From: a bacterium
GTDB lineage: Bacteria > Zhuqueibacterota > Zhuqueibacteria > Residuimicrobiales > Oceaniaggregativiventaceae
Length of the DNA stretch: 64,000 nt
NCBI GenBank assembly: GCA_029565675.1
Contig: JAKQNP010000023.1
Location: 1 to 64,000 of the forward strand
Reading direction: 5' to 3'
Positions 1-64,000 of this stretch are shown here, in pieces. Every line of letters starts with the position of its first letter. The stretch's first letter is position 1. Below the pieces are notes generated by a model. The model did not search any database. It had not been told where the DNA came from and saw nothing but the letters and a program-made list of their open reading frames with translations. Both the position numbers and the translations under genes were made by a program.

Positions 1-1803
1 ACCCGCAGAACCTCATTTTCCATGAGTTCAGGCCTGATCGACAACACCTATTCCATAAGCGGCCGCTTTTCCCGCATTCTCAGCGACGGCTACCGCGAAA
101 ATTCCGGCATTGATTTTTGGTCCTATTTTTTATCGGCCACACGGTTCGGTGCACAATCCACTCTCAAGTTAAATGTGTATGGAGGTTCGGAACTCACCCA
201 TGCCGCATGGGACGGCGTCCATCAGGATATCCTGGCAGTGAACCGACGGGCCAATCCGACCTCCTCCGGGTATAACAACAATATAGACCGTTTCTTTCAA
301 CCACATTATGAAGTGATTCATGAAATTCGCCTCTCCCCCACGCTGACCTTGAGCAACAGCTTTTTTGTTATCCAGGGTGAAGGCTATTATGAACTGTACA
401 AAAACAATCGCTCGTTGTTCGATTTTGGTATGCAATCCTATCAAACCTCGGATCCAACCCTGTTTGGTGAAGATTCGCTCGATTACTATGCCACAGTCGA
501 AGGCACTGACACTGATCGGCTGGCGCGACAGAATGGTCACTATACGGTTTTGCGCACTGACCTGGTCAATCAAAAATGGGTAGAAAAAACCCAATTGGGA
601 GTTCTACCGAGACTTCAATGGCTGCACAGCCGTGGGTTGGTGGTTGTGGGCGGTCATATGGAACGTTTCAACAGCCGTCATTACGGAAAAGTGATCTGGG
701 CCAAAGCGCTTGCCAGCGCTTCGCAAGCGAATCCCAATGAGCCATATTATCGCTACGCCGGCAAGAAATGGACTGGTGCGCTCTATTTGCACAGCCGCTA
801 TCAATTGAAGCCATCCATCAGCGCAATCGCTGACCTGCAATATCAAAGCAAAAACTATGATTTCAACCATCATCAAGCAGGCAATTTTGCCGGAGCAGAT
901 CTGCATGCCTTTTCGCTTCGCTATCGATTCCTCAATCCCAAAATTGGCTTGCACGCCAATCTGTCGCGGAATTGGGATTTTTTCAGCAGCATTTCCTTTT
1001 CACAGCGAGAGCCCACAGATAAGGACCACTATGATGCATGGGAAGGTCCTGATGACCTCGGTGCAGCGCCACTGTTCGCCGAGCGCCGTCTGGTTTGGCA
1101 AAACAACGCCATTGTGCGCTCAGAATTCAGCGGGCCGCAGGTGAAGCCTGAAAAACTCATCGATTATGAACTCGGAATCGGCTACTCCGTTGAAAACCTG
1201 CAGTGCAAAGCCAACGCCTATTGGATGAATTTTAAAAACGAAATAATTGCCAGCGGCCAGGTCAATGACGATGGCCAGCCGATTCGCGGCAATGCCGATC
1301 GCTCCATACATCGAGGCCTGGAGTTCAGTCTTTTCTCACAGCCGTTCGATCGTCTTGTGCTGACAGCCAATTACAGCTTTAGCCAAAATTACTATAAAAA
1401 ATTTATCGTGCAGGGAACGGATGAAAACTGGATGGTCGTGCCGATCGACTTGAGCGGCAACACGATCCCGCTTTTTCCCAATCGCCTGGGCAATCTACGC
1501 ATGACCTTTACCCAATCCTTTTTCCGTGCCTCGGTGCATTGGCAGTCTATCGGCAGGCAATATCTCGACAGCCATGAACGAATGGAGCGATCTCTGCCGC
1601 CCTATTCGCTGATCAATCTGAGCTGTGAATTCGATCTTTCGCGTTGGGTGTCGTTTCCGGGGCTATCGATAGGCTTTCAGATAGTCAATGCCGCTGATCA
1701 GGATTATTATGCCTCCGGGTATTACGACGAATGGTCCAACGCCAATTATTATTTCCCGGCGGCGCCCCGGCAGTATTTCACTCAAGCGACAATCAACTTT
1801 TAA
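1..1803 (+). CDS. TonB-dependent receptor, C-terminal part (5' truncated by window)
   Basis: The frame is open from base 1, so the gene begins upstream of the window. Only about 600 residues of the C-terminal beta-barrel are visible. They show alternating aromatic and polar strands, many Tyr/Phe/Asn-rich loops and a terminal phenylalanine (…ATINF), which is typical of outer-membrane barrels recognised by the BAM complex. Members of the family take up siderophores, cobalamin or glycans using TonB energy; the substrate cannot be read from this part. The stop is 25 bases before the start of a sodium:solute symporter, so the two probably form an outer- plus inner-membrane uptake pair. The plug domain and TonB box lie outside the window. 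Confidence 0.85.
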   Translation, partial: TRRTSFSMSSGLIDNTYSISGRFSRILSDGYRENSGIDFWSYFLSATRFGAQSTLKLNVYGGSELTHAAWDGVHQDILAVNRRANPTSSGYNNNIDRFFQPHYEVIHEIRLSPTLTLSNSFFVIQGEGYYELYKNNRSLFDFGMQSYQTSDPTLFGEDSLDYYATVEGTDTDRLARQNGHYTVLRTDLVNQKWVEKTQLGVLPRLQWLHSRGLVVVGGHMERFNSRHYGKVIWAKALASASQANPNEPYYRYAGKKWTGALYLHSRYQLKPSISAIADLQYQSKNYDFNHHQAGNFAGADLHAFSLRYRFLNPKIGLHANLSRNWDFFSSISFSQREPTDKDHYDAWEGPDDLGAAPLFAERRLVWQNNAIVRSEFSGPQVKPEKLIDYELGIGYSVENLQCKANAYWMNFKNEIIASGQVNDDGQPIRGNADRSIHRGLEFSLFSQPFDRLVLTANYSFSQNYYKKFIVQGTDENWMVVPIDLSGNTIPLFPNRLGNLRMTFTQSFFRASVHWQSIGRQYLDSHERMERSLPPYSLINLSCEFDLSRWVSFPGLSIGFQIVNAADQDYYASGYYDEWSNANYYFPAAPRQYFTQATINF

Positions 1804-1828
1804 CAAAACCAAAGCGCAGAACCATAGA

Positions 1829-3220
1829 ATGCAATCCATTGATATTTTCCTGATCGTTCTCTATCTGTTAAGCCTTGTTGGCATCGGTCTCAGGAAACCG
1901 AAAGAGAATTCGGCTGCGAACATCGAATCCTATCTATTGGACAGCCGTCGGTTGACGCTACCGGCCTTTGTCGCCACTCTGGTATCGACCTGGTATGGGG
2001 GCATCCTGGGTGTCGGGGAATATTCGTACCTCTTTGGCATTTCCAATTGGCTTGTGTTCGGCGTGCCGTATTATCTCGCAGCCTTGATTTTTGCGCTGTT
2101 TATTGCCAAGCGCGCACGACGGTCGCAGATGTTGACCATTCCACAACAACTCGAGCATGCTTACGGCCAAGGTCCAGCCCACATCGGCGCACTGCTCGTT
2201 TTTGTGATGACCGTGCCTGCGGCTTACGTGCTTATGCTTGGGGTTTTAATCCAATTTTTAACTGCCTGGCCGCTGATTCTTTGCATTGCACTGGGAAGTC
2301 TGTTCAGCATGATCTATGTGACGCGCGGCGGATTTCGCGCTGTGGTGCGAACCGATCTGCTGCAATTTGGCTTGATGTTCGCCGGCTTTATTTTGCTCCT
2401 CTTCTATGCAGTGAACGAGCACGGCGGTTTGAGCTTTTTGCAGCAATCGTTACCGGCGACCCATTTCAGCTGGCATGGCGGCAATCGCGCCAGCACCATT
2501 GCGGTTTGGTATTTCATCGCTCTTTCCACATTGATTGAACCTGCCTTTTATCAGCGCTGTTTTGCGGCTAAAAATGAAACCGTTGCCCGCAACGGAATAT
2601 TGCTCTCGATTGCCTTTTGGATCGTTTTCGATTTTCTCACCACTTTCTCCGGTTTGTATGCAAGAGCGATTTTGCCGGAACTGCAAGATCCCATATCGTC
2701 GTACTTGCATCTGGCCGGGCGATTGCTGCCGCCCGTCTCTCTGGGGCTTTTCGTCCTCGCTCTTTTGTCGACCATCATGTCCACGGTCGACAGTTACAGT
2801 TTTCTCGCGGCCACGACCATTGGACGCGATTTTCTCTGGTCGCGCTCCTCCCGAAATCCTGCCTCTGTCGAGTGGTATAGCAAGATCGGTATGGTTTTGA
2901 CTTGTGTTCTGAGCATCGCCATTGCCGCCTGGGCACAATCAGTTATCCGCATCTGGAAAGATTTCGGTTCGATCGGTACGCCAGCCCTCTTGCTGCCATT
3001 GGCAAGCAGCTTTTCGCCCCGTTTTAAAATGACCAGTACCTGGGTACCATCCGCAATTTTGATCAGCGGCGGTGTTTCGACTCTATGGTTGGTCTCGCGC
3101 ACCTTGTCAGGCAACTCTGACTACTGGCTGGACATCGAACCGATTTACCCGGGTCTGTTGACCTCTCTGCTCTTTTTTTCTCTGGATAAAGTTGTCCATC
3201 GCTTGCACCGCCATAAATGA
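1829..3220 (+). CDS. sodium:solute symporter (SSS family)
   Basis: A 463-residue polytopic membrane protein with about 12-13 hydrophobic segments. Near the N-terminus it has the SSS pattern LVSTWYGGILGVGEYSY, followed by the helix with YVTRGGFRAVVRTDLLQ, which matches the family's conserved GG(L/F)xAVxxTDxxQ motif. I place the start at the ATG at 1829 (MQSIDIFLIVLYLL), 25 bases after the receptor stop, because this gives a normal first transmembrane helix; an upstream in-frame ATG lies inside the receptor gene. SSS proteins couple sodium influx to uptake of sugars, amino acids or organic acids. The substrate is unknown; the adjacent TonB-dependent receptor and oxidoreductase suggest a sugar-like nutrient. 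Confidence 0.88.
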   Translation: MQSIDIFLIVLYLLSLVGIGLRKPKENSAANIESYLLDSRRLTLPAFVATLVSTWYGGILGVGEYSYLFGISNWLVFGVPYYLAALIFALFIAKRARRSQMLTIPQQLEHAYGQGPAHIGALLVFVMTVPAAYVLMLGVLIQFLTAWPLILCIALGSLFSMIYVTRGGFRAVVRTDLLQFGLMFAGFILLLFYAVNEHGGLSFLQQSLPATHFSWHGGNRASTIAVWYFIALSTLIEPAFYQRCFAAKNETVARNGILLSIAFWIVFDFLTTFSGLYARAILPELQDPISSYLHLAGRLLPPVSLGLFVLALLSTIMSTVDSYSFLAATTIGRDFLWSRSSRNPASVEWYSKIGMVLTCVLSIAIAAWAQSVIRIWKDFGSIGTPALLLPLASSFSPRFKMTSTWVPSAILISGGVSTLWLVSRTLSGNSDYWLDIEPIYPGLLTSLLFFSLDKVVHRLHRHK

Positions 3221-3452
3221 TCATCCCCTGCAGAAATTGCGATTTTATTAGTTTTCAGTTGCGCGTTTCAGCAGTTCTGTTAATTTACGATTAAGGACAG
3301 AGAGCCAAATTCCTGATGTTAGAGCGGCAATCGACACCCGAGAAAAAGTCCAGCGTTGTCACTTGATTGAAATGTCTCTCTTGTGCCAGTTTCTGATCAA
3401 TCAATTGCAGATCGACAATCCTACACCAAATCACAACGGTCAGGAGGTTTTT

Positions 3453-3896
3453 ATGAAAAAAGCGATCCTGATAATTGTGCCTCTGTTGATGATCGCCTGT
3501 GCCGGAGTTCGCATCGAGCGGGTCACCGACGCCAATCGCAACGTCGAGGGATTGCGCTATTATCGTCCCTGTCCCTATCTGCTGGTTACCGAGGGAACAC
3601 AGGGCACCCTGCGCAGTGAACTGATCATGCTGCCAAACCTGAATGAAGAATATGTTGTCCGTTCCCATGCAGGAATAGGCAAAGTTGATTTAAAAATCAA
3701 ACTCGAACAAGGCTGGAATCTGGTCGAATTGGGCGAAATCAGCGATACCCGGATCGCAGAGAACATCGAATCGTTGAGCGATCTGCTGGACAGCATTGCC
3801 CGGGCTCAGCTCAGTGAAACAGGGCCATTCAAGCCTGGTCTATATGCTTTTATCTTCGATAACGGCATGGTCAGCGGAATCAGAAAAATATTTTAG
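3453..3896 (+). CDS. small putative lipoprotein
   Basis: A 147-residue protein starting at the ATG at 3453, preceded by a strong ribosome binding site (AGGAGG, 7 bases upstream). The N-terminus has a short lipoprotein signal with a cysteine at residue 16 (LLMIACAG), so the mature protein is probably lipidated and membrane-attached. The rest is polar and has no domain that I recognise; its end (GLYAFIFDNGMVSGIRKIF) suggests a small beta-rich fold. It sits between the SSS transporter and a dehydrogenase on the same strand, but with more than 200 bases of leader, so it may have its own promoter. Confidence 0.65.
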   Translation: MKKAILIIVPLLMIACAGVRIERVTDANRNVEGLRYYRPCPYLLVTEGTQGTLRSELIMLPNLNEEYVVRSHAGIGKVDLKIKLEQGWNLVELGEISDTRIAENIESLSDLLDSIARAQLSETGPFKPGLYAFIFDNGMVSGIRKIF

Positions 3897-3953
3897 TCGC
3901 GGATAGTCTTTGCAAAACAAAAACATCGTTTGCATGACAAGGTGGAGGTTGGC

Positions 3954-4958
3954 TTGAACACAAAGACGCGCTGGGGGATTTTGGGCACCGGTAAAATCGC
4001 CAACGCATTTGCACATGGTTTGGTGTATGTCCCGGATGCGCAATTGATCGCGGTTGGTTCCAGAAACAGGACGACCGCACACGAATTCGGCGAGCGATTC
4101 CATATCCCGCATCGTCATTCGAGCTATGAGGAATTGGCTGCAGATCCGGATGTCGATGTGGTCTATGTCTCTTCACCGCATCCTGCACATTGCGCAAATA
4201 CCCTGCTTTGCCTGCAGCACAACAAAGCGGTGCTGTGCGAAAAACCCTTTGCGATCCACGCAGGCGAAGCACAGCAGATGATTGAATTGAGCCGAAAGAA
4301 AAAGATCTTTCTGATGGAAGCCATGTGGACGCGCTTTTTACCGGCCATCGTGCAGGTGCGGGAATGGCTGCGCTGCGGTGAGATCGGCGAGATTCAGATC
4401 GTGATGGCCGATTTTGGCTTCCATGGAGAGTATGACCCTAACAACCGTTTGTTCAATCCGGATCTGGGAGGTGGTGCCTTGCTCGACGTGGGCATCTATC
4501 CGATTTCATTCACCTCGATGGTCATGAACCAACCTCCCACCGAAATCGTGAGTCAATCGTTGTTGGGCAAGACCAAAGTTGACGAAATGACTGCAGTTTT
4601 GTTTCGCTATCCCGGGGGAGAGTTGGCCATTCTTTCTTGTAGCAATCGTGTGGAAATGGCCAACCATGCCTATATTTTTGGCAGACAGGGGCAGATTCAA
4701 GTGTCTCCGGCTTTTTGGCGGGGACAAAAAGCGACTCTGAAAAAAGGAAACCGCTTATTGACCATGGACTTGCCCTATACCGGCAATGGATATGCGCACG
4801 AAGCCATACATGTACAGGAATGCCTGCAACGGGGATTGGTCGAAAGTTCGATCATGCCGCTCGATGAATCGCTGCAAATCATGCAAACCATTGATAGGAT
4901 CCGCGCACAGATTCAGCTGATCTATCCAATGGAGCACAAAAGGACCGTGCCTGGATGA
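3954..4958 (+). CDS. Gfo/Idh/MocA family oxidoreductase
   Basis: A 334-residue NAD(P)-dependent dehydrogenase. The Rossmann motif GILGTGKIANAF lies at the N-terminus, the EKPFAI segment carrying the family's cofactor/catalytic lysine is near residue 96, and GGGALLDVGIYPI is the usual DxGxY/H substrate-domain motif. The family oxidises sugars, inositols and related polyols. I chose the TTG at 3954 because GGTGGAGG ends 5 bases upstream; a TTG at 3930 would add eight poorly conserved residues and has no ribosome binding site. The closest named relatives by pattern are trans-1,2-dihydrobenzene-1,2-diol or xylose dehydrogenases, but I cannot assign the substrate. Confidence 0.87.
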   Translation: MNTKTRWGILGTGKIANAFAHGLVYVPDAQLIAVGSRNRTTAHEFGERFHIPHRHSSYEELAADPDVDVVYVSSPHPAHCANTLLCLQHNKAVLCEKPFAIHAGEAQQMIELSRKKKIFLMEAMWTRFLPAIVQVREWLRCGEIGEIQIVMADFGFHGEYDPNNRLFNPDLGGGALLDVGIYPISFTSMVMNQPPTEIVSQSLLGKTKVDEMTAVLFRYPGGELAILSCSNRVEMANHAYIFGRQGQIQVSPAFWRGQKATLKKGNRLLTMDLPYTGNGYAHEAIHVQECLQRGLVESSIMPLDESLQIMQTIDRIRAQIQLIYPMEHKRTVPG

Positions 4959-5009
4959 TCCGTGCCCTGGTTGTGGTCTCTTAATTGTGTTCGACCACCC
5001 GCTGCGGGC

Positions 5010-5072
5010 TTGACAAATCGACATAACTCGTCGAGTTTGCACTCTTGCGTTTGTCGACAAAAATCCTATATT
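5010..5072 (+). promoter_or_regulatory. candidate promoter and operator upstream of rmlC
   Basis: The 170-base gap before rmlC contains TTGACA at 5010-5015, a perfect inverted repeat AACTCG-T-CGAGTT at 5025-5037, and TTGCGT (5045-5050) followed after 16 bases by TATATT (5067-5072). The second pair is a plausible sigma-70 promoter about 57 bases before the gene, with the palindrome just upstream as a possible regulator site. A further CCCGC-T-GCGGG repeat lies at 4998-5008. No protein partner is evident. Confidence 0.35.
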
Positions 5073-5128
5073 GTGTACCAAAACTCGACCACTGTGGGAA
5101 ACATCGATATCCAGAAAGGACAGTAAGA

Positions 5129-5698
5129 GTGCAGATCGAATTGCTGTCAACCGAAATCGAAGAAGTCAAACTTTTGCAGATGAAAGTCTATGGCGATGAG
5201 CGCGGTTTTTTTGCCGAGACTTTTCACGCACGTGATTTTGCCCTGCTTGGCCTGCCCAGCCAATTTGTTCAGGACAACCACTCGCGCTCAGTCAAAGGCG
5301 TTTTGCGCGGTTTTCACTACCAGGACATGACAGCACCACAAAGCAAACTGGTCCGCTGCACAGTCGGTCAGATTCTCGATGTTGCCGTCGATCTTCGCCT
5401 CGGATCGCCAACTTTTGGCCGTTGTGTTTCGGCAAGGCTATCGGCTGAGAACATGCAGCAGCTTCTGGTGCCGGCAGGATTCGGCCATGCTTTTCTGACC
5501 TTGACGGATGTCGCGGAAGTGCAATACAAGTGCACAGAATTTTATGTTCGACAAGCAGAAGGCAACATTCATTGGAATGATCCCGACATCGGTTTTTCCT
5601 GGCCAATCGAGCAGCCGATTCTATCGGATCGCGATCGGCTGGCGCCATTTTTGCGCGACTATTCATCGCACCCTGCATTTCGCTACCCAATGCCCTGA
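5129..5698 (+). CDS. rmlC: dTDP-4-dehydrorhamnose 3,5-epimerase
   Basis: A 189-residue cupin-fold epimerase that converts dTDP-4-dehydro-6-deoxyglucose to dTDP-4-dehydrorhamnose, the third step of dTDP-L-rhamnose synthesis. The sequence shows DERGFFAETF near residue 25, the catalytic-histidine motif VLRGFHYQ, the AVDLRLGSPTFG strand, PAGFGHAFLTL and a C-terminal WNDPDIGFSWP, all in family order and at normal family length. The start is taken as the GTG at 5129 with AGAAAGGA 8 bases upstream; a longer frame from 5045 runs through the promoter region. rmlA, rmlB and rmlD are not in the window, so this gene stands alone here. Confidence 0.92.
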   Translation: MQIELLSTEIEEVKLLQMKVYGDERGFFAETFHARDFALLGLPSQFVQDNHSRSVKGVLRGFHYQDMTAPQSKLVRCTVGQILDVAVDLRLGSPTFGRCVSARLSAENMQQLLVPAGFGHAFLTLTDVAEVQYKCTEFYVRQAEGNIHWNDPDIGFSWPIEQPILSDRDRLAPFLRDYSSHPAFRYPMP

Positions 5699-5841
5699 AA
5701 ATATGCCGTCGTGCCGGATGGATGCCACTTTTCGAATGATTGATTTTTCCTACACTTTGTTCGGCTGTTGACGATCGTTCCATTTTACAAGATAAATGGC
5801 GGGAACCACTCCGTTCGACAAACCGGTGAAAGGATTACGCG

Positions 5842-7182
5842 ATGAAACGACTTTTGGCCTGGTACCTCCATATCTCTCTGGTCACCCGAATATTTGTCGG
5901 TTTTATTCTGGGATCGATCGTTGGCGCCGTGCTCTGGATCATGACAGACGAAGCGACTGTATTGCGACTGGTTCCCTTCTTTTCCCCTTTCGGCACGATC
6001 CTGATCAACATGCTGAAAATGATCGTCATCCCGGTCATCTTCTTATCGCTGATCGTCGGAGCGTCCAGCCTGCCCTTGAAAAAATTTGGCCGCATCGGCG
6101 GAAAAGTCATCACCTGGTATCTGCTCACTTCCTTGCTTGCCGCGATTGTCGGCGCGATCCTCGCTTTGCTGCTCAATCCCGGCGGTGGAGCAGATCTGCA
6201 GGGATGGGAAAAACTGGCCACGGCGCTTGGTTCACAAACACAAGAGTTGAGTCAAGCTGCCCCAACCTCTAAAGGCTTTGTGGCGATGTTGGTCAATATG
6301 TTTCAAAATCCTTTCCAGGCTTTGGCAACCGGTAATTTTCTGTCGATCATCGTCTTCGCTATTCTGTTCGGTTTGGCGATCAGAGTGTCAATTGAAGGAA
6401 CTGAGAACAGCACCGCCATCTCGATCATGGAACAAATGATCGCGCTGTTCACAGCCGCCCGCGATGTGATGTTCAAACTGGTCGACTGGATTCTGGAGTA
6501 TTCACCGATCGGTGTTTTTGCCCTATCGCTGATCAACTTTGGCATGTATGGCCCAAACATTGTCGGGCCCTATATCAAAGTGACCCTCGGTATCGTTGCA
6601 GGAATATTTCTAATGGTCTTCGTTGTCTATTCCCTGCTGATCTTTGTGGTGACACGCCGTTCACCCTACAGAGTTCTGAAATCGATTCAGGAAGCGATGA
6701 TTACCGCCTTTATTACCCGCAGCAGCGCCGCCACTCTGCCGGTTTCCATGCGGGTTGCCACCGACGACCTGAAAATACGCAACGAACTGGTCAGTTTTGC
6801 TCTGCCTCTGGGAGCCACCATCAATATGGATGGCGTATGCGTTCATTTGCCCATGTTCGCCATTCTGGCCGCCAACATGTTTGGCATTGAACTGACCACC
6901 GGATCACTTGTTTTGCTGATCCTGACCACCGTTCTGGCGTCTATTGGCGCAGGCGGAGTTCCTGGAGGAAGTTTGATGCTGCTTTTTCTTATCCTGGAAA
7001 GCCTGGGATTGGACAGCACCCAGGTCGCGGTCATTGTCGCCCTGGCTTTGGGCATCAACCCTATTCTGGATATGTTCGAAACCGCAAACAATGTCACAGG
7101 TGACCTGATATGCACGTTAACGGTTGCAGACACCGAGAAAATGATTGACAACAACCAGACGGGAAACCTGCAGACAAATTAG
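5842..7182 (+). CDS. dicarboxylate/amino acid:cation symporter (DAACS family)
   Basis: A 446-residue membrane protein of the glutamate/dicarboxylate symporter family (GltP/DctA fold). The diagnostic elements are present: the serine-rich re-entrant loop TRSSAATLPVSMR near residue 292, NMDGVCVHLPMFAIL (normally NMDGT), GAGGVPGGS, and DMFETANNVTGD in the last helix, where the Asp and Asn bind substrate and sodium. Members import C4-dicarboxylates, glutamate, aspartate or neutral amino acids using sodium or protons. Val replaces Thr in the NMDGT motif, as in part of the family. The start at 5842 has GAAAGGATT as its ribosome binding site. Confidence 0.93.
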   Translation: MKRLLAWYLHISLVTRIFVGFILGSIVGAVLWIMTDEATVLRLVPFFSPFGTILINMLKMIVIPVIFLSLIVGASSLPLKKFGRIGGKVITWYLLTSLLAAIVGAILALLLNPGGGADLQGWEKLATALGSQTQELSQAAPTSKGFVAMLVNMFQNPFQALATGNFLSIIVFAILFGLAIRVSIEGTENSTAISIMEQMIALFTAARDVMFKLVDWILEYSPIGVFALSLINFGMYGPNIVGPYIKVTLGIVAGIFLMVFVVYSLLIFVVTRRSPYRVLKSIQEAMITAFITRSSAATLPVSMRVATDDLKIRNELVSFALPLGATINMDGVCVHLPMFAILAANMFGIELTTGSLVLLILTTVLASIGAGGVPGGSLMLLFLILESLGLDSTQVAVIVALALGINPILDMFETANNVTGDLICTLTVADTEKMIDNNQTGNLQTN

Positions 7183-7221
7183 TCCAGATAAAACGGTTCG
7201 CAGATCTGGCACAGGAGGAGG

Positions 7222-7590
7222 ATGCAAAATCGAATAGACATCAGAACGCGGCTGAGTAGTTTCAAATATGCCGGTCGCGGTTTTCTGCAAATGCTCTGTT
7301 CGCAGCAGAACGCCTGGATCCATGCACTGGCAACCGTTGCGGTGATTGCTGCTGGTTTTTGGACCGGTCTTGATGCGGTTGAATGGTGTTTGATTGTGTT
7401 GGCGATCGTATTGGTATGGATGGCGGAATCGTTCAACACGGCATTGGAATTTCTGGCGGATGCCGCTCTGCCACAATACCACCCCCTGATAGGCAAAGCG
7501 AAAGATGTGGCAGCTGGAGCGGTTTTGATCGTTTCTCTGGGAGCAGTGGTTATTGCTGGATTGGTTTTTATCCCCTATTTCTGCCAATAA
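7222..7590 (+). CDS. diacylglycerol/undecaprenol kinase (DgkA type)
   Basis: A 122-residue integral membrane kinase with three transmembrane segments. The conserved acidic/Asn stretch ESFNTALE and the following GKAKDVAAGAVL are the DgkA signature; the KD-AAGAV form resembles the Gram-positive type DgkA/UdpK enzymes, which phosphorylate undecaprenol as well as diacylglycerol. It would recycle lipid carriers at the inner membrane. A strong AGGAGGAGG lies just before the ATG, about 40 bases after the symporter stop, so co-transcription with it is likely. Which lipid is phosphorylated cannot be decided from sequence alone. Confidence 0.85.
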   Translation: MQNRIDIRTRLSSFKYAGRGFLQMLCSQQNAWIHALATVAVIAAGFWTGLDAVEWCLIVLAIVLVWMAESFNTALEFLADAALPQYHPLIGKAKDVAAGAVLIVSLGAVVIAGLVFIPYFCQ

Positions 7591-7609
7591 TCAGGGCAAA
7601 CCGATTGCA

Positions 7610-8749
7610 TCAAAACTGCAACCGCAGTACACGCATAATCTCTTCGACGGTTTCTTCGACATATTGTTCACCATTGCGAATGGCCAGTTCCGGGGGAATA
7701 GGGCCTGGAACAATCGTAAACATTGCGGCCAAACCCTTTTCGTGCATGGTGTTGGCTTGATCACCCCGCATGCCGGCCAGGGCAATAACCGGTATCTTGA
7801 GTGTGGCAGCTTCATCGAGAACCGCACTAATCGTTTTTCCGCGCGAGGTTTGACTGTCAATTTTGCCCTCACCTGTCAGAATCAAATGGGCTCCGCGGAT
7901 CTTTTGCTTAAAATGACAAGCATCCAGGACCAACTTGGCGCCGGACTGTAATTTGGCATGGGTAAAAGCCATCAAACCCGCCCCAAGGCCCCCTGCTGCA
8001 CCCGACCCTGGAATGTTGCGAACGTTTTTTTTAATCGCCTTTTCAATGACCTGGATGATTGACTGCATATTTTTTTCCAGGATATCCAACTGCACATCGC
8101 TGGCGCCTTTTTGTCGCGAATAGATCATCACCGCCCCGTTTGATCCCAATAAAGGATTGTCCACATCACATGCAGCAATGATTTCGGTGTTCTCCACCAA
8201 GGGTGTTAAGCCTGACAAGTCCAGGCTTTTCACTTGCCCCATCAAACCGCCGTTCATGTATTCGCGTATTTCTTTGCCCTGCTTTTGGCAAAACTTAATC
8301 CCCAAAGCCTGCGCCATTCCGGTCCCGCAATCCGTTGTCGCTGAACCGCCGATACCGACGATCAGTCTTTTACAGCCGCGTTTCATCGCGTCAAACATCA
8401 ATTCGCCGGTTCCATAGGTGGTTGTCTCGATCGGATTGCGGCGATTGTAAGGCACCAATGGCAACCCGGATGCGGCAGCCATTTCGATCACTGCGGTTTG
8501 GCCGTCGCCCAAAATGCCATAAGTCGCTTCAACCTGATCTCCGATCGGTCCCACCACCATCAATTTGACGGTTTTACCATGCGTGGACGAGACCAGAACG
8601 TCAACGGTGCCCTCTCCTCCGTCTGCCAAAGGCAGTTTGATAATTTCGGCTTCAGGATAGATTTTGCGCACACCGCGACTCATCGCCGTGACAACCTGGA
8701 CCGCAGTCATGCTATGCTTGAATGAATCCGGGGCGAGTACAATTTTCAT
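7610..8749 (-). CDS. glycerate 2-kinase (GarK/GlxK family)
   Basis: A 379-residue kinase that phosphorylates D-glycerate. It opens with MKIVLAPDSFKHSMTA, the family's N-terminal signature, and has LADGGEGTVDVL near residue 48, VGIGGSATTDCGTGMAQALG near residue 130 and a C-terminal ALAGMRGD segment. I take the start at 8749 because GAGGAAAG precedes it and the family begins here; an upstream ATG at 8773 adds eight residues. The gene is convergent with dgkA (19 bases between stops). The product, 2-phosphoglycerate, would feed lower glycolysis. No glyoxylate or glucarate genes are adjacent. Confidence 0.9.
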   Translation of the reverse strand: MKIVLAPDSFKHSMTAVQVVTAMSRGVRKIYPEAEIIKLPLADGGEGTVDVLVSSTHGKTVKLMVVGPIGDQVEATYGILGDGQTAVIEMAAASGLPLVPYNRRNPIETTTYGTGELMFDAMKRGCKRLIVGIGGSATTDCGTGMAQALGIKFCQKQGKEIREYMNGGLMGQVKSLDLSGLTPLVENTEIIAACDVDNPLLGSNGAVMIYSRQKGASDVQLDILEKNMQSIIQVIEKAIKKNVRNIPGSGAAGGLGAGLMAFTHAKLQSGAKLVLDACHFKQKIRGAHLILTGEGKIDSQTSRGKTISAVLDEAATLKIPVIALAGMRGDQANTMHEKGLAAMFTIVPGPIPPELAIRNGEQYVEETVEEIMRVLRLQF

Positions 8750-9077
8750 CTTGCTTTCCTCGAATAATTTCACAAATACAGTATCATTTGTTCAAGCGCA
8801 AGAAACACAACTCCAAGAATATCCGTTAAAACAGTCACCAGATTGCCATTGTCGGGTGGTTGTCGAAGCTGCCGTCACTGCCTAGCGATGTTTTTGCTTC
8901 ACCAGATGCCGCCTGCTTTCCAAAAACGATCAGCACCGAAATTTAAACCATTTTGGCAATTTTCCAAGTTCAAACTTTAGTAAATAATAATATTATTCCC
9001 ATGGAATAAATAAATTTACCATTATTCCCTTTTGGACATGATAAATAAATTCAAGCCTCTGCCATTGACAGGCAAAT
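8750..9077. other. intergenic stretch, AT-rich, with TTATTCC repeats
   Basis: No gene is visible in these 328 bases between the glycerate kinase and the TPR protein, which are both on the minus strand. The half next to the TPR gene's stop is strongly AT-rich (8980-9060) and holds the inverted TTATTCC repeats listed separately. It includes the leader of the glycerate kinase gene. Confidence 0.6.
8993..9028. repeat. TTATTCC inverted repeat with a third copy
   Basis: TTATTCC (8993-8999) and GGAATAA (9003-9009) form a perfect 7-base inverted repeat around CAT. A third TTATTCC lies at 9022-9028. The arrangement resembles a transcription-factor operator cluster, about 244-277 bases upstream of the glycerate kinase start and just downstream of the TPR gene. 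The function is unknown. Confidence 0.4.
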
Positions 9078-10379
9078 TCAGGTCTGCACCGCCAAGCGCA
9101 AGCCGACGGCGATGGTGACGTTTTTTTTTGTCTGACGATTGTATTCTTCCTCCAGATAAAAAGTAACCGGCATTCCGATGCGCAAAGAGGCTACATTTTC
9201 AAGAAAAGCATCCCTGGAAAATCCAAAACAACGGCCATCCTCCCGCGATACCAACCCTGCGGTGCGATTGTGGTTAAGGGATTCAATGCGACCGAGATAA
9301 AGCGTTTTATCGCCAAACTTGTTCTTGACCCAACACTCTTTGAGCTGTTGAGCGACTACCGCGCTGCTGGGCAACTGGCTTAAATCGACCTTATAGCGAT
9401 CGATCCAGCCAGTAGTCTCACCGCGCAGAGACCATCGCATTTCGCGGGCGATCGTCAAGACCAATCGCACATGATCTTTGGCGTGGCTGGTGTCGCCGGT
9501 TTTTTCATAGAGCTTGACCAGCAGTTTAAAAACGTTGATTTTATGCCGTATCTCTTCACCGTTCAACGCCGCGCGCGAGGCATAATTGAGTGCTTGGCGG
9601 TCATCGCCCATTTCGGCATAGACCATAGCGAGTTCTTTTTCCATATACCAATCCGGCTGAAAACGGATCAGTTCATGCAAAATCTGCAAGGCATCCTGAA
9701 ATTCGCCCAGCGCAAACGCGGCGAGTGCAATCTTGCGCTTGAACCAAATTAGATTGTCGGTATGCTCGGGATCGAGTTGCTGCAAAGCCTGTTGACACAA
9801 CTCGATACATTCCCGCGATCGCTGATCGATGAGCAGGGCTTCGCACCGCAAACGATAATAGCGCTCTTTGGGTGTCCATTTTTTATCGTCTGATTTTATT
9901 GTGCGGTTATCGAGCAGCGCGGGATTCAAGTATCCGGTCCATTCGAGAACAGCTGGTGCAGCGAACGGATGGACAAACAATTCAAGAACACGAAAAACAG
10001 TGTCGGTATAAGGGGAAAAACGATCCTCTTGCTTGCACAATTTGACAATAGCCCGGGCAGCCTTGAGAATATTCTGTCGTTCATTCTCATACTGACAACG
10101 GATTTCAGTTCGATAAACAATCCAGGCATAAAGGCGACGAATCTGTGGTGAAGTCGAATCCAATCGGTAGGCTATACGGCAGATTTGCAGCGCTTGTGCA
10201 AATTTTCGCAAGCGATAAAGAGTATAGGCGTAGGCATAGGCAAACTGCGGAGTGCGCACCGGCGGCCGGCTTCGCCAAAGGGCCTCGAGTTGTTTTTCGG
10301 CTTCTTGGTAGTGTGCTTGTTGCCACAATTCTTTGACAACAGCCAAAAACGAATCGATCTCAGCTTGATTTTTCATCAT
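9078..10379 (-). CDS. TPR-repeat protein with C-terminal cold-shock-like OB domain
   Basis: A 433-residue soluble protein. Residues ~1-340 are helical and TPR-like, with repeats such as ALQICRIAYRLD, ALQILHELIRFQPDWY and ALNYASRAALNG. Residues ~355-430 read as a cold-shock/S1-like OB fold: LGRIESLNHNRTAGLVSR, then GRCFGFSRDAF, then GMPVTFYLEEEY, following the beta-strand order of CspA (…GFI…D-FVH…G-V-F). Such domains bind single-stranded RNA or DNA. A TPR array joined to a small OB domain is known in some conflict-system (TOTE-like) proteins, but I see no helicase, primase or nuclease partner here. It is a single cistron; the divergent neighbour is sppA. The function is unassigned. Confidence 0.7.
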   Translation of the reverse strand: MMKNQAEIDSFLAVVKELWQQAHYQEAEKQLEALWRSRPPVRTPQFAYAYAYTLYRLRKFAQALQICRIAYRLDSTSPQIRRLYAWIVYRTEIRCQYENERQNILKAARAIVKLCKQEDRFSPYTDTVFRVLELFVHPFAAPAVLEWTGYLNPALLDNRTIKSDDKKWTPKERYYRLRCEALLIDQRSRECIELCQQALQQLDPEHTDNLIWFKRKIALAAFALGEFQDALQILHELIRFQPDWYMEKELAMVYAEMGDDRQALNYASRAALNGEEIRHKINVFKLLVKLYEKTGDTSHAKDHVRLVLTIAREMRWSLRGETTGWIDRYKVDLSQLPSSAVVAQQLKECWVKNKFGDKTLYLGRIESLNHNRTAGLVSREDGRCFGFSRDAFLENVASLRIGMPVTFYLEEEYNRQTKKNVTIAVGLRLAVQT

Positions 10380-10623
10380 CGCGATACACTGTTGGGTTTA
10401 GCCAAGGTAGAACTTTTTTGCGCAAATAAAAATGATTAATTGTGAGCAAAACTGCTCCATGGTTGTTTGGTAGAGTTCGTCAAATCGAACTTTTCTTTTT
10501 TGTTGCATTATACTTCTATGTTTATTAAAATCAACTATCACGATTTTCCCGTTCCCGCCAGATCTGTCCTGTTAGGAAAAATTGCCGAGTATCACCAATC
10601 TGACTAGCCACTGAGGATCATTC

Positions 10624-12480
10624 ATGACTACAAACACCAATTCTGACCAAGAAACAAGCAGAAAACGCAGTGGTTGCGGTTTGCTTGCGGCAGTCATCGC
10701 CCTGTTGGCAATCGGTTTTTTGGTTACCATCATCGGTTTGATCAGTTTTTTCGCCGTTTTTCGCCAATCTCCAGACAGAGTGATGCCCAAGAGCACCTTG
10801 TGTCTTGAGGCATCGGATATTGTGGTTGAACTCGCGACAGCCGAGCAACCACCGCTGCTGGCGATCGAACCTCGGGGAACTGCACTTTTCGACATTCTAG
10901 CAGCGATACGGCGCGCCAAGGATGATGACCATATTGACGGTATCTATTTTCAATCGGGTGATCTGCGATGCGGATTCGCGAAAGCCATGGAAATCCGCCA
11001 AGAGCTGCTCGATTTTAAATCATCTGGCAAAACCATCTATGCATTTATCGAATGGGGTGATGAGCTGGACTATTATTTTGCCAGCACCGCCGACACCATT
11101 TCGATGGCACCGGAAGCGATGTTCGAGTTCAATGGCTTTGGTACTTCCGCGCTTTTTTGGCGTGGGGCATTGGATAAGCTGGGCATCGAGCTATTTGTTG
11201 ACCAACATGAAGACTACAAATCGGCGGCGGAAGTTTATTCCCGCCAGCAGTTCAGCAAAGAAGCACGAGAAACTCTGCGCAAATTGTTGATGCAACGCCA
11301 CAGCTGGTTTATCGAAGCCATCTCCGCCAGCCGAAATCTCACCCCTGCAGAAGTAGAAAATGGACTGTCAGAAGGTCTCTATACGGCCAAGGCGATGCTG
11401 GAACATGGATTGATCGACGCCATCGAGCCAAAGCAAAAAGTGCATGAGCGGATTAAAAATCAATTGGATCTGGACGAACCTCGTTTTGTCTGCCTGAACG
11501 ATTACATCGAAGCGCCTGGAAGCAGAAATAAAAGCAAGATCAACCGCGATCATGAAATCGCTGTTGTCGTCGCCTCTGGAACCATCGTCTCCGGTGACAC
11601 CGATGATTATGGTCCGTTGAGCGATGGACTACTGGCTTCGGAAAATTTGATCCAAGCTTTGCGCGCTGCCCGCGACAACGATCGAATCAGCGCCATTGTT
11701 CTGCGCATCGACAGCCCGGGCGGGTCGGTTCTGGCAGCTGATGAAATCTGGCAAGAAATCCGTGAAATTCGAAAAGACAAACCGGTCTTTGCGTCAATGA
11801 GCGATGTCGCTGCCTCGGGAGGTTATTATATTGCCATCGCTTGTGACACCATAATCGCACATCCGGCCACGCTGACCGGCTCAATCGGCGTCATCTCCGC
11901 CATTCCGAATTTCAGCGGCCTTCTTGCCCAGATGGACATCACTGTCGATACCGTAAAAACCTCTCGTTCAGCGGTTTTTCTCGATCCTTTTCTGCCCTTT
12001 GCAGAAAGAGACAGGCAAAAATTCTCCAACGCCGCTCGCGAAACTTATTTTCGTTTTGTCGAAAAGACCGCCAACGCCCGCAGGATGTCGTTCGAGCAAG
12101 CGCGGGATTTGGCAAAAGGTCGAGTCTGGGTTGGCCAAGATGCCTATGAAAACAGCCTGGTTGATTCACTGGGAGGTTTATGGACAGCGATCGAATTTAC
12201 CAAAGATTATCTGAATATTCCAGCAGATGAACGGGTACGCATTCATTTCTATCCTGAACCTGAGGATTTATTTGCTGCATTGCGCAAATGGTTGCCTCTG
12301 CGCATGAGCAATTCCCAAACAATCGAAAAAAGACTGGCCTTTGCATCGCTGCCGCAGCTCTGGATGCTGCTCAGACCGGCAGAGAGAGCGCAGTTGACTT
12401 ATTTGCTGCAACTGGCGGTCATGTCCCGCAAAGAATCAACTTTGATGGCTCTGCCATTTTCCTTGTCGCTTGACCAGTGA
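10624..12480 (+). CDS. sppA: signal peptide peptidase SppA, long (67K) type
   Basis: A 618-residue S49 serine protease that degrades cleaved signal peptides in the inner membrane. One transmembrane helix (about residues 18-46) is followed by two tandem S49 domains, as in E. coli SppA. The Ser/Lys dyad is visible: Lys199 in HEDYKSAAE of the first repeat and Ser398 in DVAASGGYY of the second, with RIDSPGGSV and LTGSIGVI framing the active site. The length matches the family (about 618 residues). A short GAGG precedes the ATG. The gene stands alone; its 3' end abuts a broken gene on the opposite strand. Confidence 0.94.
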   Translation: MTTNTNSDQETSRKRSGCGLLAAVIALLAIGFLVTIIGLISFFAVFRQSPDRVMPKSTLCLEASDIVVELATAEQPPLLAIEPRGTALFDILAAIRRAKDDDHIDGIYFQSGDLRCGFAKAMEIRQELLDFKSSGKTIYAFIEWGDELDYYFASTADTISMAPEAMFEFNGFGTSALFWRGALDKLGIELFVDQHEDYKSAAEVYSRQQFSKEARETLRKLLMQRHSWFIEAISASRNLTPAEVENGLSEGLYTAKAMLEHGLIDAIEPKQKVHERIKNQLDLDEPRFVCLNDYIEAPGSRNKSKINRDHEIAVVVASGTIVSGDTDDYGPLSDGLLASENLIQALRAARDNDRISAIVLRIDSPGGSVLAADEIWQEIREIRKDKPVFASMSDVAASGGYYIAIACDTIIAHPATLTGSIGVISAIPNFSGLLAQMDITVDTVKTSRSAVFLDPFLPFAERDRQKFSNAARETYFRFVEKTANARRMSFEQARDLAKGRVWVGQDAYENSLVDSLGGLWTAIEFTKDYLNIPADERVRIHFYPEPEDLFAALRKWLPLRMSNSQTIEKRLAFASLPQLWMLLRPAERAQLTYLLQLAVMSRKESTLMALPFSLSLDQ

Positions 12481-12628
12481 GGCGCTCTTTTCGGTTTGCA
12501 AACGTTTGCCGTCGACCGAGCGGCAAGTAGCCGACTTGATTGATGCGCATGAAAATGGAATTGTTGACAACCTGCGCATCCACGCCACAGATCAGGCCGC
12601 AGGATAAAAAAAGGGCACAAAGCATCAA
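12481..12628 (-). pseudogene. 5' remnant of a secreted GH9-type (cellulase Ig-like N-terminal) gene
   Basis: On the minus strand an ATG at 12628 opens a clear signal peptide (MMLCALFLSCGLICGVDA) followed by IFMRINQVGYLP. RINQVGYLP is the start of the cellulase N-terminal Ig-like (CelD_N) domain found in GH9 enzymes and relatives. The frame then runs directly into the complement of the sppA 3' end and stops inside it at 12419, with no catalytic domain. I read this as the first ~40 codons of a lost gene, cut off at or near the sppA stop. The homology call rests on one short motif and is tentative. Confidence 0.5.
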
Positions 12629-12716
12629 GCTGTACAGCCGATTTCGTCTCTTTCTCGGGGTTCCTTATACCAGCGATCCGCCGTTGAGCCGAATCGATTG
12701 ATTTGTATGCCGTCTG

Positions 12717-13745
12717 TTAAAGCCCCAGTCCGAAACTGAAGAGATGAACAGCGTTGAACACACCGAAATCCTGATAGGCGTAATCGAAAAAGACCCGTTG
12801 TCCCTGAAATTTCTTGTGCACTCCCAGGCCAGCGGTCAGGCCTCGCTCATCGAAATTCCCCATATAACCCAGCCGCACCATCAACAAATTGAGATAGGTA
12901 TAGTCGATGCCGAATTGAACTTTTTCCTGAAAGTCGCGTGGATGGCGGGTTTCAAAGCCGACCAGAAAACGATGTTCATCGCCCAGGGGATTAAAAAATG
13001 AGAACGGATCGACTGTCAGGCTAAAACTGACTGCAAATGGCAGCGGAAATTTTTCATCCTCATAACGGATTTCGCGGCTGAAATTCTGGATGGCGGCGCC
13101 AAAACGAATTCCGTGAGCAAGGAAATCATAGACAGCGCCGACATCGATTGCCGGCTCGCTGAGAGCATACTCTTTTTGCTCCATGACCAGTTCCGGGTCG
13201 TCAACGTCTTTCCCGGTCACGCCGATCCAGGTGGATCCCAGGTCTTGATGAGCATATTTAACCCGGACGCCATAGGAAAAACGATCGCTGACCTTTTGGC
13301 TGAAAGTCAATCCCAGAGCATAAGCCTGGGGACTGAAGGTTTCGGTATCCTCGAACCCGAGCGCATTGTTGGCGCGCCGGGTGCCGTAAAAATCGCCGTA
13401 ATCCATCATCACCAGGTCGGCGGCCATCACCGCAAATCCACCCAGTTGCACCGCAAATGCCGCAGAATTGACATTGATGTCGGCAATGCCGTTGGTGTGG
13501 TTGAGGCGCAGATCCATCTGCGATTCGATCCAGCTCACTCCGGCCGGATTCCAGAACGCGGCATTGGCGTTGCGCAACAACGACACACCCATACCGCCGC
13601 GGCCGACGGCTTCCGCGGAAATCGGATTCTCCAGAAATCGAAATCCAACCTGGCCTTTTTTGATGATATCGCTTTGTGCCGGCGCCGACAGCAGAATAAT
13701 GACCAACGCGATAAGAGCAATCGACAAAGTACGATTGATATGCAT
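12717..13745 (-). CDS. PorV/PorQ-family outer-membrane beta-barrel protein
   Basis: A 342-residue exported protein with an N-terminal signal peptide (ending near APAQS) and the family hallmark at the start of the barrel: GVGFR-like FRFLENPISAEAVGRGG, followed by NANAAFWNPAGVSW. The rest is beta-strand rich and ends in FSFGLGL, typical of a FadL/PorV-like barrel. In type IX secretion, PorV shuttles cargo with C-terminal sorting domains to the cell surface; PorV/PorQ relatives are also common in FCB phyla without a proven secretion role. It is the last gene of a three-gene minus-strand operon with a FlgD-type secreted protein (50 bases upstream) and a TonB receptor, which suggests a surface module. 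Confidence 0.82.
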   Translation of the reverse strand: MHINRTLSIALIALVIILLSAPAQSDIIKKGQVGFRFLENPISAEAVGRGGMGVSLLRNANAAFWNPAGVSWIESQMDLRLNHTNGIADINVNSAAFAVQLGGFAVMAADLVMMDYGDFYGTRRANNALGFEDTETFSPQAYALGLTFSQKVSDRFSYGVRVKYAHQDLGSTWIGVTGKDVDDPELVMEQKEYALSEPAIDVGAVYDFLAHGIRFGAAIQNFSREIRYEDEKFPLPFAVSFSLTVDPFSFFNPLGDEHRFLVGFETRHPRDFQEKVQFGIDYTYLNLLMVRLGYMGNFDERGLTAGLGVHKKFQGQRVFFDYAYQDFGVFNAVHLFSFGLGL

Positions 13746-13794
13746 GATGGGTTCTCCTCACGCTAAACGCTAAACTGTTGCACACCGGCCTGCA

Positions 13795-15903
13795 TCAACG
13801 CACGACAATGAATTTCACAAATTGGTCTGGAAGCGTTTTGCCTGCAACATCGACAGCTTCGGTCACCGCCAATACATAAATACCACTGACAATATATTGA
13901 TTGGAATCGGTGCGTTGGTCCCAGACCTCTTGATCGGTGCCGAAATGGTCGATTGCCGCAATGCGATCGCCTGTTTCGGTAAAGATGGTCAGTTTGCACT
14001 GATAGGGCAAACAGGTAAAGAGAATACGGGATTCATTGCCGGGAAAACCCAATCCGCCGGCGTTGACCGTCGCCGGGTTGGGCACCACGCGAACACGGTC
14101 TGTCGTTGCCAGTCCTGCTTGAAAAGAGATCGCCGGCAGACCGCTGCGGTTGGTGTAGCGCGAGCTTTCCAGCGTTTGGCCAGGGATCAGACCGTCGGTG
14201 TTTTGCGAACCGTCGTCTCGAGCGGTAACCGCATAGTAATAACTGACCCCACGGATAATATCCCGATCGATGTATTCGGTTTGACCGCGGTCTGTGGTTT
14301 CATAAATCTTGACCCACCTTTCACCGGAAGAATTGTCCTCAGGATCGTTGACATAAGCAGCGCCCTTTTTGCGGTAGACGCACCAGGCTTCCCAGTCATC
14401 CACACCTGTATCGGGATCCTTGAAATAGCTATCGCTGGGATACGACCAATGCACGCGAACCTGATCGGCATCGCTGATCACATCGAGATCCGGCGGCGGT
14501 GGAGGATCGGGAATATCGAAACCGCGGTTGAAGGTCCATAAAGCGCGATCCATGCTTTTAAACAAAGAGTCGCGTCCGGTCAGCATATAGGCATTTTTAT
14601 CGGCATCAGAGATCTGGCCGGAGAACCAGGCTTTGCCGATACTGTCGGCTTTTTCCCATGAGATGGAGCCGACTCCGACCGCATAGACCACGGTAATCGA
14701 ATCCTGTCGATTGTTTTCCCAATCAAGAGTCAGCTCATAGGGGCCGACAGTGATAAAACGCATCGGGCCTTTTTCCGGCACCGGCGAAAAGCCTTCGGTA
14801 ACGGCATCGAGGGGAAATTTGCCGCGCGAATCGTTGCCGATGTAGGTATCACGCAAACCGAAATCCCTTCTCCCCCACAAATCTTTGACAATCGAACCGT
14901 GCGGCATCGAATAAGGCTGTTCAACATCATCGACGGGATTGTCATGCGATGTGGGGGCATAGAGCAAGCTAAAGCCAGGAATTTGCGGCGACAACAGATG
15001 TCCATTGGTGCGATCCGGATCGCCGGTATCATCGCTGCTGCCGTTTGGATACGGCGTGATCCCTGTTTTTTTATCGTCCCAATAATACGCAATCTTGAGA
15101 TTGTTGCGGCTGTTGGCAGCCGCCAACACAGATGGTCCCGCGAACCAGCTGTCCAGATCGTCTTCTCCCTCGAATGAGAACGAACCCAGAACATCGTATT
15201 CGCCGGATTTGGTTGGACCAAAGCTAAAAGAAAGCGGCCACCAGAGGCGGATGTTCTGCGACGGAAAAAAATCTTCTGGGCCCGGATTTTCAATCTCCCT
15301 TTTGGTCTCGCCGGTGAATTTGTAGGTGGCTTTCCAGATGGCATAATTGTCGTGATTGGGATTGCTGTAAGCATAGACCTCAACACGGGTTCGGATTCCC
15401 CAGAAGGGCATGATATCTTCCCAGGTCGCAACAATATCGGCTGGCAGGTCGGGATCTGTTTGCCAGCGATATTCCTGATAGAGTGGCACGCCGTCAACCG
15501 TTACATATGGCGGACGGTAACGCCGCCGTTCCCAGGAAAAATCGTTTTTTCCGTTGCTGACAAAGGGTGTGGGAATGATCTTTTTTTGTCCCAGTTGGTC
15601 GATGCAGCCGTTGTCATCCAGGCAGACGGGATTGAAGATTTGATAGAGCATTTGTGAATGCCATTCGTCTTGTGGATAATAAAACAGCTCAGTTTGTTCT
15701 GCGCCGGTCCCTGTCAGCATCCAGCTGAACTGAGTCGTGAATTGCCCTTCGCCGTTCAGCTTTTTCATATCCCATCTTATGGCATTGACGTTGAGAAAAA
15801 GCGGCGCGCCGTTCAAATCCTTTTGCGCAGCAGCCGGCGTCCAATCACCGATAACCATGGCCAGGCAGAGCATCGTCAACAAGCTGATTCGATTGATTCT
15901 CAT
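13795..15903 (-). CDS. large secreted protein with Fn3-like segment and FlgD/T9SS-type C-terminus
   Basis: A 702-residue exported protein. A signal peptide (residues 1-26, ending TPAAA) precedes a long region of aromatic, beta-rich sequence without a recognised domain. At about 470-580 lies an Fn3-like segment (PPPPPDLDVISDADQVRVHW, then CVYRKKG). The C-terminal ~95 residues (RVVPNPATVNAGGLGF, LTIFTETGDRIAAI, YIVSGIYVLAV, FVKFIVVR) match FlgD-Ig/type A sorting domains seen on surface proteins of FCB bacteria. It lies between the TonB receptor and the PorV-like gene in one operon (44 and 49 bases between genes). It is probably surface-anchored or secreted; no enzymatic motif is seen. Confidence 0.72.
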   Translation of the reverse strand: MRINRISLLTMLCLAMVIGDWTPAAAQKDLNGAPLFLNVNAIRWDMKKLNGEGQFTTQFSWMLTGTGAEQTELFYYPQDEWHSQMLYQIFNPVCLDDNGCIDQLGQKKIIPTPFVSNGKNDFSWERRRYRPPYVTVDGVPLYQEYRWQTDPDLPADIVATWEDIMPFWGIRTRVEVYAYSNPNHDNYAIWKATYKFTGETKREIENPGPEDFFPSQNIRLWWPLSFSFGPTKSGEYDVLGSFSFEGEDDLDSWFAGPSVLAAANSRNNLKIAYYWDDKKTGITPYPNGSSDDTGDPDRTNGHLLSPQIPGFSLLYAPTSHDNPVDDVEQPYSMPHGSIVKDLWGRRDFGLRDTYIGNDSRGKFPLDAVTEGFSPVPEKGPMRFITVGPYELTLDWENNRQDSITVVYAVGVGSISWEKADSIGKAWFSGQISDADKNAYMLTGRDSLFKSMDRALWTFNRGFDIPDPPPPPDLDVISDADQVRVHWSYPSDSYFKDPDTGVDDWEAWCVYRKKGAAYVNDPEDNSSGERWVKIYETTDRGQTEYIDRDIIRGVSYYYAVTARDDGSQNTDGLIPGQTLESSRYTNRSGLPAISFQAGLATTDRVRVVPNPATVNAGGLGFPGNESRILFTCLPYQCKLTIFTETGDRIAAIDHFGTDQEVWDQRTDSNQYIVSGIYVLAVTEAVDVAGKTLPDQFVKFIVVR

Positions 15904-15947
15904 GTTTGTATACTCCCACGGCTAAAGAGGTTGCAATAGAACACAAC

Positions 15948-18900
15948 TTAAAAGTTTATCCGCAGGCCGAGCAAAACCCGGCGCGGATTGAGAAACAGCG
16001 GAGCGGTAAACCAGCCGATATTGATGTGTTCTTTGTCCCAATCGCCCAACTGGTCATCCCCATGTTGCTCGCCGCTCTCGAACGGAAAGTGCAGAGACTC
16101 GATATAACGATCGTATTGCGCGGTGCTCATATTGGAAAAAGACAGCCGTTTCTGTTCGAGCAGATTTTGCACCGTGCAGATTGCTTCCAATTGCATGCCT
16201 GCCAGCTGAAAAAGCTTGGAGACGCGCAGGTCAAAGTTTGAATAATCGACGATTTTGATCTTTTTCTGCTCTGCTTCAGGAGCATACGGATTGACGATCG
16301 ATTCACCGCCGTCGCGCCACTCGAAGATGAGGTTGCCATACCAACTGCTCAACGGTTGCCAACCCAACAAGCGAAAACCCCATTGCGGTGGTGTGTGGAG
16401 ATTGAGATTAAAGTGTCCGCGCGGCAAAGGCTGGGTCACGGTAAGGTTGGGATTGCGCATCTCTTCCAGCGAACGCAAGCGGTTTTCATAGACATTGGCC
16501 AGCCCAGAACGGCCGCTGCTCTGCAGCATATATTCGTAGTTGCTCCAAAAAGTGATAAAACGGCCAAGACTTTTTTCAAAACGCACCTCAATACCGCGAA
16601 TGTCTTTATAGGCATCGGGGAAGTACTGCTGCACATAGAGTTCTTCCCAGTAATCGATATATTTGCGGTTGAGTGGTTCGCCTTTGATGTCCTTGTAATA
16701 AATAGAAAGATTGATCAGATAGTCATTAAAGATCCGGTGCTCGTAACCGAATTCGTAGGCCACGGTACGGGCCATATCGAGCTGCGGTGACGGCACATTG
16801 GCCACGCCCGGCATAACCGCCTGGTTGTAAATGAAATGGATATTGGGCCGCTGATAAAAATGGCCATAGTTGAAATAAAGCTTGCTGTTGACCGTCACCG
16901 GGAAAGACACGCCCAAACGCGGAGAAATCTTGAACTGCGTCGGTTTTTCATCTTTCGGCCAGCCTTCCGGGTTTTCCAACTTGTCGCGAAAGGCTTGCCA
17001 TTTTTCCCAGGAACCGAATTCGCCCGGCATATATTGATAGATCAGGTTATAGAAATTGGCATAATCAAGATCGAGTGGATGCTGTACGAGATAGGAATAT
17101 TTTTGTGGATTGAAATAATCGCCGCGCACACCGATGGTGGCGATCATGCCTTGAAATTCCAGTTTGTCCTGCAAATAGATGCCAGCTTCGATCGGTTTGG
17201 CGGTGAAATACTGCCAACTGTCCGGTGTCCAGCTTTTTTCCGACTGCAACCAGCTGCCGGAATTGACCGACAGATAGTTGTAGTTGATGTTGAAACCGGC
17301 TTCCAATTCGTGATGTCGGCCGGCCTGATAGGTCAAATCGGTGCGCAGAGTGGAAACCCAGGAATAGGAGGAATCGGACGACTGCAAGCCGCCATAGAGC
17401 CAAAACATGTTGTTGATGTCGGTCAACCAGTTGGTCGATGCATTGGGCGATCCCACCTGTGGAACATTGAGCACGCGGATCGAATCCACCAGAGCCCAGG
17501 CGCTGTTTTTGCTGGTGTCGACAGCAAACGGAGTCAGTTCGTGATCGTTGTAGCTGAACTGGAAGTCCACCACATAAAAACCCCGGTCGGAAAAGGCGTG
17601 ATTGAACTTGAGGCCACCAAAAATATAGCGCTGATCATAGAATTGCAGGCGGCTGCGGTTGAACATCTGCTCGAATCCATTCGATCCGCCAAGCAAGCGG
17701 GCTTGCTGCTGCACGGACACAGAGGTGCTGCTGAGAAAATTGAAACGGCTCGAATTGTCGATCAAGGCGCCGCCATAAGTGGTCGGCGAGCCAGCGGTCA
17801 AAGTGTTGACTTTGGCGAGCATGCCATTGGCCGACAATTTCATCGACGGATTCAGGCGTGTGGTCAACTTGAGTTGAGTGTTCCAGTCGATGTAATTGTC
17901 GCGTGGACCGATGGGGTAGGCATATTGGGTATTTTCGTACTTGCCTCCGACCATAAAAGTCGTTTTGCCAAGGAAATCGCCCAGCAAGGGCAACCGTGCT
18001 CCCGGCACAGGCCCGGTCAGAGTGGCCTCAACAAAAACATCCGGTTCTGTGCCAAACGAGTACTGCGGATGCTGCAACATCCACAATTTGCGTTTCTGTT
18101 CAGATGTAAGAGTCACACCTTTCGGGATGCCGATCGCATCGTAATTGCTGATGCCTACCCGGCGGTTATTCCATCCCTGGAAAAACTGAAATTCTTCCGG
18201 AACTCCCTCTTTTCCGCGTGCGCCGGTGTAAGCAAAGCCGTTGGCGGAGGTATCTGCAAAGACCCGATAGATCCAAGAGGCATCGCTCCAGGGATTTTCG
18301 CCAAAGAATTTCTGCTGATTGGCCGGCGTCATGTCGAATTTCAGCGACAGGTTGTAGCGTTCGCGATTGCCTTCCTTGGTCACCGCATTGACCAGACCTG
18401 AACGAAAACCGCCGTATTTGGCGACAAAACCGCCGGTCAGAACCTGCAATTCTTCCACAGAGGTGGAATTGATCGATAAATAGGAGTTTTCTGAACGCGG
18501 ATCGCGCACAGAGATCCCATCGATCCGCACATCGGTTTCGCGTATGGCGCCGCCGCGGATGCTCAGTCCATGGCCGTCAGCGCCGGAAACCAGCTCCACG
18601 CCCTTCAGTTTGCTGACAAATTCATCGACGCGCATCACCGGCGTCATGGCCACACGCTCGGTCAAGATGATCTCCTGGGTACCGGCGACGTCGGGCTTGA
18701 TCACTTCGCGCTCAGCTACCACAGCTACCTCCCCCATCTCGATCGCCTCGAGCTGCAGCGGGAAATCAACGGTGATGGTCCGGTCAATATTGACCCGCAC
18801 CTGTTTGCTGACTCGCGAACGGTATCCCATAAAAGTCGCTTTGATGTCATAGGACCCGGGTGAGACGTTGAGAATTACGAAAAAGCCGTCCTGATCCGTT

Positions 18901-19118
18901 GCGGCGCCCTGTTTTTGTGGAATTTCCACCGGTTTGCCTGCCTGGTAGATATTATCGACAATCACATTGGCGCCAGGCAAGGCTTCACCGTTTGCCTGAT
19001 CGAATACGCGGCCGCTGATTTTTCCCCCGGCCGGGAAAGCAGACTGCAAGCAACAAAGCAATCCAAGGATGATCGCTTTGCGCCCAAAAGAGCTGAACCG
19101 AAAACGCGCCCACTTCAT
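15948..19118 (-). CDS. TonB-dependent receptor with carboxypeptidase-regulatory-like domain
   Basis: A 1056-residue outer-membrane receptor. After the signal peptide (about 1-30) comes a CarboxypepD_reg-like Ig domain (ISGRVFDQANGEALPGANV to about residue 120). The plug domain follows (VDEFVSKLKGVELVSG, GLSIRGGAIRETDVRIDGI, EVLTGG-like LQVLTGGFVAKYGG, SGLVNAVTKEG), then the barrel, ending in LGLRINF. This SusC/OAR-like layout is typical of FCB bacteria. A good AAGGAGG ribosome site precedes the ATG. It heads the operon with the FlgD-type protein and the PorV-like protein. OAR-like receptors are linked to uptake or surface-protein functions; the ligand is unknown. Confidence 0.9.
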   Translation of the reverse strand: MKWARFRFSSFGRKAIILGLLCCLQSAFPAGGKISGRVFDQANGEALPGANVIVDNIYQAGKPVEIPQKQGAATDQDGFFVILNVSPGSYDIKATFMGYRSRVSKQVRVNIDRTITVDFPLQLEAIEMGEVAVVAEREVIKPDVAGTQEIILTERVAMTPVMRVDEFVSKLKGVELVSGADGHGLSIRGGAIRETDVRIDGISVRDPRSENSYLSINSTSVEELQVLTGGFVAKYGGFRSGLVNAVTKEGNRERYNLSLKFDMTPANQQKFFGENPWSDASWIYRVFADTSANGFAYTGARGKEGVPEEFQFFQGWNNRRVGISNYDAIGIPKGVTLTSEQKRKLWMLQHPQYSFGTEPDVFVEATLTGPVPGARLPLLGDFLGKTTFMVGGKYENTQYAYPIGPRDNYIDWNTQLKLTTRLNPSMKLSANGMLAKVNTLTAGSPTTYGGALIDNSSRFNFLSSTSVSVQQQARLLGGSNGFEQMFNRSRLQFYDQRYIFGGLKFNHAFSDRGFYVVDFQFSYNDHELTPFAVDTSKNSAWALVDSIRVLNVPQVGSPNASTNWLTDINNMFWLYGGLQSSDSSYSWVSTLRTDLTYQAGRHHELEAGFNINYNYLSVNSGSWLQSEKSWTPDSWQYFTAKPIEAGIYLQDKLEFQGMIATIGVRGDYFNPQKYSYLVQHPLDLDYANFYNLIYQYMPGEFGSWEKWQAFRDKLENPEGWPKDEKPTQFKISPRLGVSFPVTVNSKLYFNYGHFYQRPNIHFIYNQAVMPGVANVPSPQLDMARTVAYEFGYEHRIFNDYLINLSIYYKDIKGEPLNRKYIDYWEELYVQQYFPDAYKDIRGIEVRFEKSLGRFITFWSNYEYMLQSSGRSGLANVYENRLRSLEEMRNPNLTVTQPLPRGHFNLNLHTPPQWGFRLLGWQPLSSWYGNLIFEWRDGGESIVNPYAPEAEQKKIKIVDYSNFDLRVSKLFQLAGMQLEAICTVQNLLEQKRLSFSNMSTAQYDRYIESLHFPFESGEQHGDDQLGDWDKEHINIGWFTAPLFLNPRRVLLGLRINF

Positions 19119-19790
19119 AAAACCTCCTTATCGCTCTCCGATCGCTCGCAGACCGAAAATGCCGTTTGCCTGCATTGTGCAGAATGGCGATTCCTGTCTT
19201 TGTTCCCTTGTGAGATTGTCATTCCATGCGCTTGTATCGATGAAACAACGAGCAAGACTCACTGCGTCCGCCCCATCTGCCTAAAATGGTGGCGATTTGG
19301 GTCTTGGAATTCCTTTTTTAAATCATAAAAACCATTCGGTCAATGTCCAGTTGGATTTAAATCTCGTTGGCAACAACCAGCGGTTATGGTGCGATTTAGC
19401 GAGAGAGACAGCTGTTCATGGATGGCCGAGAGTCATCGACGGATTGATAAACACCGTATAAAAAAATATATCAAATAAGCTCTTCGCAGTCAATAGCAAA
19501 ATCACTCAGGTGCAAGTCTGGTATCGCGCAATCGCTGAAAAAGTGACCGGTGAACAAGTTGAATCAACTAAAGAATCCTGTTCGACAAACCTTTTTATTT
19601 TGAGCGCATGAAAAGTCATAAGTCTATCGACCCAGAATCACAGACTTGCGCATGCAATTCTTTTTGCCGTTCACATGCAGCACTGATTTTTTTATTGTAT
19701 CTTAACAGTGATTGGCTATATTCGTTTGTCTGGACCAATAGACTAACGCCAGCGGAAAAAGAGCCAACCACCCAAAGGAGAGATCGACGA
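19119..19790. other. divergent intergenic region between the TonB receptor and the ROK kinase
   Basis: No convincing gene lies in these 672 bases. They carry the leaders of the divergent receptor operon (minus) and the amino-sugar cluster (plus). An open frame that extends the ROK gene upstream from 19608 has a cysteine-rich, non-conserved N-terminus and is not taken as coding. One plausible promoter for the plus side is listed separately; on the minus side TTGACC at 19343-19338 with an A-rich downstream box is weak. Confidence 0.5.
19695..19722 (+). promoter_or_regulatory. candidate sigma-70 promoter for the amino-sugar cluster
   Basis: TTGTAT (19695-19700), a 16-base spacer and TATATT (19717-19722) lie 69 bases upstream of the ROK kinase ATG at 19791. 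Position and spacing fit a housekeeping promoter; the -35 box matches four of six consensus bases. Confidence 0.35.
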
Positions 19791-20732
19791 ATGGCTGTTG
19801 TTGCCCTTGATCTCGGCGGTACCAAATTGGCTGCCGCCCTTTGCGATGCAGAGGGTGCGATCATCGATCGCCAGACGGTTGCTTTGGCGGGACGAAAAGG
19901 CGAGCAAGTCGGCGAGTTGATCAGCACAGAAGTCGAGGAAATGCTCAACCGCGCCACCGATCCCGTGCAAGCGATCGGTATTTGCATCCCCGGTATCTAC
20001 AGATCACAAGCCGGCACAGTGTGGGTGCCCAATATCGATGGGTGGAGCGATTATCCGCTACTGCAAAGGCTAACCGCGCAGGTTGCGGAGCGCGGCATAG
20101 CGGTGAGAATCGACAGCGATCGCGCCTGTTATATAATGGGAGAAATTCGGATGGGAGCCGCGCGTGGCTGCCGCAATGCGATTTTCCTGGCTGTTGGCAC
20201 CGGCATCGGTGCGGGCATCATCGCAGATGGGCGTATCCTGCGCGGCCACCGCGACATTGCGGGCGCCATCGGCTGGCTCGGCCTCGACCGCCCCTTTCGC
20301 CCAGGCTATACTCGATACGGCTGCTTTGAATATGCAGCTTCCGGGGACGGACTGGTGCGTTACTGCCGAGATCTTTTGCAGGAATCCCATCAATCCAGCA
20401 CTCTGCGCTCATGGGAGGCGCAAAAAATAACCGCACCCGAGATTTTTGCCGCCGCCCAGCAGGGAGATAGTCTTGCCAAACAAGTCCTGCAAAACGCTGT
20501 GGAACTTTGGGGCATGGCTGTTGCCAATCTGGTCAGTGTTTTCAATCCAGAAAAAATTGTCTTCGGCGGCGGAGTTTTTGGCCCTGCAGTGGTTCTGCTC
20601 GATGATATCTATCGCGAAGCCAAAAAATGGGCCCAACCCATTGCCATCAACCAGGTCGAACTGGTGGCTTCGGCTCTTGGCGGTGATGCGGGTCTTTTGG
20701 GCGCTGCTGCCCTGGCGTTGACCGAAACATGA
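19791..20732 (+). CDS. ROK-family sugar kinase
   Basis: A 313-residue protein starting MAVVALDLGGTKLAAAL, the ROK/ASKHA phosphate-binding motif, with FLAVGTGIGAGIIADG near residue 133 and VFGGGVFGP near residue 261. ROK kinases phosphorylate glucose, N-acetylglucosamine or N-acetylmannosamine. The usual zinc site (CxCGxxGCxE) is only partly kept: one Gly-Cys-Phe-Glu (GCFEYAASG) remains and the two preceding cysteines are absent. I place the start at 19791, after AAAGGAG. In this cluster (MFS transporter, SIS protein, NagA) the likely job is phosphorylating imported N-acetylglucosamine or a related amino sugar; this is inference from context. Confidence 0.86.
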   Translation: MAVVALDLGGTKLAAALCDAEGAIIDRQTVALAGRKGEQVGELISTEVEEMLNRATDPVQAIGICIPGIYRSQAGTVWVPNIDGWSDYPLLQRLTAQVAERGIAVRIDSDRACYIMGEIRMGAARGCRNAIFLAVGTGIGAGIIADGRILRGHRDIAGAIGWLGLDRPFRPGYTRYGCFEYAASGDGLVRYCRDLLQESHQSSTLRSWEAQKITAPEIFAAAQQGDSLAKQVLQNAVELWGMAVANLVSVFNPEKIVFGGGVFGPAVVLLDDIYREAKKWAQPIAINQVELVASALGGDAGLLGAAALALTET

Positions 20733-20832
20733 GAACCCTGCGGACCGATCAAAAGAATCGCTCCGGCACATCCTATATCCCGTCGACAACAATTGTTCAC
20801 CGATTCCATGTCTCAGTATCGAGGAACCCACT

Positions 20833-21993
20833 ATGTACAACAAGAACCGCGTTTTTGCCGCCTCATGCATGGCCATCTTGATCTTTGGTATTGTCATGAC
20901 TTTTCTCGGCACCATCCTGCCTTCTGTTATCAACCGCTACAATATGAGCGATTCACTGGCAGGATTGCTCATCTCGCTGCTGTCGATTGGCATGTTGGTG
21001 GGCACGCTTATCTTTGGCCCAATCGTGGATCGCCAGGGTTATAAATCCATGCTGGTTTTATCCGTTGGACTGATCTGCGCCGCATTGGTGGCGATATCCT
21101 GGATCGATGCGCTTTGGATTCTCGGAATGTCGATTTTTGCCATCGGTTTCGGCGGCGGTGTTTTGAACGGCGGGTCGAACGCGCTGGTCGCTGATATCAG
21201 CTCAGAAGGGAAAAGTTCCAACCTCAGTTTTCTGGGCATTTTTTTTGGTTTGGGCGCCTTTGGTGTGCCTTTTCTGCGCGGTATGATGCCCGAAACGCTG
21301 GCTTATCGAATTCCTCTTTCCATTTTGGCCATTCTGACGCTCTTTCCGATGCTTTTTTTCCTGTTGATCACTTTTCCACGCCCAAAACAGGAACAAGGCT
21401 TTCCTCTGCACCAGGGGTTTGCACTTTTCAAAAATGCCGCTCTGCCCCTTCTCGGCTTGATCCTTTTGCTTGAAAGCGGTGTTGAATTCACGATCAACAA
21501 CTGGGCGCCCAAATTTTTGATGAATATGCTCAAGCTGCCGGAAAACAAAGCGACTTTATATTTTTCTTTTCACTTGCTGGGGATCATGTTTTCCCGGTTG
21601 TTTCTCGGCGTCTATTTGAAAAATCACCATCCAGCTAAAACCCTGCGCATCTTTTTTGCCATCAGCGTCGTCTCGTCGCTTTTAATCTTGTTTTCCAATT
21701 CGCTTTGGCTCACGGTTATCGGCTTGATCGCTGTCGGATTTGGCATTGCAGCGGTCTACCCCATCCTGTTGGCCTTTGTCAGCGAACATTTTCCCGCTCT
21801 CAGCGGCACAGCGATCAGTATGGCCATGGTCATGGGGCTGTTCGGGGGGGCTTTGCTTCCCTACCTGACCGGTGCAATTTCGACCCAGAGCACCCTAAGA
21901 TCCGGGTTTATCCTGATCCCAGTCAGCATTGTGCTGCAATTCGTCATTTTTTCCATTTATCGCGGGCACACACAAAAATCAGTTGAAAGATAA
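20833..21993 (+). CDS. MFS transporter
   Basis: A 386-residue protein with 12 predicted transmembrane segments. The loop between helices 2 and 3 (GTLIFGPIVDRQGYKSML) is the major-facilitator signature GxxxDRxGRR in slightly altered form. The layout resembles the fucose/glucose/GlcNAc-type sugar permeases. GAGGAAC precedes the ATG, 100 bases after the ROK kinase. Neighbours suggest import of an amino sugar or its derivative across the inner membrane. The substrate cannot be read from sequence. Confidence 0.88.
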   Translation: MYNKNRVFAASCMAILIFGIVMTFLGTILPSVINRYNMSDSLAGLLISLLSIGMLVGTLIFGPIVDRQGYKSMLVLSVGLICAALVAISWIDALWILGMSIFAIGFGGGVLNGGSNALVADISSEGKSSNLSFLGIFFGLGAFGVPFLRGMMPETLAYRIPLSILAILTLFPMLFFLLITFPRPKQEQGFPLHQGFALFKNAALPLLGLILLLESGVEFTINNWAPKFLMNMLKLPENKATLYFSFHLLGIMFSRLFLGVYLKNHHPAKTLRIFFAISVVSSLLILFSNSLWLTVIGLIAVGFGIAAVYPILLAFVSEHFPALSGTAISMAMVMGLFGGALLPYLTGAISTQSTLRSGFILIPVSIVLQFVIFSIYRGHTQKSVER

Positions 21994-22131
21994 CTGAACA
22001 GTGATTCAGGCAATGCGGCGTTATTTGTTGAGACATGAGCGATTTTTCGGATTTGTGATCATTGTTGGTATCCCGTCTGACGACGGAGACATCAGTAGAT
22101 TCAGCTGAATTCTAAAAAAATCGGAGTCGTT

Positions 22132-22893
22132 ATGCTTGCACAGCAATGGTTGGCCAACACCAGGCAGGTCATCGAGAGGATTGAAAAAACACAAATGCCA
22201 AATATCCGCCGGGCAGCTGAGGCCATGGCGGAAACAATTGCTCAGGACCGCTGGGTGCACACCTTTGGCTGCGGTCATGCCACACTGCCAATCGAAGAGA
22301 TGTACCCCCGCATCGGCGGCTTTGTCGGTTTTCACCCGATGATTGAAATACCTTTGTCGTTTTTCACCCATATCGTCGGCGAAATGGGCGTACACCAATT
22401 CGTTTTCCTCGAACGGGTAGAAGGCTATGGTCAGGAAATCATGAAAAGCTATAATTTTGACCGGCGGGACACCATGTGGCTCTTTTCCCACTCCGGGATC
22501 AACAATGTCAATATCGACATCGCGCTGGAGGCAAAAAAAATCGGCATGACGGTGGTGGCCATGGGATCAGCCGATGAGTTCAAAGACAAACCGACTCGGC
22601 ACTCATCGGGCAAACGGATTTTTGAGATTGCAGATATCGTGGTCGACACTTGCGTGCCGGCACAGGATGCCAGCGTACCGCTGAAAAATCATGTCGATCG
22701 AATCGGACCGGTCTCAACGATGGCGTTTACCACTGTGGTGTGGATGACGATTTGCACGGTTGCGGAAATTTTGGTCGAACGCGGTGTCAAGCTCTACATC
22801 CACCCCTCGCACAATGTGCCGGGAGACACAACCGCCCGGCAAAGGCTCGATGCGGCCTTGGCAGAATACAAAAAACGCGTCGCCGGTGTCTAA
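22132..22893 (+). CDS. SIS-domain (sugar isomerase) protein, UPF0309-like
   Basis: A 253-residue single SIS-domain protein. The phosphosugar-binding loops are visible: WVHTFGCGHATLPIEEM near residue 41 and TMWLFSHSGINNVNIDIAL near residue 115, followed by KIGMTVVAMGS. The length and pattern match the UPF0309/YbbI-like group, related to N-acetylmuramate-6-phosphate etherase and phosphoheptose isomerase. It follows the ROK kinase and MFS genes on the same strand and ends with a 4-base overlap with convergent nagA. No nagB is present in the window, so it may act on an amino-sugar phosphate, either as an isomerase/deaminase-like enzyme or as a binding protein. That role is inference. Confidence 0.8.
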   Translation: MLAQQWLANTRQVIERIEKTQMPNIRRAAEAMAETIAQDRWVHTFGCGHATLPIEEMYPRIGGFVGFHPMIEIPLSFFTHIVGEMGVHQFVFLERVEGYGQEIMKSYNFDRRDTMWLFSHSGINNVNIDIALEAKKIGMTVVAMGSADEFKDKPTRHSSGKRIFEIADIVVDTCVPAQDASVPLKNHVDRIGPVSTMAFTTVVWMTICTVAEILVERGVKLYIHPSHNVPGDTTARQRLDAALAEYKKRVAGV

Positions 22894-24032
22894 GCGTCGT
22901 TCCGATAAACGATTTTCCCTTTGACGATCGTCATATAAACCGATTGATCAGGATTGAGCAACACCAGGTCGGCTTGCATGCCGACCTGAATTCCGCCAAT
23001 CTGATCTTGCATACCCAACAACCTGGCCGCATTTTCAGAACAGCATTTGGCGACCTCGGGCAAAGATGCGCCCGTAAAAGCGATCAAATTTTTGCGCATC
23101 TGTCCCAGACTCTGCGTTGTACCAATCAGTGTGCCGTCATCGACGTAGCGGGCTGCCCCACCTTCCGCACGATAGAGTTTGCCGTTGTAGCTATAGGTGC
23201 CGTCGGGCAGTCCCAAGCTGCGCATGCCGTCGGTAACCACAATCGTCCTCTTTGTTCCCAACAACCGATAGATCAAACGCACCATTGCCGGATGCAAATG
23301 GTGGCCATCGCAGATGACTTGTGCAGTGACACGCTCATCCTCGAACACCGCGGCAGCCGGACCGGGCAGGCGATGATGCAAGCCGGGCATGGCGTTAAAA
23401 AGGTGTGTCACATGACCAACACCTGATGCAAAAGCAGACCTGGCCTCTTCATACGTGCAGTTGCTGTGTCCCAAGGCAGGGATGACGGATCTTTGCAGCA
23501 GAGTATCGAGCAGCTCTTGGCTGTGCGGCAGTTCAGTGGCGATCGTCATCATGCGCAATGCGTCACCGCTCAGAGAAAATATTTCATTCAGTGCGGGTGC
23601 AGTGTATGGATAGATGCTATCGATGAGAATCCCACCGCGCTTTTCCGGATTGATAAACGGGCCTTCCAGATGCAGGCCGAGCAGCCTCGCTCCACCCAGG
23701 TCGGTACGAACATGATCGGCAACCATCCGGATATGGTCGTTGTCGTGCGGACGCACCATGGTTGTGGCCACAAATGCCGTGGTGCCCAAACCAGCCAGGG
23801 TGCGGGAAATCGTTTGCAAGGCAGCGAGCGTGCCGTCAAAAACATCTGCGCCACCGGCGCCATGAATATGCAGATCGATGAAACCCGGGACCAACCATTT
23901 CTCATACCCATCGACCACCGGTTCATCGGCTGCTGCAGTCAGTTCGTTGGCGATATCGGCAATCGTTTCGTGATCGATTCTCACATCCACATTCGCATCG
24001 AAACCGGATAGTCTAGCCTTTTTTATTATCAC
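22890..24032 (-). CDS. nagA: N-acetylglucosamine-6-phosphate deacetylase
   Basis: A 380-residue amidohydrolase converting GlcNAc-6-phosphate to glucosamine-6-phosphate and acetate. Visible motifs are DLHIHGAGGADVFDG near residue 52, LHLEGPFINPEKRGG (metal-binding Glu), ALGHSNCTYEEA and HLFNAMPGLHHR (metal-binding His), ICDGHHLHP, and TDGM with the catalytic Asp. The length is normal. The GTG start at 24032 is preceded by GGAAGGAGG. It is convergent with the SIS-domain gene (4-base overlap), so it is transcribed apart from the other cluster genes although functionally linked. Confidence 0.93.
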   Translation of the reverse strand: MIIKKARLSGFDANVDVRIDHETIADIANELTAAADEPVVDGYEKWLVPGFIDLHIHGAGGADVFDGTLAALQTISRTLAGLGTTAFVATTMVRPHDNDHIRMVADHVRTDLGGARLLGLHLEGPFINPEKRGGILIDSIYPYTAPALNEIFSLSGDALRMMTIATELPHSQELLDTLLQRSVIPALGHSNCTYEEARSAFASGVGHVTHLFNAMPGLHHRLPGPAAAVFEDERVTAQVICDGHHLHPAMVRLIYRLLGTKRTIVVTDGMRSLGLPDGTYSYNGKLYRAEGGAARYVDDGTLIGTTQSLGQMRKNLIAFTGASLPEVAKCCSENAARLLGMQDQIGGIQVGMQADLVLLNPDQSVYMTIVKGKIVYRNDA

Positions 24033-24149
24033 GCTCGCCTCCTTCCTGACCCTCCCATTCGATCAGAGCCGTGCATTGAAAGCAAGAATCTGCCGATGCG
24101 GTGCGTTTCTAATCGTGTCTGTTGAGATTTTATTGGCTATCCGTTAATT

Positions 24150-24755
24150 TCATCGATAATCTTTGGATCTGATAAAGACCAGAACAAGCGATTGCACCAC
24201 TGTCGACACCATCAAAATCAAAGAAGCCCACAGCAGATAATAGCTGACCATCGGGGTGAACGGAAACAGCGCAATAACCAGCAAAAAGAGCAGCAAATAT
24301 TCGCTGCGAAACGCAATCCGCCAGATGACTTTTTCGGTTGGATCGGGAACAGCACCGCGATGATTGGCATAAGCGACGATAAATGGTGGCAACAGAGTTG
24401 CAAAAAGAAGAGAAAAGAGCAACAGGTCGATGTGCAGGCGGCTTTGGTTAAATGGCAGGAAGAAAAAACTGGCGATCATCAATGCGTCGACGAACCGATC
24501 GACGATGCCGTCCCAGAATGCACCAAGAGCGGAAGCGCGGTTGGAAAAGCGGGCGACTTTGCCGTCGATCAAATCGCAAAGAGAGGCCAACAGGAAAAAA
24601 AACAACCCAGCCGCGATTTGGCCGTTTGCGATCATGCAAAAAGCAAAAACGGCGATCACCAGCGAAATGGTGGTCCAGGTATTGGGCGCTAAAAAAGAAA
24701 ATGTCCGTCCGACCCAACGCTCCAGTCGCGGCATGTCGATGAATTCTTTGATCAT
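24150..24755 (-). CDS. CDP-alcohol phosphatidyltransferase family protein
   Basis: A ~201-residue membrane enzyme with about six transmembrane segments. The full catalytic signature D-x2-DG-x2-AR-x8-G-x3-D-x3-D is present, running from DLIDGKVARF to GAFWDGIVDRFVD. Family members transfer a phosphoalcohol from a CDP-linked donor to an alcohol, making phospholipids or compatible solutes. The start at 24755 (MIKEFIDMPRLERW) places a short amphipathic helix before the first membrane segment; a longer frame from 24851 exists but adds unconserved sequence, and no site has a strong ribosome binding sequence. The acceptor (glycerol phosphate, inositol phosphate, serine) cannot be decided here. Confidence 0.83.
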   Translation of the reverse strand: MIKEFIDMPRLERWVGRTFSFLAPNTWTTISLVIAVFAFCMIANGQIAAGLFFFLLASLCDLIDGKVARFSNRASALGAFWDGIVDRFVDALMIASFFFLPFNQSRLHIDLLLFSLLFATLLPPFIVAYANHRGAVPDPTEKVIWRIAFRSEYLLLFLLVIALFPFTPMVSYYLLWASLILMVSTVVQSLVLVFIRSKDYR

Positions 24756-24903
24756 GATTTTCGCTCGATTGCTGAATGTTTTAATGCTTGCAAGTGTTTT
24801 GTCCGATCCGATCCAAATGGTCAAAAGACCCGTCGGCCAGAGCATGCCCAATCAGTAACGGAGATCGCTGGTTTTGCTGAAAGGCATATTTTTAACAATG
24901 CTG

Positions 24904-25860
24904 TCAATCCCCTTTTTTGGTGACAGCAAACCACCATCGATTGGTCATGATCTTTTGCTTGAAATGCCAACCGTTCTCTTGCAGCCAGGAAAAAATACGG
25001 TCACTTGACCAACCGGTCTGATCGCAATGCCTCCCCTGTTGTCGATGGATCTGGCGGCGAACGGCCAGAGAATCGCTATTCCAATCGCCCAACACCAAAA
25101 ATCCGCGGGGTTCGAGCAAATTGCTGCAGATCTGCAACAACGATTCGGTTTGGGCGATGTGGTGCAAAGCAGCCAGCACCACCACAGCGTTAAACGAATG
25201 AGGTGGAAAGTTGGCCTGCAAAATATCGATTTGCTGCAGATCGACTTTTTCATCGACGCCATAATGAACCGCATTTAACTGTGCCACATGCAAAGCCGCC
25301 GCAGAGACATCGATGCTGAACAACGGCTGCTTGCGCTGCGCCATTTCAATCGGCAACAATCCGTGACCTGTTCCAACGTGCAAAACGCGCTGAGCGTCGA
25401 CTGGGATCAGATCAGCCGCCTGCCGGTGAAAGGACAACAAATCAAGACCGGCCTGTGCAAAAAGCTCCAGACGCCGGCAATAAGCCGCATGATTTTTGCG
25501 CAGCAGATTATCGGCCATTGCGGTGTGTAAACCCTGAACACCCAGCAATGAACAGTGCCGTTTCCCTTCCGGCAGACCGTCCAGATAGGCGATCACATCA
25601 TCATCCGATAATTGGATGGCTTCCCGAAAGCTCTTTCCAATGGCCATTTCGGAAACCGCGCTGGTGGTGGCGATCGCCGCACCACAGCCATAGACCTTAT
25701 ATTTAAAATCGGTTATGATGTCGTTCTCGACTTGAATCCACACCTGAATAAAATCGCCACAATTCGGATCGCCGACCCGGGCCTGGCCGTCGGCATTTTC
25801 CAATTTGCCGACATTGCGCGGACGATTAAAGTGATCCATTACTTTTTCGCTATAATTCAG
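24904..25860 (-). CDS. IscU-like Fe-S scaffold fused to a class I SAM methyltransferase
   Basis: A ~318-residue fusion. Residues 1-115 are an IscU/NifU_N domain with all metal ligands kept: GDPNCGD (Asp31, Cys34), YGCGAAIATTSA (Cys59) and KRHCSLLG (His102-Cys103). Residues ~135-315 are a Rossmann methyltransferase with motif I VLHVGTGHGLLPIEMA, then FSIDVS and VVVLAALHHIAQ. The first ATG (25839) lacks a ribosome site and would remove the conserved NYSEKV segment of IscU. AGGAGAG (25876-25870) lies 9 bases before CTG 25860 and 6 before ATA 25863, and no ATG, GTG or TTG lies between the upstream stop and 25839. I therefore propose a non-AUG start overlapping the permease stop. It is the last gene of the metal-importer operon. 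Confidence 0.85.
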   Translation of the reverse strand: MNYSEKVMDHFNRPRNVGKLENADGQARVGDPNCGDFIQVWIQVENDIITDFKYKVYGCGAAIATTSAVSEMAIGKSFREAIQLSDDDVIAYLDGLPEGKRHCSLLGVQGLHTAMADNLLRKNHAAYCRRLELFAQAGLDLLSFHRQAADLIPVDAQRVLHVGTGHGLLPIEMAQRKQPLFSIDVSAAALHVAQLNAVHYGVDEKVDLQQIDILQANFPPHSFNAVVVLAALHHIAQTESLLQICSNLLEPRGFLVLGDWNSDSLAVRRQIHRQQGRHCDQTGWSSDRIFSWLQENGWHFKQKIMTNRWWFAVTKKGD

Positions 25861-26729
25861 TATGGGTTGCTCTCCTGGTATTCCTCAGGGCTTTGCTTTT
25901 GCAGTTTGCCGATGCGCATGCGCATTTTTTTTCTTTGCGGTGAAATCAACATGCTGATAAAAAAGAAGAATGTCGCGGTCAAGACGATTGTCGCACCGCT
26001 GGCGATATCGAGGACCGCTGATAAAAAAAGGCCGACCCAGCAAGAAACCACGCCGAACACGACCGATACAATCATCATGTTGCGAAAACGATCGGTCAAT
26101 TGTGCTGCAGACGCTGCAGGGATGACCAGCAGCGCGGAGACCAGGACGATGCCGACCGCTTTGATCGACAGCACGATCGTTAAAGCGAGCAGAGTCAAAA
26201 AGATAAAATTGAACCCGCGCACAGAAAGCCCGATTACGGCCGCCATTTCTGCATCAAAGGTGAGCAGCAAAAGTTCCTTGTAGAAAAAAACAATAACGGT
26301 AAAAACCACCAGTGCCAGAGCGACCATGGAAAGCAATTCAGTGCTGCTGATTGCCAGGATGTTGCCGAACAGATAGCCGAATAAATCGACCTGAACTCCT
26401 TTGAGCAAGCCGACAAGCAACACGCCAAAGGCCATGGTCGATGCAAAGAAAATGCCGACTGCGGCATCCTCGCGCAAGCGTTGCCTTTCACTGACCCAAC
26501 CAATCAACCAGGCAACCAGCAGACAAAAAACAACAGCGGTATGGAATGGATTGATGCGAAGAAAAAAACCGAGCGCCACGCCGCCGAATGAAGCATGGGA
26601 AATGCCTGCTCCGATGAAAGACATTCCGCGCAGAACGACATAGACACCGATTACGGCGCAGACCGCTCCGGTCAAGGTTGCTGCAATCAAAGCGCGCTGC
26701 ATAAAAGTAAACTGCAAAAGTTCCAGCAT
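25857..26729 (-). CDS. znuB: metal ABC transporter permease (ZnuB/TroC family)
   Basis: A 290-residue polytopic membrane protein with about eight hydrophobic helices. The family pattern is clear: GVYVVLRGMSFIGAGISHASFGGVALG near the N-terminus, SVRGFNFIFLTLLALTIVLSIKAVGIVL in the middle, and ALLVIPAASAAQLTDRF near the end. It forms the membrane channel of a zinc or manganese importer together with the ATPase and the lipoprotein encoded just upstream. I place the start at the ATG at 26729, 6 bases after GAGGGG; a GTG at 26735 is the alternative. The stop overlaps the likely start of the IscU-methyltransferase gene. Confidence 0.92.
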   Translation of the reverse strand: MLELLQFTFMQRALIAATLTGAVCAVIGVYVVLRGMSFIGAGISHASFGGVALGFFLRINPFHTAVVFCLLVAWLIGWVSERQRLREDAAVGIFFASTMAFGVLLVGLLKGVQVDLFGYLFGNILAISSTELLSMVALALVVFTVIVFFYKELLLLTFDAEMAAVIGLSVRGFNFIFLTLLALTIVLSIKAVGIVLVSALLVIPAASAAQLTDRFRNMMIVSVVFGVVSCWVGLFLSAVLDIASGATIVLTATFFFFISMLISPQRKKMRMRIGKLQKQSPEEYQESNPY

Positions 26730-26738
26730 CTCCACCCC

Positions 26739-27530
26739 TCAACCATCGGATTGGTTTTTGCGTGCGACAACCATATGCGGTACGGAACCGTGATGAAAAA
26801 AGAGGGCACCACAACCATACATGGCGTGCAACCCTTCTTCGGTCAGCACAGTTTCAGGCAATCCATGCGCAACGAGGTGTTTGTTCAGGCAAGCGACTGC
26901 AGTGACATAGCGCGGCACCACAGCGACATCATGGGTGACCAACAACAGGGTCAAACCGAGATTCGCGTGAGTGGTGTGCAACCAGTCGAAAAAGCTTTCT
27001 GCCACACCGACATCGAGCGCCGCAGTCGGTTCATCGAGCATCAGCACTTCCGGCTCCAGCGCAAGCGCACGCGCAATAAGAACCCGTTGCCGTTGCCCTC
27101 CCGAAAGCCGACCAAATTGCCGCTCAGCCAGATCTTCCAGATAGACAAGCTTGAGCGCCCGCTGAACCGCTTCATGGTCTTTTTTTCCCGGCGATTTTCC
27201 CAATCCAATTTTATGCGTTCGGCCGAGCATGACCACATCTTTCACGGCAATTGGAAATGAGAGGTCGAGTTGACTTTGCTGCGGTACATAACCGATTTTT
27301 TCCCGCAGCTTGCCGAGCCTTTGCGGATGACGGCCGAATACACTGACTTGGCCGCTGAAAGGCTTGGTCAATCCGAGAATTGTGCGCAAGAGAGTCGTCT
27401 TGCCAGAGCCGTTCGGACCGAGGATCCCGAGAAAATCTCCGCGGTTGACAGACAGGCTGATGTCTTCCAGAACGATCTTGTCCTGGTAAGCGACCGATAC
27501 TTGATTGAGTTCGATCAAAGAGTCTGACAT
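26739..27530 (-). CDS. znuC: metal ABC transporter ATP-binding protein (ZnuC family)
   Basis: A 263-residue ATPase with Walker A GPNGSGKTT (about residues 39-47), the ABC signature LSGGQRQR, Walker B EVLMLDEPT and the switch histidine in LLVTHDVAVV. The middle segment VPQQSQLDLSFPIAVKDVV is typical of the Mn/Zn ATPases. It drives the permease encoded 9 bases downstream. Its start overlaps the 3' end of the solute-binding gene by 16 bases, so the two are translationally linked. AAGGA lies 6 bases upstream of the ATG. Confidence 0.93.
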   Translation of the reverse strand: MSDSLIELNQVSVAYQDKIVLEDISLSVNRGDFLGILGPNGSGKTTLLRTILGLTKPFSGQVSVFGRHPQRLGKLREKIGYVPQQSQLDLSFPIAVKDVVMLGRTHKIGLGKSPGKKDHEAVQRALKLVYLEDLAERQFGRLSGGQRQRVLIARALALEPEVLMLDEPTAALDVGVAESFFDWLHTTHANLGLTLLLVTHDVAVVPRYVTAVACLNKHLVAHGLPETVLTEEGLHAMYGCGALFFHHGSVPHMVVARKNQSDG

Positions 27531-28411
27531 CTCGGTCCTTCTTTTAAAGCTTGATCGATATTGGCCAGATTTTGCCGCATCAGCGCAAGGTAATCACCCG
27601 TGCCCAAAGGATCAAGGGTTAAAACCCGCACGCCCGTCTCTGCAGCGATGGTATGGACAAGGGCGGGTGAAAACTGCGGTTCGCTAAAAATGGCGCGGGC
27701 TTGAACTCGGCGAATTGCCTGGATAACCTGTTGCAGATGGCGAGGCGAGGGTTCGCTGCCAGGATTGGGCAGCACCACCTGAGTCAATTCCAGACTGTAT
27801 TCACGGGTAAAATATTCCCAGGCCGGATGGACACAGATGAGGGAGCGGTGCGTCCATTTCTGTGCGTGTTTGCGGATGTCAATATCCAGTGTATCCAGAA
27901 GCGCGAGATAGTTTTGCGCATTTATGGCAAAATAAGCCGAGTCCGCTGGCGATATTTGTTGCAGAGCAGCGGCAATTTTTTCCACTTGCTGTCTGGCCAA
28001 CCGCGGATTCAGCCACACATGCGGATTGCCTGCCGCGTGGTCGTCGTCCATCAGGATTTCGATATCGCTCGCAGTCTCCACCACCAGCAGCGAATCGCTT
28101 GAAACCGCATCGATCAGATCATCTGCCCATGGTTCGAGACCGATGCCGTTCAGGATCAGCAACCGGCTGTGCGATGCAGAAACCATCATTTTCGGTGTCA
28201 GTTCAAAAGTGTGCGGTGAGGCGCCGGTCGGGATGAGAACCACAACCTCAACCCGTTCTCCGCCGACCTGACGGGCAAAATCAGCCAAAGGGTTGATACT
28301 GGCGAGAATGCGCAAACTTTCCGAATCGGTCTTTTGTTTTTGGCAACCGCCAAAAAGCAGTACCGATACAGCGACGAGAAAAATAACATAAAAACGCGCT
28401 TGCAGCTGCAC
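27515..28411 (-). CDS. znuA: metal ABC transporter substrate-binding lipoprotein (ZnuA/TroA family)
   Basis: A ~298-residue lipoprotein of cluster A-I. The signal ends in LLFGGC (lipidated Cys). Metal-binding positions follow the family: His in GASPHTFELTP, His in NPHVWLNP, His in HPAWEYF and an acidic residue near LTLDPLG at the C-terminus. Only a short, not His-rich, acidic loop (MDDDHAAG) precedes NPHVWL, so zinc and manganese both remain possible. I place the start at the GTG at 28411 because GGTGGAGG lies 5 bases upstream; the frame extends four more codons. It heads the operon with the ATPase, permease and IscU-methyltransferase fusion. A good promoter lies about 60 bases upstream. Confidence 0.91.
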   Translation of the reverse strand: MQLQARFYVIFLVAVSVLLFGGCQKQKTDSESLRILASINPLADFARQVGGERVEVVVLIPTGASPHTFELTPKMMVSASHSRLLILNGIGLEPWADDLIDAVSSDSLLVVETASDIEILMDDDHAAGNPHVWLNPRLARQQVEKIAAALQQISPADSAYFAINAQNYLALLDTLDIDIRKHAQKWTHRSLICVHPAWEYFTREYSLELTQVVLPNPGSEPSPRHLQQVIQAIRRVQARAIFSEPQFSPALVHTIAAETGVRVLTLDPLGTGDYLALMRQNLANIDQALKEGPRCQTL

Positions 28412-28470
28412 AAAGACCTCCACCAGTCAAGATCATTTTTCACCAATGCATGAATCGTTTAGGCAGGAAA

Positions 28471-28499
28471 AGCATAGCCCGATACATCTATTCTGTAAA
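28471..28499 (-). promoter_or_regulatory. sigma-70-type promoter for the metal-importer operon
   Basis: On the minus strand TTTACA (28499-28494), a 17-base spacer and TATGCT (28476-28471) lie about 60 bases before the solute-binding gene start. The spacer contains a weak TACA…TGTA inverted repeat at 28483-28497 that could be part of a metalloregulator site, but it does not match a known Zur or MntR box. Confidence 0.5.
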
Positions 28500-28524
28500 T
28501 CAACACACCTGTGCAACAAAACCA

Positions 28525-29301
28525 TCAGCCCGGCGGTTTGCCTTTTCTGCGATCATGCATCAAGGCGGCATAAAAGCGTGATGACAGCAGACGGCTGGCC
28601 TTGGCCAGAATCGATAACCGATAGGGAAAGTGGATTTCCAGCTTTTCGCGCTGCAGTCCACGCAGGATGATGCGGGCGGCCTGATCTGAATCGAGGAGAA
28701 AAGGCATGTGAAATTGGTGGTTGGCGGTCATCGGGGTGCGCACAAAGCCCGGCGAGATGATCGTCACACCTATACCGCTTTGCCATAGATCCAGCCGCAT
28801 ACTCTCGGCAAAAACAGACAAAGCCGCCTTGCTGGCGGCATAATCTGCTGAGCTTGGCATGCCGCGATAGCCGGCCAAACTGGATGTCACGGCAATCCAC
28901 CCGCTCTTTCTTTTCATCATGCCGGGCAAAAAAAGCTGTATCAATTTCACGACAGAAAAAAAATTGACTTGAAACAACTCCTCGATTTTTTCCATATCGA
29001 TCGCTTGAGCAGAAAAACCACTGCTCATACCGGCATTGAGGATGAGAAGTTCCGGAGTGATGGAAGACTTGACGAGTTCATCGCCAAGACGCTCGATGTC
29101 GGCAGGGTTGGCCAAATCGATGGTCATCGCCAGATGCGATCCTTGGGCAGCCGGCAGATCGGCGGCCATCGCTTCGAGCACCTTTTTGCGTCGACCCAAA
29201 AGAATCAGACGGCTGCCGCGCGCCGCCAATTCGCGCGCCAGTTCGGCTCCGATGCCCGACGATGCTCCGGTCAACAACACTGTCTTGTCCGCAAAGTGCA
29301 T
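28525..29301 (-). CDS. short-chain dehydrogenase/reductase (SDR)
   Basis: A 258-residue classical SDR. It has the cofactor motif GASSGIGAELA near residue 14, the NAGMSSG segment near residue 94, a catalytic Ser in VTSSLAGYRG and the YxxxK pair in SADYAASKAALS. Segment MIDLANPADIERL around residue 60 fits an NAD(P)(H) enzyme of the DltE/short-chain acyl dehydrogenase type, and the C-terminus (FPYRLSILAKASRLLSSRFYAALM) suggests membrane association as in YqjQ/SDR7-like enzymes. The substrate is unknown. It is transcribed with the UPF0316 gene 9 bases upstream. Confidence 0.88.
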   Translation of the reverse strand: MHFADKTVLLTGASSGIGAELARELAARGSRLILLGRRKKVLEAMAADLPAAQGSHLAMTIDLANPADIERLGDELVKSSITPELLILNAGMSSGFSAQAIDMEKIEELFQVNFFSVVKLIQLFLPGMMKRKSGWIAVTSSLAGYRGMPSSADYAASKAALSVFAESMRLDLWQSGIGVTIISPGFVRTPMTANHQFHMPFLLDSDQAARIILRGLQREKLEIHFPYRLSILAKASRLLSSRFYAALMHDRRKGKPPG

Positions 29302-29310
29302 AGGATCGAT

Positions 29311-29841
29311 CTATTTCTTTTTGTTTGGGAGCAAAGTTCCGCGAAAGATATGCCTGGAATCGTGGATGGTAACGAAAGCCGCGTTGTCAACCGATTCAAC
29401 CAAACGCATCACATGCTCGGTCTGGCGTCGGTGAACATCGGTGAGGACCAGTTCAATAGGACCCTTCAGACCATGGCCGTCGACCACCGTCGCCCCATAT
29501 CCTTGTTCGCGCAGTGCAGCAGTGATCAACCCCGATTTTTGTGAAATGATTCGCACGTGCGACCAGCCCAGGGCCAAACGATTCTCAATGGAGATACCCA
29601 GCAGCGTTCCAGCGGCAAAACCGCCGCTGTAGGCAAGGACAGAGATCCAGTGGTCGAGTCCAGAGATGGCCTTGGCGATAGCCAGAAGAAAAATGCTCAC
29701 CTCGACAAACCCGACTATCGCAGCCGTATACTTTCGACCCTGAATAATAAAAATCATGCGCATGGTTCCAAGAGAAACATCGGTTAAACGCGCAAAAAAA
29801 ATCAATACTGCACCCCAAATGACGGCAGAGGACACAATCAC
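29311..29841 (-). CDS. UPF0316/DUF2179 membrane protein
   Basis: A 176-residue protein with three N-terminal transmembrane segments followed by a soluble DUF2179-like domain (VRIISQKSGLITAALREQGYGATVVDGHGLKG, here described by its first and last motifs SQKSGL and VDGHGLKG). The family often occurs in FCB bacteria and Firmicutes and has no firmly known function; DUF2179 domains are suspected to bind small ligands. The start is a GTG at 29841; another GTG two codons later (29835) has a better-spaced GAGGTG and may be the real one. It is followed on the same strand by the SDR. Confidence 0.82.
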   Translation of the reverse strand: MIVSSAVIWGAVLIFFARLTDVSLGTMRMIFIIQGRKYTAAIVGFVEVSIFLLAIAKAISGLDHWISVLAYSGGFAAGTLLGISIENRLALGWSHVRIISQKSGLITAALREQGYGATVVDGHGLKGPIELVLTDVHRRQTEHVMRLVESVDNAAFVTIHDSRHIFRGTLLPNKKK

Positions 29842-30301
29842 CTCGTCAGTTTTTCCCTGTGACTGGACAAGTTTCAGTCGCCTGTTCGGAACAGCAGGAT
29901 TGCAATCGACTGAACCCGATATGAAGCGTTAGCTTGTTAAAATCGCAATCGCAGATAATTTATTGAAATTTAACCGTAAAAGCAAGCCTTCTGAAATAGG
30001 AAAAATGAGATTGGCGATTGCATTTTATCAATCCTGTTCGTATTTTTTAATTATAGTCTTGCATCTTTGACCATTCTTGTACTGACACAGCGATAACTGC
30101 TTCGATTGCCGCCGACCTGCAGTGATTTGCGAGGGATCTACCATTCCATAGCCGACCTGGTCTTGGCTTCTGATCGACCTTCATCCACCTCCTGATCAGC
30201 GCAATAAAATAAAAGGAGGAAAAGTTGCCCTTAAAATCAAAATGATACAAGGACAGCGGTGTCCCATCTGAAAACGGGACACTTGTAACAGGAGGAATAT
30301 T
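29842..30301. other. divergent intergenic region between UPF0316 and the KamA-family gene
   Basis: No gene is visible in these 460 bases. They hold a 13-base palindrome CTGTTC-G-GAACAG at 29882-29894, close to the UPF0316 start, an AT-rich middle, and a structured leader immediately upstream of the radical SAM gene (listed separately). Confidence 0.5.
30246..30287 (+). promoter_or_regulatory. stem-loop in the leader of the KamA-family gene
   Basis: GTGTCCC (30259-30265) and GGGACAC (30276-30282) form a perfect 7-base stem with a 10-base loop. Outside it TACAA (30246-30250) can pair with TTGTA (30283-30287), leaving a one-sided bulge. The structure ends two bases before AGGAGG, the ribosome binding site of the gene at 30302, so it could affect translation or be a protein operator. 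It has no T-run and is not a terminator. No known riboswitch core is seen. Confidence 0.5.
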
Positions 30302-32095
30302 GTGCTAGATTCAAAACGGTTGCACCATTTTCTTGCTACAGATCCGATTTTTACCCGACTGCTGCAAAAGTCAACTGCAGCGGAACAAGCTCGGGGCAAA
30401 CTGAACCGCTATTTTGCCAGAATTGACCAACGATTGCTCGATCAGAGCGATGCTTCCGATTCTTTTGCTATTGAACAACAACGCCAATGCATCGCGACCA
30501 TGCGCATGTTCATCTCGCGCCGCAGCGAGCAAGCCAGCCAATTCAAACTGGTGCATGCACTGTGGATGTTGGCCGGCGAGCGCACCGACGAAATCACAGA
30601 TACCTGTACCGATGCATTCATCGAAGATATCACCCATGTTCTGCAGGGTTGTCTGGGCAGAGGCGGCTTTTACAAAGCGTCTGATCCACCAGAATTTTTG
30701 CATTTGCAAGGCCGCAAAGCCGCCCGCGTTCGGTCAAAAGAACTCGATAAATTGGCCAACGCCGCCGACCAACTGCTTGCCCGCTATGCCGACGGATTGG
30801 ATGCAAAAGTGCAAAAAAAACGCCGGGCCAACCGAAAACGCATTCTCAAAGAGCTGGGTGGCAAAAAGAAAGACTGGAACGATTACCGCTGGCATTTGCG
30901 GCACGTCATTCGCGACAACCAGACACTATCGCGCTTGATCGAATTGAACCCGGAAGAACAAAAAGGCATAGAAGCGGCCAAAAAGAAACGCTTGCCGTTT
31001 GGCATTACCCCATACTATGTTTCGCTTATGGATTACGAGTCCCACCGGATTAACGACCATGCCCTGCGAGCCCAGGTACTCCCCCCGCTTTCCTATGTCA
31101 AAGCCATCGGCAGCAAAAGAGAAAAAACCGATTTTGAATGCGATTTTATGCAAGAACACAATACCTCTCCAATCGACCTGATCACCAGAAGGTATCCAAA
31201 AATCGCCATCATCAAGCCATACAATTCATGCAGCCAGATTTGTGTCTACTGCCAGCGCAATTGGGAAATCGACGATGTGATGGACAAAAACGCTTTGGCC
31301 AACAAAAAGACTGTTTTGCAGGCGATCGACTGGATTAAAACCGACTCGGCGATCAGCGAGGTTCTGGTAACCGGCGGCGATCCGTTGGTGATGTGCGACC
31401 AACGCCTTGAATTCATCCTTGCACGGCTGGCCGAGCTGCCGCAAATCGAGCGGATCCGCATCGGCTCGCGCATCCCGGTTGTTTTGCCGCAGCGCATCAC
31501 TCCCAAATTGATCCGAACCATTGCGCAATTTCATCAACCAGGCCAACGCGAAGTGGCGCTGGTCACCCATTTTGAACATCCCTACGAGATCACTCCTGAA
31601 TCGATGGAAGCGGTGCAAAAATTTCGCCGTGCGGGCATATCCGTCTACAACCAGACGGTTTATACGATCGAAAACAGCCGACGATTTGAACTGTGCGCAT
31701 TGCGCCGTATGTTGCGATTGATCGGCGTAGACCCCTATTATTCCTTCAACACCAAAGGCAAGCAAGAAACCGCGCATTTTCGTGTGCCCATTGCCCGCCT
31801 GCAGCAAGAGATGCGCGAAGAAGCACGCCTGTTTCCCGGGCTGGTGCGTACAGACGAGGCCGTCTACAATGTCCCGCGTCTGGGGAAAAATTATCTGCGC
31901 GCCGATATCAATCATACGCTGTTGAGCGTCTTGCCGGACGGCAAACGGGTTTATGAATTTTTTCCGTGGGAAAGATTTATCGCGCGCACAGAAACTTTTG
32001 TCGATTGCGATGTGCCGATTCTCGCCTTTTTGCAGGAAATCGAACGCCGTGGAGAAAAAATGGAAGATTATCACACCATTTGGTACTATTTTTAA
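30302..32095 (+). CDS. KamA-family radical SAM protein (lysine 2,3-aminomutase-like) with long N-terminal extension
   Basis: A 597-residue protein. The C-terminal ~340 residues form a KamA-type radical SAM domain with the CxxxCxxC cluster motif at Cys310-Cys314-Cys317 (NSCSQICVYCQRN), LVTGGDPLVM, RIGSRIPVVLP and the NTKGKQETAHFRVPIARL stretch in which a lysine is the candidate PLP site. The first ~230 residues are helical, charged and absent from the classical 400-residue lysine 2,3-aminomutase. The family includes aminomutases for lysine and glutamate, used for beta-amino acids as osmolytes or for EF-P modification. The substrate is unknown. The GTG start at 30302 has AGGAGG 6 bases upstream and a stem-loop just before that. 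Confidence 0.82.
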   Translation: MLDSKRLHHFLATDPIFTRLLQKSTAAEQARGKLNRYFARIDQRLLDQSDASDSFAIEQQRQCIATMRMFISRRSEQASQFKLVHALWMLAGERTDEITDTCTDAFIEDITHVLQGCLGRGGFYKASDPPEFLHLQGRKAARVRSKELDKLANAADQLLARYADGLDAKVQKKRRANRKRILKELGGKKKDWNDYRWHLRHVIRDNQTLSRLIELNPEEQKGIEAAKKKRLPFGITPYYVSLMDYESHRINDHALRAQVLPPLSYVKAIGSKREKTDFECDFMQEHNTSPIDLITRRYPKIAIIKPYNSCSQICVYCQRNWEIDDVMDKNALANKKTVLQAIDWIKTDSAISEVLVTGGDPLVMCDQRLEFILARLAELPQIERIRIGSRIPVVLPQRITPKLIRTIAQFHQPGQREVALVTHFEHPYEITPESMEAVQKFRRAGISVYNQTVYTIENSRRFELCALRRMLRLIGVDPYYSFNTKGKQETAHFRVPIARLQQEMREEARLFPGLVRTDEAVYNVPRLGKNYLRADINHTLLSVLPDGKRVYEFFPWERFIARTETFVDCDVPILAFLQEIERRGEKMEDYHTIWYYF

Positions 32096-32266
32096 ATGCC
32101 ATTCGCCATCCGAATGACTCAAATCGATACAGCCAACCGGAAATGTGCGATATTGCGACAAAAAACACGGATCAGATAACGTTTAAATAATTGTTATTAT
32201 TGATTATTTTTCTGGCACTGCATTTGATCCTTCTAAACGAATTGTAACTTGAACAGGAGGTCTGTC

Positions 32267-33397
32267 ATGCCGCGAAAATTCGTTGTCCATCTGATCCTGA
32301 TCGCAGCGCTGGCCGCCATGGCGGTGTCGGCGTTCGCGCAAAATGTTGATTTGAATGCATATCTGCTGAACCGCGAAATCAAGGTTTTCTTTCTCAGCGA
32401 TTTCAACTTTACCGGCAGAGCGTCTAGCGGCGGAGATATTTTTGCCATCGACATCATCAACCGAAGCACAAACCCGCAAACGGTGCGCGTCGCCTTGCAG
32501 GTGTCGTGGGACGGCTTTGACGACGGCCCAATCGCCGAAGGGATAACCGAACCAATCGTTTTACAGCCGCTGGAAACAATTCACATCACCAACCAGAATT
32601 TGTTCAGTGCGAGCGGGCGCTTCTCCATGCAGGACTATTCCATCGATGCAGTTGCAGAGAATCTAAAAGATACGATCCTGCGCACCGGCAAACTGCCCGC
32701 AGGGATCTACAGCTTTGATCTGCAGCTCTTGCCAGAGACAGGCAACCCGAAATATCAGCGAATCGATATCTCGATCAGCAATCCGACAACCCTTTATCTG
32801 CAGTCTCCCGGTGGACCGGCAGAAATGGCCGTACAAAACATCTTTTCTCCCTTTCCCATGTTTCGCTGGATCTCGGACATGGACCGTTTCCGGCTGATTG
32901 TGGCCGAATTGCTGCCTGGCAGCGGACAACGTGCCGATCCGCAGGAAGTTATCGAAAATCGGGTGATTTTGACCAAAGAGTTGCTGGTCGATCCGACCTT
33001 ATCAAAGGCCGAGCCAGGTGCAGAAACCATCCCCAGCCACTCCTATGCTTACCCTGGTGCAGGCGGCTGGGCTTTGCAGCCGGGAAAATTCTACTATTGG
33101 CAGCTGATCGGTCTGGTAAGAAGCGCCGGCCAACAAGTCGAACTGCCGAGCGAAATTTGGTCATTTAGGCTGGCAAACATGGGCGAAGGTTCGACGTCAT
33201 CGCAGTTGATGCACCTGCTTTCCCTCCTGCCCCTCGGCGATCTCGACCTGTTTGGGCCGGGTGGAGTTTTAGCGGAATATGAACCGACCGGCACTTTTCT
33301 GGTCAATGGACAGCCGATGTCGTTCGAGGAAATCGTGCAAATTTTGAACGGCATGAACAGTGGTGTCAACAAGGTGATCGGCGTCACCTGTGAATAA
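32267..33397 (+). CDS. secreted hypothetical protein heading the FecR/cyclase operon
   Basis: A 376-residue protein with a signal peptide (residues 1-25, ending VSAFA). The mature part is beta-rich: a first domain with paired hydrophobic strands (VALQVSWDGF, PIVLQPLETIHITN) and a second Fn3-like part (MFRWISDMDRFRLIVAEL, FYYWQLIGLV, EIWSFRLAN) ending with a short helix. I do not recognise a named domain; the WxSD…RLIV…YYWQV pattern is typical of Ig/Fn3-like modules in FCB surface proteins. AGGAGG lies 6 bases before the ATG at 32267. It is followed 45 bases later by the FecR gene, so it probably belongs to that operon. Confidence 0.65.
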   Translation: MPRKFVVHLILIAALAAMAVSAFAQNVDLNAYLLNREIKVFFLSDFNFTGRASSGGDIFAIDIINRSTNPQTVRVALQVSWDGFDDGPIAEGITEPIVLQPLETIHITNQNLFSASGRFSMQDYSIDAVAENLKDTILRTGKLPAGIYSFDLQLLPETGNPKYQRIDISISNPTTLYLQSPGGPAEMAVQNIFSPFPMFRWISDMDRFRLIVAELLPGSGQRADPQEVIENRVILTKELLVDPTLSKAEPGAETIPSHSYAYPGAGGWALQPGKFYYWQLIGLVRSAGQQVELPSEIWSFRLANMGEGSTSSQLMHLLSLLPLGDLDLFGPGGVLAEYEPTGTFLVNGQPMSFEEIVQILNGMNSGVNKVIGVTCE

Positions 33398-33442
33398 CCA
33401 ATCGGGTGAATGATTTTTGAAACTCAACATTGGAGTCATCTG

Positions 33443-34129
33443 ATGAGACAATATTTGATTCTAGTCCTGGTGATTCTCTTCGGGCAAGCGGCTTTTGCTC
33501 TCGCCGCGGCGCCGGGCACCGAACAAGATATCGCGCTGGTGCTCAAGGTCAAGGGTGATGCGCAGATCAAGACGGAGGCGAGCGATTGGAAATCCCTGAC
33601 CAGAGGGGCGCGACTGGCAAGCGGCAGCGAAATCCGCACCGGCAACGACGCGTTGGTCGCCCTGGTCTTTACCGATGACAAAAGCATGATGAAGATCCGC
33701 CAAGATTCGCAGGTTCTGCTCAAAGGCAAACGGCAGGAGAACAAACTCAGCAAACAGATCGCCGTCGATCTCGGCGCGATTTGGGCGCGCATTACCCCAG
33801 GCGGGGCCGGTTTTCGGATGGAAACTCCCTCGGGAGTAGCGGCGGTAAAAGGAACCGAATTCTATGGCATCGTAGGCCAGGACGGACTGACCACCATCAT
33901 CGGTATTCGCGGGCTGATTGAACTTTTCAATGACATGGGTTCAATTTTGGTGGGAGCCGGGCAAAAGGGCTCGGCGAAGAAAGATCAGCTTCCGACTTTG
34001 GAGCCGGGAGAAGACTATGATGACTGGGCAAATGACACCGAGCAGATTGACGAACTGGAAATCGAATTCCAAAACGAGCAAGCGGAAACAAAAATTTTAA
34101 AGATCAAATACCGCAAAACCGCGCAATGA
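33443..34129 (+). CDS. FecR-domain protein
   Basis: A 228-residue exported protein. After a signal peptide (1-22) lies a FecR domain (PF04773-type): VKGDAQIKTEASDWKSL, GARLASGSEIRTG, ALVALVFTDDKSMMKIR, LGAIWARITP, FRMETPSGVAAVKGTEF and TTIIGIRGLIELF. This is the jelly-roll-like fold that in FecR senses or scaffolds envelope signals. The C-terminal ~55 residues are acidic and charged (EPGEDYDDW…LEIEFQNEQ). There is no anti-sigma helix or sigma factor gene here, so it is more likely a periplasmic sensor or structural partner of the adjacent outer-membrane protein and cyclase. Confidence 0.87.
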   Translation: MRQYLILVLVILFGQAAFALAAAPGTEQDIALVLKVKGDAQIKTEASDWKSLTRGARLASGSEIRTGNDALVALVFTDDKSMMKIRQDSQVLLKGKRQENKLSKQIAVDLGAIWARITPGGAGFRMETPSGVAAVKGTEFYGIVGQDGLTTIIGIRGLIELFNDMGSILVGAGQKGSAKKDQLPTLEPGEDYDDWANDTEQIDELEIEFQNEQAETKILKIKYRKTAQ

Positions 34130-34271
34130 AAATTTGCAAGCCGCAAAGGTGATGCGCAATCTAAGCAATCGACTTTTGTGCATGTATGCTTGCAGCCTTG
34201 ATGTGTTACCACCCCCATTCAGAGGCGGCCGATCGATTCAGAATGCGAAAGCATTTCAGGAGAGCCTTCAT

Positions 34272-36860
34272 ATGTCAACCCAGTTTTGCACCCGCGTTGC
34301 CAAATCTGTCAGGCTGAGCGCGATGCTCACCCTGATCTTTGTTGTTTCTGCCTGGGCTCAAACGATGCTTCTGCACAACCCGCCGTCACAGAGTTTTGTC
34401 GGCCGCGATCTTTTGCTGCAGGTTTCTGTCGAACCGCCAGCACCGGTGATCTTTATGCAAGTCTTTTACCGCAGGCCTGGTGAAAACAGTTATCGAGAAG
34501 CGATGTTTGCGCCCAACGGCAATGAATATGTTGCTCGGATACGCGGACAGGAGCTCAATGAAGATGGACTTGAATATTTCATCTCCGCCCTGCTTGCCAA
34601 CGACAATGTGATCACGTTTCCGGCATTCAATCCTTACAAACAACCGATTCTGCTGCCGGTGATTCCTCCCCATCCGACTCCGCAGCCACAACCCGAACCG
34701 GAGACTGCGCTCATCCCTCCGCCGGAGCTGCAGGTGGAACCAAACCTGGTAAGCAATGAACCGCAAAATACGCCCGCAAGCGTCGAGCCGGAAGAACAGC
34801 TGAATGAAACCGAAAGCGATTCGGATAACCTTTTGGTCCTGTCCCCGGACGAGGGTGCTGTTTTGTCAGCGGCTGAAGTGGTATTGGCCGTCTCGTTTTT
34901 GACCGAACCGCTGACGGATTCGCTTGGCATCCAACTGTTTCTCGATGGCCGCGAGGTGACCGATGAGGCCGAGATTTCCTCAGTTTTGCTTTCATATGTG
35001 CCGCAGCGCATCGAACCAGGGAAACATTGGTTTAAATTGGTGGTGCCGACCGATCAAGGGATCCTGGAAGCAAAAATGATCCACTTTACGGTGATCGCCG
35101 AGGCGGACGGCATGACTGATTCAGCTGCAGCAGAACATCGGCCGAGCTTTTCGGGATCGGCATTTGCCGAAGGCAGGCTGGAACAAATCGCGGACAACGA
35201 CGAATCCTACTTGTTTGCCGGCGGACGCTTCGATGGCCAAACTGGACCGCTGCAATACAACGCGGTTCTCTTTCTTACCTCACTGGAGGATCGATCAGCC
35301 CAGTCGCGCAATCGCTACTCGTTTTCAATCGGCACCAAATGGTTGGGTTTGTCGGCTGGTGACACCTATCCCCGATACAACGATCTGATTCTGTGGGGAA
35401 AACGCATCCGCGGGGTATCCGCCTATTTGCGGCTCGGCTTTTTCAATTTGGAAATGACGGTTGGCCAGCCGCGTCGCGCGGTCGAAGGAGACAGCCTTAA
35501 AAGCAAGTTGGGCACGTTTTCGCGCAACACCTTCGCTGTTCGCCCCAGTTTTGGCAGCGGTAAAAACTTTCAACTCGGTTTGACCCTGGTCAAAAGCCGC
35601 GATGATTCCACATCCATCGCCATAGGTGGCAAGCCGCTCGATAACATCGTGGTCGGGCCGGATTTGCGATTATCGCTTGATCGCGGCCGACTTGTCTTTG
35701 CAGCCGTGGGAGCCATGAGCATAACCACAGCCGATATCAGCGGCGGACCGATCGATAAAGACGATATCGACCGAGTTTTTGAAGAAGAAGTGGACCTTCC
35801 CATCGATCCCAAAGAACTGGACCGCTATTTGATCATCAACGACAGCACCTATCCGATCAATCCACTGGAAGGCACATCGACCGCCTGGAACGTTTCGCTG
35901 CGCCTGAACTATTTTCGCAATCTGTTGCATGTCGGCTATAAATCGATCGGTTCGCAATACTATTCACTGACCAACGATTGGATTCGCACCGACATCGCTG
36001 GTTTTTATTTTTCCGACCGATTGCGCTTGTTTTCCAATAAGCTTTACCTTACATTGGGTTATGAGAATTTCAAAGACAACCTTGCCCAGGAGGACGCCAG
36101 CCCGAGCGTCGATCTCCAGACTCTCAATTACAGCCTGAGTTGGTATCCGGGAACAGGTTATCCCTATATCTCCGCCAGTCTGCAAACCCATTATCGCGAC
36201 AACGGCATCGATGCTTTGCGGACATTCACACAGGATTTGGGCAGCGAAGGCGACTCATCGTATGTGCTGGATTTTCGCGACAACCAAAAACATCGCGATT
36301 TATCCTTAAACATCGGTTATGACCTCAACCTGTGGTCAAGAGTTCATGCACTCCAATTCAGCTTGCTAAACTCAGCCATGCAGGACCGGTTCAAATCCAC
36401 AAGGCCAATCGAATCGCAAGGTTTTTATGCACAGGAATACAGCACAGATTTGTGGATGATCTCCTGGTCATCGCAGTTGCAGCAGAATTTGCGCACCACT
36501 GCGCAATTTGCCGCCAACCGCAACAGCGTCAGCGAAGACTCGGATTATCGCTATCAGACATTCGGCGGTATGGCAGAATGGAGCTTCTTGCAACGCGCCC
36601 TTACCGCTTTCAGCGAATTGCGCTACACAAGCAGTGAAAACAGCTTTGAATTGCCATCGTCTAACGGCTTGACTGCCAAAACGACAAGTGAATATTCCCG
36701 CTTGCTCTTTCGGTTTGGCGGTTGGTGGCAAATCAATCGCAGCATGCGCTTGACCATCGACAGCAACATCTATTCGATTCAGCAAACAAACGGCATCGAT
36801 CCCCAAAAAACGGATTATTCAGATCGCATCTTTCGTCTGCGCTATGAAAAACTATTTTAA
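34272..36860 (+). CDS. large outer-membrane beta-barrel protein of the FecR/cyclase operon
   Basis: An 862-residue exported protein. A signal peptide (about 1-30, ending SAWAQ) is followed by a short domain with MQVFYRRPGENSYREA, which resembles FecR-partner Ig-like modules, then a Pro/Glu-rich linker (PHPTPQPQPEPETALIPPPE), an Ig-like domain (residues ~195-285) and a long beta-strand-rich C-terminal half that ends …RIFRLRYEKLF with a terminal Phe, as in outer-membrane barrels. The start at 34272 is preceded by CAGGAGAG; an earlier ATG at 34134 lacks this. The last 17 bases overlap the start of the CHASE2 cyclase gene. Its likely place is the outer membrane. Confidence 0.72.
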   Translation: MSTQFCTRVAKSVRLSAMLTLIFVVSAWAQTMLLHNPPSQSFVGRDLLLQVSVEPPAPVIFMQVFYRRPGENSYREAMFAPNGNEYVARIRGQELNEDGLEYFISALLANDNVITFPAFNPYKQPILLPVIPPHPTPQPQPEPETALIPPPELQVEPNLVSNEPQNTPASVEPEEQLNETESDSDNLLVLSPDEGAVLSAAEVVLAVSFLTEPLTDSLGIQLFLDGREVTDEAEISSVLLSYVPQRIEPGKHWFKLVVPTDQGILEAKMIHFTVIAEADGMTDSAAAEHRPSFSGSAFAEGRLEQIADNDESYLFAGGRFDGQTGPLQYNAVLFLTSLEDRSAQSRNRYSFSIGTKWLGLSAGDTYPRYNDLILWGKRIRGVSAYLRLGFFNLEMTVGQPRRAVEGDSLKSKLGTFSRNTFAVRPSFGSGKNFQLGLTLVKSRDDSTSIAIGGKPLDNIVVGPDLRLSLDRGRLVFAAVGAMSITTADISGGPIDKDDIDRVFEEEVDLPIDPKELDRYLIINDSTYPINPLEGTSTAWNVSLRLNYFRNLLHVGYKSIGSQYYSLTNDWIRTDIAGFYFSDRLRLFSNKLYLTLGYENFKDNLAQEDASPSVDLQTLNYSLSWYPGTGYPYISASLQTHYRDNGIDALRTFTQDLGSEGDSSYVLDFRDNQKHRDLSLNIGYDLNLWSRVHALQFSLLNSAMQDRFKSTRPIESQGFYAQEYSTDLWMISWSSQLQQNLRTTAQFAANRNSVSEDSDYRYQTFGGMAEWSFLQRALTAFSELRYTSSENSFELPSSNGLTAKTTSEYSRLLFRFGGWWQINRSMRLTIDSNIYSIQQTNGIDPQKTDYSDRIFRLRYEKLF

Positions 36861-38949
36861 ATCGGTGAGTGGCATTGCCGCAGTGTTAACGCTGGTTTCA
36901 CTGGTCGTGGCGTTGTTTTTGTCGTCTTTTTCTTTGCTCAACCAACTCCATCTCAAGACGGTCGATACTTTTTTCAGCCTTCGTGGTCCAATGTCGCCGA
37001 TCGATTCATCGATTGTTGTGGTGGCGATCGACGACGAGGCGATTAAAAGCCTGCCGAGCAAATATCCCTTTCCCACCGCCTACTATTCCCGATTGGTGAA
37101 AAATCTTCATCAGGCCGGTGCGCGGTTGATCATCTTCGATATCGAATTTACTGAAGGAGACGTCAGCGATCCGCAATCCGACCTTGAATTTGCCCGGCAA
37201 ATCCGCGAAGCAGGCAATGTCATCCTCGCCGGTAAAGTCGTTTTCGAGGTAGGCACCTACGGCATCGAGAATTTTCATCTTCTCGAACCCCTTGCCCCCC
37301 TGTTGCGCAGTGGTGCCGGCTGGGGATTGGTCAACACCATCGAAGACAGCGATGGTTTCATCCGCCAATACCTCCTGTTTCATCAAATCAACAACAAAAC
37401 GTACTATCCGCTGGCGATCAAGGCAATAGAGATCCTGCAAAATCGACCGATACCTGCACATGATCCGCATTTGCGGCATTTTGATACCGGAGTTTTTCAA
37501 ATCCCAAAACATTCGGCCAATACCTTTCTGATCAACTATCGCGGTCCGGCCAGAACCTTTCCGCTCTATTCTTTGACTGCAATCCTGGACGATTCACTCT
37601 TTCAATTGCTTGAAGACGATGATACGGATATCTTTGATCTCCACCTCGAATGGGGCACCTTCCGCGACAAAATTGTCCTGGTCGGAGCATCGGCAGAAGA
37701 ACTGCAGGACAACAAATACACACCATTTTATCACCATCGCGGCAACAAACGAAAAACGCCGGGAGTGGAGATGCACGCACACGCTCTCAGCACTCTGTTG
37801 CAGCGGGATTTTCTGCGAAACGCACCCGGCTGGACATCGCTGATCGCGTGTCTGATTTTAGCGTTTCTCACCGGCCTTATCACCCTCTCTCTTCGACCCT
37901 TTAAAGCCCTCGGCGTGATCGGATTGCTGATTCTCCTGCTCATTATCAGCGGTTTTCTGCTCTTTTCTCAGGCCGGCTGGATTGTAAATTTCATTCAACT
38001 GCTGTTGACCATTGCCTTGACTTTTATCGCCAACACACTCTACCAGATTGTGCGCGTGCAAAAAGAAAAGACCCGCATACGCCAGACCTTTCAGCAATAT
38101 GTTGCGCCGTCGATCGTCGAGAAAATGCTGAGCACCGGCGAATTGCCATCCTATGGCGGTGAACGCCGAGAGCTTACCATGCTCTTTTCGGATATCCGAA
38201 AATTCACCACCTTTTCTGAAAATCACGAGCCTGAGTACGTGGTTTCGCGCCTCTCGGAATACCTGACGGAGATGGTCGATATCATTTTCAAGCACAACGG
38301 CACTCTCGACAAATTTGTCGGCGATGAGATCATGGCTCTATTTGGGGCACCCTATTCCTTTGTCGATCACGCGGAACGGGCTTGTATTGCCGCCACTGAA
38401 ATGGTAGCCCGTTTGCAAGCGATGAAAAAGCAATACAACACTCCGCAAAACGGCATGTTCAAGATCGGTATCGGTATCAACACCGGCAAAGTGATCGTCG
38501 GCAATCTGGGTTCAAGTCAATTGTTCGACTATACCGTAATCGGCGATCATGTCAATATCGGAGCGCGTCTGGAGGGAGCCAATAAGGAGTATCAGACGAC
38601 CATCATTCTCAGCGAATATACCTATGATCTGGTGCGCAAGAATGCAATCGCCCGCGAGTTGGATTGGGTTCGAGTGTTGGGCCGCAAGAAGCCATTGCGC
38701 ATTTACGAACTGCGGGGCATGAATTCTTTGCCGCAAATGGAAAAAGATTACCTGATCGATTTGTTTGCGGAAGGCTTGCAGGCATATCGCGATCGCCGCT
38801 GGGCTGAGGCAATCCGAACATTCCACCGCATTTTGCGGTTCTATCCGGAGGACGGCCCATCCCGCATTTTTACGATTCGCAGTCTGAATTTTCTTGAAAA
38901 TGCTCCGCCGTCAGATTGGGATGGGGTGTACGACTTTCAAGAAAAATAA
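36844..38949 (+). CDS. CHASE2-domain class III adenylate cyclase
   Basis: A 701-residue membrane enzyme making cAMP. One N-terminal transmembrane helix (about 11-33) precedes an extracytoplasmic CHASE2 domain (about 40-320, with VVVVAIDDEAIKSL, FDIEFTEGD, GRDKIVLVGASA-like FRDKIVLVGASA, and a final H-rich segment). Three membrane helices follow (330-400), then the catalytic domain (about 440-620): metal Asp450 and Asp494, Lys490, adenine-selecting Asp562, Asn571 and Arg575. All substrate residues of an adenylate (not guanylate) cyclase are present. A TPR-like tail (640-690) ends the protein. The start overlaps the preceding gene, so translation is coupled. CHASE2 is a sensor domain of unknown ligand. 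Confidence 0.93.
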   Translation: MKNYFKSVSGIAAVLTLVSLVVALFLSSFSLLNQLHLKTVDTFFSLRGPMSPIDSSIVVVAIDDEAIKSLPSKYPFPTAYYSRLVKNLHQAGARLIIFDIEFTEGDVSDPQSDLEFARQIREAGNVILAGKVVFEVGTYGIENFHLLEPLAPLLRSGAGWGLVNTIEDSDGFIRQYLLFHQINNKTYYPLAIKAIEILQNRPIPAHDPHLRHFDTGVFQIPKHSANTFLINYRGPARTFPLYSLTAILDDSLFQLLEDDDTDIFDLHLEWGTFRDKIVLVGASAEELQDNKYTPFYHHRGNKRKTPGVEMHAHALSTLLQRDFLRNAPGWTSLIACLILAFLTGLITLSLRPFKALGVIGLLILLLIISGFLLFSQAGWIVNFIQLLLTIALTFIANTLYQIVRVQKEKTRIRQTFQQYVAPSIVEKMLSTGELPSYGGERRELTMLFSDIRKFTTFSENHEPEYVVSRLSEYLTEMVDIIFKHNGTLDKFVGDEIMALFGAPYSFVDHAERACIAATEMVARLQAMKKQYNTPQNGMFKIGIGINTGKVIVGNLGSSQLFDYTVIGDHVNIGARLEGANKEYQTTIILSEYTYDLVRKNAIARELDWVRVLGRKKPLRIYELRGMNSLPQMEKDYLIDLFAEGLQAYRDRRWAEAIRTFHRILRFYPEDGPSRIFTIRSLNFLENAPPSDWDGVYDFQEK

Positions 38950-38969
38950 ACGCACAGCAAGAGGGCACG

Positions 38970-39158
38970 ATGGAAGATGAAAAAAACAATCGCGATGAGC
39001 CGATCATCGGTGAATTCAAAGGCAATCCGGTGATCACGCTGAATCCCAACAGCCGCTTCCCCTTCTCGTTCGGCTTGGCAAAAGCCAAATTGATCCTGCA
39101 ATATCTGCCGGAGATCCGTCGGTTCATCGAAGATCACGACAAATCTTCGCAAGGATAA
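38970..39158 (+). CDS. 62-residue conserved-looking hypothetical protein
   Basis: The gene begins at the ATG at 38970, 20 bases after the cyclase stop, with GAGGGCACG just upstream. The product is acidic at the N-terminus (MEDEKNNRDEPIIGEF) and has a compact second half with GNPVITLNPNSRFPFSFGLAKAKLI (start GNPVITL, end FGLAKAKLI) and a C-terminal helix (EIRRFIEDHD). No domain is recognised. Its place between the cyclase and the shared terminator makes it part of the same operon, possibly a small partner or regulator. Codon use looks like the neighbours. Confidence 0.6.
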   Translation: MEDEKNNRDEPIIGEFKGNPVITLNPNSRFPFSFGLAKAKLILQYLPEIRRFIEDHDKSSQG

Positions 39159-39192
39159 TAAAAAAACCGGCAATCGCCGGTTTTTTTATTAT
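39155..39192. terminator. perfect bidirectional intrinsic terminator
   Basis: A 17-base perfect inverted repeat (39155-39171 and 39176-39192) with an AATC loop: an A-run, CCGGC, loop, GCCGG and a T-run. It stops transcription in both directions. The repeat overlaps the TAA stop of the plus-strand small gene (39156-39158) and the TAA stop of the minus-strand gene (39191-39189). Confidence 0.93.
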
Positions 39193-40499
39193 CCGATTCT
39201 GCGCAACCATTCGCGCGCTTTTTCGACGTATTCGCTCTGCGGGTAATCGTCGATCACCCCCTGGAAATAGCTCCGCGCTCGTGCAACATCGCCGAGTTTT
39301 AAATAAGAACGACCGAGCATCAAGGTGGCGTCGTCTTTTTTGTAGGAAAAATCATAGTTGAAAACATTCTGAAAAGCTTTGACTGCATTTTCATATTGCC
39401 CCAACCCAAAGTAAGCTTCGCCAATCCAATATTGACAATTGCTGGTCAGCTTGTAATTGGGGTACTGTGTGTGCAGAATCTCCCAAACCTGAATCGCATT
39501 GGAATAATCACGCGCGTAAAACAACCGCAGCGCTTGTTCGTAATCGACCGAAAATTTACCGCTGATCGCATCCGATGACAAGTTGGAAGTGGTGGTTGGA
39601 GTCGTGGTTTCCAACTCGGCTATGCGGTTGTTCTTTAAAAGCAAACTGGACTGCAACTCCATCAACTCATTGTTTTTTTCATCAACCTGGCGGTTGAGTT
39701 CATCGACGCGGGACTTTAGGCGAACGTAGCGTTCCATGCTATAGTCGGTTTCCTCTCGTTCGAGATTGTCGATCTCCGACTCGAGCTGCTGCAGGTTGCT
39801 AGGCTTCTGGGTACCATAATCGTCATCTTCGAGCTGATTCAAATCGAGTTGTTCCAGAGCCAAGAGATCATCATCCGCCGGCCCAATCGGATAACCATTG
39901 CCCAGGTAACGGGTAAAACCTAAACGAATATTTACATAGCCGTCCTTATAGTCGCCGGATTCTGCACCATCAAGCGCGTCACCGGTTGAGAAGCGATAGT
40001 CGGCAAAAGTATTGATGGCCAATTTGGGATTGACAAGGAATTCGAAACCTCCACCGTAAATAAAAGAGCCATCGGAAAAACGCTCGCCTACATTGGCATC
40101 TGCACCGATGGCATAAGGCTCGAGCTTGTCATACTCGTAATTGGTGATACCGACACCGAGCAAAATATAGGGATTGATTCTGCCGGGTTTCATCAAATTC
40201 AGGTTAATCTTCAAATCAGCGGCAATGATGTTGGTTTCGAATGTCTTGGTGACAAAGCCGTCGTTTAAAAAACCATAACCACCGGAAATCGACAGATTGA
40301 TCCTCGGGCTGATGAGATAGCGCAACATCACCTCTCCAGCCAAACCGGCACCGGTATGCACAACGTCACAAAAGGGCTTTTGCACCCCAAGGTTCAGCCC
40401 CAGGCCGACTTTAGCTGGATTCGCGGGTTGAATCTGCGCCAGTAAACCGGCGTAAAAAATCAGAAGGCTGAAAGCCAGGATACGAAGTTGATTCATCAT
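39189..40499 (-). CDS. beta-barrel/coiled-coil/TPR (YbgF-like) exported protein
   Basis: A ~436-residue exported protein with three parts. A signal peptide (about 1-21) leads into an eight-stranded-type outer-membrane barrel (about 30-210: LGLNLGVQKPF, INLSISGGYGF, INPYILLGVGI, NIRLGFTRYLG). A heptad-rich coiled coil follows (about 235-300: LESEIDNLEREE…RVDELNRQVDEKNNEL). The last ~115 residues are TPR repeats like YbgF/CpoB (QALRLFYARDYSNAIQVW, IGEAYFGLGQYENAVKAF, LGRSYLKLGDVARARSYF). It probably links an outer-membrane barrel to periplasmic envelope machinery. The start is placed at 40499, after GGGAG; an ATG four codons earlier is possible. Confidence 0.85.
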   Translation of the reverse strand: MMNQLRILAFSLLIFYAGLLAQIQPANPAKVGLGLNLGVQKPFCDVVHTGAGLAGEVMLRYLISPRINLSISGGYGFLNDGFVTKTFETNIIAADLKINLNLMKPGRINPYILLGVGITNYEYDKLEPYAIGADANVGERFSDGSFIYGGGFEFLVNPKLAINTFADYRFSTGDALDGAESGDYKDGYVNIRLGFTRYLGNGYPIGPADDDLLALEQLDLNQLEDDDYGTQKPSNLQQLESEIDNLEREETDYSMERYVRLKSRVDELNRQVDEKNNELMELQSSLLLKNNRIAELETTTPTTTSNLSSDAISGKFSVDYEQALRLFYARDYSNAIQVWEILHTQYPNYKLTSNCQYWIGEAYFGLGQYENAVKAFQNVFNYDFSYKKDDATLMLGRSYLKLGDVARARSYFQGVIDDYPQSEYVEKAREWLRRIG

Positions 40500-40632
40500 T
40501 TTTTCTCCCATATCGGCGTTCGATTCGCTGCCTGACCTAACGACACAATCTCGTTAGCGAGCCGACAGGCACTGCCGATAGATAGCATCAAATGCCCCAT
40601 TTTTCCCGTGGCTTTTAAACCCTCTTGCCCCC

Positions 40633-41163
40633 TCAGGCGTCGCTGCAATGTGGCAACGCTTCGCGAGGCAAGATTTGACTTAGACTCAAATCTTGACCTG
40701 CATGATAATTGTAAGCATCGAGCAACAAACGGATTTCGCCGATCATCTTTTCGATATGATGTGCCGTTGCGTTCTGATTGATCGCTCGACGCAAAACAAT
40801 CAGCTTTTCACCCAGTTTTTCAAAGTAATAATTGCTGAGCGATTGATTGATCAGATCTTCAACCTGTTGGTCGATAATCTGTTTCTTGTTGACGACCTTG
40901 TTGATCGTGCTTTGCAGATGTTGGTAGCGGTTTTCATTCTGCAACCCCTGTTCAACTCCCAAATAGAGCAGATAAACCGCCTCGTCATCCTCCGAACTGT
41001 TCGCCTGGCAGAGATCAAACTTTTTGGCGATAAAAGCCTCAACGGTTTGCAGCTCGGACTCGACGGCAGGCCGATGGGTTGTAAAATGAATGATGCGTTT
41101 CCCTTGCGACTGACAGATGCGTACCAATAAATCGATCGACGAGAAATAGTAAATGTCTTTCAT
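40633..41163 (-). CDS. hypothetical protein
   Basis: A 176-residue cytoplasmic-looking protein starting at 41163, with AAGGTGA 5 bases upstream. The sequence is helical and charged (FIAKKFDLCQANSSEDDEAV, STINKVVNKKQIIDQQVEDL, NYYFEKLGEKLIVLRRAIN), and has no recognised domain or signal peptide. It is a single gene in minus orientation, upstream of the barrel/TPR gene but separated by a 130-base gap that contains a weak CTAACG…CGTTAG hairpin (40537-40557). The function is unknown. Confidence 0.6.
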   Translation of the reverse strand: MKDIYYFSSIDLLVRICQSQGKRIIHFTTHRPAVESELQTVEAFIAKKFDLCQANSSEDDEAVYLLYLGVEQGLQNENRYQHLQSTINKVVNKKQIIDQQVEDLINQSLSNYYFEKLGEKLIVLRRAINQNATAHHIEKMIGEIRLLLDAYNYHAGQDLSLSQILPREALPHCSDA

Positions 41164-41607
41164 GCGATCACCTTTTGTGATGCGGACTGGACACACAAAT
41201 CAACAACAACTTTTATGCCACGCTTTTCGCCGCATCCGAGCGGAAGGCTGTAAAATGAGCAAGTACAGGCTATCAAAACCCTGGCAAGTCTTTTATGTTT
41301 TATAATGAGTTAGGAGGATAATAGATTCTGGTGAACAAACCATGGTTTCACAATGTTGCCCGTTCTGCACAAATTTGTTTCTCTACAGCGCATTTGTATT
41401 CAACTGTAACACATTTTTGTGACAGACAAAAATCGTGCTAAAGCGATTAAAGCAATGAGATTATGATATGTGAGTGAAGATAGAAAATAAAAAGCGCATT
41501 GTCAAGTGCTTTTTGTTCAAATATTGCACATCTGTTTTTTGATTTGGACAGAAAGGAAACAATTGCAGGATATGAAAGGTGGAGTACAGAAAGAGTGTGG
41601 CGTTGTT
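41164..41607. other. AT-rich intergenic region with a strong minus-strand promoter
   Basis: No gene is supported in these 444 bases. Apart from the promoter listed separately (41477-41505), I see only AT-rich sequence and short direct repeats; an RNA gene in the ~310 bases between promoter and the 41163 start cannot be excluded. Confidence 0.5.
41477..41505 (-). promoter_or_regulatory. sigma-70-type promoter, minus strand
   Basis: TTGACA (41505-41500), exactly 17 spacer bases, then TATCTT (41482-41477) on the minus strand. A perfect -35 box and a 4/6 -10 box. It lies 314 bases upstream of the 41163 start, so the leader would be long, or the promoter may serve an unannotated RNA. Confidence 0.45.
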
Positions 41608-43362
41608 TTAGCGGATGACGGCAATTTTGGCGATCGGCAAGGGCTCTGTGGCAACTATTTGCACCAAATAGATCCCGCTGCTGATTTGATCTCCAGCAAA
41701 ATTCTTGCCGTGCCACTCTTCACGATGGTAGCCGGCCGTGCGATAGCCCAATTGTTGCTGAAAGATCATCTGGCCGTTGGCTGATAGGATCCGCATGCCG
41801 ACTTGGTCATGGGTTTGCGTGATGCTGTATTCGACCATCACCGAGGCATGCTGGGCAGGAAGATAGGGATTGGGATAGATTTTTTGAATCTTGTTTTCGA
41901 TTGTTGTTCCCGCAACACCAGGGATAATCTGCAGGGTGAAGGGCATATCCTGCGGTTGATAGATGGCCCCGGGCAGACGAGTGTTGATCACCGAAACCCA
42001 GACTTCGTCATCCAGGTTCAGATCATATAACGTTGCTGCAATATTTCCGCTGTTGATCAACATCGAGCCGTTGTTTGTTCCGCTGCGAGTCACCGCGGTC
42101 AACAGCCAATTCGACGGCTCATCAAATTGCGGTTGAACGGTATAGTCGCCGGGGATACGCGTGACGAAACGATAGGTAGCCGTCTGCAGCTGCCCGGATT
42201 GATCATCGATTTGCATTTCATCGCTCAGCTCATAGCTGGCTTTTGGCTGCAAAGCCGGATAATTCTTTCCTTCCGGATAATAGCGCACAGTGTCGGCGCG
42301 ATTTTTGGTATGGATGTTCCAGACCGAGAATTCTGCCAACTCGCGGTTAAAACTGCTGCCTTTTAGTTGCAGCACCGCTTGCAAAGAGGCGAACAGATCG
42401 CGGTTGCGCAATTCCTGCCACATCTGTTGAACAATCAGATGGCCGTATTTTTTCTCAAGCATGTGCAGAAAAATCGCACTGCCGTATTCGTGATTGCCGT
42501 TGAAAAGATGAAAGGCATGGTGGGAGAAAGAAAAAAAGGAATTGAGATAGAAAAAGTAATCGTTGATTGAATCAAAAACGACATCTTCCATCCAGGTTGA
42601 GGACATCTCATAAAAAAACCGCTCGTTGTCGTTGACGGTCGAGTATCCCCGATATCCCAATTGAATGAGATGAAAAAACTCGTGTGCTGCGGTTACCCGG
42701 GCGGCATTGAGCCCTTTCGTGGGCGTGTGGGTGAAATCATTGTCCATTTCGACAAAGCCGTTGAAGGCGCGGTTGCCGGCGCCCGGGACCAGTTCCTCTT
42801 CGGTCGTACAGCCGTAGGCGGAAATATTTCTCATGTAGACATCGTACTCGGGTCCATGGCGATAATTGTCTGATGGCGGCGTCTGGTATCCGAGCACATC
42901 GATTTCATATTCATACACCTGATCATAGATCGCTGCACATTGCCGGGCAAACTCCGGATCGGTTTTGTGACTGCCTTCTTTGGCATAGTGGATTTTAAAA
43001 TAACCGGCAGGCGATACAATCGTCTCGCTGAAGATGGTCGAATCGGGTCTCTGAAACCAGCGCTGCAAGCGGGCGCGTTGTGCATCGTTAGCTTGCACGA
43101 AAAACCTTTTTGCTTTCGCTTTGATGGGAGTGGGATCACAAATCAGGTCGACCGCGAGCTGCTGGTAAAGGACGGGCAATTCCTGTGGCTCATACACAGC
43201 CTGCAGCTGCAATTCGATCGCAGAAATCTCATCGATCCGGCCGTTCGACAAATCCTCTTCGATCCGGTTGAGAAATTCACGTTCAGCCGCCAGTCCTGCG
43301 CCAAAGAACAGCAAGAGCAGGCTCTGGAGTGGGTACAAGAATGTTTTGAACCTTTTTACCAT
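41608..43362 (-). CDS. MXAN_6640-type putative metalloprotease with FlgD-like C-terminus
   Basis: A ~584-residue exported protein. The signal peptide (1-~26) is followed by a helical N-terminal part and, around residue 220, the zinc motif AAHEFFHLIQLGY (HExxH) with a downstream acidic residue (MSSTWMEDVV). This pattern is that of MXAN_6640-family putative metalloproteases. The C-terminal ~85 residues (IYPNPYLPAQHASVMVEY, VGMRILSANGQMI, WHGKNFAGDQISSGIYLVQI, IAKIAVIR) form a FlgD/T9SS type A domain. I place the start at 43362 (MVKRFKTFLYPLQ) because a normal signal peptide follows; the frame stays open upstream. It is probably a secreted or cell-surface protease. Confidence 0.83.
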   Translation of the reverse strand: MVKRFKTFLYPLQSLLLLFFGAGLAAEREFLNRIEEDLSNGRIDEISAIELQLQAVYEPQELPVLYQQLAVDLICDPTPIKAKAKRFFVQANDAQRARLQRWFQRPDSTIFSETIVSPAGYFKIHYAKEGSHKTDPEFARQCAAIYDQVYEYEIDVLGYQTPPSDNYRHGPEYDVYMRNISAYGCTTEEELVPGAGNRAFNGFVEMDNDFTHTPTKGLNAARVTAAHEFFHLIQLGYRGYSTVNDNERFFYEMSSTWMEDVVFDSINDYFFYLNSFFSFSHHAFHLFNGNHEYGSAIFLHMLEKKYGHLIVQQMWQELRNRDLFASLQAVLQLKGSSFNRELAEFSVWNIHTKNRADTVRYYPEGKNYPALQPKASYELSDEMQIDDQSGQLQTATYRFVTRIPGDYTVQPQFDEPSNWLLTAVTRSGTNNGSMLINSGNIAATLYDLNLDDEVWVSVINTRLPGAIYQPQDMPFTLQIIPGVAGTTIENKIQKIYPNPYLPAQHASVMVEYSITQTHDQVGMRILSANGQMIFQQQLGYRTAGYHREEWHGKNFAGDQISSGIYLVQIVATEPLPIAKIAVIR

Positions 43363-43548
43363 GGTATGGTTGTGACTCAGATTCTGTGTCGGCAGAGCGT
43401 CCACTGCATCGATCTGCAGTCTTTCCGTGCTTTGCGTCCTTATAGGACTCACTTTCGATGCAGGACGATCCGATCGGCCTGAAAATTAGCAAACTTGCAT
43501 CGAATCGAATTGTGAACCCCTCGATGGCAGTCGATGTTCCCTGCCGAA

Positions 43549-44865
43549 TCAGTTCTTTTTGCGAAACCGCAAGCTGATGGGCACACCGAAAAAACCAAAC
43601 TGTGCGCGCAACCTGTTTTCCAGGTAATTGCGATAATTCTGTTTGATGCCTGCCGGCTCATTGGTAAAAAAAGCGAAAACCGGCGGCGCCGATCGCGTTT
43701 GCACGACATAATTGATCTTGACGGTTTTGGTACCGAAAGGCGGTGGCTGATTGTCACGCAAAGCATCTGCGAGAAAGCGGTTGAGCTCTGCAGTGGCGAC
43801 CTTGCGATTGCGTTCATCAAAAACAGAAATCGCCGTGTCCAGGATCTTGAAAATGCGTTGGCGGGTCAGAGCCGAGACGAAAAATATCGGAATATATTGC
43901 AATTCATGCATTTCATCTTTCAGCTCGAGTTCGAAGTGCCGTGCCGTATTGGTCTCTTTCTCGATCAGGTCCCATTTGTTGACACCGATGACCAGACCTT
44001 TTCTTTCTTCCAGTACATTGGCGATGATCTTTTTTTCCTGATCTGCAATTCCCTGGCTTGCGTCGATTAAAATCAGCGCGACGTCGCAACGGCGGATCGC
44101 GTTAAAAGTGCGCACAGTGCTAAAGTATTCAATATTCTCGTGGATTCGGCTGCGTTTGCGCAATCCCGCGGTATCGATCAAAGTAATGTCGCGGTTTTTA
44201 TAGTTAAAGTGAGTGTCGATGGCGTCACGGGTGGTGCCGGGAATCTCGGTGACCATCAGCCGTTCTTGCCCGAGAATGGCATTGACGTAAGAGGATTTTC
44301 CGACATTCGGACGGCCAAGAACAGCCAAAGCGATCGTGTCCTTGGGTTCGTCATTCCCCTCAGTCTTTTGATCCGGGAGCATGGCGACCACGACATCGAG
44401 AAAGTCGCCTATCGCCCGGCTGTTCATGGCGGAGAGCGGATAGGGTTTGCCTAAACCGAGCTGGTAAAACTCGTAGAGATCGGCTTCCCGCTCGCTGTTG
44501 TCGACCTTGTTAACCCCCAAAACCACTTTGATATTCGAGCGCAACAAGATCTCGGCAACCTGTTGGTCTAGCGGAGTGATCCCGGTGGTCACGTCGACCA
44601 TAAAAATGACCACATCTGCTTCTTGCAGGGCATAGTCTACTTGACTGCGAATGGCTTGTTCAAAGATGTCCTCGCTCCCCGGCACATATCCGCCGGTATC
44701 GATCAGTTGAAACTCGACACCGGCCCAGTCGGTTTGCGCATAGATGCGATCCCGGGTTACGCCGGGTGCATCGTCGACGATGGCCTCGCGTTTGCCGATG
44801 ATCCGGTTAAACAAAGTCGATTTGCCGACGTTGGGTCTGCCGACGATCGCCACACAATTCTTCAT
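43549..44865 (-). CDS. der: GTPase Der (EngA), ribosome assembly
   Basis: A 438-residue protein with two tandem GTPase domains and a C-terminal KH-like domain, the layout unique to Der. G1 motifs are GRPNVGKSTLF (about residue 8) and GRPNVGKSSYV (about 184); G3 motifs are DTGGY and DTAGLRKR; G4 motifs are NKVD and NKWD. It is needed for 50S ribosome maturation. The ATG overlaps the stop of the DUF512 gene (44862-44865), so the two are translated together. This der-DUF512 pairing occurs in many bacteria. Confidence 0.97.
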   Translation of the reverse strand: MKNCVAIVGRPNVGKSTLFNRIIGKREAIVDDAPGVTRDRIYAQTDWAGVEFQLIDTGGYVPGSEDIFEQAIRSQVDYALQEADVVIFMVDVTTGITPLDQQVAEILLRSNIKVVLGVNKVDNSEREADLYEFYQLGLGKPYPLSAMNSRAIGDFLDVVVAMLPDQKTEGNDEPKDTIALAVLGRPNVGKSSYVNAILGQERLMVTEIPGTTRDAIDTHFNYKNRDITLIDTAGLRKRSRIHENIEYFSTVRTFNAIRRCDVALILIDASQGIADQEKKIIANVLEERKGLVIGVNKWDLIEKETNTARHFELELKDEMHELQYIPIFFVSALTRQRIFKILDTAISVFDERNRKVATAELNRFLADALRDNQPPPFGTKTVKINYVVQTRSAPPVFAFFTNEPAGIKQNYRNYLENRLRAQFGFFGVPISLRFRKKN

Positions 44866-46154
44866 TGCTGCAACTCGTTTAGTGACTTGAGGATGGGCAA
44901 AAATCCATTATGGACGATTTGTATTGGTGTTTGCAGGATATTCTGCAGTTCCGTCGGTGTGCTGTCGTCCAGGAAAACCCCTTCATGATTAAGGCAATTG
45001 GGCGGCAACAGGATGAGATCGGCCTTTGCTGCATTTTTTAACTCAGAGGCGATATCCTGGCCGGTGAGCAAACCCGACACGGTGATCGACTCGCCGTAAA
45101 ATCGGTTGGTGATGTTGTACAATTCAACTTCCAGACCGACGATTTTTTGCAAGCGAGGAACCACGAATTCCCGCAAAAGCGGAGCGGCTAGGTTTCCACT
45201 GACCAGCAAAATCCGCTGTGGTGCTACACGAGATGGAAAAAGTTCGGCTTCCTGGGCAAAACCATCGAGAAAATCGCGGCACATGCCGACACCGTTTTCG
45301 ATCTGATCATAAGTGTCATAATGTTCCGACGCGGGCAGTGGTTCGCCTGCGAGTAGATAAAATTCATCTGCGAGATAGACGAAACCGCTTTGCAATTGCT
45401 GCCGCCATCCATCCAATCGGCTCTGGTACCATTGAATCACCTTGCTAGCCACAGCCGGGGTCACCGGGTGCAAACTCGGCAGGCCGGCGCGATGGCGTGT
45501 CAATCCGACCGGCACGATGGCCAGAGTTTTCAGTTGCGGGTGAAAAACTTTTAACTCGTCTACGGTTCTCTGCAACACCTGTCCATCGTTGATCCCGGGA
45601 CATAAAACAATCTGAGCGTGCAGGACAATTCCATGCCGCGTCAACAGGTCGATCTTTTGCAGCAAATGATCATCTCTCTTGCTGCCGAGCATTTTTTTCC
45701 GGATTTCCGGATCTGTGGCATGTACTGAAACATAGAGCGGTGAAAGCCGCATTTTCACGATGCGGTCGAGATCCCGGCGCGATACATTGGTCAAGGTGAC
45801 ATAATTGCCGAACACGAATGAGAGGCGATAATCTTCGTCCTTGAAATAGAGTGTTCGGCGCAGATTTTTGGGATTTTGATCGATAAAACAAAAAATACAA
45901 GAGTTGCCGCAAAATCGAGGGGAAAAATCCTCGAATTCCGCACCCAGAGGCCCTTCCAGGCCTGCATCGATTTCCACAATAAATTCTTCGCTCTGGCGGT
46001 GTATCAGCAATTCGAGCGGCTGCTCATCTCGCCAAAACTCGAAATCCAAATAATCGCTGATCCGGTGCCCATTGATCGAGAGCAGATCATCGCCTGCCTG
46101 CAACCCCATCTCTTCAGCCGTACTTCCCGGCTCTACCGCAACTATCTTCATCAT
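44862..46154 (-). CDS. DUF512 radical SAM protein with N-terminal PDZ domain
   Basis: A 430-residue protein. Residues 1-~75 are PDZ-like (VEPGSTAEEMGLQAGDDLLSINGH). A radical SAM-like motif follows (RFCGNSCIFCFIDQNPKNLRR, cysteines spaced CxxxCxxC), then the barrel (SVHATDPEIRKKMLG, LCPGINDGQVLQRTVDEL) and the DUF512 C-terminal domain. The family is often encoded next to der and plsY; the reaction is unknown, though links to ribosome or cofactor maturation are suspected. It is the first gene of the der operon here. Confidence 0.9.
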   Translation of the reverse strand: MMKIVAVEPGSTAEEMGLQAGDDLLSINGHRISDYLDFEFWRDEQPLELLIHRQSEEFIVEIDAGLEGPLGAEFEDFSPRFCGNSCIFCFIDQNPKNLRRTLYFKDEDYRLSFVFGNYVTLTNVSRRDLDRIVKMRLSPLYVSVHATDPEIRKKMLGSKRDDHLLQKIDLLTRHGIVLHAQIVLCPGINDGQVLQRTVDELKVFHPQLKTLAIVPVGLTRHRAGLPSLHPVTPAVASKVIQWYQSRLDGWRQQLQSGFVYLADEFYLLAGEPLPASEHYDTYDQIENGVGMCRDFLDGFAQEAELFPSRVAPQRILLVSGNLAAPLLREFVVPRLQKIVGLEVELYNITNRFYGESITVSGLLTGQDIASELKNAAKADLILLPPNCLNHEGVFLDDSTPTELQNILQTPIQIVHNGFLPILKSLNELQQ

Positions 46155-46227
46155 CTACTCGTTGGTATAAATCCGCATCGCTGCACGGGAGTGGATTGGG
46201 GCAAAGATGAGACTTGGTCAGCGACAC

Positions 46228-47151
46228 TTATTTTTCGCGAACCAGATCACCGCGTTGAAAGCCCGATCCGGAGACCGCCTCGCACTGCGAAGCACGGCCG
46301 TTGCTGACTTGGTTGTTGGTCACGCGAATCGCGCCGATTCTGCTTTCGGTTTTGCCGAGAGAAATACCGGTTTCCGGATCGATCAATTCCTCTCCCATGC
46401 GGTAAACGGCGAATTCCTCGCCGACCTCGATACCCGCCTGCGATCCCACATTGATGTAAATCGGACCGTCACCTTTTACAATGCTGGCGCTCCAGGGAAT
46501 GGATTTCACCGATTTGCCGATCAGCAACACAATGTCATCGATTGCCGCTCGCGTGGCTTTGCCCACAATCGATTCGTCGAATTTGTCCTTGTTGTCAAAA
46601 TCGAATTTGTCTGTGCTGACAGACACACCTTTTTTGCTCTCTTTTTTGTTGATCGATTCCGCGGTAAGGATTTCGCCGGTGGTGGTGTTGACGAACCGGA
46701 TATCAATTCCGACCGTTGCTGACATTGTTTTCATGCCAAGCCCCAGCCCCTTTTGTTTGAGAGAACCACCGATCTGGTCTTCTGAATATCCGAATTCCGT
46801 CACCGAGCCAAAGATTGCCAGATCCACACCGAGCAATTTGCCGATCTGGGCAGCTGTCTGTTCGGTCACCAATCCGCTGGCGCCCAATTTTTGTTCTTCC
46901 ATGATCCGCTGGATTTCCTGACGTTCGATCACCTGGTACGCCCCTGTTTTAACCAGGGCAGTGACCAACATATCTGCCATGCCCTCTCCTACCGGCTGCC
47001 CCGTCCACCAGCGATAGTGATGACCGCTTTTGTCTGCAAAGTCAAACACCGCCACCCGGCGGGTCCGTGTCTTTTCGGCGGCTTGCAATGTCGCCACGAA
47101 TCCAGTCAAAACCAGTACACCCAACAAAAACGCGGCAATCCGTCGTTTCAT
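46228..47151 (-). CDS. CsgG/HfaB-family exported protein
   Basis: A 307-residue exported protein. The signal peptide (about 1-26, ending LQAAE) lacks a lipobox Cys, unlike E. coli CsgG. Then come the CsgG motifs VAVFDFADKSG, GEGMADMLVTALVKTG, YQVIERQEIQRIMEEQKLGASG, ADQIGKLLGVDLAIFGSVTEF-like AAQIGKLLGVDLAIFGSVTEFG, and a C-terminal FlgT-like domain (YINVGSQAGIEVGEEFAVYRMGEELIDPETG, here GIEVGEEFAVYR and LIDPETG). It may form or serve an outer-membrane/periplasmic assembly. The start is placed at 47151; the frame opens upstream. No curli genes are adjacent. Confidence 0.85.
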   Translation of the reverse strand: MKRRIAAFLLGVLVLTGFVATLQAAEKTRTRRVAVFDFADKSGHHYRWWTGQPVGEGMADMLVTALVKTGAYQVIERQEIQRIMEEQKLGASGLVTEQTAAQIGKLLGVDLAIFGSVTEFGYSEDQIGGSLKQKGLGLGMKTMSATVGIDIRFVNTTTGEILTAESINKKESKKGVSVSTDKFDFDNKDKFDESIVGKATRAAIDDIVLLIGKSVKSIPWSASIVKGDGPIYINVGSQAGIEVGEEFAVYRMGEELIDPETGISLGKTESRIGAIRVTNNQVSNGRASQCEAVSGSGFQRGDLVREK

Positions 47152-47340
47152 TTTATGACTCCTTTTTTTGGGTAAAATCATGTCGCGCTGACCCAAACAG
47201 ATGGGTTAGCTCCGTATCCTTCAAGATCGAAGGCAGCATTACAACCGTGTCCGCTTGATGTTTTCCCGGCTATCCCGGCAGTCGTCTCTACGGATCAGTC
47301 GACACAAGCGCAAGATAAGCATTTTTGTCTAAGAATCATA

Positions 47341-47362
47341 GCGCAAATTGAGCCATTTGCGC
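47341..47362 (-). terminator. candidate stem-loop downstream of the ROK gene
   Basis: GCGCAAAT (47341-47348) and ATTTGCGC (47355-47362) form a perfect 8-base stem with a 6-base loop, 24 bases past the ROK stop codon. The transcript downstream has no clear U-run, so it is either a weak terminator or another RNA structure. Confidence 0.4.
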
Positions 47363-47385
47363 AAACTTTTGCAGGCTGACGATGC

Positions 47386-48507
47386 TCAACTTTTGGCTTG
47401 CCCATCCAGCTGGGAGAGGGCATAGACATAAGCGCCGATTGCAATCGCTTTGCTGGTTCCCAGCCTTGAAACGCCCACGGCCGTGCGCGGCAAGTTGTCG
47501 TAAACAAACCGAGCTTCGCCGCCGGGAATCGCGATGTCGACCACCCTGCCGGTAAAAAATTTTAGGCGCTGTTGATCGTCTTCATAATTGTAACAACGGA
47601 TTTCCAGACGATCGATCTTGCGATTGTCTTGCAGCAAAAGCTGGCTGTTCATTTCCTGCACCAGATCCGGAAGGAAATATTGCCATGCTCCAGCCAGTCC
47701 ACCGCCGATCACCACCAGGCCATCGACCAGAGTGATCGCATGAGCCAAAGCATCACCAGCGATTTTTCCCATGCGCGCAAATGCCTGGCATGCCGCCAAT
47801 GCATTACCCGGCGCTTCCCCGTTGGCAATGCGGAATAGCTGCTCCGGCGAAGGAACCTCATCCGAATCGAGATGCGCCAATTCAGCGTAAAAATGCCGCA
47901 CCCCACGGATGCTGACCCCTTCTTCGGCGCTTAGCTCGGGATAGAGCCGGTTGCGCATGGCCCAAATCTCGCCGCCGGCCGAATTATCGCCCACCACCAT
48001 GCGGCCATCGATGATGACACTGCCGCCGAATCCAGTGCCCAAGGTCACGCCCACCAAATTGTGAAACCTCTTCGGACTGCCGGTCTTTTCGAGCTCTCGA
48101 TTGACAAGCGGCAAAAACCCGGCGATCGCTTCTCCCAAACCGAAAAGGTTGCCATCGTTGTTGATATAAACCGGCAAATGAAAAATATTCTGCAACATCG
48201 GTCCCAGTGCCACGCCGCCATTAAAAGCGGGCAAATTGACCAATTTTTCGATCACCCCGTTCGGATAATCGGCCGGGCCGGGAAAAGCAAAACTGATGGC
48301 CACCGGATCCCTGTCGCACTTTTCCCTGATCTGACGAAAACCCTCCACAATCGTCTGCAGTGACAACTGCAGGTTATTGCCGTGTGACGGCCGACGAACG
48401 GGTTGCACGATCTCCTCCTGCCCGCAAATGGCAGAAAAGACAAAATTTGTACCTCCGGCATCCAGCGTCAAAATCACTCTTGCATCGCGCGTATAATCGT
48501 TTGTCAT
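47386..48507 (-). CDS. ROK-family protein (sugar kinase-like)
   Basis: A 373-residue protein with the ASKHA motif LTLDAGGTNFVFSAI near residue 12, FAFPGPADYPNGV, VGVTLGTGFGGSVIIDG and LVVIGGGLAGAW. It is longer than the typical 300-residue sugar kinase and has a ~60-residue insert-rich C-terminal part (KFFTGRVVDIAIPGGEARFVY). The zinc-binding CxCGxxGC motif is absent. The substrate is unknown. It lies 16 bases downstream of the M14 peptidase on the same strand. Confidence 0.85.
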   Translation of the reverse strand: MTNDYTRDARVILTLDAGGTNFVFSAICGQEEIVQPVRRPSHGNNLQLSLQTIVEGFRQIREKCDRDPVAISFAFPGPADYPNGVIEKLVNLPAFNGGVALGPMLQNIFHLPVYINNDGNLFGLGEAIAGFLPLVNRELEKTGSPKRFHNLVGVTLGTGFGGSVIIDGRMVVGDNSAGGEIWAMRNRLYPELSAEEGVSIRGVRHFYAELAHLDSDEVPSPEQLFRIANGEAPGNALAACQAFARMGKIAGDALAHAITLVDGLVVIGGGLAGAWQYFLPDLVQEMNSQLLLQDNRKIDRLEIRCYNYEDDQQRLKFFTGRVVDIAIPGGEARFVYDNLPRTAVGVSRLGTSKAIAIGAYVYALSQLDGQAKS

Positions 48508-48523
48508 CCCAGCGCCTCAATCG

Positions 48524-50323
48524 TCAATTCTGTTCCACAATCGGTTCAAGCCACTCTTCCGGCAGCCGCCTGATCAGGCGAGCGACCGGGTAAAGGTTAA
48601 ACCGGCGATCATAATATGGAGTTTTCTCATAAAAAAATGACAGCCGTTGCTGGCCGCTAACGGCAAAAGCGCTGTCGTTTGCGCAGCGCCGGGCAAACTC
48701 GGCAGCCAATTGTGGATCCTCTTCCATCATCTTTTGTGCCATCGGCTCCATCACGTAGGTCTCGAAATATTCTTTTTGTTCAAAAATCGTGGTAAAAAAT
48801 CCCCAGCGCAAAAGCGCATCCGGCGCCTGCGGCTCGAGCAGATGGAGGATCAGGCGGGATTGGGGGCAGCCGAGGGGAATATAGACCGAACCCGCAGGAA
48901 AGGTCATTGGTTCTTGCACAGGGATGGTGCGAAAATCAACGCGCTGGCGGCCTTCATAAGGCCAGGACGCAAAGGTAACATCAGCAAAGCGATAGGTCTG
49001 CAAAGAATCGGTCAGGCTGCGATTGAGGCGAAACATGCTGATGTGATGCGCTTGCAGGACCGCAATCGCCTCCTGCCATTGCGGTGGGATCAAGTAAGCA
49101 ACAGGCGGCACGATCTGTTCCTTTGGCAAGACATTGTTGAAATAGACCATGGGGCGATCCCACTTTTCATCCGAATAGTGCAGATAAGTTCGGCCGGAGA
49201 TTTTGCCCACCCTCTTCTCGATGCGATAACCGCGATAGAGCAACGTATCCCCTTGATCAGAACGTGTGGTAAAAGTGAGTGGAAAGAGTGCAGCAGGATC
49301 GTATCGTTGGCCGATTCCCCTGGCCTGTATATCGCCCTCCTGCACCGCCAACAGCAGATCATCGCGTTGTTCAGCAACCAGATTCAAACAGCTGCGCAGA
49401 ATGGCAAGGGTGCCCTGTACGCGGGTGGCATAATCTTTCAAACTGTGCGCCTCAATCAAAAAACCCGCTCGGTTGCCAAGAGTGCAATAGACGTTCGACA
49501 ACCGCGGCGTCCACACCCCACCCTGCATCCCCTTGTCGGGCTGCAAAGGATCGAGGTAGCCGGCATAGGGCAACAAATGGATCCCGTCGTCTTCACACCG
49601 TTTGAGCAGATCCGGCACAAAGTCATCCCGCGCCCATTGCGAAATCGCCCCGCCAAATTCCGGATGTGTGTCGATATGATAAGCGGCAACATATTGAAAA
49701 TCCTCACCGTCAGTCGTGTGACAGTCAATGAGCATATCCGGTTTCCATGCATGATAAAGCGCCAGCCATTGCCGCATTTCCGGTGTATCGGCTTTCATGA
49801 AATCGCGGTTGAGGTTGTGCCGGGTCGATGTGACGCGAACCCCCATCTCCTCTGGACCGATTTGATTGATGCGATTGTAGCGGCTGAATTGTTCATGGCC
49901 GTCAACGTTGAAAATCGGAATAATTGCGATCAGCAGATTTTGCAATTCTTTCGGATGCTTGTTCTCGATCAACAGCTCGCGCGCCAGAAGCATGGCTGCA
50001 TCTTTGCCGGCAGATTCGCCCGGGTGAATGGCGCCCTGGATAAAGACAACCGGCTTGCCGCTCTGCCGCGCAGATGCCGGTGTAAAGCGGCGCTCTGCAT
50101 CGATAAGCAGGACAGCGATCTCCCGCCCTTGCGGCGAAACGGCAAAAGTCTCAAGTCGCGCGATATCACATGCTTTATCCAATCGCTTAAAGTAATCTAT
50201 CGTATCTTGGTAAGACGGGGTCTGCTGACCTTTTGATCTTTCGAACAGGGTTTCCCATTCAGATGGCGGCTTTTGGCAGGCAAACAGCAAACCAATGAGC
50301 AAAACAAGCGATCTCTTTTTCAC
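48524..50323 (-). CDS. M14-family zinc carboxypeptidase-like lipoprotein
   Basis: A 599-residue exported peptidase. The GTG start at 50323 directly follows a strong GGAGGGAA and opens a lipoprotein signal (VKKRSLVLLIGLLFACQK; lipidated Cys). Zinc-site motifs are visible in order: HPGESAGKDAA (HxxE) near residue 96, NLNRDFMKADTPEMR, LIDCHTTDGEDFQY (third zinc His) and LIEAHSLKDY with the catalytic Glu. This is an M14 layout. The long C-terminal region is of unknown role. It probably cleaves peptides in the periplasm or at the outer membrane surface. The ROK gene follows. Confidence 0.88.
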   Translation of the reverse strand: MKKRSLVLLIGLLFACQKPPSEWETLFERSKGQQTPSYQDTIDYFKRLDKACDIARLETFAVSPQGREIAVLLIDAERRFTPASARQSGKPVVFIQGAIHPGESAGKDAAMLLARELLIENKHPKELQNLLIAIIPIFNVDGHEQFSRYNRINQIGPEEMGVRVTSTRHNLNRDFMKADTPEMRQWLALYHAWKPDMLIDCHTTDGEDFQYVAAYHIDTHPEFGGAISQWARDDFVPDLLKRCEDDGIHLLPYAGYLDPLQPDKGMQGGVWTPRLSNVYCTLGNRAGFLIEAHSLKDYATRVQGTLAILRSCLNLVAEQRDDLLLAVQEGDIQARGIGQRYDPAALFPLTFTTRSDQGDTLLYRGYRIEKRVGKISGRTYLHYSDEKWDRPMVYFNNVLPKEQIVPPVAYLIPPQWQEAIAVLQAHHISMFRLNRSLTDSLQTYRFADVTFASWPYEGRQRVDFRTIPVQEPMTFPAGSVYIPLGCPQSRLILHLLEPQAPDALLRWGFFTTIFEQKEYFETYVMEPMAQKMMEEDPQLAAEFARRCANDSAFAVSGQQRLSFFYEKTPYYDRRFNLYPVARLIRRLPEEWLEPIVEQN

Positions 50324-50916
50324 TTCCCTCCTCCTGTTCGGGTGTCGACTCAGCGCAGATCGGCGACTCGACAGAATTGCATCTTGCATTTCGAATAAAT
50401 GGCTAAAAAATTGAACATCGGCGATTGACATTGAATCGAAACGCAAGGATCGATCACCGACACTGGCTCATTCAGCAAATCAATAGAGAAATTAATCCAT
50501 CGCAAGCGGAAATACAAGCGCAAATGTCGCTCAAGCACGTTTTTAATAGAAAAACGTATTGCGAATCACCACACTCCGCCTTGGGAGCTGCATCGCTCTA
50601 TCTGATCCTTGAACTTCACGGTCTGTAACCACAGCTCGGGCTGACCTGTGTGGACAGGCAAAAATTGGTGCCAAACGGGAACCTTGAGTTATTTATTTCG
50701 TTAATATAATATTATCATATTGTTAAATCATATAAAATGTAACCCGGATTCGGTGTCAACAGAATTCCGAAAAAACCAAATTGATGTTTTACGTTCTGCG
50801 GATTTGCGCAATTCAGCCCATGTTCCCTCCCCTGCAGTCGGGAAAGTATACAAAGGATTCAGCGTTGTGCGTCGATTCGATTGGGTAAATGTCAGCAACC
50901 ATGAAAAGGATAAATC
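50324..50916. other. intergenic region between the M14 peptidase and the trehalose genes
   Basis: A 593-base divergent gap. Short open frames here (including one on the plus strand from 50720 that overlaps the trehalose gene) have no coding signal. The stretch 50690-50740 is strongly AT-rich and holds the promoter-like boxes listed separately. Confidence 0.5.
50684..50715 (+). promoter_or_regulatory. promoter-like boxes upstream of otsAB
   Basis: A perfect -10 box TATAAT (50705-50710) lies about 207 bases before the otsAB start. A possible -35 box TTGAGT (50684-50689) has a short 15-base spacer. The -10 box overlaps a 10-base palindrome ATAATATTAT (50706-50715). Confidence 0.35.
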
Positions 50917-53091
50917 GTGCAAAAGAGAATGTGGATCATTTCCAACCGCTTGCCTGTCCATATCAGCAAAAGGCAAGGTGAATTCATTTACACCAAAAGC
51001 GCCGGTGGTTTGGCTACCGGGCTTTCCTCCTTTTATAAAACTCATGCCAGTCAATGGATCGGCTGGTCCGGTTATCTGACGGAATCGAGTGCCGACAAAG
51101 AAAGAATTGCGGCTGCCCTGGAAAAAGAATCAGCCTTTCCGGTCTTTCTCAGTCGCCGCGAGATCGAAAATTACTATGAAGGATTCAGCAACAAGACCAT
51201 TTGGCCGCTGTTTCACTATTTCCTCGAGCAGGTGATCTATGACAAACGGTACTGGGAAACGTACCGCAGGGTCAATCAGAGATTTTGCGATCGGATTCTC
51301 AAGGTTGCCAAGCCGGATGAACACATTTGGATTCATGACTATCATCTGATGCTTTTGCCGGCCATGTTGCGAGAAAAGAACCCACAGCTCAAGATCGGTT
51401 TTTTTCTGCACATCCCGTTTCCATCTTTTGAGGTTTTTCGCACTTTGCCATGGCGCTCAGAGTTGATGCAAGGAATGTTGGGAGCTGATCTGATCGGCTT
51501 TCATACGCACGACTATGCACGCCATTTCCTCAGTGCAGCCAGTCGATTGCTGGGTTTGGAACATGTGCTGATGCGCCTGACCTACGAGGACCGGATCGTC
51601 AAAGTCGATTCGTTTCCCATGGGTATTGATTTTGCCAAATTCGAGCAAGCTCCTGAAAAACCGGCAACTGAGCGCGAGATTTCGCGCATCCAATATCGTC
51701 TCGGGGGGCAGAAGTTGATTCTGTCGATCGACAGGCTCGATTACAGCAAAGGGATTCTGCAGCGCCTGGAAGCTTTTCATCTCTTTTTACAGCAGCATCC
51801 GGAATATCGGGAAAAAGTGACACTATTGCTGTTGGTCGTGCCGTCGCGTTCGCGTGTCGAATCCTATCGTCAGCTCAAGCTGAAAGTCGATTCGATTGTT
51901 GGCCGCATCAACGGAGAACATGCGACCATCGGTTGGACCCCGATCTGGTATCTCTACCGCTCAGCTCCCTTTCACACGCTGAGCGCCATGTATCATCTGG
52001 CGGACGTGGCTTTGATCACTCCTTTTCGCGATGGCATGAACCTGGTTGCGAAAGAATTCGTGGCCAGCAAGACGAACAGACGCGGCGTTCTCATTCTCAG
52101 CGAAATGGCCGGAGCTGCTGCAGAGCTGGGGGAAGCGCTGTTGATCAATCCCTTCAATATCGATGAAATCGCTGCTGCTCTGGCCAAAGCCCTGGAAATG
52201 GCTGGCGAAGAACAAAGCAGACGTCTGCAGGAGATGCAGAGCAAGATCAAACGGTATGATGTAACGCGGTGGGCGCAGGATTTTGTCGACGGATTGCAGC
52301 AAGTCAGTGAACAAAACGCCGGTTTGCGCAGCAATCTGATGACGTCTGAAGATGAAAAGAAAATAGTCGACCGCTTTCGGCGCAGCAAAAATCCGACACT
52401 TTTTCTCGACTATGACGGCACTCTGGTGCCGTTTGCCCGCACCCCAGCGCAAGCCAGGCCGCCGCAAGGCTTGCTCGACTTGCTGTGTCGGCTCGGCGCC
52501 CAGACTCGCCTTGTGCTCATCAGCGGTCGGCGCAAACAAGATTTGGACGAGTGGTTTGCTGATTTGCCGCTGGAACTGAGCGCTGAACACGGTGCCTGGA
52601 TCAAGCGCAAGGGAGAAGATTGGACAACCATAGAGCCTCTGACCGGCGAGTGGAAAAGCGACATCTTGCCGATCCTCGAAGCGACCGTCGCTCGCACACC
52701 CGGTTCATTTGTAGAGGATAAAGACTATTCGCTGGTCTGGCATTATCGCAAAGCCGATGTCGGTTTGGGTCAAATCCGTGCGCGCGAGTTGACAAATGAG
52801 TTGCTGTATATGACCGCCAACCTCAATCTGCAGGTGATGGAGGGCGACAAAATCATCGAAATTAAGAATGCCGGCATCAACAAAGGGCGCTCAGCGCTTT
52901 TTTTTCTCGCGCAAGCTGTTGAGACTGATTTTATCCTTGCCGCCGGCGACGATTACACCGATGAATTTCTCTTCAAAGTTCTACCCCCTGCTGCGACGAC
53001 AATCAAAGTCGGGTTTCGCATGACTGAAGCTCGATATAACGTAAAAAGCCATCAACAAGTGAGACAATTATTGGAAAAGATGAGCCTATAA
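50917..53091 (+). CDS. otsAB: bifunctional trehalose-6-phosphate synthase/phosphatase (OtsA-OtsB fusion)
   Basis: A 724-residue fusion. Residues 1-~470 are a GT20 synthase: SAGGLATGL (nucleotide-sugar loop near residue 29), IHDYHLMLLPAMLR, HIPFPS, FHTHDYARHFL, DRLDYSKGI and DGMNLVAKEF. Residues ~490-720 are a HAD phosphatase: LDYDGTLVPF (Asp498, Asp500) then ISGRRKQDL and GDDYTDEFLF. One polypeptide makes trehalose-6-phosphate from UDP- or ADP-glucose plus glucose-6-phosphate and removes the phosphate. The GTG start at 50917 follows AAAGGA. A TreT-like gene follows after 10 bases. Confidence 0.93.
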   Translation: MQKRMWIISNRLPVHISKRQGEFIYTKSAGGLATGLSSFYKTHASQWIGWSGYLTESSADKERIAAALEKESAFPVFLSRREIENYYEGFSNKTIWPLFHYFLEQVIYDKRYWETYRRVNQRFCDRILKVAKPDEHIWIHDYHLMLLPAMLREKNPQLKIGFFLHIPFPSFEVFRTLPWRSELMQGMLGADLIGFHTHDYARHFLSAASRLLGLEHVLMRLTYEDRIVKVDSFPMGIDFAKFEQAPEKPATEREISRIQYRLGGQKLILSIDRLDYSKGILQRLEAFHLFLQQHPEYREKVTLLLLVVPSRSRVESYRQLKLKVDSIVGRINGEHATIGWTPIWYLYRSAPFHTLSAMYHLADVALITPFRDGMNLVAKEFVASKTNRRGVLILSEMAGAAAELGEALLINPFNIDEIAAALAKALEMAGEEQSRRLQEMQSKIKRYDVTRWAQDFVDGLQQVSEQNAGLRSNLMTSEDEKKIVDRFRRSKNPTLFLDYDGTLVPFARTPAQARPPQGLLDLLCRLGAQTRLVLISGRRKQDLDEWFADLPLELSAEHGAWIKRKGEDWTTIEPLTGEWKSDILPILEATVARTPGSFVEDKDYSLVWHYRKADVGLGQIRARELTNELLYMTANLNLQVMEGDKIIEIKNAGINKGRSALFFLAQAVETDFILAAGDDYTDEFLFKVLPPAATTIKVGFRMTEARYNVKSHQQVRQLLEKMSL

Positions 53092-53101
53092 GGAGTACCG
53101 A

Positions 53102-54313
53102 ATGAAACGTCTGAGCGATTACCGCGCCATTGTGGGCGATGAAACGATCAGCACGCTCTATCGCACTGCACGAAAACTGTATGGCAAAAAAATACTGCAG
53201 ATCAATTCCACTTATGTCGGCGGCGGCGTTGCCGAAATATTGAACAGCCTCACACCGCTGTTGGTCGACGCCGGTGTGGAAAGCGATTGGCGGATCCTCA
53301 ACGGCAATCCCGATTTCTTCAACATCACCAAAAAATTCCACAACGCGTTGCAAGGCGACAAAATCAATCTGACCGACATCAAAAAAAGTCTTTATCTGGA
53401 GGCAAATCAAGACTTTTCGGTTTATGCCCACATCAATCAATCCTATGACGGCGTGGTAGTCCACGACCCGCAACCTTTGCCGCTGATCCAGTTCTATAAA
53501 AAACGGCAGCCCTGGTTTTGGCGTTGTCATGTCGATTTGTCGCATCCAAACCTGGAAGTGTGGGATTTTTTGAAAACCTATATTGTGCGCTATGACCGGG
53601 TCATTTTGTCGGATGAAAGTTATCGCAAAAATGATCTGCCCGCAGATTACTGCATTTTTGCTCCGGTTATCGATCCTTTGTCGAATAAAAACAAAGAACT
53701 CTCTGATCGCGATATCAGCAAATATTTGAAGAAATTCAATGTCCGTGAAGACAAACCGATTATCACGCAAATATCACGCTTTGACAAATTCAAAGATCCG
53801 CTTGGGGTGATCAAAGTCTTTGAAAAAGTGCGTCAGGAAATCGATTGCCGCCTGGTTTTGTGCGGCAGCATGGCTGCAGACGATCCCGAAGGCGTTCAAA
53901 TCTATGAAAAAGTGAAAAACCGGGCCGAATCGTTCATCAAAAAGGGCGATATCGTGCTGATCACTTCGGAAAACAACATATTGGTCAATGCGCTGCAACG
54001 CCGCTCCGCGGTGATCCTGCAAAAATCGCTAAAAGAAGGATTTGGTCTGACCGTCACCGAAGGATTGTGGAAAGCCAAAGCAGTCGTCGCTGCAAATGTC
54101 GGCGGCATACCGCTGCAGATCATCGATGAGCAGACCGGTTTTCTGGTCGATCCGACCGACATTGATCAGACCGCCAGAACGGTTGTGCGCGTATTGCAGG
54201 ATCCTGAGATGGCTGGTAAAGTCGGTCGCCAGGGCAGAGAACATGTGAGGAAAAACTTTTTGGTCACGCGGTTGGTCAGCGATTATTTGCGGCTCTTCAA
54301 TGAAACACTGTGA
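53102..54313 (+). CDS. treT: TreT-like trehalose synthase/glycosyltransferase (GT4)
   Basis: A 403-residue GT-B enzyme. Near residue 30 it has INSTYVGGGVAEILNSL and near residue 65 WRILNGNPDFFNITKKFHNAL, which strongly resemble archaeal and bacterial TreT (trehalose glycosyltransferring synthase). The C-terminal domain has QISRFDKFKDPLGVI, LLKSLKEGFGLT-like LQKSLKEGFGLTVTE and a donor-binding Glu. TreT links a nucleotide-glucose to free glucose, reversibly; related proteins are configuration-retaining trehalose phosphorylases. It follows otsAB by 10 bases (AAGGAG ribosome site), so both are in one operon. Confidence 0.87.
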   Translation: MKRLSDYRAIVGDETISTLYRTARKLYGKKILQINSTYVGGGVAEILNSLTPLLVDAGVESDWRILNGNPDFFNITKKFHNALQGDKINLTDIKKSLYLEANQDFSVYAHINQSYDGVVVHDPQPLPLIQFYKKRQPWFWRCHVDLSHPNLEVWDFLKTYIVRYDRVILSDESYRKNDLPADYCIFAPVIDPLSNKNKELSDRDISKYLKKFNVREDKPIITQISRFDKFKDPLGVIKVFEKVRQEIDCRLVLCGSMAADDPEGVQIYEKVKNRAESFIKKGDIVLITSENNILVNALQRRSAVILQKSLKEGFGLTVTEGLWKAKAVVAANVGGIPLQIIDEQTGFLVDPTDIDQTARTVVRVLQDPEMAGKVGRQGREHVRKNFLVTRLVSDYLRLFNETL

Positions 54314-54332
54314 GCAATCTGATCGCGTGTTC

Positions 54333-54360
54333 CGCCGAACCTATAGGTAATTCGGCGCGG
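54333..54360 (+). terminator. candidate terminator after treT
   Basis: CGCCGAA (54333-54339) pairs with TTCGGCG (54351-54357), enclosing the palindrome CCTATAGG (54340-54347). It starts 20 bases after the treT stop. The downstream sequence is only moderately T-rich, so this is a weak intrinsic terminator or an RNA hairpin. Confidence 0.45.
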
Positions 54361-54478
54361 ATTTGTTCGGTAATCAAATTGTGCGGTTTTGGTTCTGGAT
54401 AGCAACATTCACCTTGATATTGAGCAAAGAACTAATTATTATTCAGCAAATTCTTCCTGTCTCATTCGAGGCCTCGAT

Positions 54479-55726
54479 ATGATCAAGATTAAGCCTTTGC
54501 GCGGGTTGCGGCCGGCGATAGAGTTCACCGCTCAGGTTGCCAGTCCGCCCTACGATGTTCTATCCAGTGCAGAAGCGCGTGATATCGCCACCAACAATCC
54601 GCTCTCTTTTCTGCACATCAACAAACCGGAAATCGATTTGCCGCCAGAGATCGATATCCACGGCCAACAGGTCTATGAGCAGGGCCGGGCCAATCTCGAA
54701 CGTTTCATTCGCGACGGTGTCCTCATTCAGGACGAAAAAGAGGCGATTTATATCTACCGCCAGACCTGGCAGGACCACGTGCAGACCGGTTATTTTTGTT
54801 TGTCCAGTGTGCAGGATTATGATCAGGGTCGGATCAAGAAACACGAACTCACCCGCGCCGACAAAGAACAAGATCGCACCCACTTGATCGATGTGATGGA
54901 TGCGCAGGTTGGCCCTGTTTTTCTGATGTATCGGTCGCAAAAAGCACTCGACCTGTTGCTGCAAGAAGCAGCCGAGGCAGATGCAGAGGTCGATTTGACC
55001 ACTGCAGATGGGGTTCGGCACCAGTTGTGGCGGGTCATCGATCCGCATTTCATCGCTCGGATTGTCGATGGGTTTGCGGCGCTCGCGGCGACCTATATAG
55101 CCGACGGACACCACCGATCAGCTGCCGCCAGCAACGTCTGCCGTTTGCGACGACAACGCAATCCGCAAAACACCGGCGAAGAAAGCTATAATTTTTTCTT
55201 ATCGGTCCTCTTCCCGCACAACCAGCTGAAGATTCTTCCCTACAACCGCGCGATCAGGGACTTGAACGGCTATGGTGCACAACAATTCATCGATCGGCTG
55301 GCGGAAAAGTTCTCTCTCGAACCAGTGCAGGGCAGGATCCAGGTCGAAAAAGAACACACCTTTGGCATGTATCTGGATCATGTCTGGTGGAAACTCACCC
55401 CCAAAGATGGATTGTTCGACCGCGATGATGTGCTCGGCAGCCTGGATGTCAACATCCTGCTGAACCATATCTTGCAGCCGATTCTGCAGATCGGCAATCC
55501 GCGCACGGATCCGCGCATCGACTTTATCGGCGGCATCCGCGGCAACGCCGAATTGGAGCGGATCGTCGACTCCGGCGCCTTTCGCATTGCCTTTTCCCTC
55601 TATCCCACCACTGTCGATACCCTGATGCGGGTTGCCGACGCCGGCGAAATCATGCCGCCCAAATCGACCTGGTTCGAGCCCAAACTGCGCAGCGGCCTGG
55701 TTGTCCATCTGTTGCACGATTTTTAA
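54479..55726 (+). CDS. DUF1015 family protein, serA/serC-linked
   Basis: A 415-residue cytoplasmic protein. N-terminal motifs are IKIKPLRGLRPAIEF and VASPPYDVLSSAEAR; near the middle stands ADGHHRSAAASNVCRL (Asp209-Gly-His-His-Arg213), and near the end NPRTDPRIDFIGGI and VADAGEIMPPKSTWFEPKLRSGL. These are DUF1015 hallmarks. The family often sits beside serA and serC. The DGHHR motif recalls the ParB/sulfiredoxin-like fold of free serine kinases, so a reaction on serine or phosphoserine is plausible, but that is inference. The start at 54479 follows GAGGCC. The serA gene begins 131 bases later. Confidence 0.9.
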   Translation: MIKIKPLRGLRPAIEFTAQVASPPYDVLSSAEARDIATNNPLSFLHINKPEIDLPPEIDIHGQQVYEQGRANLERFIRDGVLIQDEKEAIYIYRQTWQDHVQTGYFCLSSVQDYDQGRIKKHELTRADKEQDRTHLIDVMDAQVGPVFLMYRSQKALDLLLQEAAEADAEVDLTTADGVRHQLWRVIDPHFIARIVDGFAALAATYIADGHHRSAAASNVCRLRRQRNPQNTGEESYNFFLSVLFPHNQLKILPYNRAIRDLNGYGAQQFIDRLAEKFSLEPVQGRIQVEKEHTFGMYLDHVWWKLTPKDGLFDRDDVLGSLDVNILLNHILQPILQIGNPRTDPRIDFIGGIRGNAELERIVDSGAFRIAFSLYPTTVDTLMRVADAGEIMPPKSTWFEPKLRSGLVVHLLHDF

Positions 55727-55857
55727 GCCTCCAATTTCTTTTTCTTTGCGCAAAGCCTGAACATTTCCTTCTTTGAATAAATCGTTTTTCATAACTCAAT
55801 CGCGATGAAAGGTGGTCGCCGTTTGGCGTAAAGATGAATCCAGAAAAGGAGCAAATG

Positions 55858-56736
55858 ATGAAAATTCTGTTTTCAGATGCATTTGATCCATCTCTGCCCG
55901 GCAAATTGTCTCGCTTCGGGGAGGTCACCGATGACAAATCACAATTGGCGGATGCAGAGGTGATCTTGATCCGCAGCAAGACCAAGGTCACCAAAGAGCT
56001 GATCGATCAGGCACCCAAATTGCGTCTGGTCATCCGCGGTGGAGTGGGTTTGGATAATGTGGACGTCGAAACTGCCAAAACAAAGGGCATCCAGGTCTAC
56101 AACACCGCCGAGGCCTCCAGCGTTGCTGTTGCAGAACTCGCTTTTGCCATGATGATCGCCTTGCCCAACCATCTGGTTGAAGCGCATCAATCGATGAGCG
56201 AAGGCAAATGGTTAAAAAAAGAGTTGAAACGCACGGAGCTATATGGCAAGACTTTAGGTTTGATCGGCTGCGGCAGAATCGGCAAAGAGGTGGCCAAGCG
56301 TGCAGCCGCTTTTGAAATGCGGGTTTTGGGCTATGATGCGGTGTCCGTCGAATCCCCTCATATCAAGATGGTCAAGGAACTCGCCGATCTGCTGCCGCAA
56401 TGCGACTATCTTTCCCTGCATCTACCGCTCAATCCATCCACCCTGGGACTGATCGACAAAAAGCGGATCGCGCAGATGAAAAATGGTGTTTATCTGATCA
56501 ATACGGGCCGCGGTAAAACCGTTGTTGAAGAAGACCTAGCTGAGGCGCTCAAATCAGGTAAAATTGCCGGATATGCAACAGATGTCTGGTACTCTGATCC
56601 GCCCGAGAACACGCCGCTGCGAGGTGCGCCGAATACCCTGATGGCGCCGCATATCGGCGCTTCGACCACAGAAAATTTGTTGCGCATCGGTGAAATCGTC
56701 GAAAAATTGATCGAGAAATTTGTCGCAGAAAAATAA
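55858..56736 (+). CDS. serA: D-3-phosphoglycerate dehydrogenase (short form)
   Basis: A 292-residue D-2-hydroxyacid dehydrogenase without a C-terminal ACT domain. It has the NAD motif TLGLIGCGRIGKEVA, the catalytic Arg in VIRGGVGLDNVDVETA (residue ~60), NTGRGKTVVEEDLAEAL and the catalytic His in MAPHIGASTTENL. In this position, directly before serC, it most likely oxidises 3-phosphoglycerate to phosphohydroxypyruvate. The start is placed at 55858 (AAAGGAG upstream); an ATG one codon earlier is equally possible. Lack of an ACT domain means no serine feedback through that domain. Confidence 0.9.
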   Translation: MKILFSDAFDPSLPGKLSRFGEVTDDKSQLADAEVILIRSKTKVTKELIDQAPKLRLVIRGGVGLDNVDVETAKTKGIQVYNTAEASSVAVAELAFAMMIALPNHLVEAHQSMSEGKWLKKELKRTELYGKTLGLIGCGRIGKEVAKRAAAFEMRVLGYDAVSVESPHIKMVKELADLLPQCDYLSLHLPLNPSTLGLIDKKRIAQMKNGVYLINTGRGKTVVEEDLAEALKSGKIAGYATDVWYSDPPENTPLRGAPNTLMAPHIGASTTENLLRIGEIVEKLIEKFVAEK

Positions 56737-56801
56737 ACGCGCTTGCCGGCAATCGATTGAGGCGGCGAAGAAAAGCAACCCGAAAACAAGAGGACTGAAC
56801 G

Positions 56802-57884
56802 ATGGCTCGCGTCTACAATTTCAATCCCGGACCGTGCACATTGCCGCTTTCGGCGCTGGAAAAATGCCAGGCCGAATTTTTGGATTTTCATGGCACTGGC
56901 ATGTCCATTGTCGAAGCTTCACACCGTTCAAAAGACTATGAAGCGGTTCACAACGATGCGCAAAAACTGTTGCGCACCCTGATGAACATCCCGGATGACT
57001 ATCAAATCATCTTTCTCGGCGGCGGTGCAAGTTTGCAGTTCTGCATGGTACCGATGAATTTTATTCCGGCCGGCCGTTCGGCAGATTATGTCATCACCGG
57101 CGCATGGGCAAAAAAAGCCTATAAAGAGGCAGCGCTTGTTGCCAAAGCTCATATTGTCGCTTCTTCTGAGGCTGATCACTATACCTATATCCCCAAAGCG
57201 GAGTCTTATGACCGCGATCCCCAGGCCGCTTACCTCCATGTGACCAGCAACAACACGATCTACGGGACCGAATGGCAAAGCTATCCCGACTTTGGCACAA
57301 CCCCGGTGGTTGTTGACATGTCGTCTGATATCCTTTCGCGACGAGTCGACGTAAGCAAATTTTCGCTGATTTATGCCGGCGCGCAAAAAAATCTCGGCCC
57401 CGCCGGCGTTACCGTCGTCATCATCAAAGACAACTTTGCCAAACAGGCCAACAACGGCTTGCCCACCATGCTCAGCTATCGAACTCACATCGACAACAAT
57501 TCGCTTTTCAATACGCCGCCGGTGTTCGCTATCTATCTCATGAAACTCGTGCTCGAATGGGTCGATGCACAGGGCGGCCTCAAAGCAATCGAAAGCCTCA
57601 ATCGGAAAAAAGCAGAACTTTTGTACAGCGCCATCGACAGCAGCGAAGGTTACTACCGCGGCACGGCAAAACCTGACTCGCGTTCGTGGATGAATGCGAC
57701 GCTTCGCCTTCCCGACGAGGAACGCGAACAAAAATTTATCGCGGAGGCAAAAGGTCAGGGGTTGGTTGGTCTGAAAGGTCACCGAGATGTCGGCGGCATT
57801 CGAGTCTCGATGTACAATGCCATGCCGTTAAGCGGTATCGAAAAGTTGGTTCAATTTATGGCTGAATTCAAGCGCAAAAATTGA
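56802..57884 (+). CDS. serC: phosphoserine aminotransferase
   Basis: A 360-residue class V PLP enzyme making phosphoserine from phosphohydroxypyruvate and glutamate. It begins MARVYNFNPGPCTLPLSAL, has GTGMSIVEASHRS near residue 30, IFLGGGASLQFCMVPMN, TSNNTIYGTEWQ, the PLP lysine at about residue 195 in YAGAQKNLGPAGVTV, and GHRDVGGIRVSMYNAMP at the C-terminus. All of this matches SerC. It lies 65 bases after serA. serB is not in the window. An intrinsic terminator follows. Confidence 0.97.
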   Translation: MARVYNFNPGPCTLPLSALEKCQAEFLDFHGTGMSIVEASHRSKDYEAVHNDAQKLLRTLMNIPDDYQIIFLGGGASLQFCMVPMNFIPAGRSADYVITGAWAKKAYKEAALVAKAHIVASSEADHYTYIPKAESYDRDPQAAYLHVTSNNTIYGTEWQSYPDFGTTPVVVDMSSDILSRRVDVSKFSLIYAGAQKNLGPAGVTVVIIKDNFAKQANNGLPTMLSYRTHIDNNSLFNTPPVFAIYLMKLVLEWVDAQGGLKAIESLNRKKAELLYSAIDSSEGYYRGTAKPDSRSWMNATLRLPDEEREQKFIAEAKGQGLVGLKGHRDVGGIRVSMYNAMPLSGIEKLVQFMAEFKRKN

Positions 57885-57907
57885 CCGATCTTGCAGAATT
57901 GATGTTC

Positions 57908-57937
57908 AAAGCCCGGCTCTATTTTGCCCGGGCTTTT
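57908..57937 (+). terminator. intrinsic terminator after serC
   Basis: AAAGCCCGG (57908-57916) pairs perfectly with CCGGGCTTT (57928-57936), followed by TTCAC. It lies 24 bases past the serC stop and can also act for the convergent SGNH gene, whose stop is at 57955. Confidence 0.8.
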
Positions 57938-57954
57938 CACTTCTCTGGGCACCC

Positions 57955-58620
57955 TTACTGCGAGGGCAACAGCGGCAACAGCGCCTTTGCCCACTCGGCA
58001 TAGGCGGCAGGTGTCAGATGCACGCCGTCAGTCGTGTAGCGATCGAGCAGAATACCTTCCGGTGCCAGGACAGGATTCAAATCGACGAACGCAATTTGCC
58101 GGCGAACTGCCCAGCGCCGCAACTGTTGATTGAGTTTCCTGACTCGGCGATTGTGCAGCTCCGCTTCCCGCCAGCGCGGCGATACGGCCAAAACCGCATG
58201 CAGAATCGGCTCAATACCATGTTCCTGCAGGCGCTCGACCGCGGTCGCCAGGTTTTCGGCCACCCGATTCACCGGGATATCGTCATAGAGATCGTTGATG
58301 CCGCCCATGATACAGCAGCAGTGCGGGTTGACTTGCATCACCAGATCAAGCCGCTGCAAAAATCCGGCAGTAATGTCGCTGCCGATTCCCATGTTCAGAA
58401 CATCGTCGCGCTGCAGCAGCTGAGGCCAGTCGCCGCCATAGGTGATCGAATTGCCCAAGATCACCACAGCAAACGATCGGTCACAGAACTGGCCGATCTC
58501 CTTGATCCGCGGCTGATAGTTCGGGTTTTGCCAGATCAACCGCTCTTCTTCACTCTCTATTGATGAACACGCCGCCACACAAAGGACAGCCAACAACAGC
58601 GCGTGCAGGTCATTTCGCAT
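57955..58620 (-). CDS. SGNH/GDSL-family hydrolase lipoprotein
   Basis: A 221-residue exported esterase-like protein. The signal ends in LCVAACSS, giving a lipidated Cys. SGNH blocks are in order: VVILGNSITYGG (Ser), NMGIGSDIT (Gly), MGGINDLYDD (Asn) and DGVHLTPAAYAEW (Asp and His). These enzymes cleave esters of carbohydrates, lipids or peptidoglycan acetyl groups. The start is placed at 58620 with GAGAGG upstream; the frame continues 27 codons further without a signal. The substrate is unknown. Confidence 0.88.
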   Translation of the reverse strand: MRNDLHALLLAVLCVAACSSIESEEERLIWQNPNYQPRIKEIGQFCDRSFAVVILGNSITYGGDWPQLLQRDDVLNMGIGSDITAGFLQRLDLVMQVNPHCCCIMGGINDLYDDIPVNRVAENLATAVERLQEHGIEPILHAVLAVSPRWREAELHNRRVRKLNQQLRRWAVRRQIAFVDLNPVLAPEGILLDRYTTDGVHLTPAAYAEWAKALLPLLPSQ

Positions 58621-58732
58621 TCCAAAACCTCTCGCTTTGATCAATGCTTGCTTTTTATGATCAACCTGACTATCTTTTCCTGAAGCGAAATCAAGGACCA
58701 CACCTTCTCACCGGAGCCATGGAGGTTGGACG

Positions 58733-59038
58733 ATGAAAATGCTGATGTGCATTGCCAGCAACAGTGTGATGAACGATCTGGTTCACTTGTTCGAAAGTCA
58801 AAAATTGAACAATTTTCATGTCTTGCGCGATGTTACCGGACGCATGCTCAACTGCGATCTGCGCATGAACACCGCTGTATATCCCGGATATCATGCAGCG
58901 GTATTCAGCCTGATCAAGGAAGAAGCGAAAATCTCGGCTGTGCTCGAATCAATCCGCGAATACAATCGCTCGATCAAAACGGCCAATGATAAAATCCATG
59001 CCCTCACCTGGCGCATCGAGGAATGGATTTACGATTGA
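58733..59038 (+). CDS. PII-like small protein
   Basis: A 101-residue protein with GGAGG 6 bases before its ATG. The order of segments (MKMLMCIASNSVMNDLVHLF, NFHVLRDVTGRMLN, PGYHAAVFSLIKEEAKISAVLESI, ALTWRIEEWIYD; each shown only in part) resembles the ferredoxin-like fold of PII/CutA-like proteins. It lacks a clear T-loop signature, so regulator and nucleotide-binding assignments are tentative. Its last 10 bases overlap the 3' end of the B12-type radical SAM gene on the opposite strand. Confidence 0.6.
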   Translation: MKMLMCIASNSVMNDLVHLFESQKLNNFHVLRDVTGRMLNCDLRMNTAVYPGYHAAVFSLIKEEAKISAVLESIREYNRSIKTANDKIHALTWRIEEWIYD

Positions 59039-60606
59039 GGTGTGGCGATTGCCGCTCCCCCCGTCTCTGCCAGGCCAAAGAACGGCGCATGATTGGCGGT
59101 GAAAATCGATGGTTCACGGTTGAATATTTTGCGCAAGGTGCCATCCGATCGCATCTCCTGCTGTAAAAATTGTCTGATCGCCCGGCGATCCCAACCGTGT
59201 GGATGACTAAAATCGCGGTAAAGAGAGAGATCTCCCTCGCTGAACGGCCGCGTTGACACAAAGCGGCTGTCCGGGCTGCCGGATGGCAGGCTGAAAATCG
59301 CTGCATTGACAAAGTCGATCATTTCACTGTTGCGACGCAAAAATGCCAAGGTCTCACGCGCTTCCACCAGCGATTCATGTGGTGTACCAAACAGCACGTA
59401 TCCATAGATCTTGATCCCCGCATCGCGCAAATTCCGCAATATTTTCTCGCTTTGCTCCAGTCGAATTCCTTTTTGCATTCGGCGCAATACCTGTTGATTG
59501 CCGCTTTCAAAACCGATCTTGAGCATCACACAGCCGGCAGCCGCCAGATCGCGGCAAAAACCGGCATCCAACAGCTGTGGCTCGAGACGCACATAGCCAT
59601 ACCAGGGAACTGAAACCGGATTGGCGGCCAGCTCGACACAAAAATCGATTGGCAGTGCGTTGTCGAGAAAATGGATCAAGCCCGGGTGCCAAAGTTCGAT
59701 CAGCCTCTCCAGCTCGTTCCGTGCAGTTTTCGCATCCAGGGCGAGATAAGGATTGCCTTCTGCGCGTTCAGGACAAAAACGGCAACGGCGCCAATAACAT
59801 CCCATCGAGACGGCAAAAGGCAAAATGAATGTTGGAGCCAAATAATCGGTGCAATAGAGACCGCCATATTCGCTGTGATCCGACAATTCGCTTTTTGCCG
59901 CGATGCCGAACCGCTGCAACAATGGTGTTTCTCCGGGTCCGGCCACACACAGGTCCACCAGATCAGTGAACAGCGCCGGTTTGCTTTGGGTGTGCAACCA
60001 GGAATTGACCAATCCCCCGCCGAGATAAATCGGCACTTGCGGCATATGCCGGCGCAGCAGGCCGATCAGAGCAAAGGCGCACAGCGCTTGATTGAGAAAA
60101 GAGATCGACAGACCGACAAGCTCAGGCTGCAGCGCCTGGAGGCGCGGAATCAGCTTGTCGACATAGTAGGAGTAAAACAGATTTTGTTGCGGATTTTCTG
60201 CCGCCCAGCGCAAATCGGCGCTGCGGGTGGGCCGGCGGCCCAGCTGAACATAATTGGCCAAACCGGCAGCTGCCTGAACGGTTTTGCCATGCTGCTGCAA
60301 CAGATAATCGATTTCGCCGACGATGCGGCGATAGGAATCGATACGGCTATAGGACGACAGAGATCTGAGAGCAGCGAGATTCGCGGATCGGTTGTGCACA
60401 GCTTGATGCAAGCGTTTGTGATGTGAGTCAATCGGTTGCTGAAGCAGATGCAGCTGTGCTTCGAGATTGGCATCGATGCAAACACAAGGAATTTGTTCAT
60501 CCTGCAGTGCGCCGTGCAAACGCGCGATGCCGGCCGGCGGTTCACAGGGTTTGGCAACCGGTGGATAAATCAGTACGACCGGTCGGTTTTCGACGCGCTT
60601 CAGCAT
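59029..60606 (-). CDS. B12-binding-type radical SAM protein
   Basis: A ~525-residue protein. Its N-terminal ~150 residues have the layout of a B12-binding Rossmann domain (VVLIYPPVAKPCEPPAGIARLHGAL, LQPELVGLSISFLNQ, IYLGGGLVN). The radical SAM cluster lies at residues 270-278: MGCYWRRCRFCPE, with cysteines spaced CX4CX2C rather than the usual CX3CX2C. Downstream are MLKIGFESGNQQVLRRMQKGI and a C-terminal barrel part. Members perform methylations or ring and carbon-chain chemistry. The B12 ligand motif DxHxxG is not clear. I place the start at 60606; the frame is open further. The product or substrate is unknown. Confidence 0.82.
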   Translation of the reverse strand: MLKRVENRPVVLIYPPVAKPCEPPAGIARLHGALQDEQIPCVCIDANLEAQLHLLQQPIDSHHKRLHQAVHNRSANLAALRSLSSYSRIDSYRRIVGEIDYLLQQHGKTVQAAAGLANYVQLGRRPTRSADLRWAAENPQQNLFYSYYVDKLIPRLQALQPELVGLSISFLNQALCAFALIGLLRRHMPQVPIYLGGGLVNSWLHTQSKPALFTDLVDLCVAGPGETPLLQRFGIAAKSELSDHSEYGGLYCTDYLAPTFILPFAVSMGCYWRRCRFCPERAEGNPYLALDAKTARNELERLIELWHPGLIHFLDNALPIDFCVELAANPVSVPWYGYVRLEPQLLDAGFCRDLAAAGCVMLKIGFESGNQQVLRRMQKGIRLEQSEKILRNLRDAGIKIYGYVLFGTPHESLVEARETLAFLRRNSEMIDFVNAAIFSLPSGSPDSRFVSTRPFSEGDLSLYRDFSHPHGWDRRAIRQFLQQEMRSDGTLRKIFNREPSIFTANHAPFFGLAETGGAAIATPQS

Positions 60607-60911
60607 GATGTGCAACAGGCATTCAGCAGTCTGTCGTTGTCGGCGGCAACCGTTCGCCGCCGACAGCCGCTCGACGGCCGATCCGGCGATAGAAATATGG
60701 CTTTTGCGCCCGGGCTCGCGCAATTATTTTCTTGCATTTGTGCGAATAAGTGGTTATAAAATGGAAACTGCAGATGTATGGCGCTTGCCGACCTGACGCA
60801 GTTAGCGATCTTCAAACGACACTCGGTGATTGGAAATCGGTAGCGAAGGCAGGCGATTTGCAGTTGCCGACAAGCATCCTTCTCTTCACGTAACAATGAG
60901 GAATAGTGGTT
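60607..60911. other. divergent gap between the B12-type radical SAM gene and a small membrane protein gene
   Basis: A 305-base region without a supported gene. I see no strong promoter boxes, repeats or RNA structures here, only the two divergent leaders. Confidence 0.5.
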
Positions 60912-61394
60912 ATGCAAGTGATTCTCGTTCTGGTGCTGGTGTTGTTGATTTCGATTCTGGCCTTGACTGCTTGGCGGTTGTATCGCCAAACCCGTTTTGG
61001 CAAATTGAAAGAAGCGCTCGGCATGTACCGCTTGTTGGTGATCATCCGCAAAAGTCAGCCGGGGATTAACCGTTTCCTGCAATTGTCGGATGCGGAACGA
61101 GCCCTGTTGGTGACCAAACTGAACGAGCGCTGGAAATCCCTTCTGCGCGGTTTCGCCAAATTGGCGCCCTATTGCAGCGGCGTAAAAAGCACGCAGAGCC
61201 TCTTGCCGATCGAAACAGGCGAAAACTGGTCGGTGATGCGCATCTATTCGTTGGCCGCCTATCAAGATTACCGCGCTTGTGTTGAACTGTTGGAAGACCC
61301 CCACTATCGCGAGCTGCGCAATTACTTTGAAATCCATCTGGTTTTCGGTGAACGGTTGTTGGCCGAAGGAGATGAACTCAAATCGCTCTTTTAG
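60912..61394 (+). CDS. membrane-anchored hypothetical protein
   Basis: A 160-residue protein with one N-terminal hydrophobic helix (MQVILVLVLVLLISILALTA) and a cytoplasmic or periplasmic helical domain rich in charged residues (YRLLVIIRKSQPGINRFLQL, LNERWKSLLRGFAKLAPYC, DYRACVELLEDPHYRELRNYF). No family is recognised. GAGGA lies about 9 bases before the ATG at 60912. Its 3' end overlaps the convergent zinc-ribbon gene by 4 bases. Confidence 0.65.
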   Translation: MQVILVLVLVLLISILALTAWRLYRQTRFGKLKEALGMYRLLVIIRKSQPGINRFLQLSDAERALLVTKLNERWKSLLRGFAKLAPYCSGVKSTQSLLPIETGENWSVMRIYSLAAYQDYRACVELLEDPHYRELRNYFEIHLVFGERLLAEGDELKSLF

Positions 61395-61717
61395 GCCTCA
61401 CCCTCTTCTTGCGCGGCATCTGTTTTCTTGAACAGTGCAGCCAATTTCTGCCTTGCCACGGCTGCCGGATCTTGCCCCTTGTCGCTGCCGGCTCGATTGA
61501 TCAACTCAAAATAATCACAAAAATTCGCCGCCTCTTTATCCCGCACCCAGGTTGCTTCAGATTCCTTGCATTCATGATAGGCCTGGCGGTCATAATGGCG
61601 GCACAGCAGACAACAGCGCAAATAACTGCTGCAGCGCGGACAAATGTCCTGGCGAAACAATTTGCGGTCGATGGTCTGTTCAAAACCACATCGGTGACAC
61701 AACACCTGGTAAAGCAT
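61391..61717 (-). CDS. zinc-ribbon-type small protein
   Basis: A 108-residue cysteine-rich protein starting at 61717 (MLYQVLCHRCGFEQ). Metal-binding pairs are CHRC (7-10), CPRC (26-29), CCLLC (35-39), CKE (50) and the later FCDYF (67). The CRHYD…ECKE…DKEAANFCDYF pattern is seen in an uncharacterised zinc-binding family; a nucleic-acid or protein interaction role is possible. It is convergent with the membrane-anchored protein (4-base overlap). The function is unknown. Confidence 0.7.
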   Translation of the reverse strand: MLYQVLCHRCGFEQTIDRKLFRQDICPRCSSYLRCCLLCRHYDRQAYHECKESEATWVRDKEAANFCDYFELINRAGSDKGQDPAAVARQKLAALFKKTDAAQEEGEA

Positions 61718-61968
61718 GCTTGCTGCCTCTCTTTTCAGCGAATGGTTCCAATTTTGTGCAACAACATAAAGAATTGACACGGCAATCGCAAGAAAAATGA
61801 TCTCCTCCGATCAGGGTTTGAACCAAAAGTCACTGCAAGCCATTTTTTGCGACCAACACCAATTAAGTGTTAACCGGATCTGAAAATAATCACTCGTTTA
61901 TTTTTTATGCGGCTGCAAAAATGACATTTTTTACCCGTGTAAATGGCCAGCAGATCGATTTTTTTAAG

Positions 61969-62016
61969 AGATCCGGTGTTTCGCACCGCATCTGATGGCC
62001 GATTCAGGTGCGGTGC
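61969..62016. repeat. hairpin overlapping the 3' end of the Y1 transposase gene
   Basis: GCACCGCATCTG (61983-61994) can pair with CAGGTGCGGTGC (62005-62016) over 12 positions with one G·T pair, loop ATGGCCGATT. A second, exclusive hairpin uses AGAT-c-CGGTG (61969-61978) with CACCG-c-ATCT (61984-61993). The first includes the transposase stop codon (62004-62006). Such subterminal palindromes are what Y1 (HUH) transposases recognise at IS200/IS605 ends or REP elements. Confidence 0.55.
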
Positions 62017-62429
62017 ATATTCTGCAGCATCTGCCATTCCTCGGCACAGGAAAAGGTGTGATGCAAACGCTTTTGTTCGGAAAAATAGCGCACCAGTTCG
62101 TCGAGCTGTGACCGCGAAACTGAAAACGCCGCATAGACCTCAGACCAGGTAAAACGCGGCAAAGGCATCTCCAGGGTTTGCAATTGCTGCAACACGTCGC
62201 GCTGCAGGGTTTGCACCAGCCCATCCAGGGCCTGCGATGAGGGTTGCAGGATCAGCAGATGAATGTGCTCGGGCCGCACCGCGTTCATGCGCAAGGTCAT
62301 GCTGCGATTTCTGAAAATGCAGTAGAGAAGACGCGAAAGCATCTGTTGGATGGTCACCGTTTCAAACACGCGCTGACGCCCGTGAACCTGCCAGATCATG
62401 TGCAACCACAGCGTGGTATACCCTACCAT
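62004..62429 (-). CDS. Y1-type (IS200/RAYT-like) transposase
   Basis: A ~141-residue single-domain HUH transposase. Key features are the start MVGYTTLWLHMIWQVHGR, the HUH pair His55-x-His57 in RPEHIHLLI, the YAAFSVSRS segment (positions ~99-107) and the candidate catalytic Tyr115 in VRYFSEQKRLHH. The length fits TnpA of IS200/IS605 and REP-associated transposases (RAYTs). The GGTGGAG ribosome site overlaps the end of the upstream secreted-protein gene, and the start is placed at 62429; an ATG 11 codons upstream is possible. No left end or tnpB is seen, so it looks stationary or domesticated. Confidence 0.82.
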   Translation of the reverse strand: MVGYTTLWLHMIWQVHGRQRVFETVTIQQMLSRLLYCIFRNRSMTLRMNAVRPEHIHLLILQPSSQALDGLVQTLQRDVLQQLQTLEMPLPRFTWSEVYAAFSVSRSQLDELVRYFSEQKRLHHTFSCAEEWQMLQNMHRT

Positions 62430-62468
62430 ATACTCCACCGACAATGGAATCGATGAATCCACAACAAT

Positions 62469-63656
62469 TTATGGAACCTTGATCAACCGCACAAGCGCCC
62501 GGTCATCATTCGAATCGATCAGTTGACCGAAATAGATGCCGGCAGCCGCCGATTCGCCCTGATCCGTATCGCCATGCCAAAGAAATCGATAACTTCCCGG
62601 CGCCAATCTGGCTTCTGCCACCATCCGCACCTGCCTGCCCAACAGATCGCTGACCAGCAAGGCGACCGTACGTGTTTCCACCCCATCAATCTCAACCGCA
62701 AGCTGAGTGCTGGGGTTAAACGGGTTGGGAAAGGCCTGCAGCCGCAATCGCTCTGGCACCGCGCCGAGGATGACTCCTGAATCAGCGCGACAGATAACTA
62801 TCGGACCATATTTGTCGGTGCGGCCGTTCAGATCGACCTGGTGCAACATGTACCACACCTCGCCGCTGGAGGGCAGATCGCGATCCAAAAACCGATAGAT
62901 GGCTCCGGTCGACGGTCCGCCTTGCGGTAGAATCAACGGCGAAATAGGCCGATACTCCGGAAGCAAATTGTCGCGGCGATAGAGATAAAAGCCGTAAATC
63001 TCGAATTCGCTCTCGGTGTGCCATTCGATCTCGACTCCCTCGCCCGTCTGCCTGGCAGAAAACGAAACCAGGCGCACGGGCAAAGAGGTGTCATTGAAAC
63101 GCCCCGGAGTGCCGGCGACATTGGCTCCCAAATCGGTCCAATGTGCCTGCCAATCGGTGCCGTCGTTCGGATAAGCGCTGCGTTCAAAGCAATGGTTGTC
63201 GGGCCATTCCGCTGCGGCATGGCTGAAAGCGTCCTTCAGCGTGCCGCCGCCATCTTTGAGCTGCAGATAATCCGCACCGCCATTGAGATACAGGCTGCCG
63301 TGCATCATGAACTCGATCGAACTGTTGCCAGCATCATCGTCGCCAGTGTTGAAAACAATCTCGGGATACGTTTCGCTGAAGGTGGATTGACTGCGGATCA
63401 CCAGAAAAAATTCTCCCGGCGCCAAAACCAAACCGCTGCTGTAGCCATCGGCGTTCAGCGGCTCATCGACTATCTTGTCGCTGCCATCGTTGCCATAAGT
63501 CAAAGTATATCCACTCAGATCGATGGGTGAATTGCCGATGTTCAGCAACTCCACATAACTCGCATAGCTGTTGGCGGTGCTGTTGACTTCGGTAATAATG
63601 ACCTGGGCGCTGACGCAGGTCATGGTGCACAACAAAATTATCCAGACGATTCGCAT
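62469..63656 (-). CDS. secreted lamin-tail-domain protein with FlgD-like C-terminus
   Basis: A 395-residue exported protein. A signal peptide (about 1-17) is followed by a lamin-tail domain (VIITEVNSTANSYASYVELLN, then SGYTLTYG and LAPGEFFLVIRSQ). An Fn3-like part (LPVRLVSFSARQTGEGVEIEWHTESEFEIYGFYLYRRDN, shown by LVSFSARQ and EIYGFYLYR) and a FlgD/T9SS-like C-terminus (QAFPNPFNPSTQLAVEI, LLVSDLLGRQVRMV, GIYFGQLI, LIKVP) follow. It is likely surface-exposed or secreted. GGAGG precedes the ATG, 55 bases after a perfect promoter. The Y1 transposase follows on the same strand. Confidence 0.88.
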   Translation of the reverse strand: MRIVWIILLCTMTCVSAQVIITEVNSTANSYASYVELLNIGNSPIDLSGYTLTYGNDGSDKIVDEPLNADGYSSGLVLAPGEFFLVIRSQSTFSETYPEIVFNTGDDDAGNSSIEFMMHGSLYLNGGADYLQLKDGGGTLKDAFSHAAAEWPDNHCFERSAYPNDGTDWQAHWTDLGANVAGTPGRFNDTSLPVRLVSFSARQTGEGVEIEWHTESEFEIYGFYLYRRDNLLPEYRPISPLILPQGGPSTGAIYRFLDRDLPSSGEVWYMLHQVDLNGRTDKYGPIVICRADSGVILGAVPERLRLQAFPNPFNPSTQLAVEIDGVETRTVALLVSDLLGRQVRMVAEARLAPGSYRFLWHGDTDQGESAAAGIYFGQLIDSNDDRALVRLIKVP

Positions 63657-63711
63657 AAAACCTCCAATTTTAAACGTGATTTATTGCGAATTACTCGTCA
63701 TTATCTACTTT

Positions 63712-63740
63712 ATTATAATCTTTCTCTAACTAAATGTCAA
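63712..63740 (-). promoter_or_regulatory. perfect sigma-70 consensus promoter
   Basis: On the minus strand TTGACA (63740-63735), exactly 17 spacer bases, TATAAT (63717-63712). The start codon of the lamin-tail gene lies 56 bases downstream. All 12 consensus bases match. Confidence 0.85.
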
Positions 63741-63897
63741 GTGGTTTTCGCATTTTTTATCGCAATTTGCGTGATATTTAATTTATTGCAAGGTTTTTAA
63801 CCAAGGACAAAGGCAAAATGGGCGGCGATCAGAGGGAGACGGATCTCAGTTGGCAGCTCCAGGTGCGTGTACATTTGGCAGAGCGAACCAACAAAAA

Positions 63898-63919
63898 AAG
63901 CCCCTCGCAGGAGGGGCTT
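63898..63919 (-). terminator. intrinsic terminator of the partial gene at the window end
   Basis: AAGCCCCTC (63898-63906) and GAGGGGCTT (63911-63919) pair perfectly around GCAG. On the minus strand a T-run follows (complement of A63893-A63899). It lies about 27 bases after the stop at 63946. Confidence 0.85.
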
Positions 63920-63945
63920 GTGATCAACGGATGGGATGAGCGCAA

Positions 63946-64000
63946 TCAAACGCGTTCAGAGTCGGTTTTTTGCCGGTAACCGCTGGCGTCATAGGCTGCA
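63946..64000 (-). CDS. C-terminal fragment of an unknown protein
   Basis: On the minus strand the frame from the window edge reads …AAYDASGYRQKTDSERV and ends at a TGA (63948-63946), followed by a strong terminator. The gene extends beyond the window. The 17 visible residues are too few to name it. Confidence 0.45.
   Translation of the reverse strand, partial: AAYDASGYRQKTDSERV

Follow-up and report, generated by a model that had tools for sequence, protein, structure and literature searches.

A fused IscU-like scaffold and methyltransferase in candidate division KSB1, a candidate specialised Fe-S scaffold

A single gene in genomes of candidate division KSB1 encodes an IscU-like domain joined to a SAM-dependent methyltransferase (MT), and this fusion is a real single protein. 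Judging from its sequence and gene neighbourhoods, we consider it fairly probable that this protein acts as a specialised scaffold for Fe-S clusters. It would represent an IscU branch of its own, with an MT linked to it, that feeds Mrp-type carriers. The gene lies in the window, by which we mean the whole stretch of 64,000 nucleotides of contig JAKQNP010000023.1 that was analysed. It is IscU scaffolding in a new form and may point to an ISC branch that serves orange-protein-type complexes; an MT tied to Fe-S assembly would be unexpected.

The fusion gene and its two domains

On the minus strand, a single open frame runs from 25863 to the stop at 24904 and encodes an IscU-like half followed by an MT half.

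24904..25863 (-): IscU-MT fusion gene, 318 aa counted from CTG, stop codon at 24904-24906
25495..25860 (-): N-terminal IscU/NifU_N domain, residues 1-122 (Pfam, match to 7c8m, Foldseek)
25753..25761 (-): ligands C34 and D36 (CGD; alignment)
25684..25686 (-): ligand C59 (YGCG; alignment)
25552..25557 (-): ligands H102 and C103 (RHCS; alignment)
25453..25557 (-): continuous helix, residues 102-136, joining both domains (AlphaFold2 model)
24907..25413 (-): class I SAM-dependent MT domain, about residues 150-318 (Pfam, Foldseek)
25360..25374 (-): SAM-binding motif I (residues 163-167), reading GTGHG and intact in the window, lost in one relative (G002)

The preliminary description, made from the sequence alone, had proposed that an IscU domain with all of its metal ligands is joined to an MT carrying the motif VGTGHG, and Pfam profile searches of both halves agree. 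The N-terminal half belongs to the NifU_N family (PF01592; residues 3-121, 1e-34, 119.9 bits against a cut-off of 22). Its closest solved relative is the IscU 7c8m (2.9e-36), TM scores (target) are 0.84-0.93 for most of its best Foldseek matches to IscU structures, and its identity to solved IscU reaches about 49%. All five metal ligands (C34, D36, C59, H102 and C103) are invariant in the alignment of the twelve fusions that we identified. LPPVK, the IscU motif read by HscA, is absent; at this position, just before H102 and C103, the window has LPEGK and most fusions have IPENK. The residue after C59 is usually Gly, but it is Trp (FGCW) in six fusions (L006, L008, L009, L010, L012 and L014) and Pro (FGCP) in the separate IscU proteins of the LLG type described below.

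The C-terminal half matches Methyltransf_11 (residues 160-257, 1.9e-13) in Pfam and class I MTs in Foldseek. Its motif I reads VGTGHG in the window, and the acidic residue after strand 2 (D184) is also present. An AlphaFold2 model of the fusion protein (pLDDT 91.8, pTM 0.81) predicts both the IscU fold and the MT fold.

The single frame without a stop, also claimed earlier, is confirmed by the open frame at 25863-24904 and by in-frame fusions in eleven other genomes. These are full-length, have no internal stop and share 39-61% identity with the fusion of the window. The suspicion that the closest relatives might carry the two domains as separate genes, with a frameshift artefact here, is thus contradicted, and the fusion is not an assembly artefact because those eleven genomes hold full-length in-frame fusions. 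A frameshift, misassembly or chimeric join of two genes is refuted by the identical in-frame join in eleven other assemblies, and we give it a vanishingly small probability.

Distribution, gene neighbourhoods and origin

The full-length fusion occurs in 12 of the 63 genomes of the class, and the other genomes of the 82-genome phylum set yielded no fusion beyond these twelve. None was found in 195 Myxococcota genomes, and viral contigs held no relative. Among 84,980 species' genomes, fusions appeared only in KSB1-type records, in a scan by exact match to short patterns that divergent fusions could escape. A literature search, with subscription papers outside its reach, returned no report of such a fusion. 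The fusion with an MT is unusual, as initially supposed, and within the genomes covered it was found in 12 KSB1 genomes. That IscU is usually a separate protein also holds here: the window's genome encodes, at another site, an ordinary IscU with a cysteine desulfurase gene beside it. An ordinary IscU was also seen in 8/12 fusion genomes, and the remaining four are 73-88% complete.

The usual neighbours of the fusion gene are genes of the Mrp, NifX and MinD-ferredoxin types. It adjoins a gene for an Mrp/ApbC-type Fe-S carrier ATPase in seven of the twelve fusion loci, and several loci also include NifX-like (Nitro_FeMo-Co), MinD-ferredoxin, DUF5320, DUF89, CGGC and sigma54-regulator genes. At least one core gene of the Mrp/NifX/MinD-ferredoxin type is present at 7/12 fusion loci and at 0/12 control loci (Fisher p = 0.005), the controls being seven loci of canonical IscU and five fusion-free znu loci, which are few and not phylum-matched. 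The same gene types occur at 15/28 loci with a separate MT, against 0/12 of these controls (Fisher p = 0.001). In one KSB1 locus (L034), a protein with Mrp and Nitro_FeMo-Co domains (MrpORP-type) is encoded directly upstream of the fusion gene. The window locus has none of these core genes alongside, and they sit on other contigs of the same genome; another fusion genome (G029) has no NifX-like gene detectable by PF02579. Two of the twelve fusion loci show neither an Mrp-type nor a znu setting. Two MinD-ferredoxin ATPases appear to share one open frame in the window's genome (about 612 aa; L150 8641-10479), and the same was seen in G105 (615 aa; L157 4066-5913).

In bacteria other than KSB1 the MT is encoded by a gene of its own (about 200 aa), found in Omnitrophota, Acidobacteriota, Myxococcota, UBP9 and others. 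It is uncommon: at the threshold used, it was present in 20/297 genomes of an Acidobacteriota sample and in 3/379 genomes of a sample of the phylum of G104. The MT, an LLG-type IscU and IscS are encoded by adjacent separate genes in four loci (L085; L079 and L082, both UBP9; L081), which represent two lineages only. In these split loci the MT precedes IscU, opposite to the order in the fusion, and their IscU shares VGDP, TDDDV and HCSLLGV with the fused domain. In Myxococcales (L085/L157), the order is sigma54 regulator, NifX genes, MinD-ferredoxin, MrpORP-type, MT, IscU, IscS, DUF89 and radical SAM. The contig of L081 is labelled Burkholderiales, its MT-IscU-IscS genes are close to those of UBP9, and it is perhaps wrongly binned. 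Other joins of this MT were also observed. An Acidobacteria genome encodes the same MT type behind a peptide deformylase in one open frame (L080 9098-10615). In L190, L191 and L192 the C-terminus of the MT is fused to another domain (NWLAHDGCWFLAAE...), and in L196 the domain NWLAHDGCWFLAAE... and the MT are encoded by two frames of one small contig.

Phylogenetic analysis places the fused IscU domains in one clade (support 95/94) that groups with separate LLG-type IscU of other bacteria, and the fused domains together with three LLG-type IscU are split from 26 canonical IscU at 100/99. The fused MTs likewise group as one clade (98/97), in which the members linked to znu genes have long branches. 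One ancestral fusion in KSB1 is the simplest account of these trees. We envisage that two genes, found elsewhere side by side as MT-IscU-IscS, fused once in the KSB1 ancestor.

The zinc importer operon and the fate of the methyltransferase half

In the window, the fusion gene sits within a run of genes on the same strand, in the order SDR, znuA, znuC, znuB, fusion gene, CDP-alcohol phosphatidyltransferase and nagA.

28525..29301 (-): SDR gene, a conserved part of the run, upstream of znuA
27515..28423 (-): znuA, substrate-binding protein of the zinc type (alignment)
26739..27530 (-): znuC, ATPase
25857..26735 (-): znuB, ABC-3 permease, whose stop overlaps the fusion start
25870..25876 (-): Shine-Dalgarno-like AGGAGAG, 6 nt before ATA (read from the sequence)
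24150..24755 (-): CDP-alcohol phosphatidyltransferase after the fusion gene, with the conserved start MIKEF
22890..24032 (-): nagA, farther downstream and also part of the conserved run

The fusion gene had been described as the last cistron of a zinc/manganese importer operon. It is not the last, since the CDP-alcohol phosphatidyltransferase gene and nagA come after it on the same strand and remain with it in relatives. As for the metal, zinc stands and manganese does not: ZnuA of the window aligns best with the zinc-binding proteins 2ov1 and 1pq4, matching their three His positions with His and the fourth position with Asp, and the importer is predicted to be of the zinc type rather than the manganese type. 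The NCBIfam cut-offs for ZnuA/AztC are not reached by this protein.

Translation probably starts at ATA (25861-25863) or CTG (25858-25860), overlapping the stop of znuB, because residues of the conserved YSEKV segment lie upstream of the ATG at 25839, relatives have ATT (the sister species G001) or ATG (G002) at the position of the ATA, and AGGAGAG is suitably placed. The ATG at 25839 was rejected as the start, given that the YSEKV residues, typical of an IscU start, are encoded upstream of it. Non-AUG initiation is possibly fixed in one genus (ATA in the window, ATT in the sister species; window 25858-25876, L004 and L013).

The fusion gene lies inside a znu operon only in the window's family, in three genomes. 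These three fusions form one clade in the IscU tree (98/91), and its sister is the fusion of G015, a member of the same order whose gene adjoins an MrpORP-type gene. Within the window's family, G003 has the run SDR-znuACB-CDP-OH-PT-nagA without the fusion gene, and G015 has a znu operon that does not contain it. Insertion into the znu operon is favoured over an ancestral link because the znu operons of G003 and G015 lack the gene and because the znu-linked clade is sister to the MrpORP-linked G015; alternatively, the fusion gene may have been lost from the znu run of G003.

The two halves have not diverged alike. Mean identities for IscU and MT are 68.5 and 47.2 among fusions outside the znu clade and 74.4 and 32.2 within it, and dividing MT identity by IscU identity gives 0.43-0.44 when a pair involves the znu clade and 0.69 elsewhere. 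In G002 (L013), VASFEAL replaces GxGxG and motif I is lost, with the IscU half intact. These comparisons point to weak constraint on the MT of the znu-linked lineage, or to a changed function. The loss of motif I in G002 and the fast evolution in the znu clade could also mean that the MT domain is not catalytic and serves as a SAM sensor or structural appendage, which we find improbable, considering that GxGxG and D184 are retained in 11/12 fusions and GxGxG also in the separate MTs.

The znu setting itself could be accidental, the gene having landed in this operon with a function that does not involve zinc. Such a chance insertion is compatible with a specialised Fe-S scaffold, and we regard it as a serious possibility, though short of an even chance. 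The presence of the znu operon with and without the gene inside one family and the decaying MT half of the znu-linked lineage speak for it; the position shared by two genera and the tight overlap with znuB in the window's genome speak against it.

The suggestion that the cistron couples metal uptake to Fe-S assembly fared less well; methylation of a metal-binding target, named as its alternative, is conjectural. With such coupling, the protein would work with the zinc importer, either holding zinc as an IscU-like chaperone when zinc is short or serving as a scaffold with its zinc/iron loading tuned to import. IscU-family sites bind zinc, the fusion start overlaps the znuB stop, and the same arrangement recurs in the three genomes of the family. 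Furthermore, leaving aside the window's family, 5/35 genomes have a ZnuA-family gene within 10 kb of the MT where 0.29 would be expected (p = 1.4e-5, or 2e-4 when two similar Acidobacteriota loci are counted once), in a rough estimate that assumes random gene order; there may be a real link between the MT-bearing cluster and metal import. Against coupling, G003, G015 and others have the same znu operon but not the gene, most of the fusions have no znu genes next to them and have Mrp/NifX/MinD-ferredoxin genes as their usual neighbours, and no Zur-like palindrome was found before znuA or before the whole run. We therefore think it unlikely that the protein works with the importer. A general association of the fusion with znu was rejected by the locus comparison, though ZnuA-type genes recur near the MT. 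Matches in a promoter and terminator scan were only about twofold over shuffled sequences and were given no weight. In some ZnuA-family proteins encoded near the MT (L196 1-948 and L208 13247-14227), several cysteines stand at positions where zinc-type proteins carry other residues, possibly reflecting a different metal specificity.

Proposed role and comparison with known systems

As a specialised Fe-S scaffold, the fusion protein would belong to an LLG-type IscU subfamily that serves Mrp/MrpORP, NifX-like and MinD-ferredoxin proteins, leaving housekeeping to the canonical IscU. By analogy with IscU chemistry, a cysteine desulfurase would deliver sulfur to C34, C59 and C103, and a cluster would form with the participation of D36 and H102. 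The cluster could then pass to the Mrp-type ATPase that is usually encoded next door, and from this ATPase to MinD-ferredoxin and NifX-like clients; transfer from Mrp to a client has been shown for the MrpORP of Desulfovibrio (PMC6345978). The MT, tethered by the helix, may methylate a protein or a small ligand that belongs to the same pathway. The gene would have moved into the znu operon in the window's family, with the IscU half conserved and the MT half under weaker constraint; because of this difference, the protein of this family probably serves mainly as a scaffold or as a holder of metal, produced alongside the zinc importer.

A broader and much more tentative reading is that a dedicated ISC branch (the LLG-type IscU, its own cysteine desulfurase and the MT) exists in anaerobes of several phyla and feeds MrpORP/orange-protein-type complexes, with methylation helping to build or deliver the cluster.

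Compared with the N-terminal scaffold of IscU/NifU (PF01592; TIGR03419 and TIGR01999), the fused domain has the same fold, the five ligands and the YSEKV/PRNVG start. It differs from IscU in having a C-terminal MT domain, in reading HCSLLG[IV] (hence LLG-type) in place of HCS[NV]LA, and in lacking LPPVK. It scores below the cut-offs of both equivalog models, with 100.5 bits against 192.4 for IscU (TIGR01999) and 147.3 against 187.9 for NifU_clost (TIGR03419). The MT half has the class I fold of the Methyltransf_11 type in common with CpaM (NF043040), UbiE/UbiG and DVU_1556, and differs from them in its own motifs, RxxxYxxxGYD at the start and EGKxH near the end. It scores below the curated cut-offs of CpaM, UbiG, UbiE and DVU_1556, and no family model names it.

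The closest parallel in gene content is the MrpORP/ORP complex of Desulfovibrio, in which MrpORP binds Fe-S clusters and hands them to Orp3-Orp4-Orp8 (PMC6345978). The available excerpt of that report lists no IscU or MT of this kind in the ORP complex, calls the maturation factors of the complex unknown and leaves open a reliance of MrpORP on the general ISC or SUF systems (PMC6345978). Candidates for both questions would be the separate IscU subfamily that occurs in such clusters, along with its own cysteine desulfurase, and the MT that is fused or adjacent to it. Mrp or MrpORP-type, NifX-like, MinD-ferredoxin and sigma54-regulator genes, the kinds known from the Desulfovibrio system, occur at several KSB1 fusion loci other than that of the window and at the split locus of Myxococcales, and the Mrp-Nitro_FeMo-Co domain order of the protein encoded in L034 is the layout of MrpORP.
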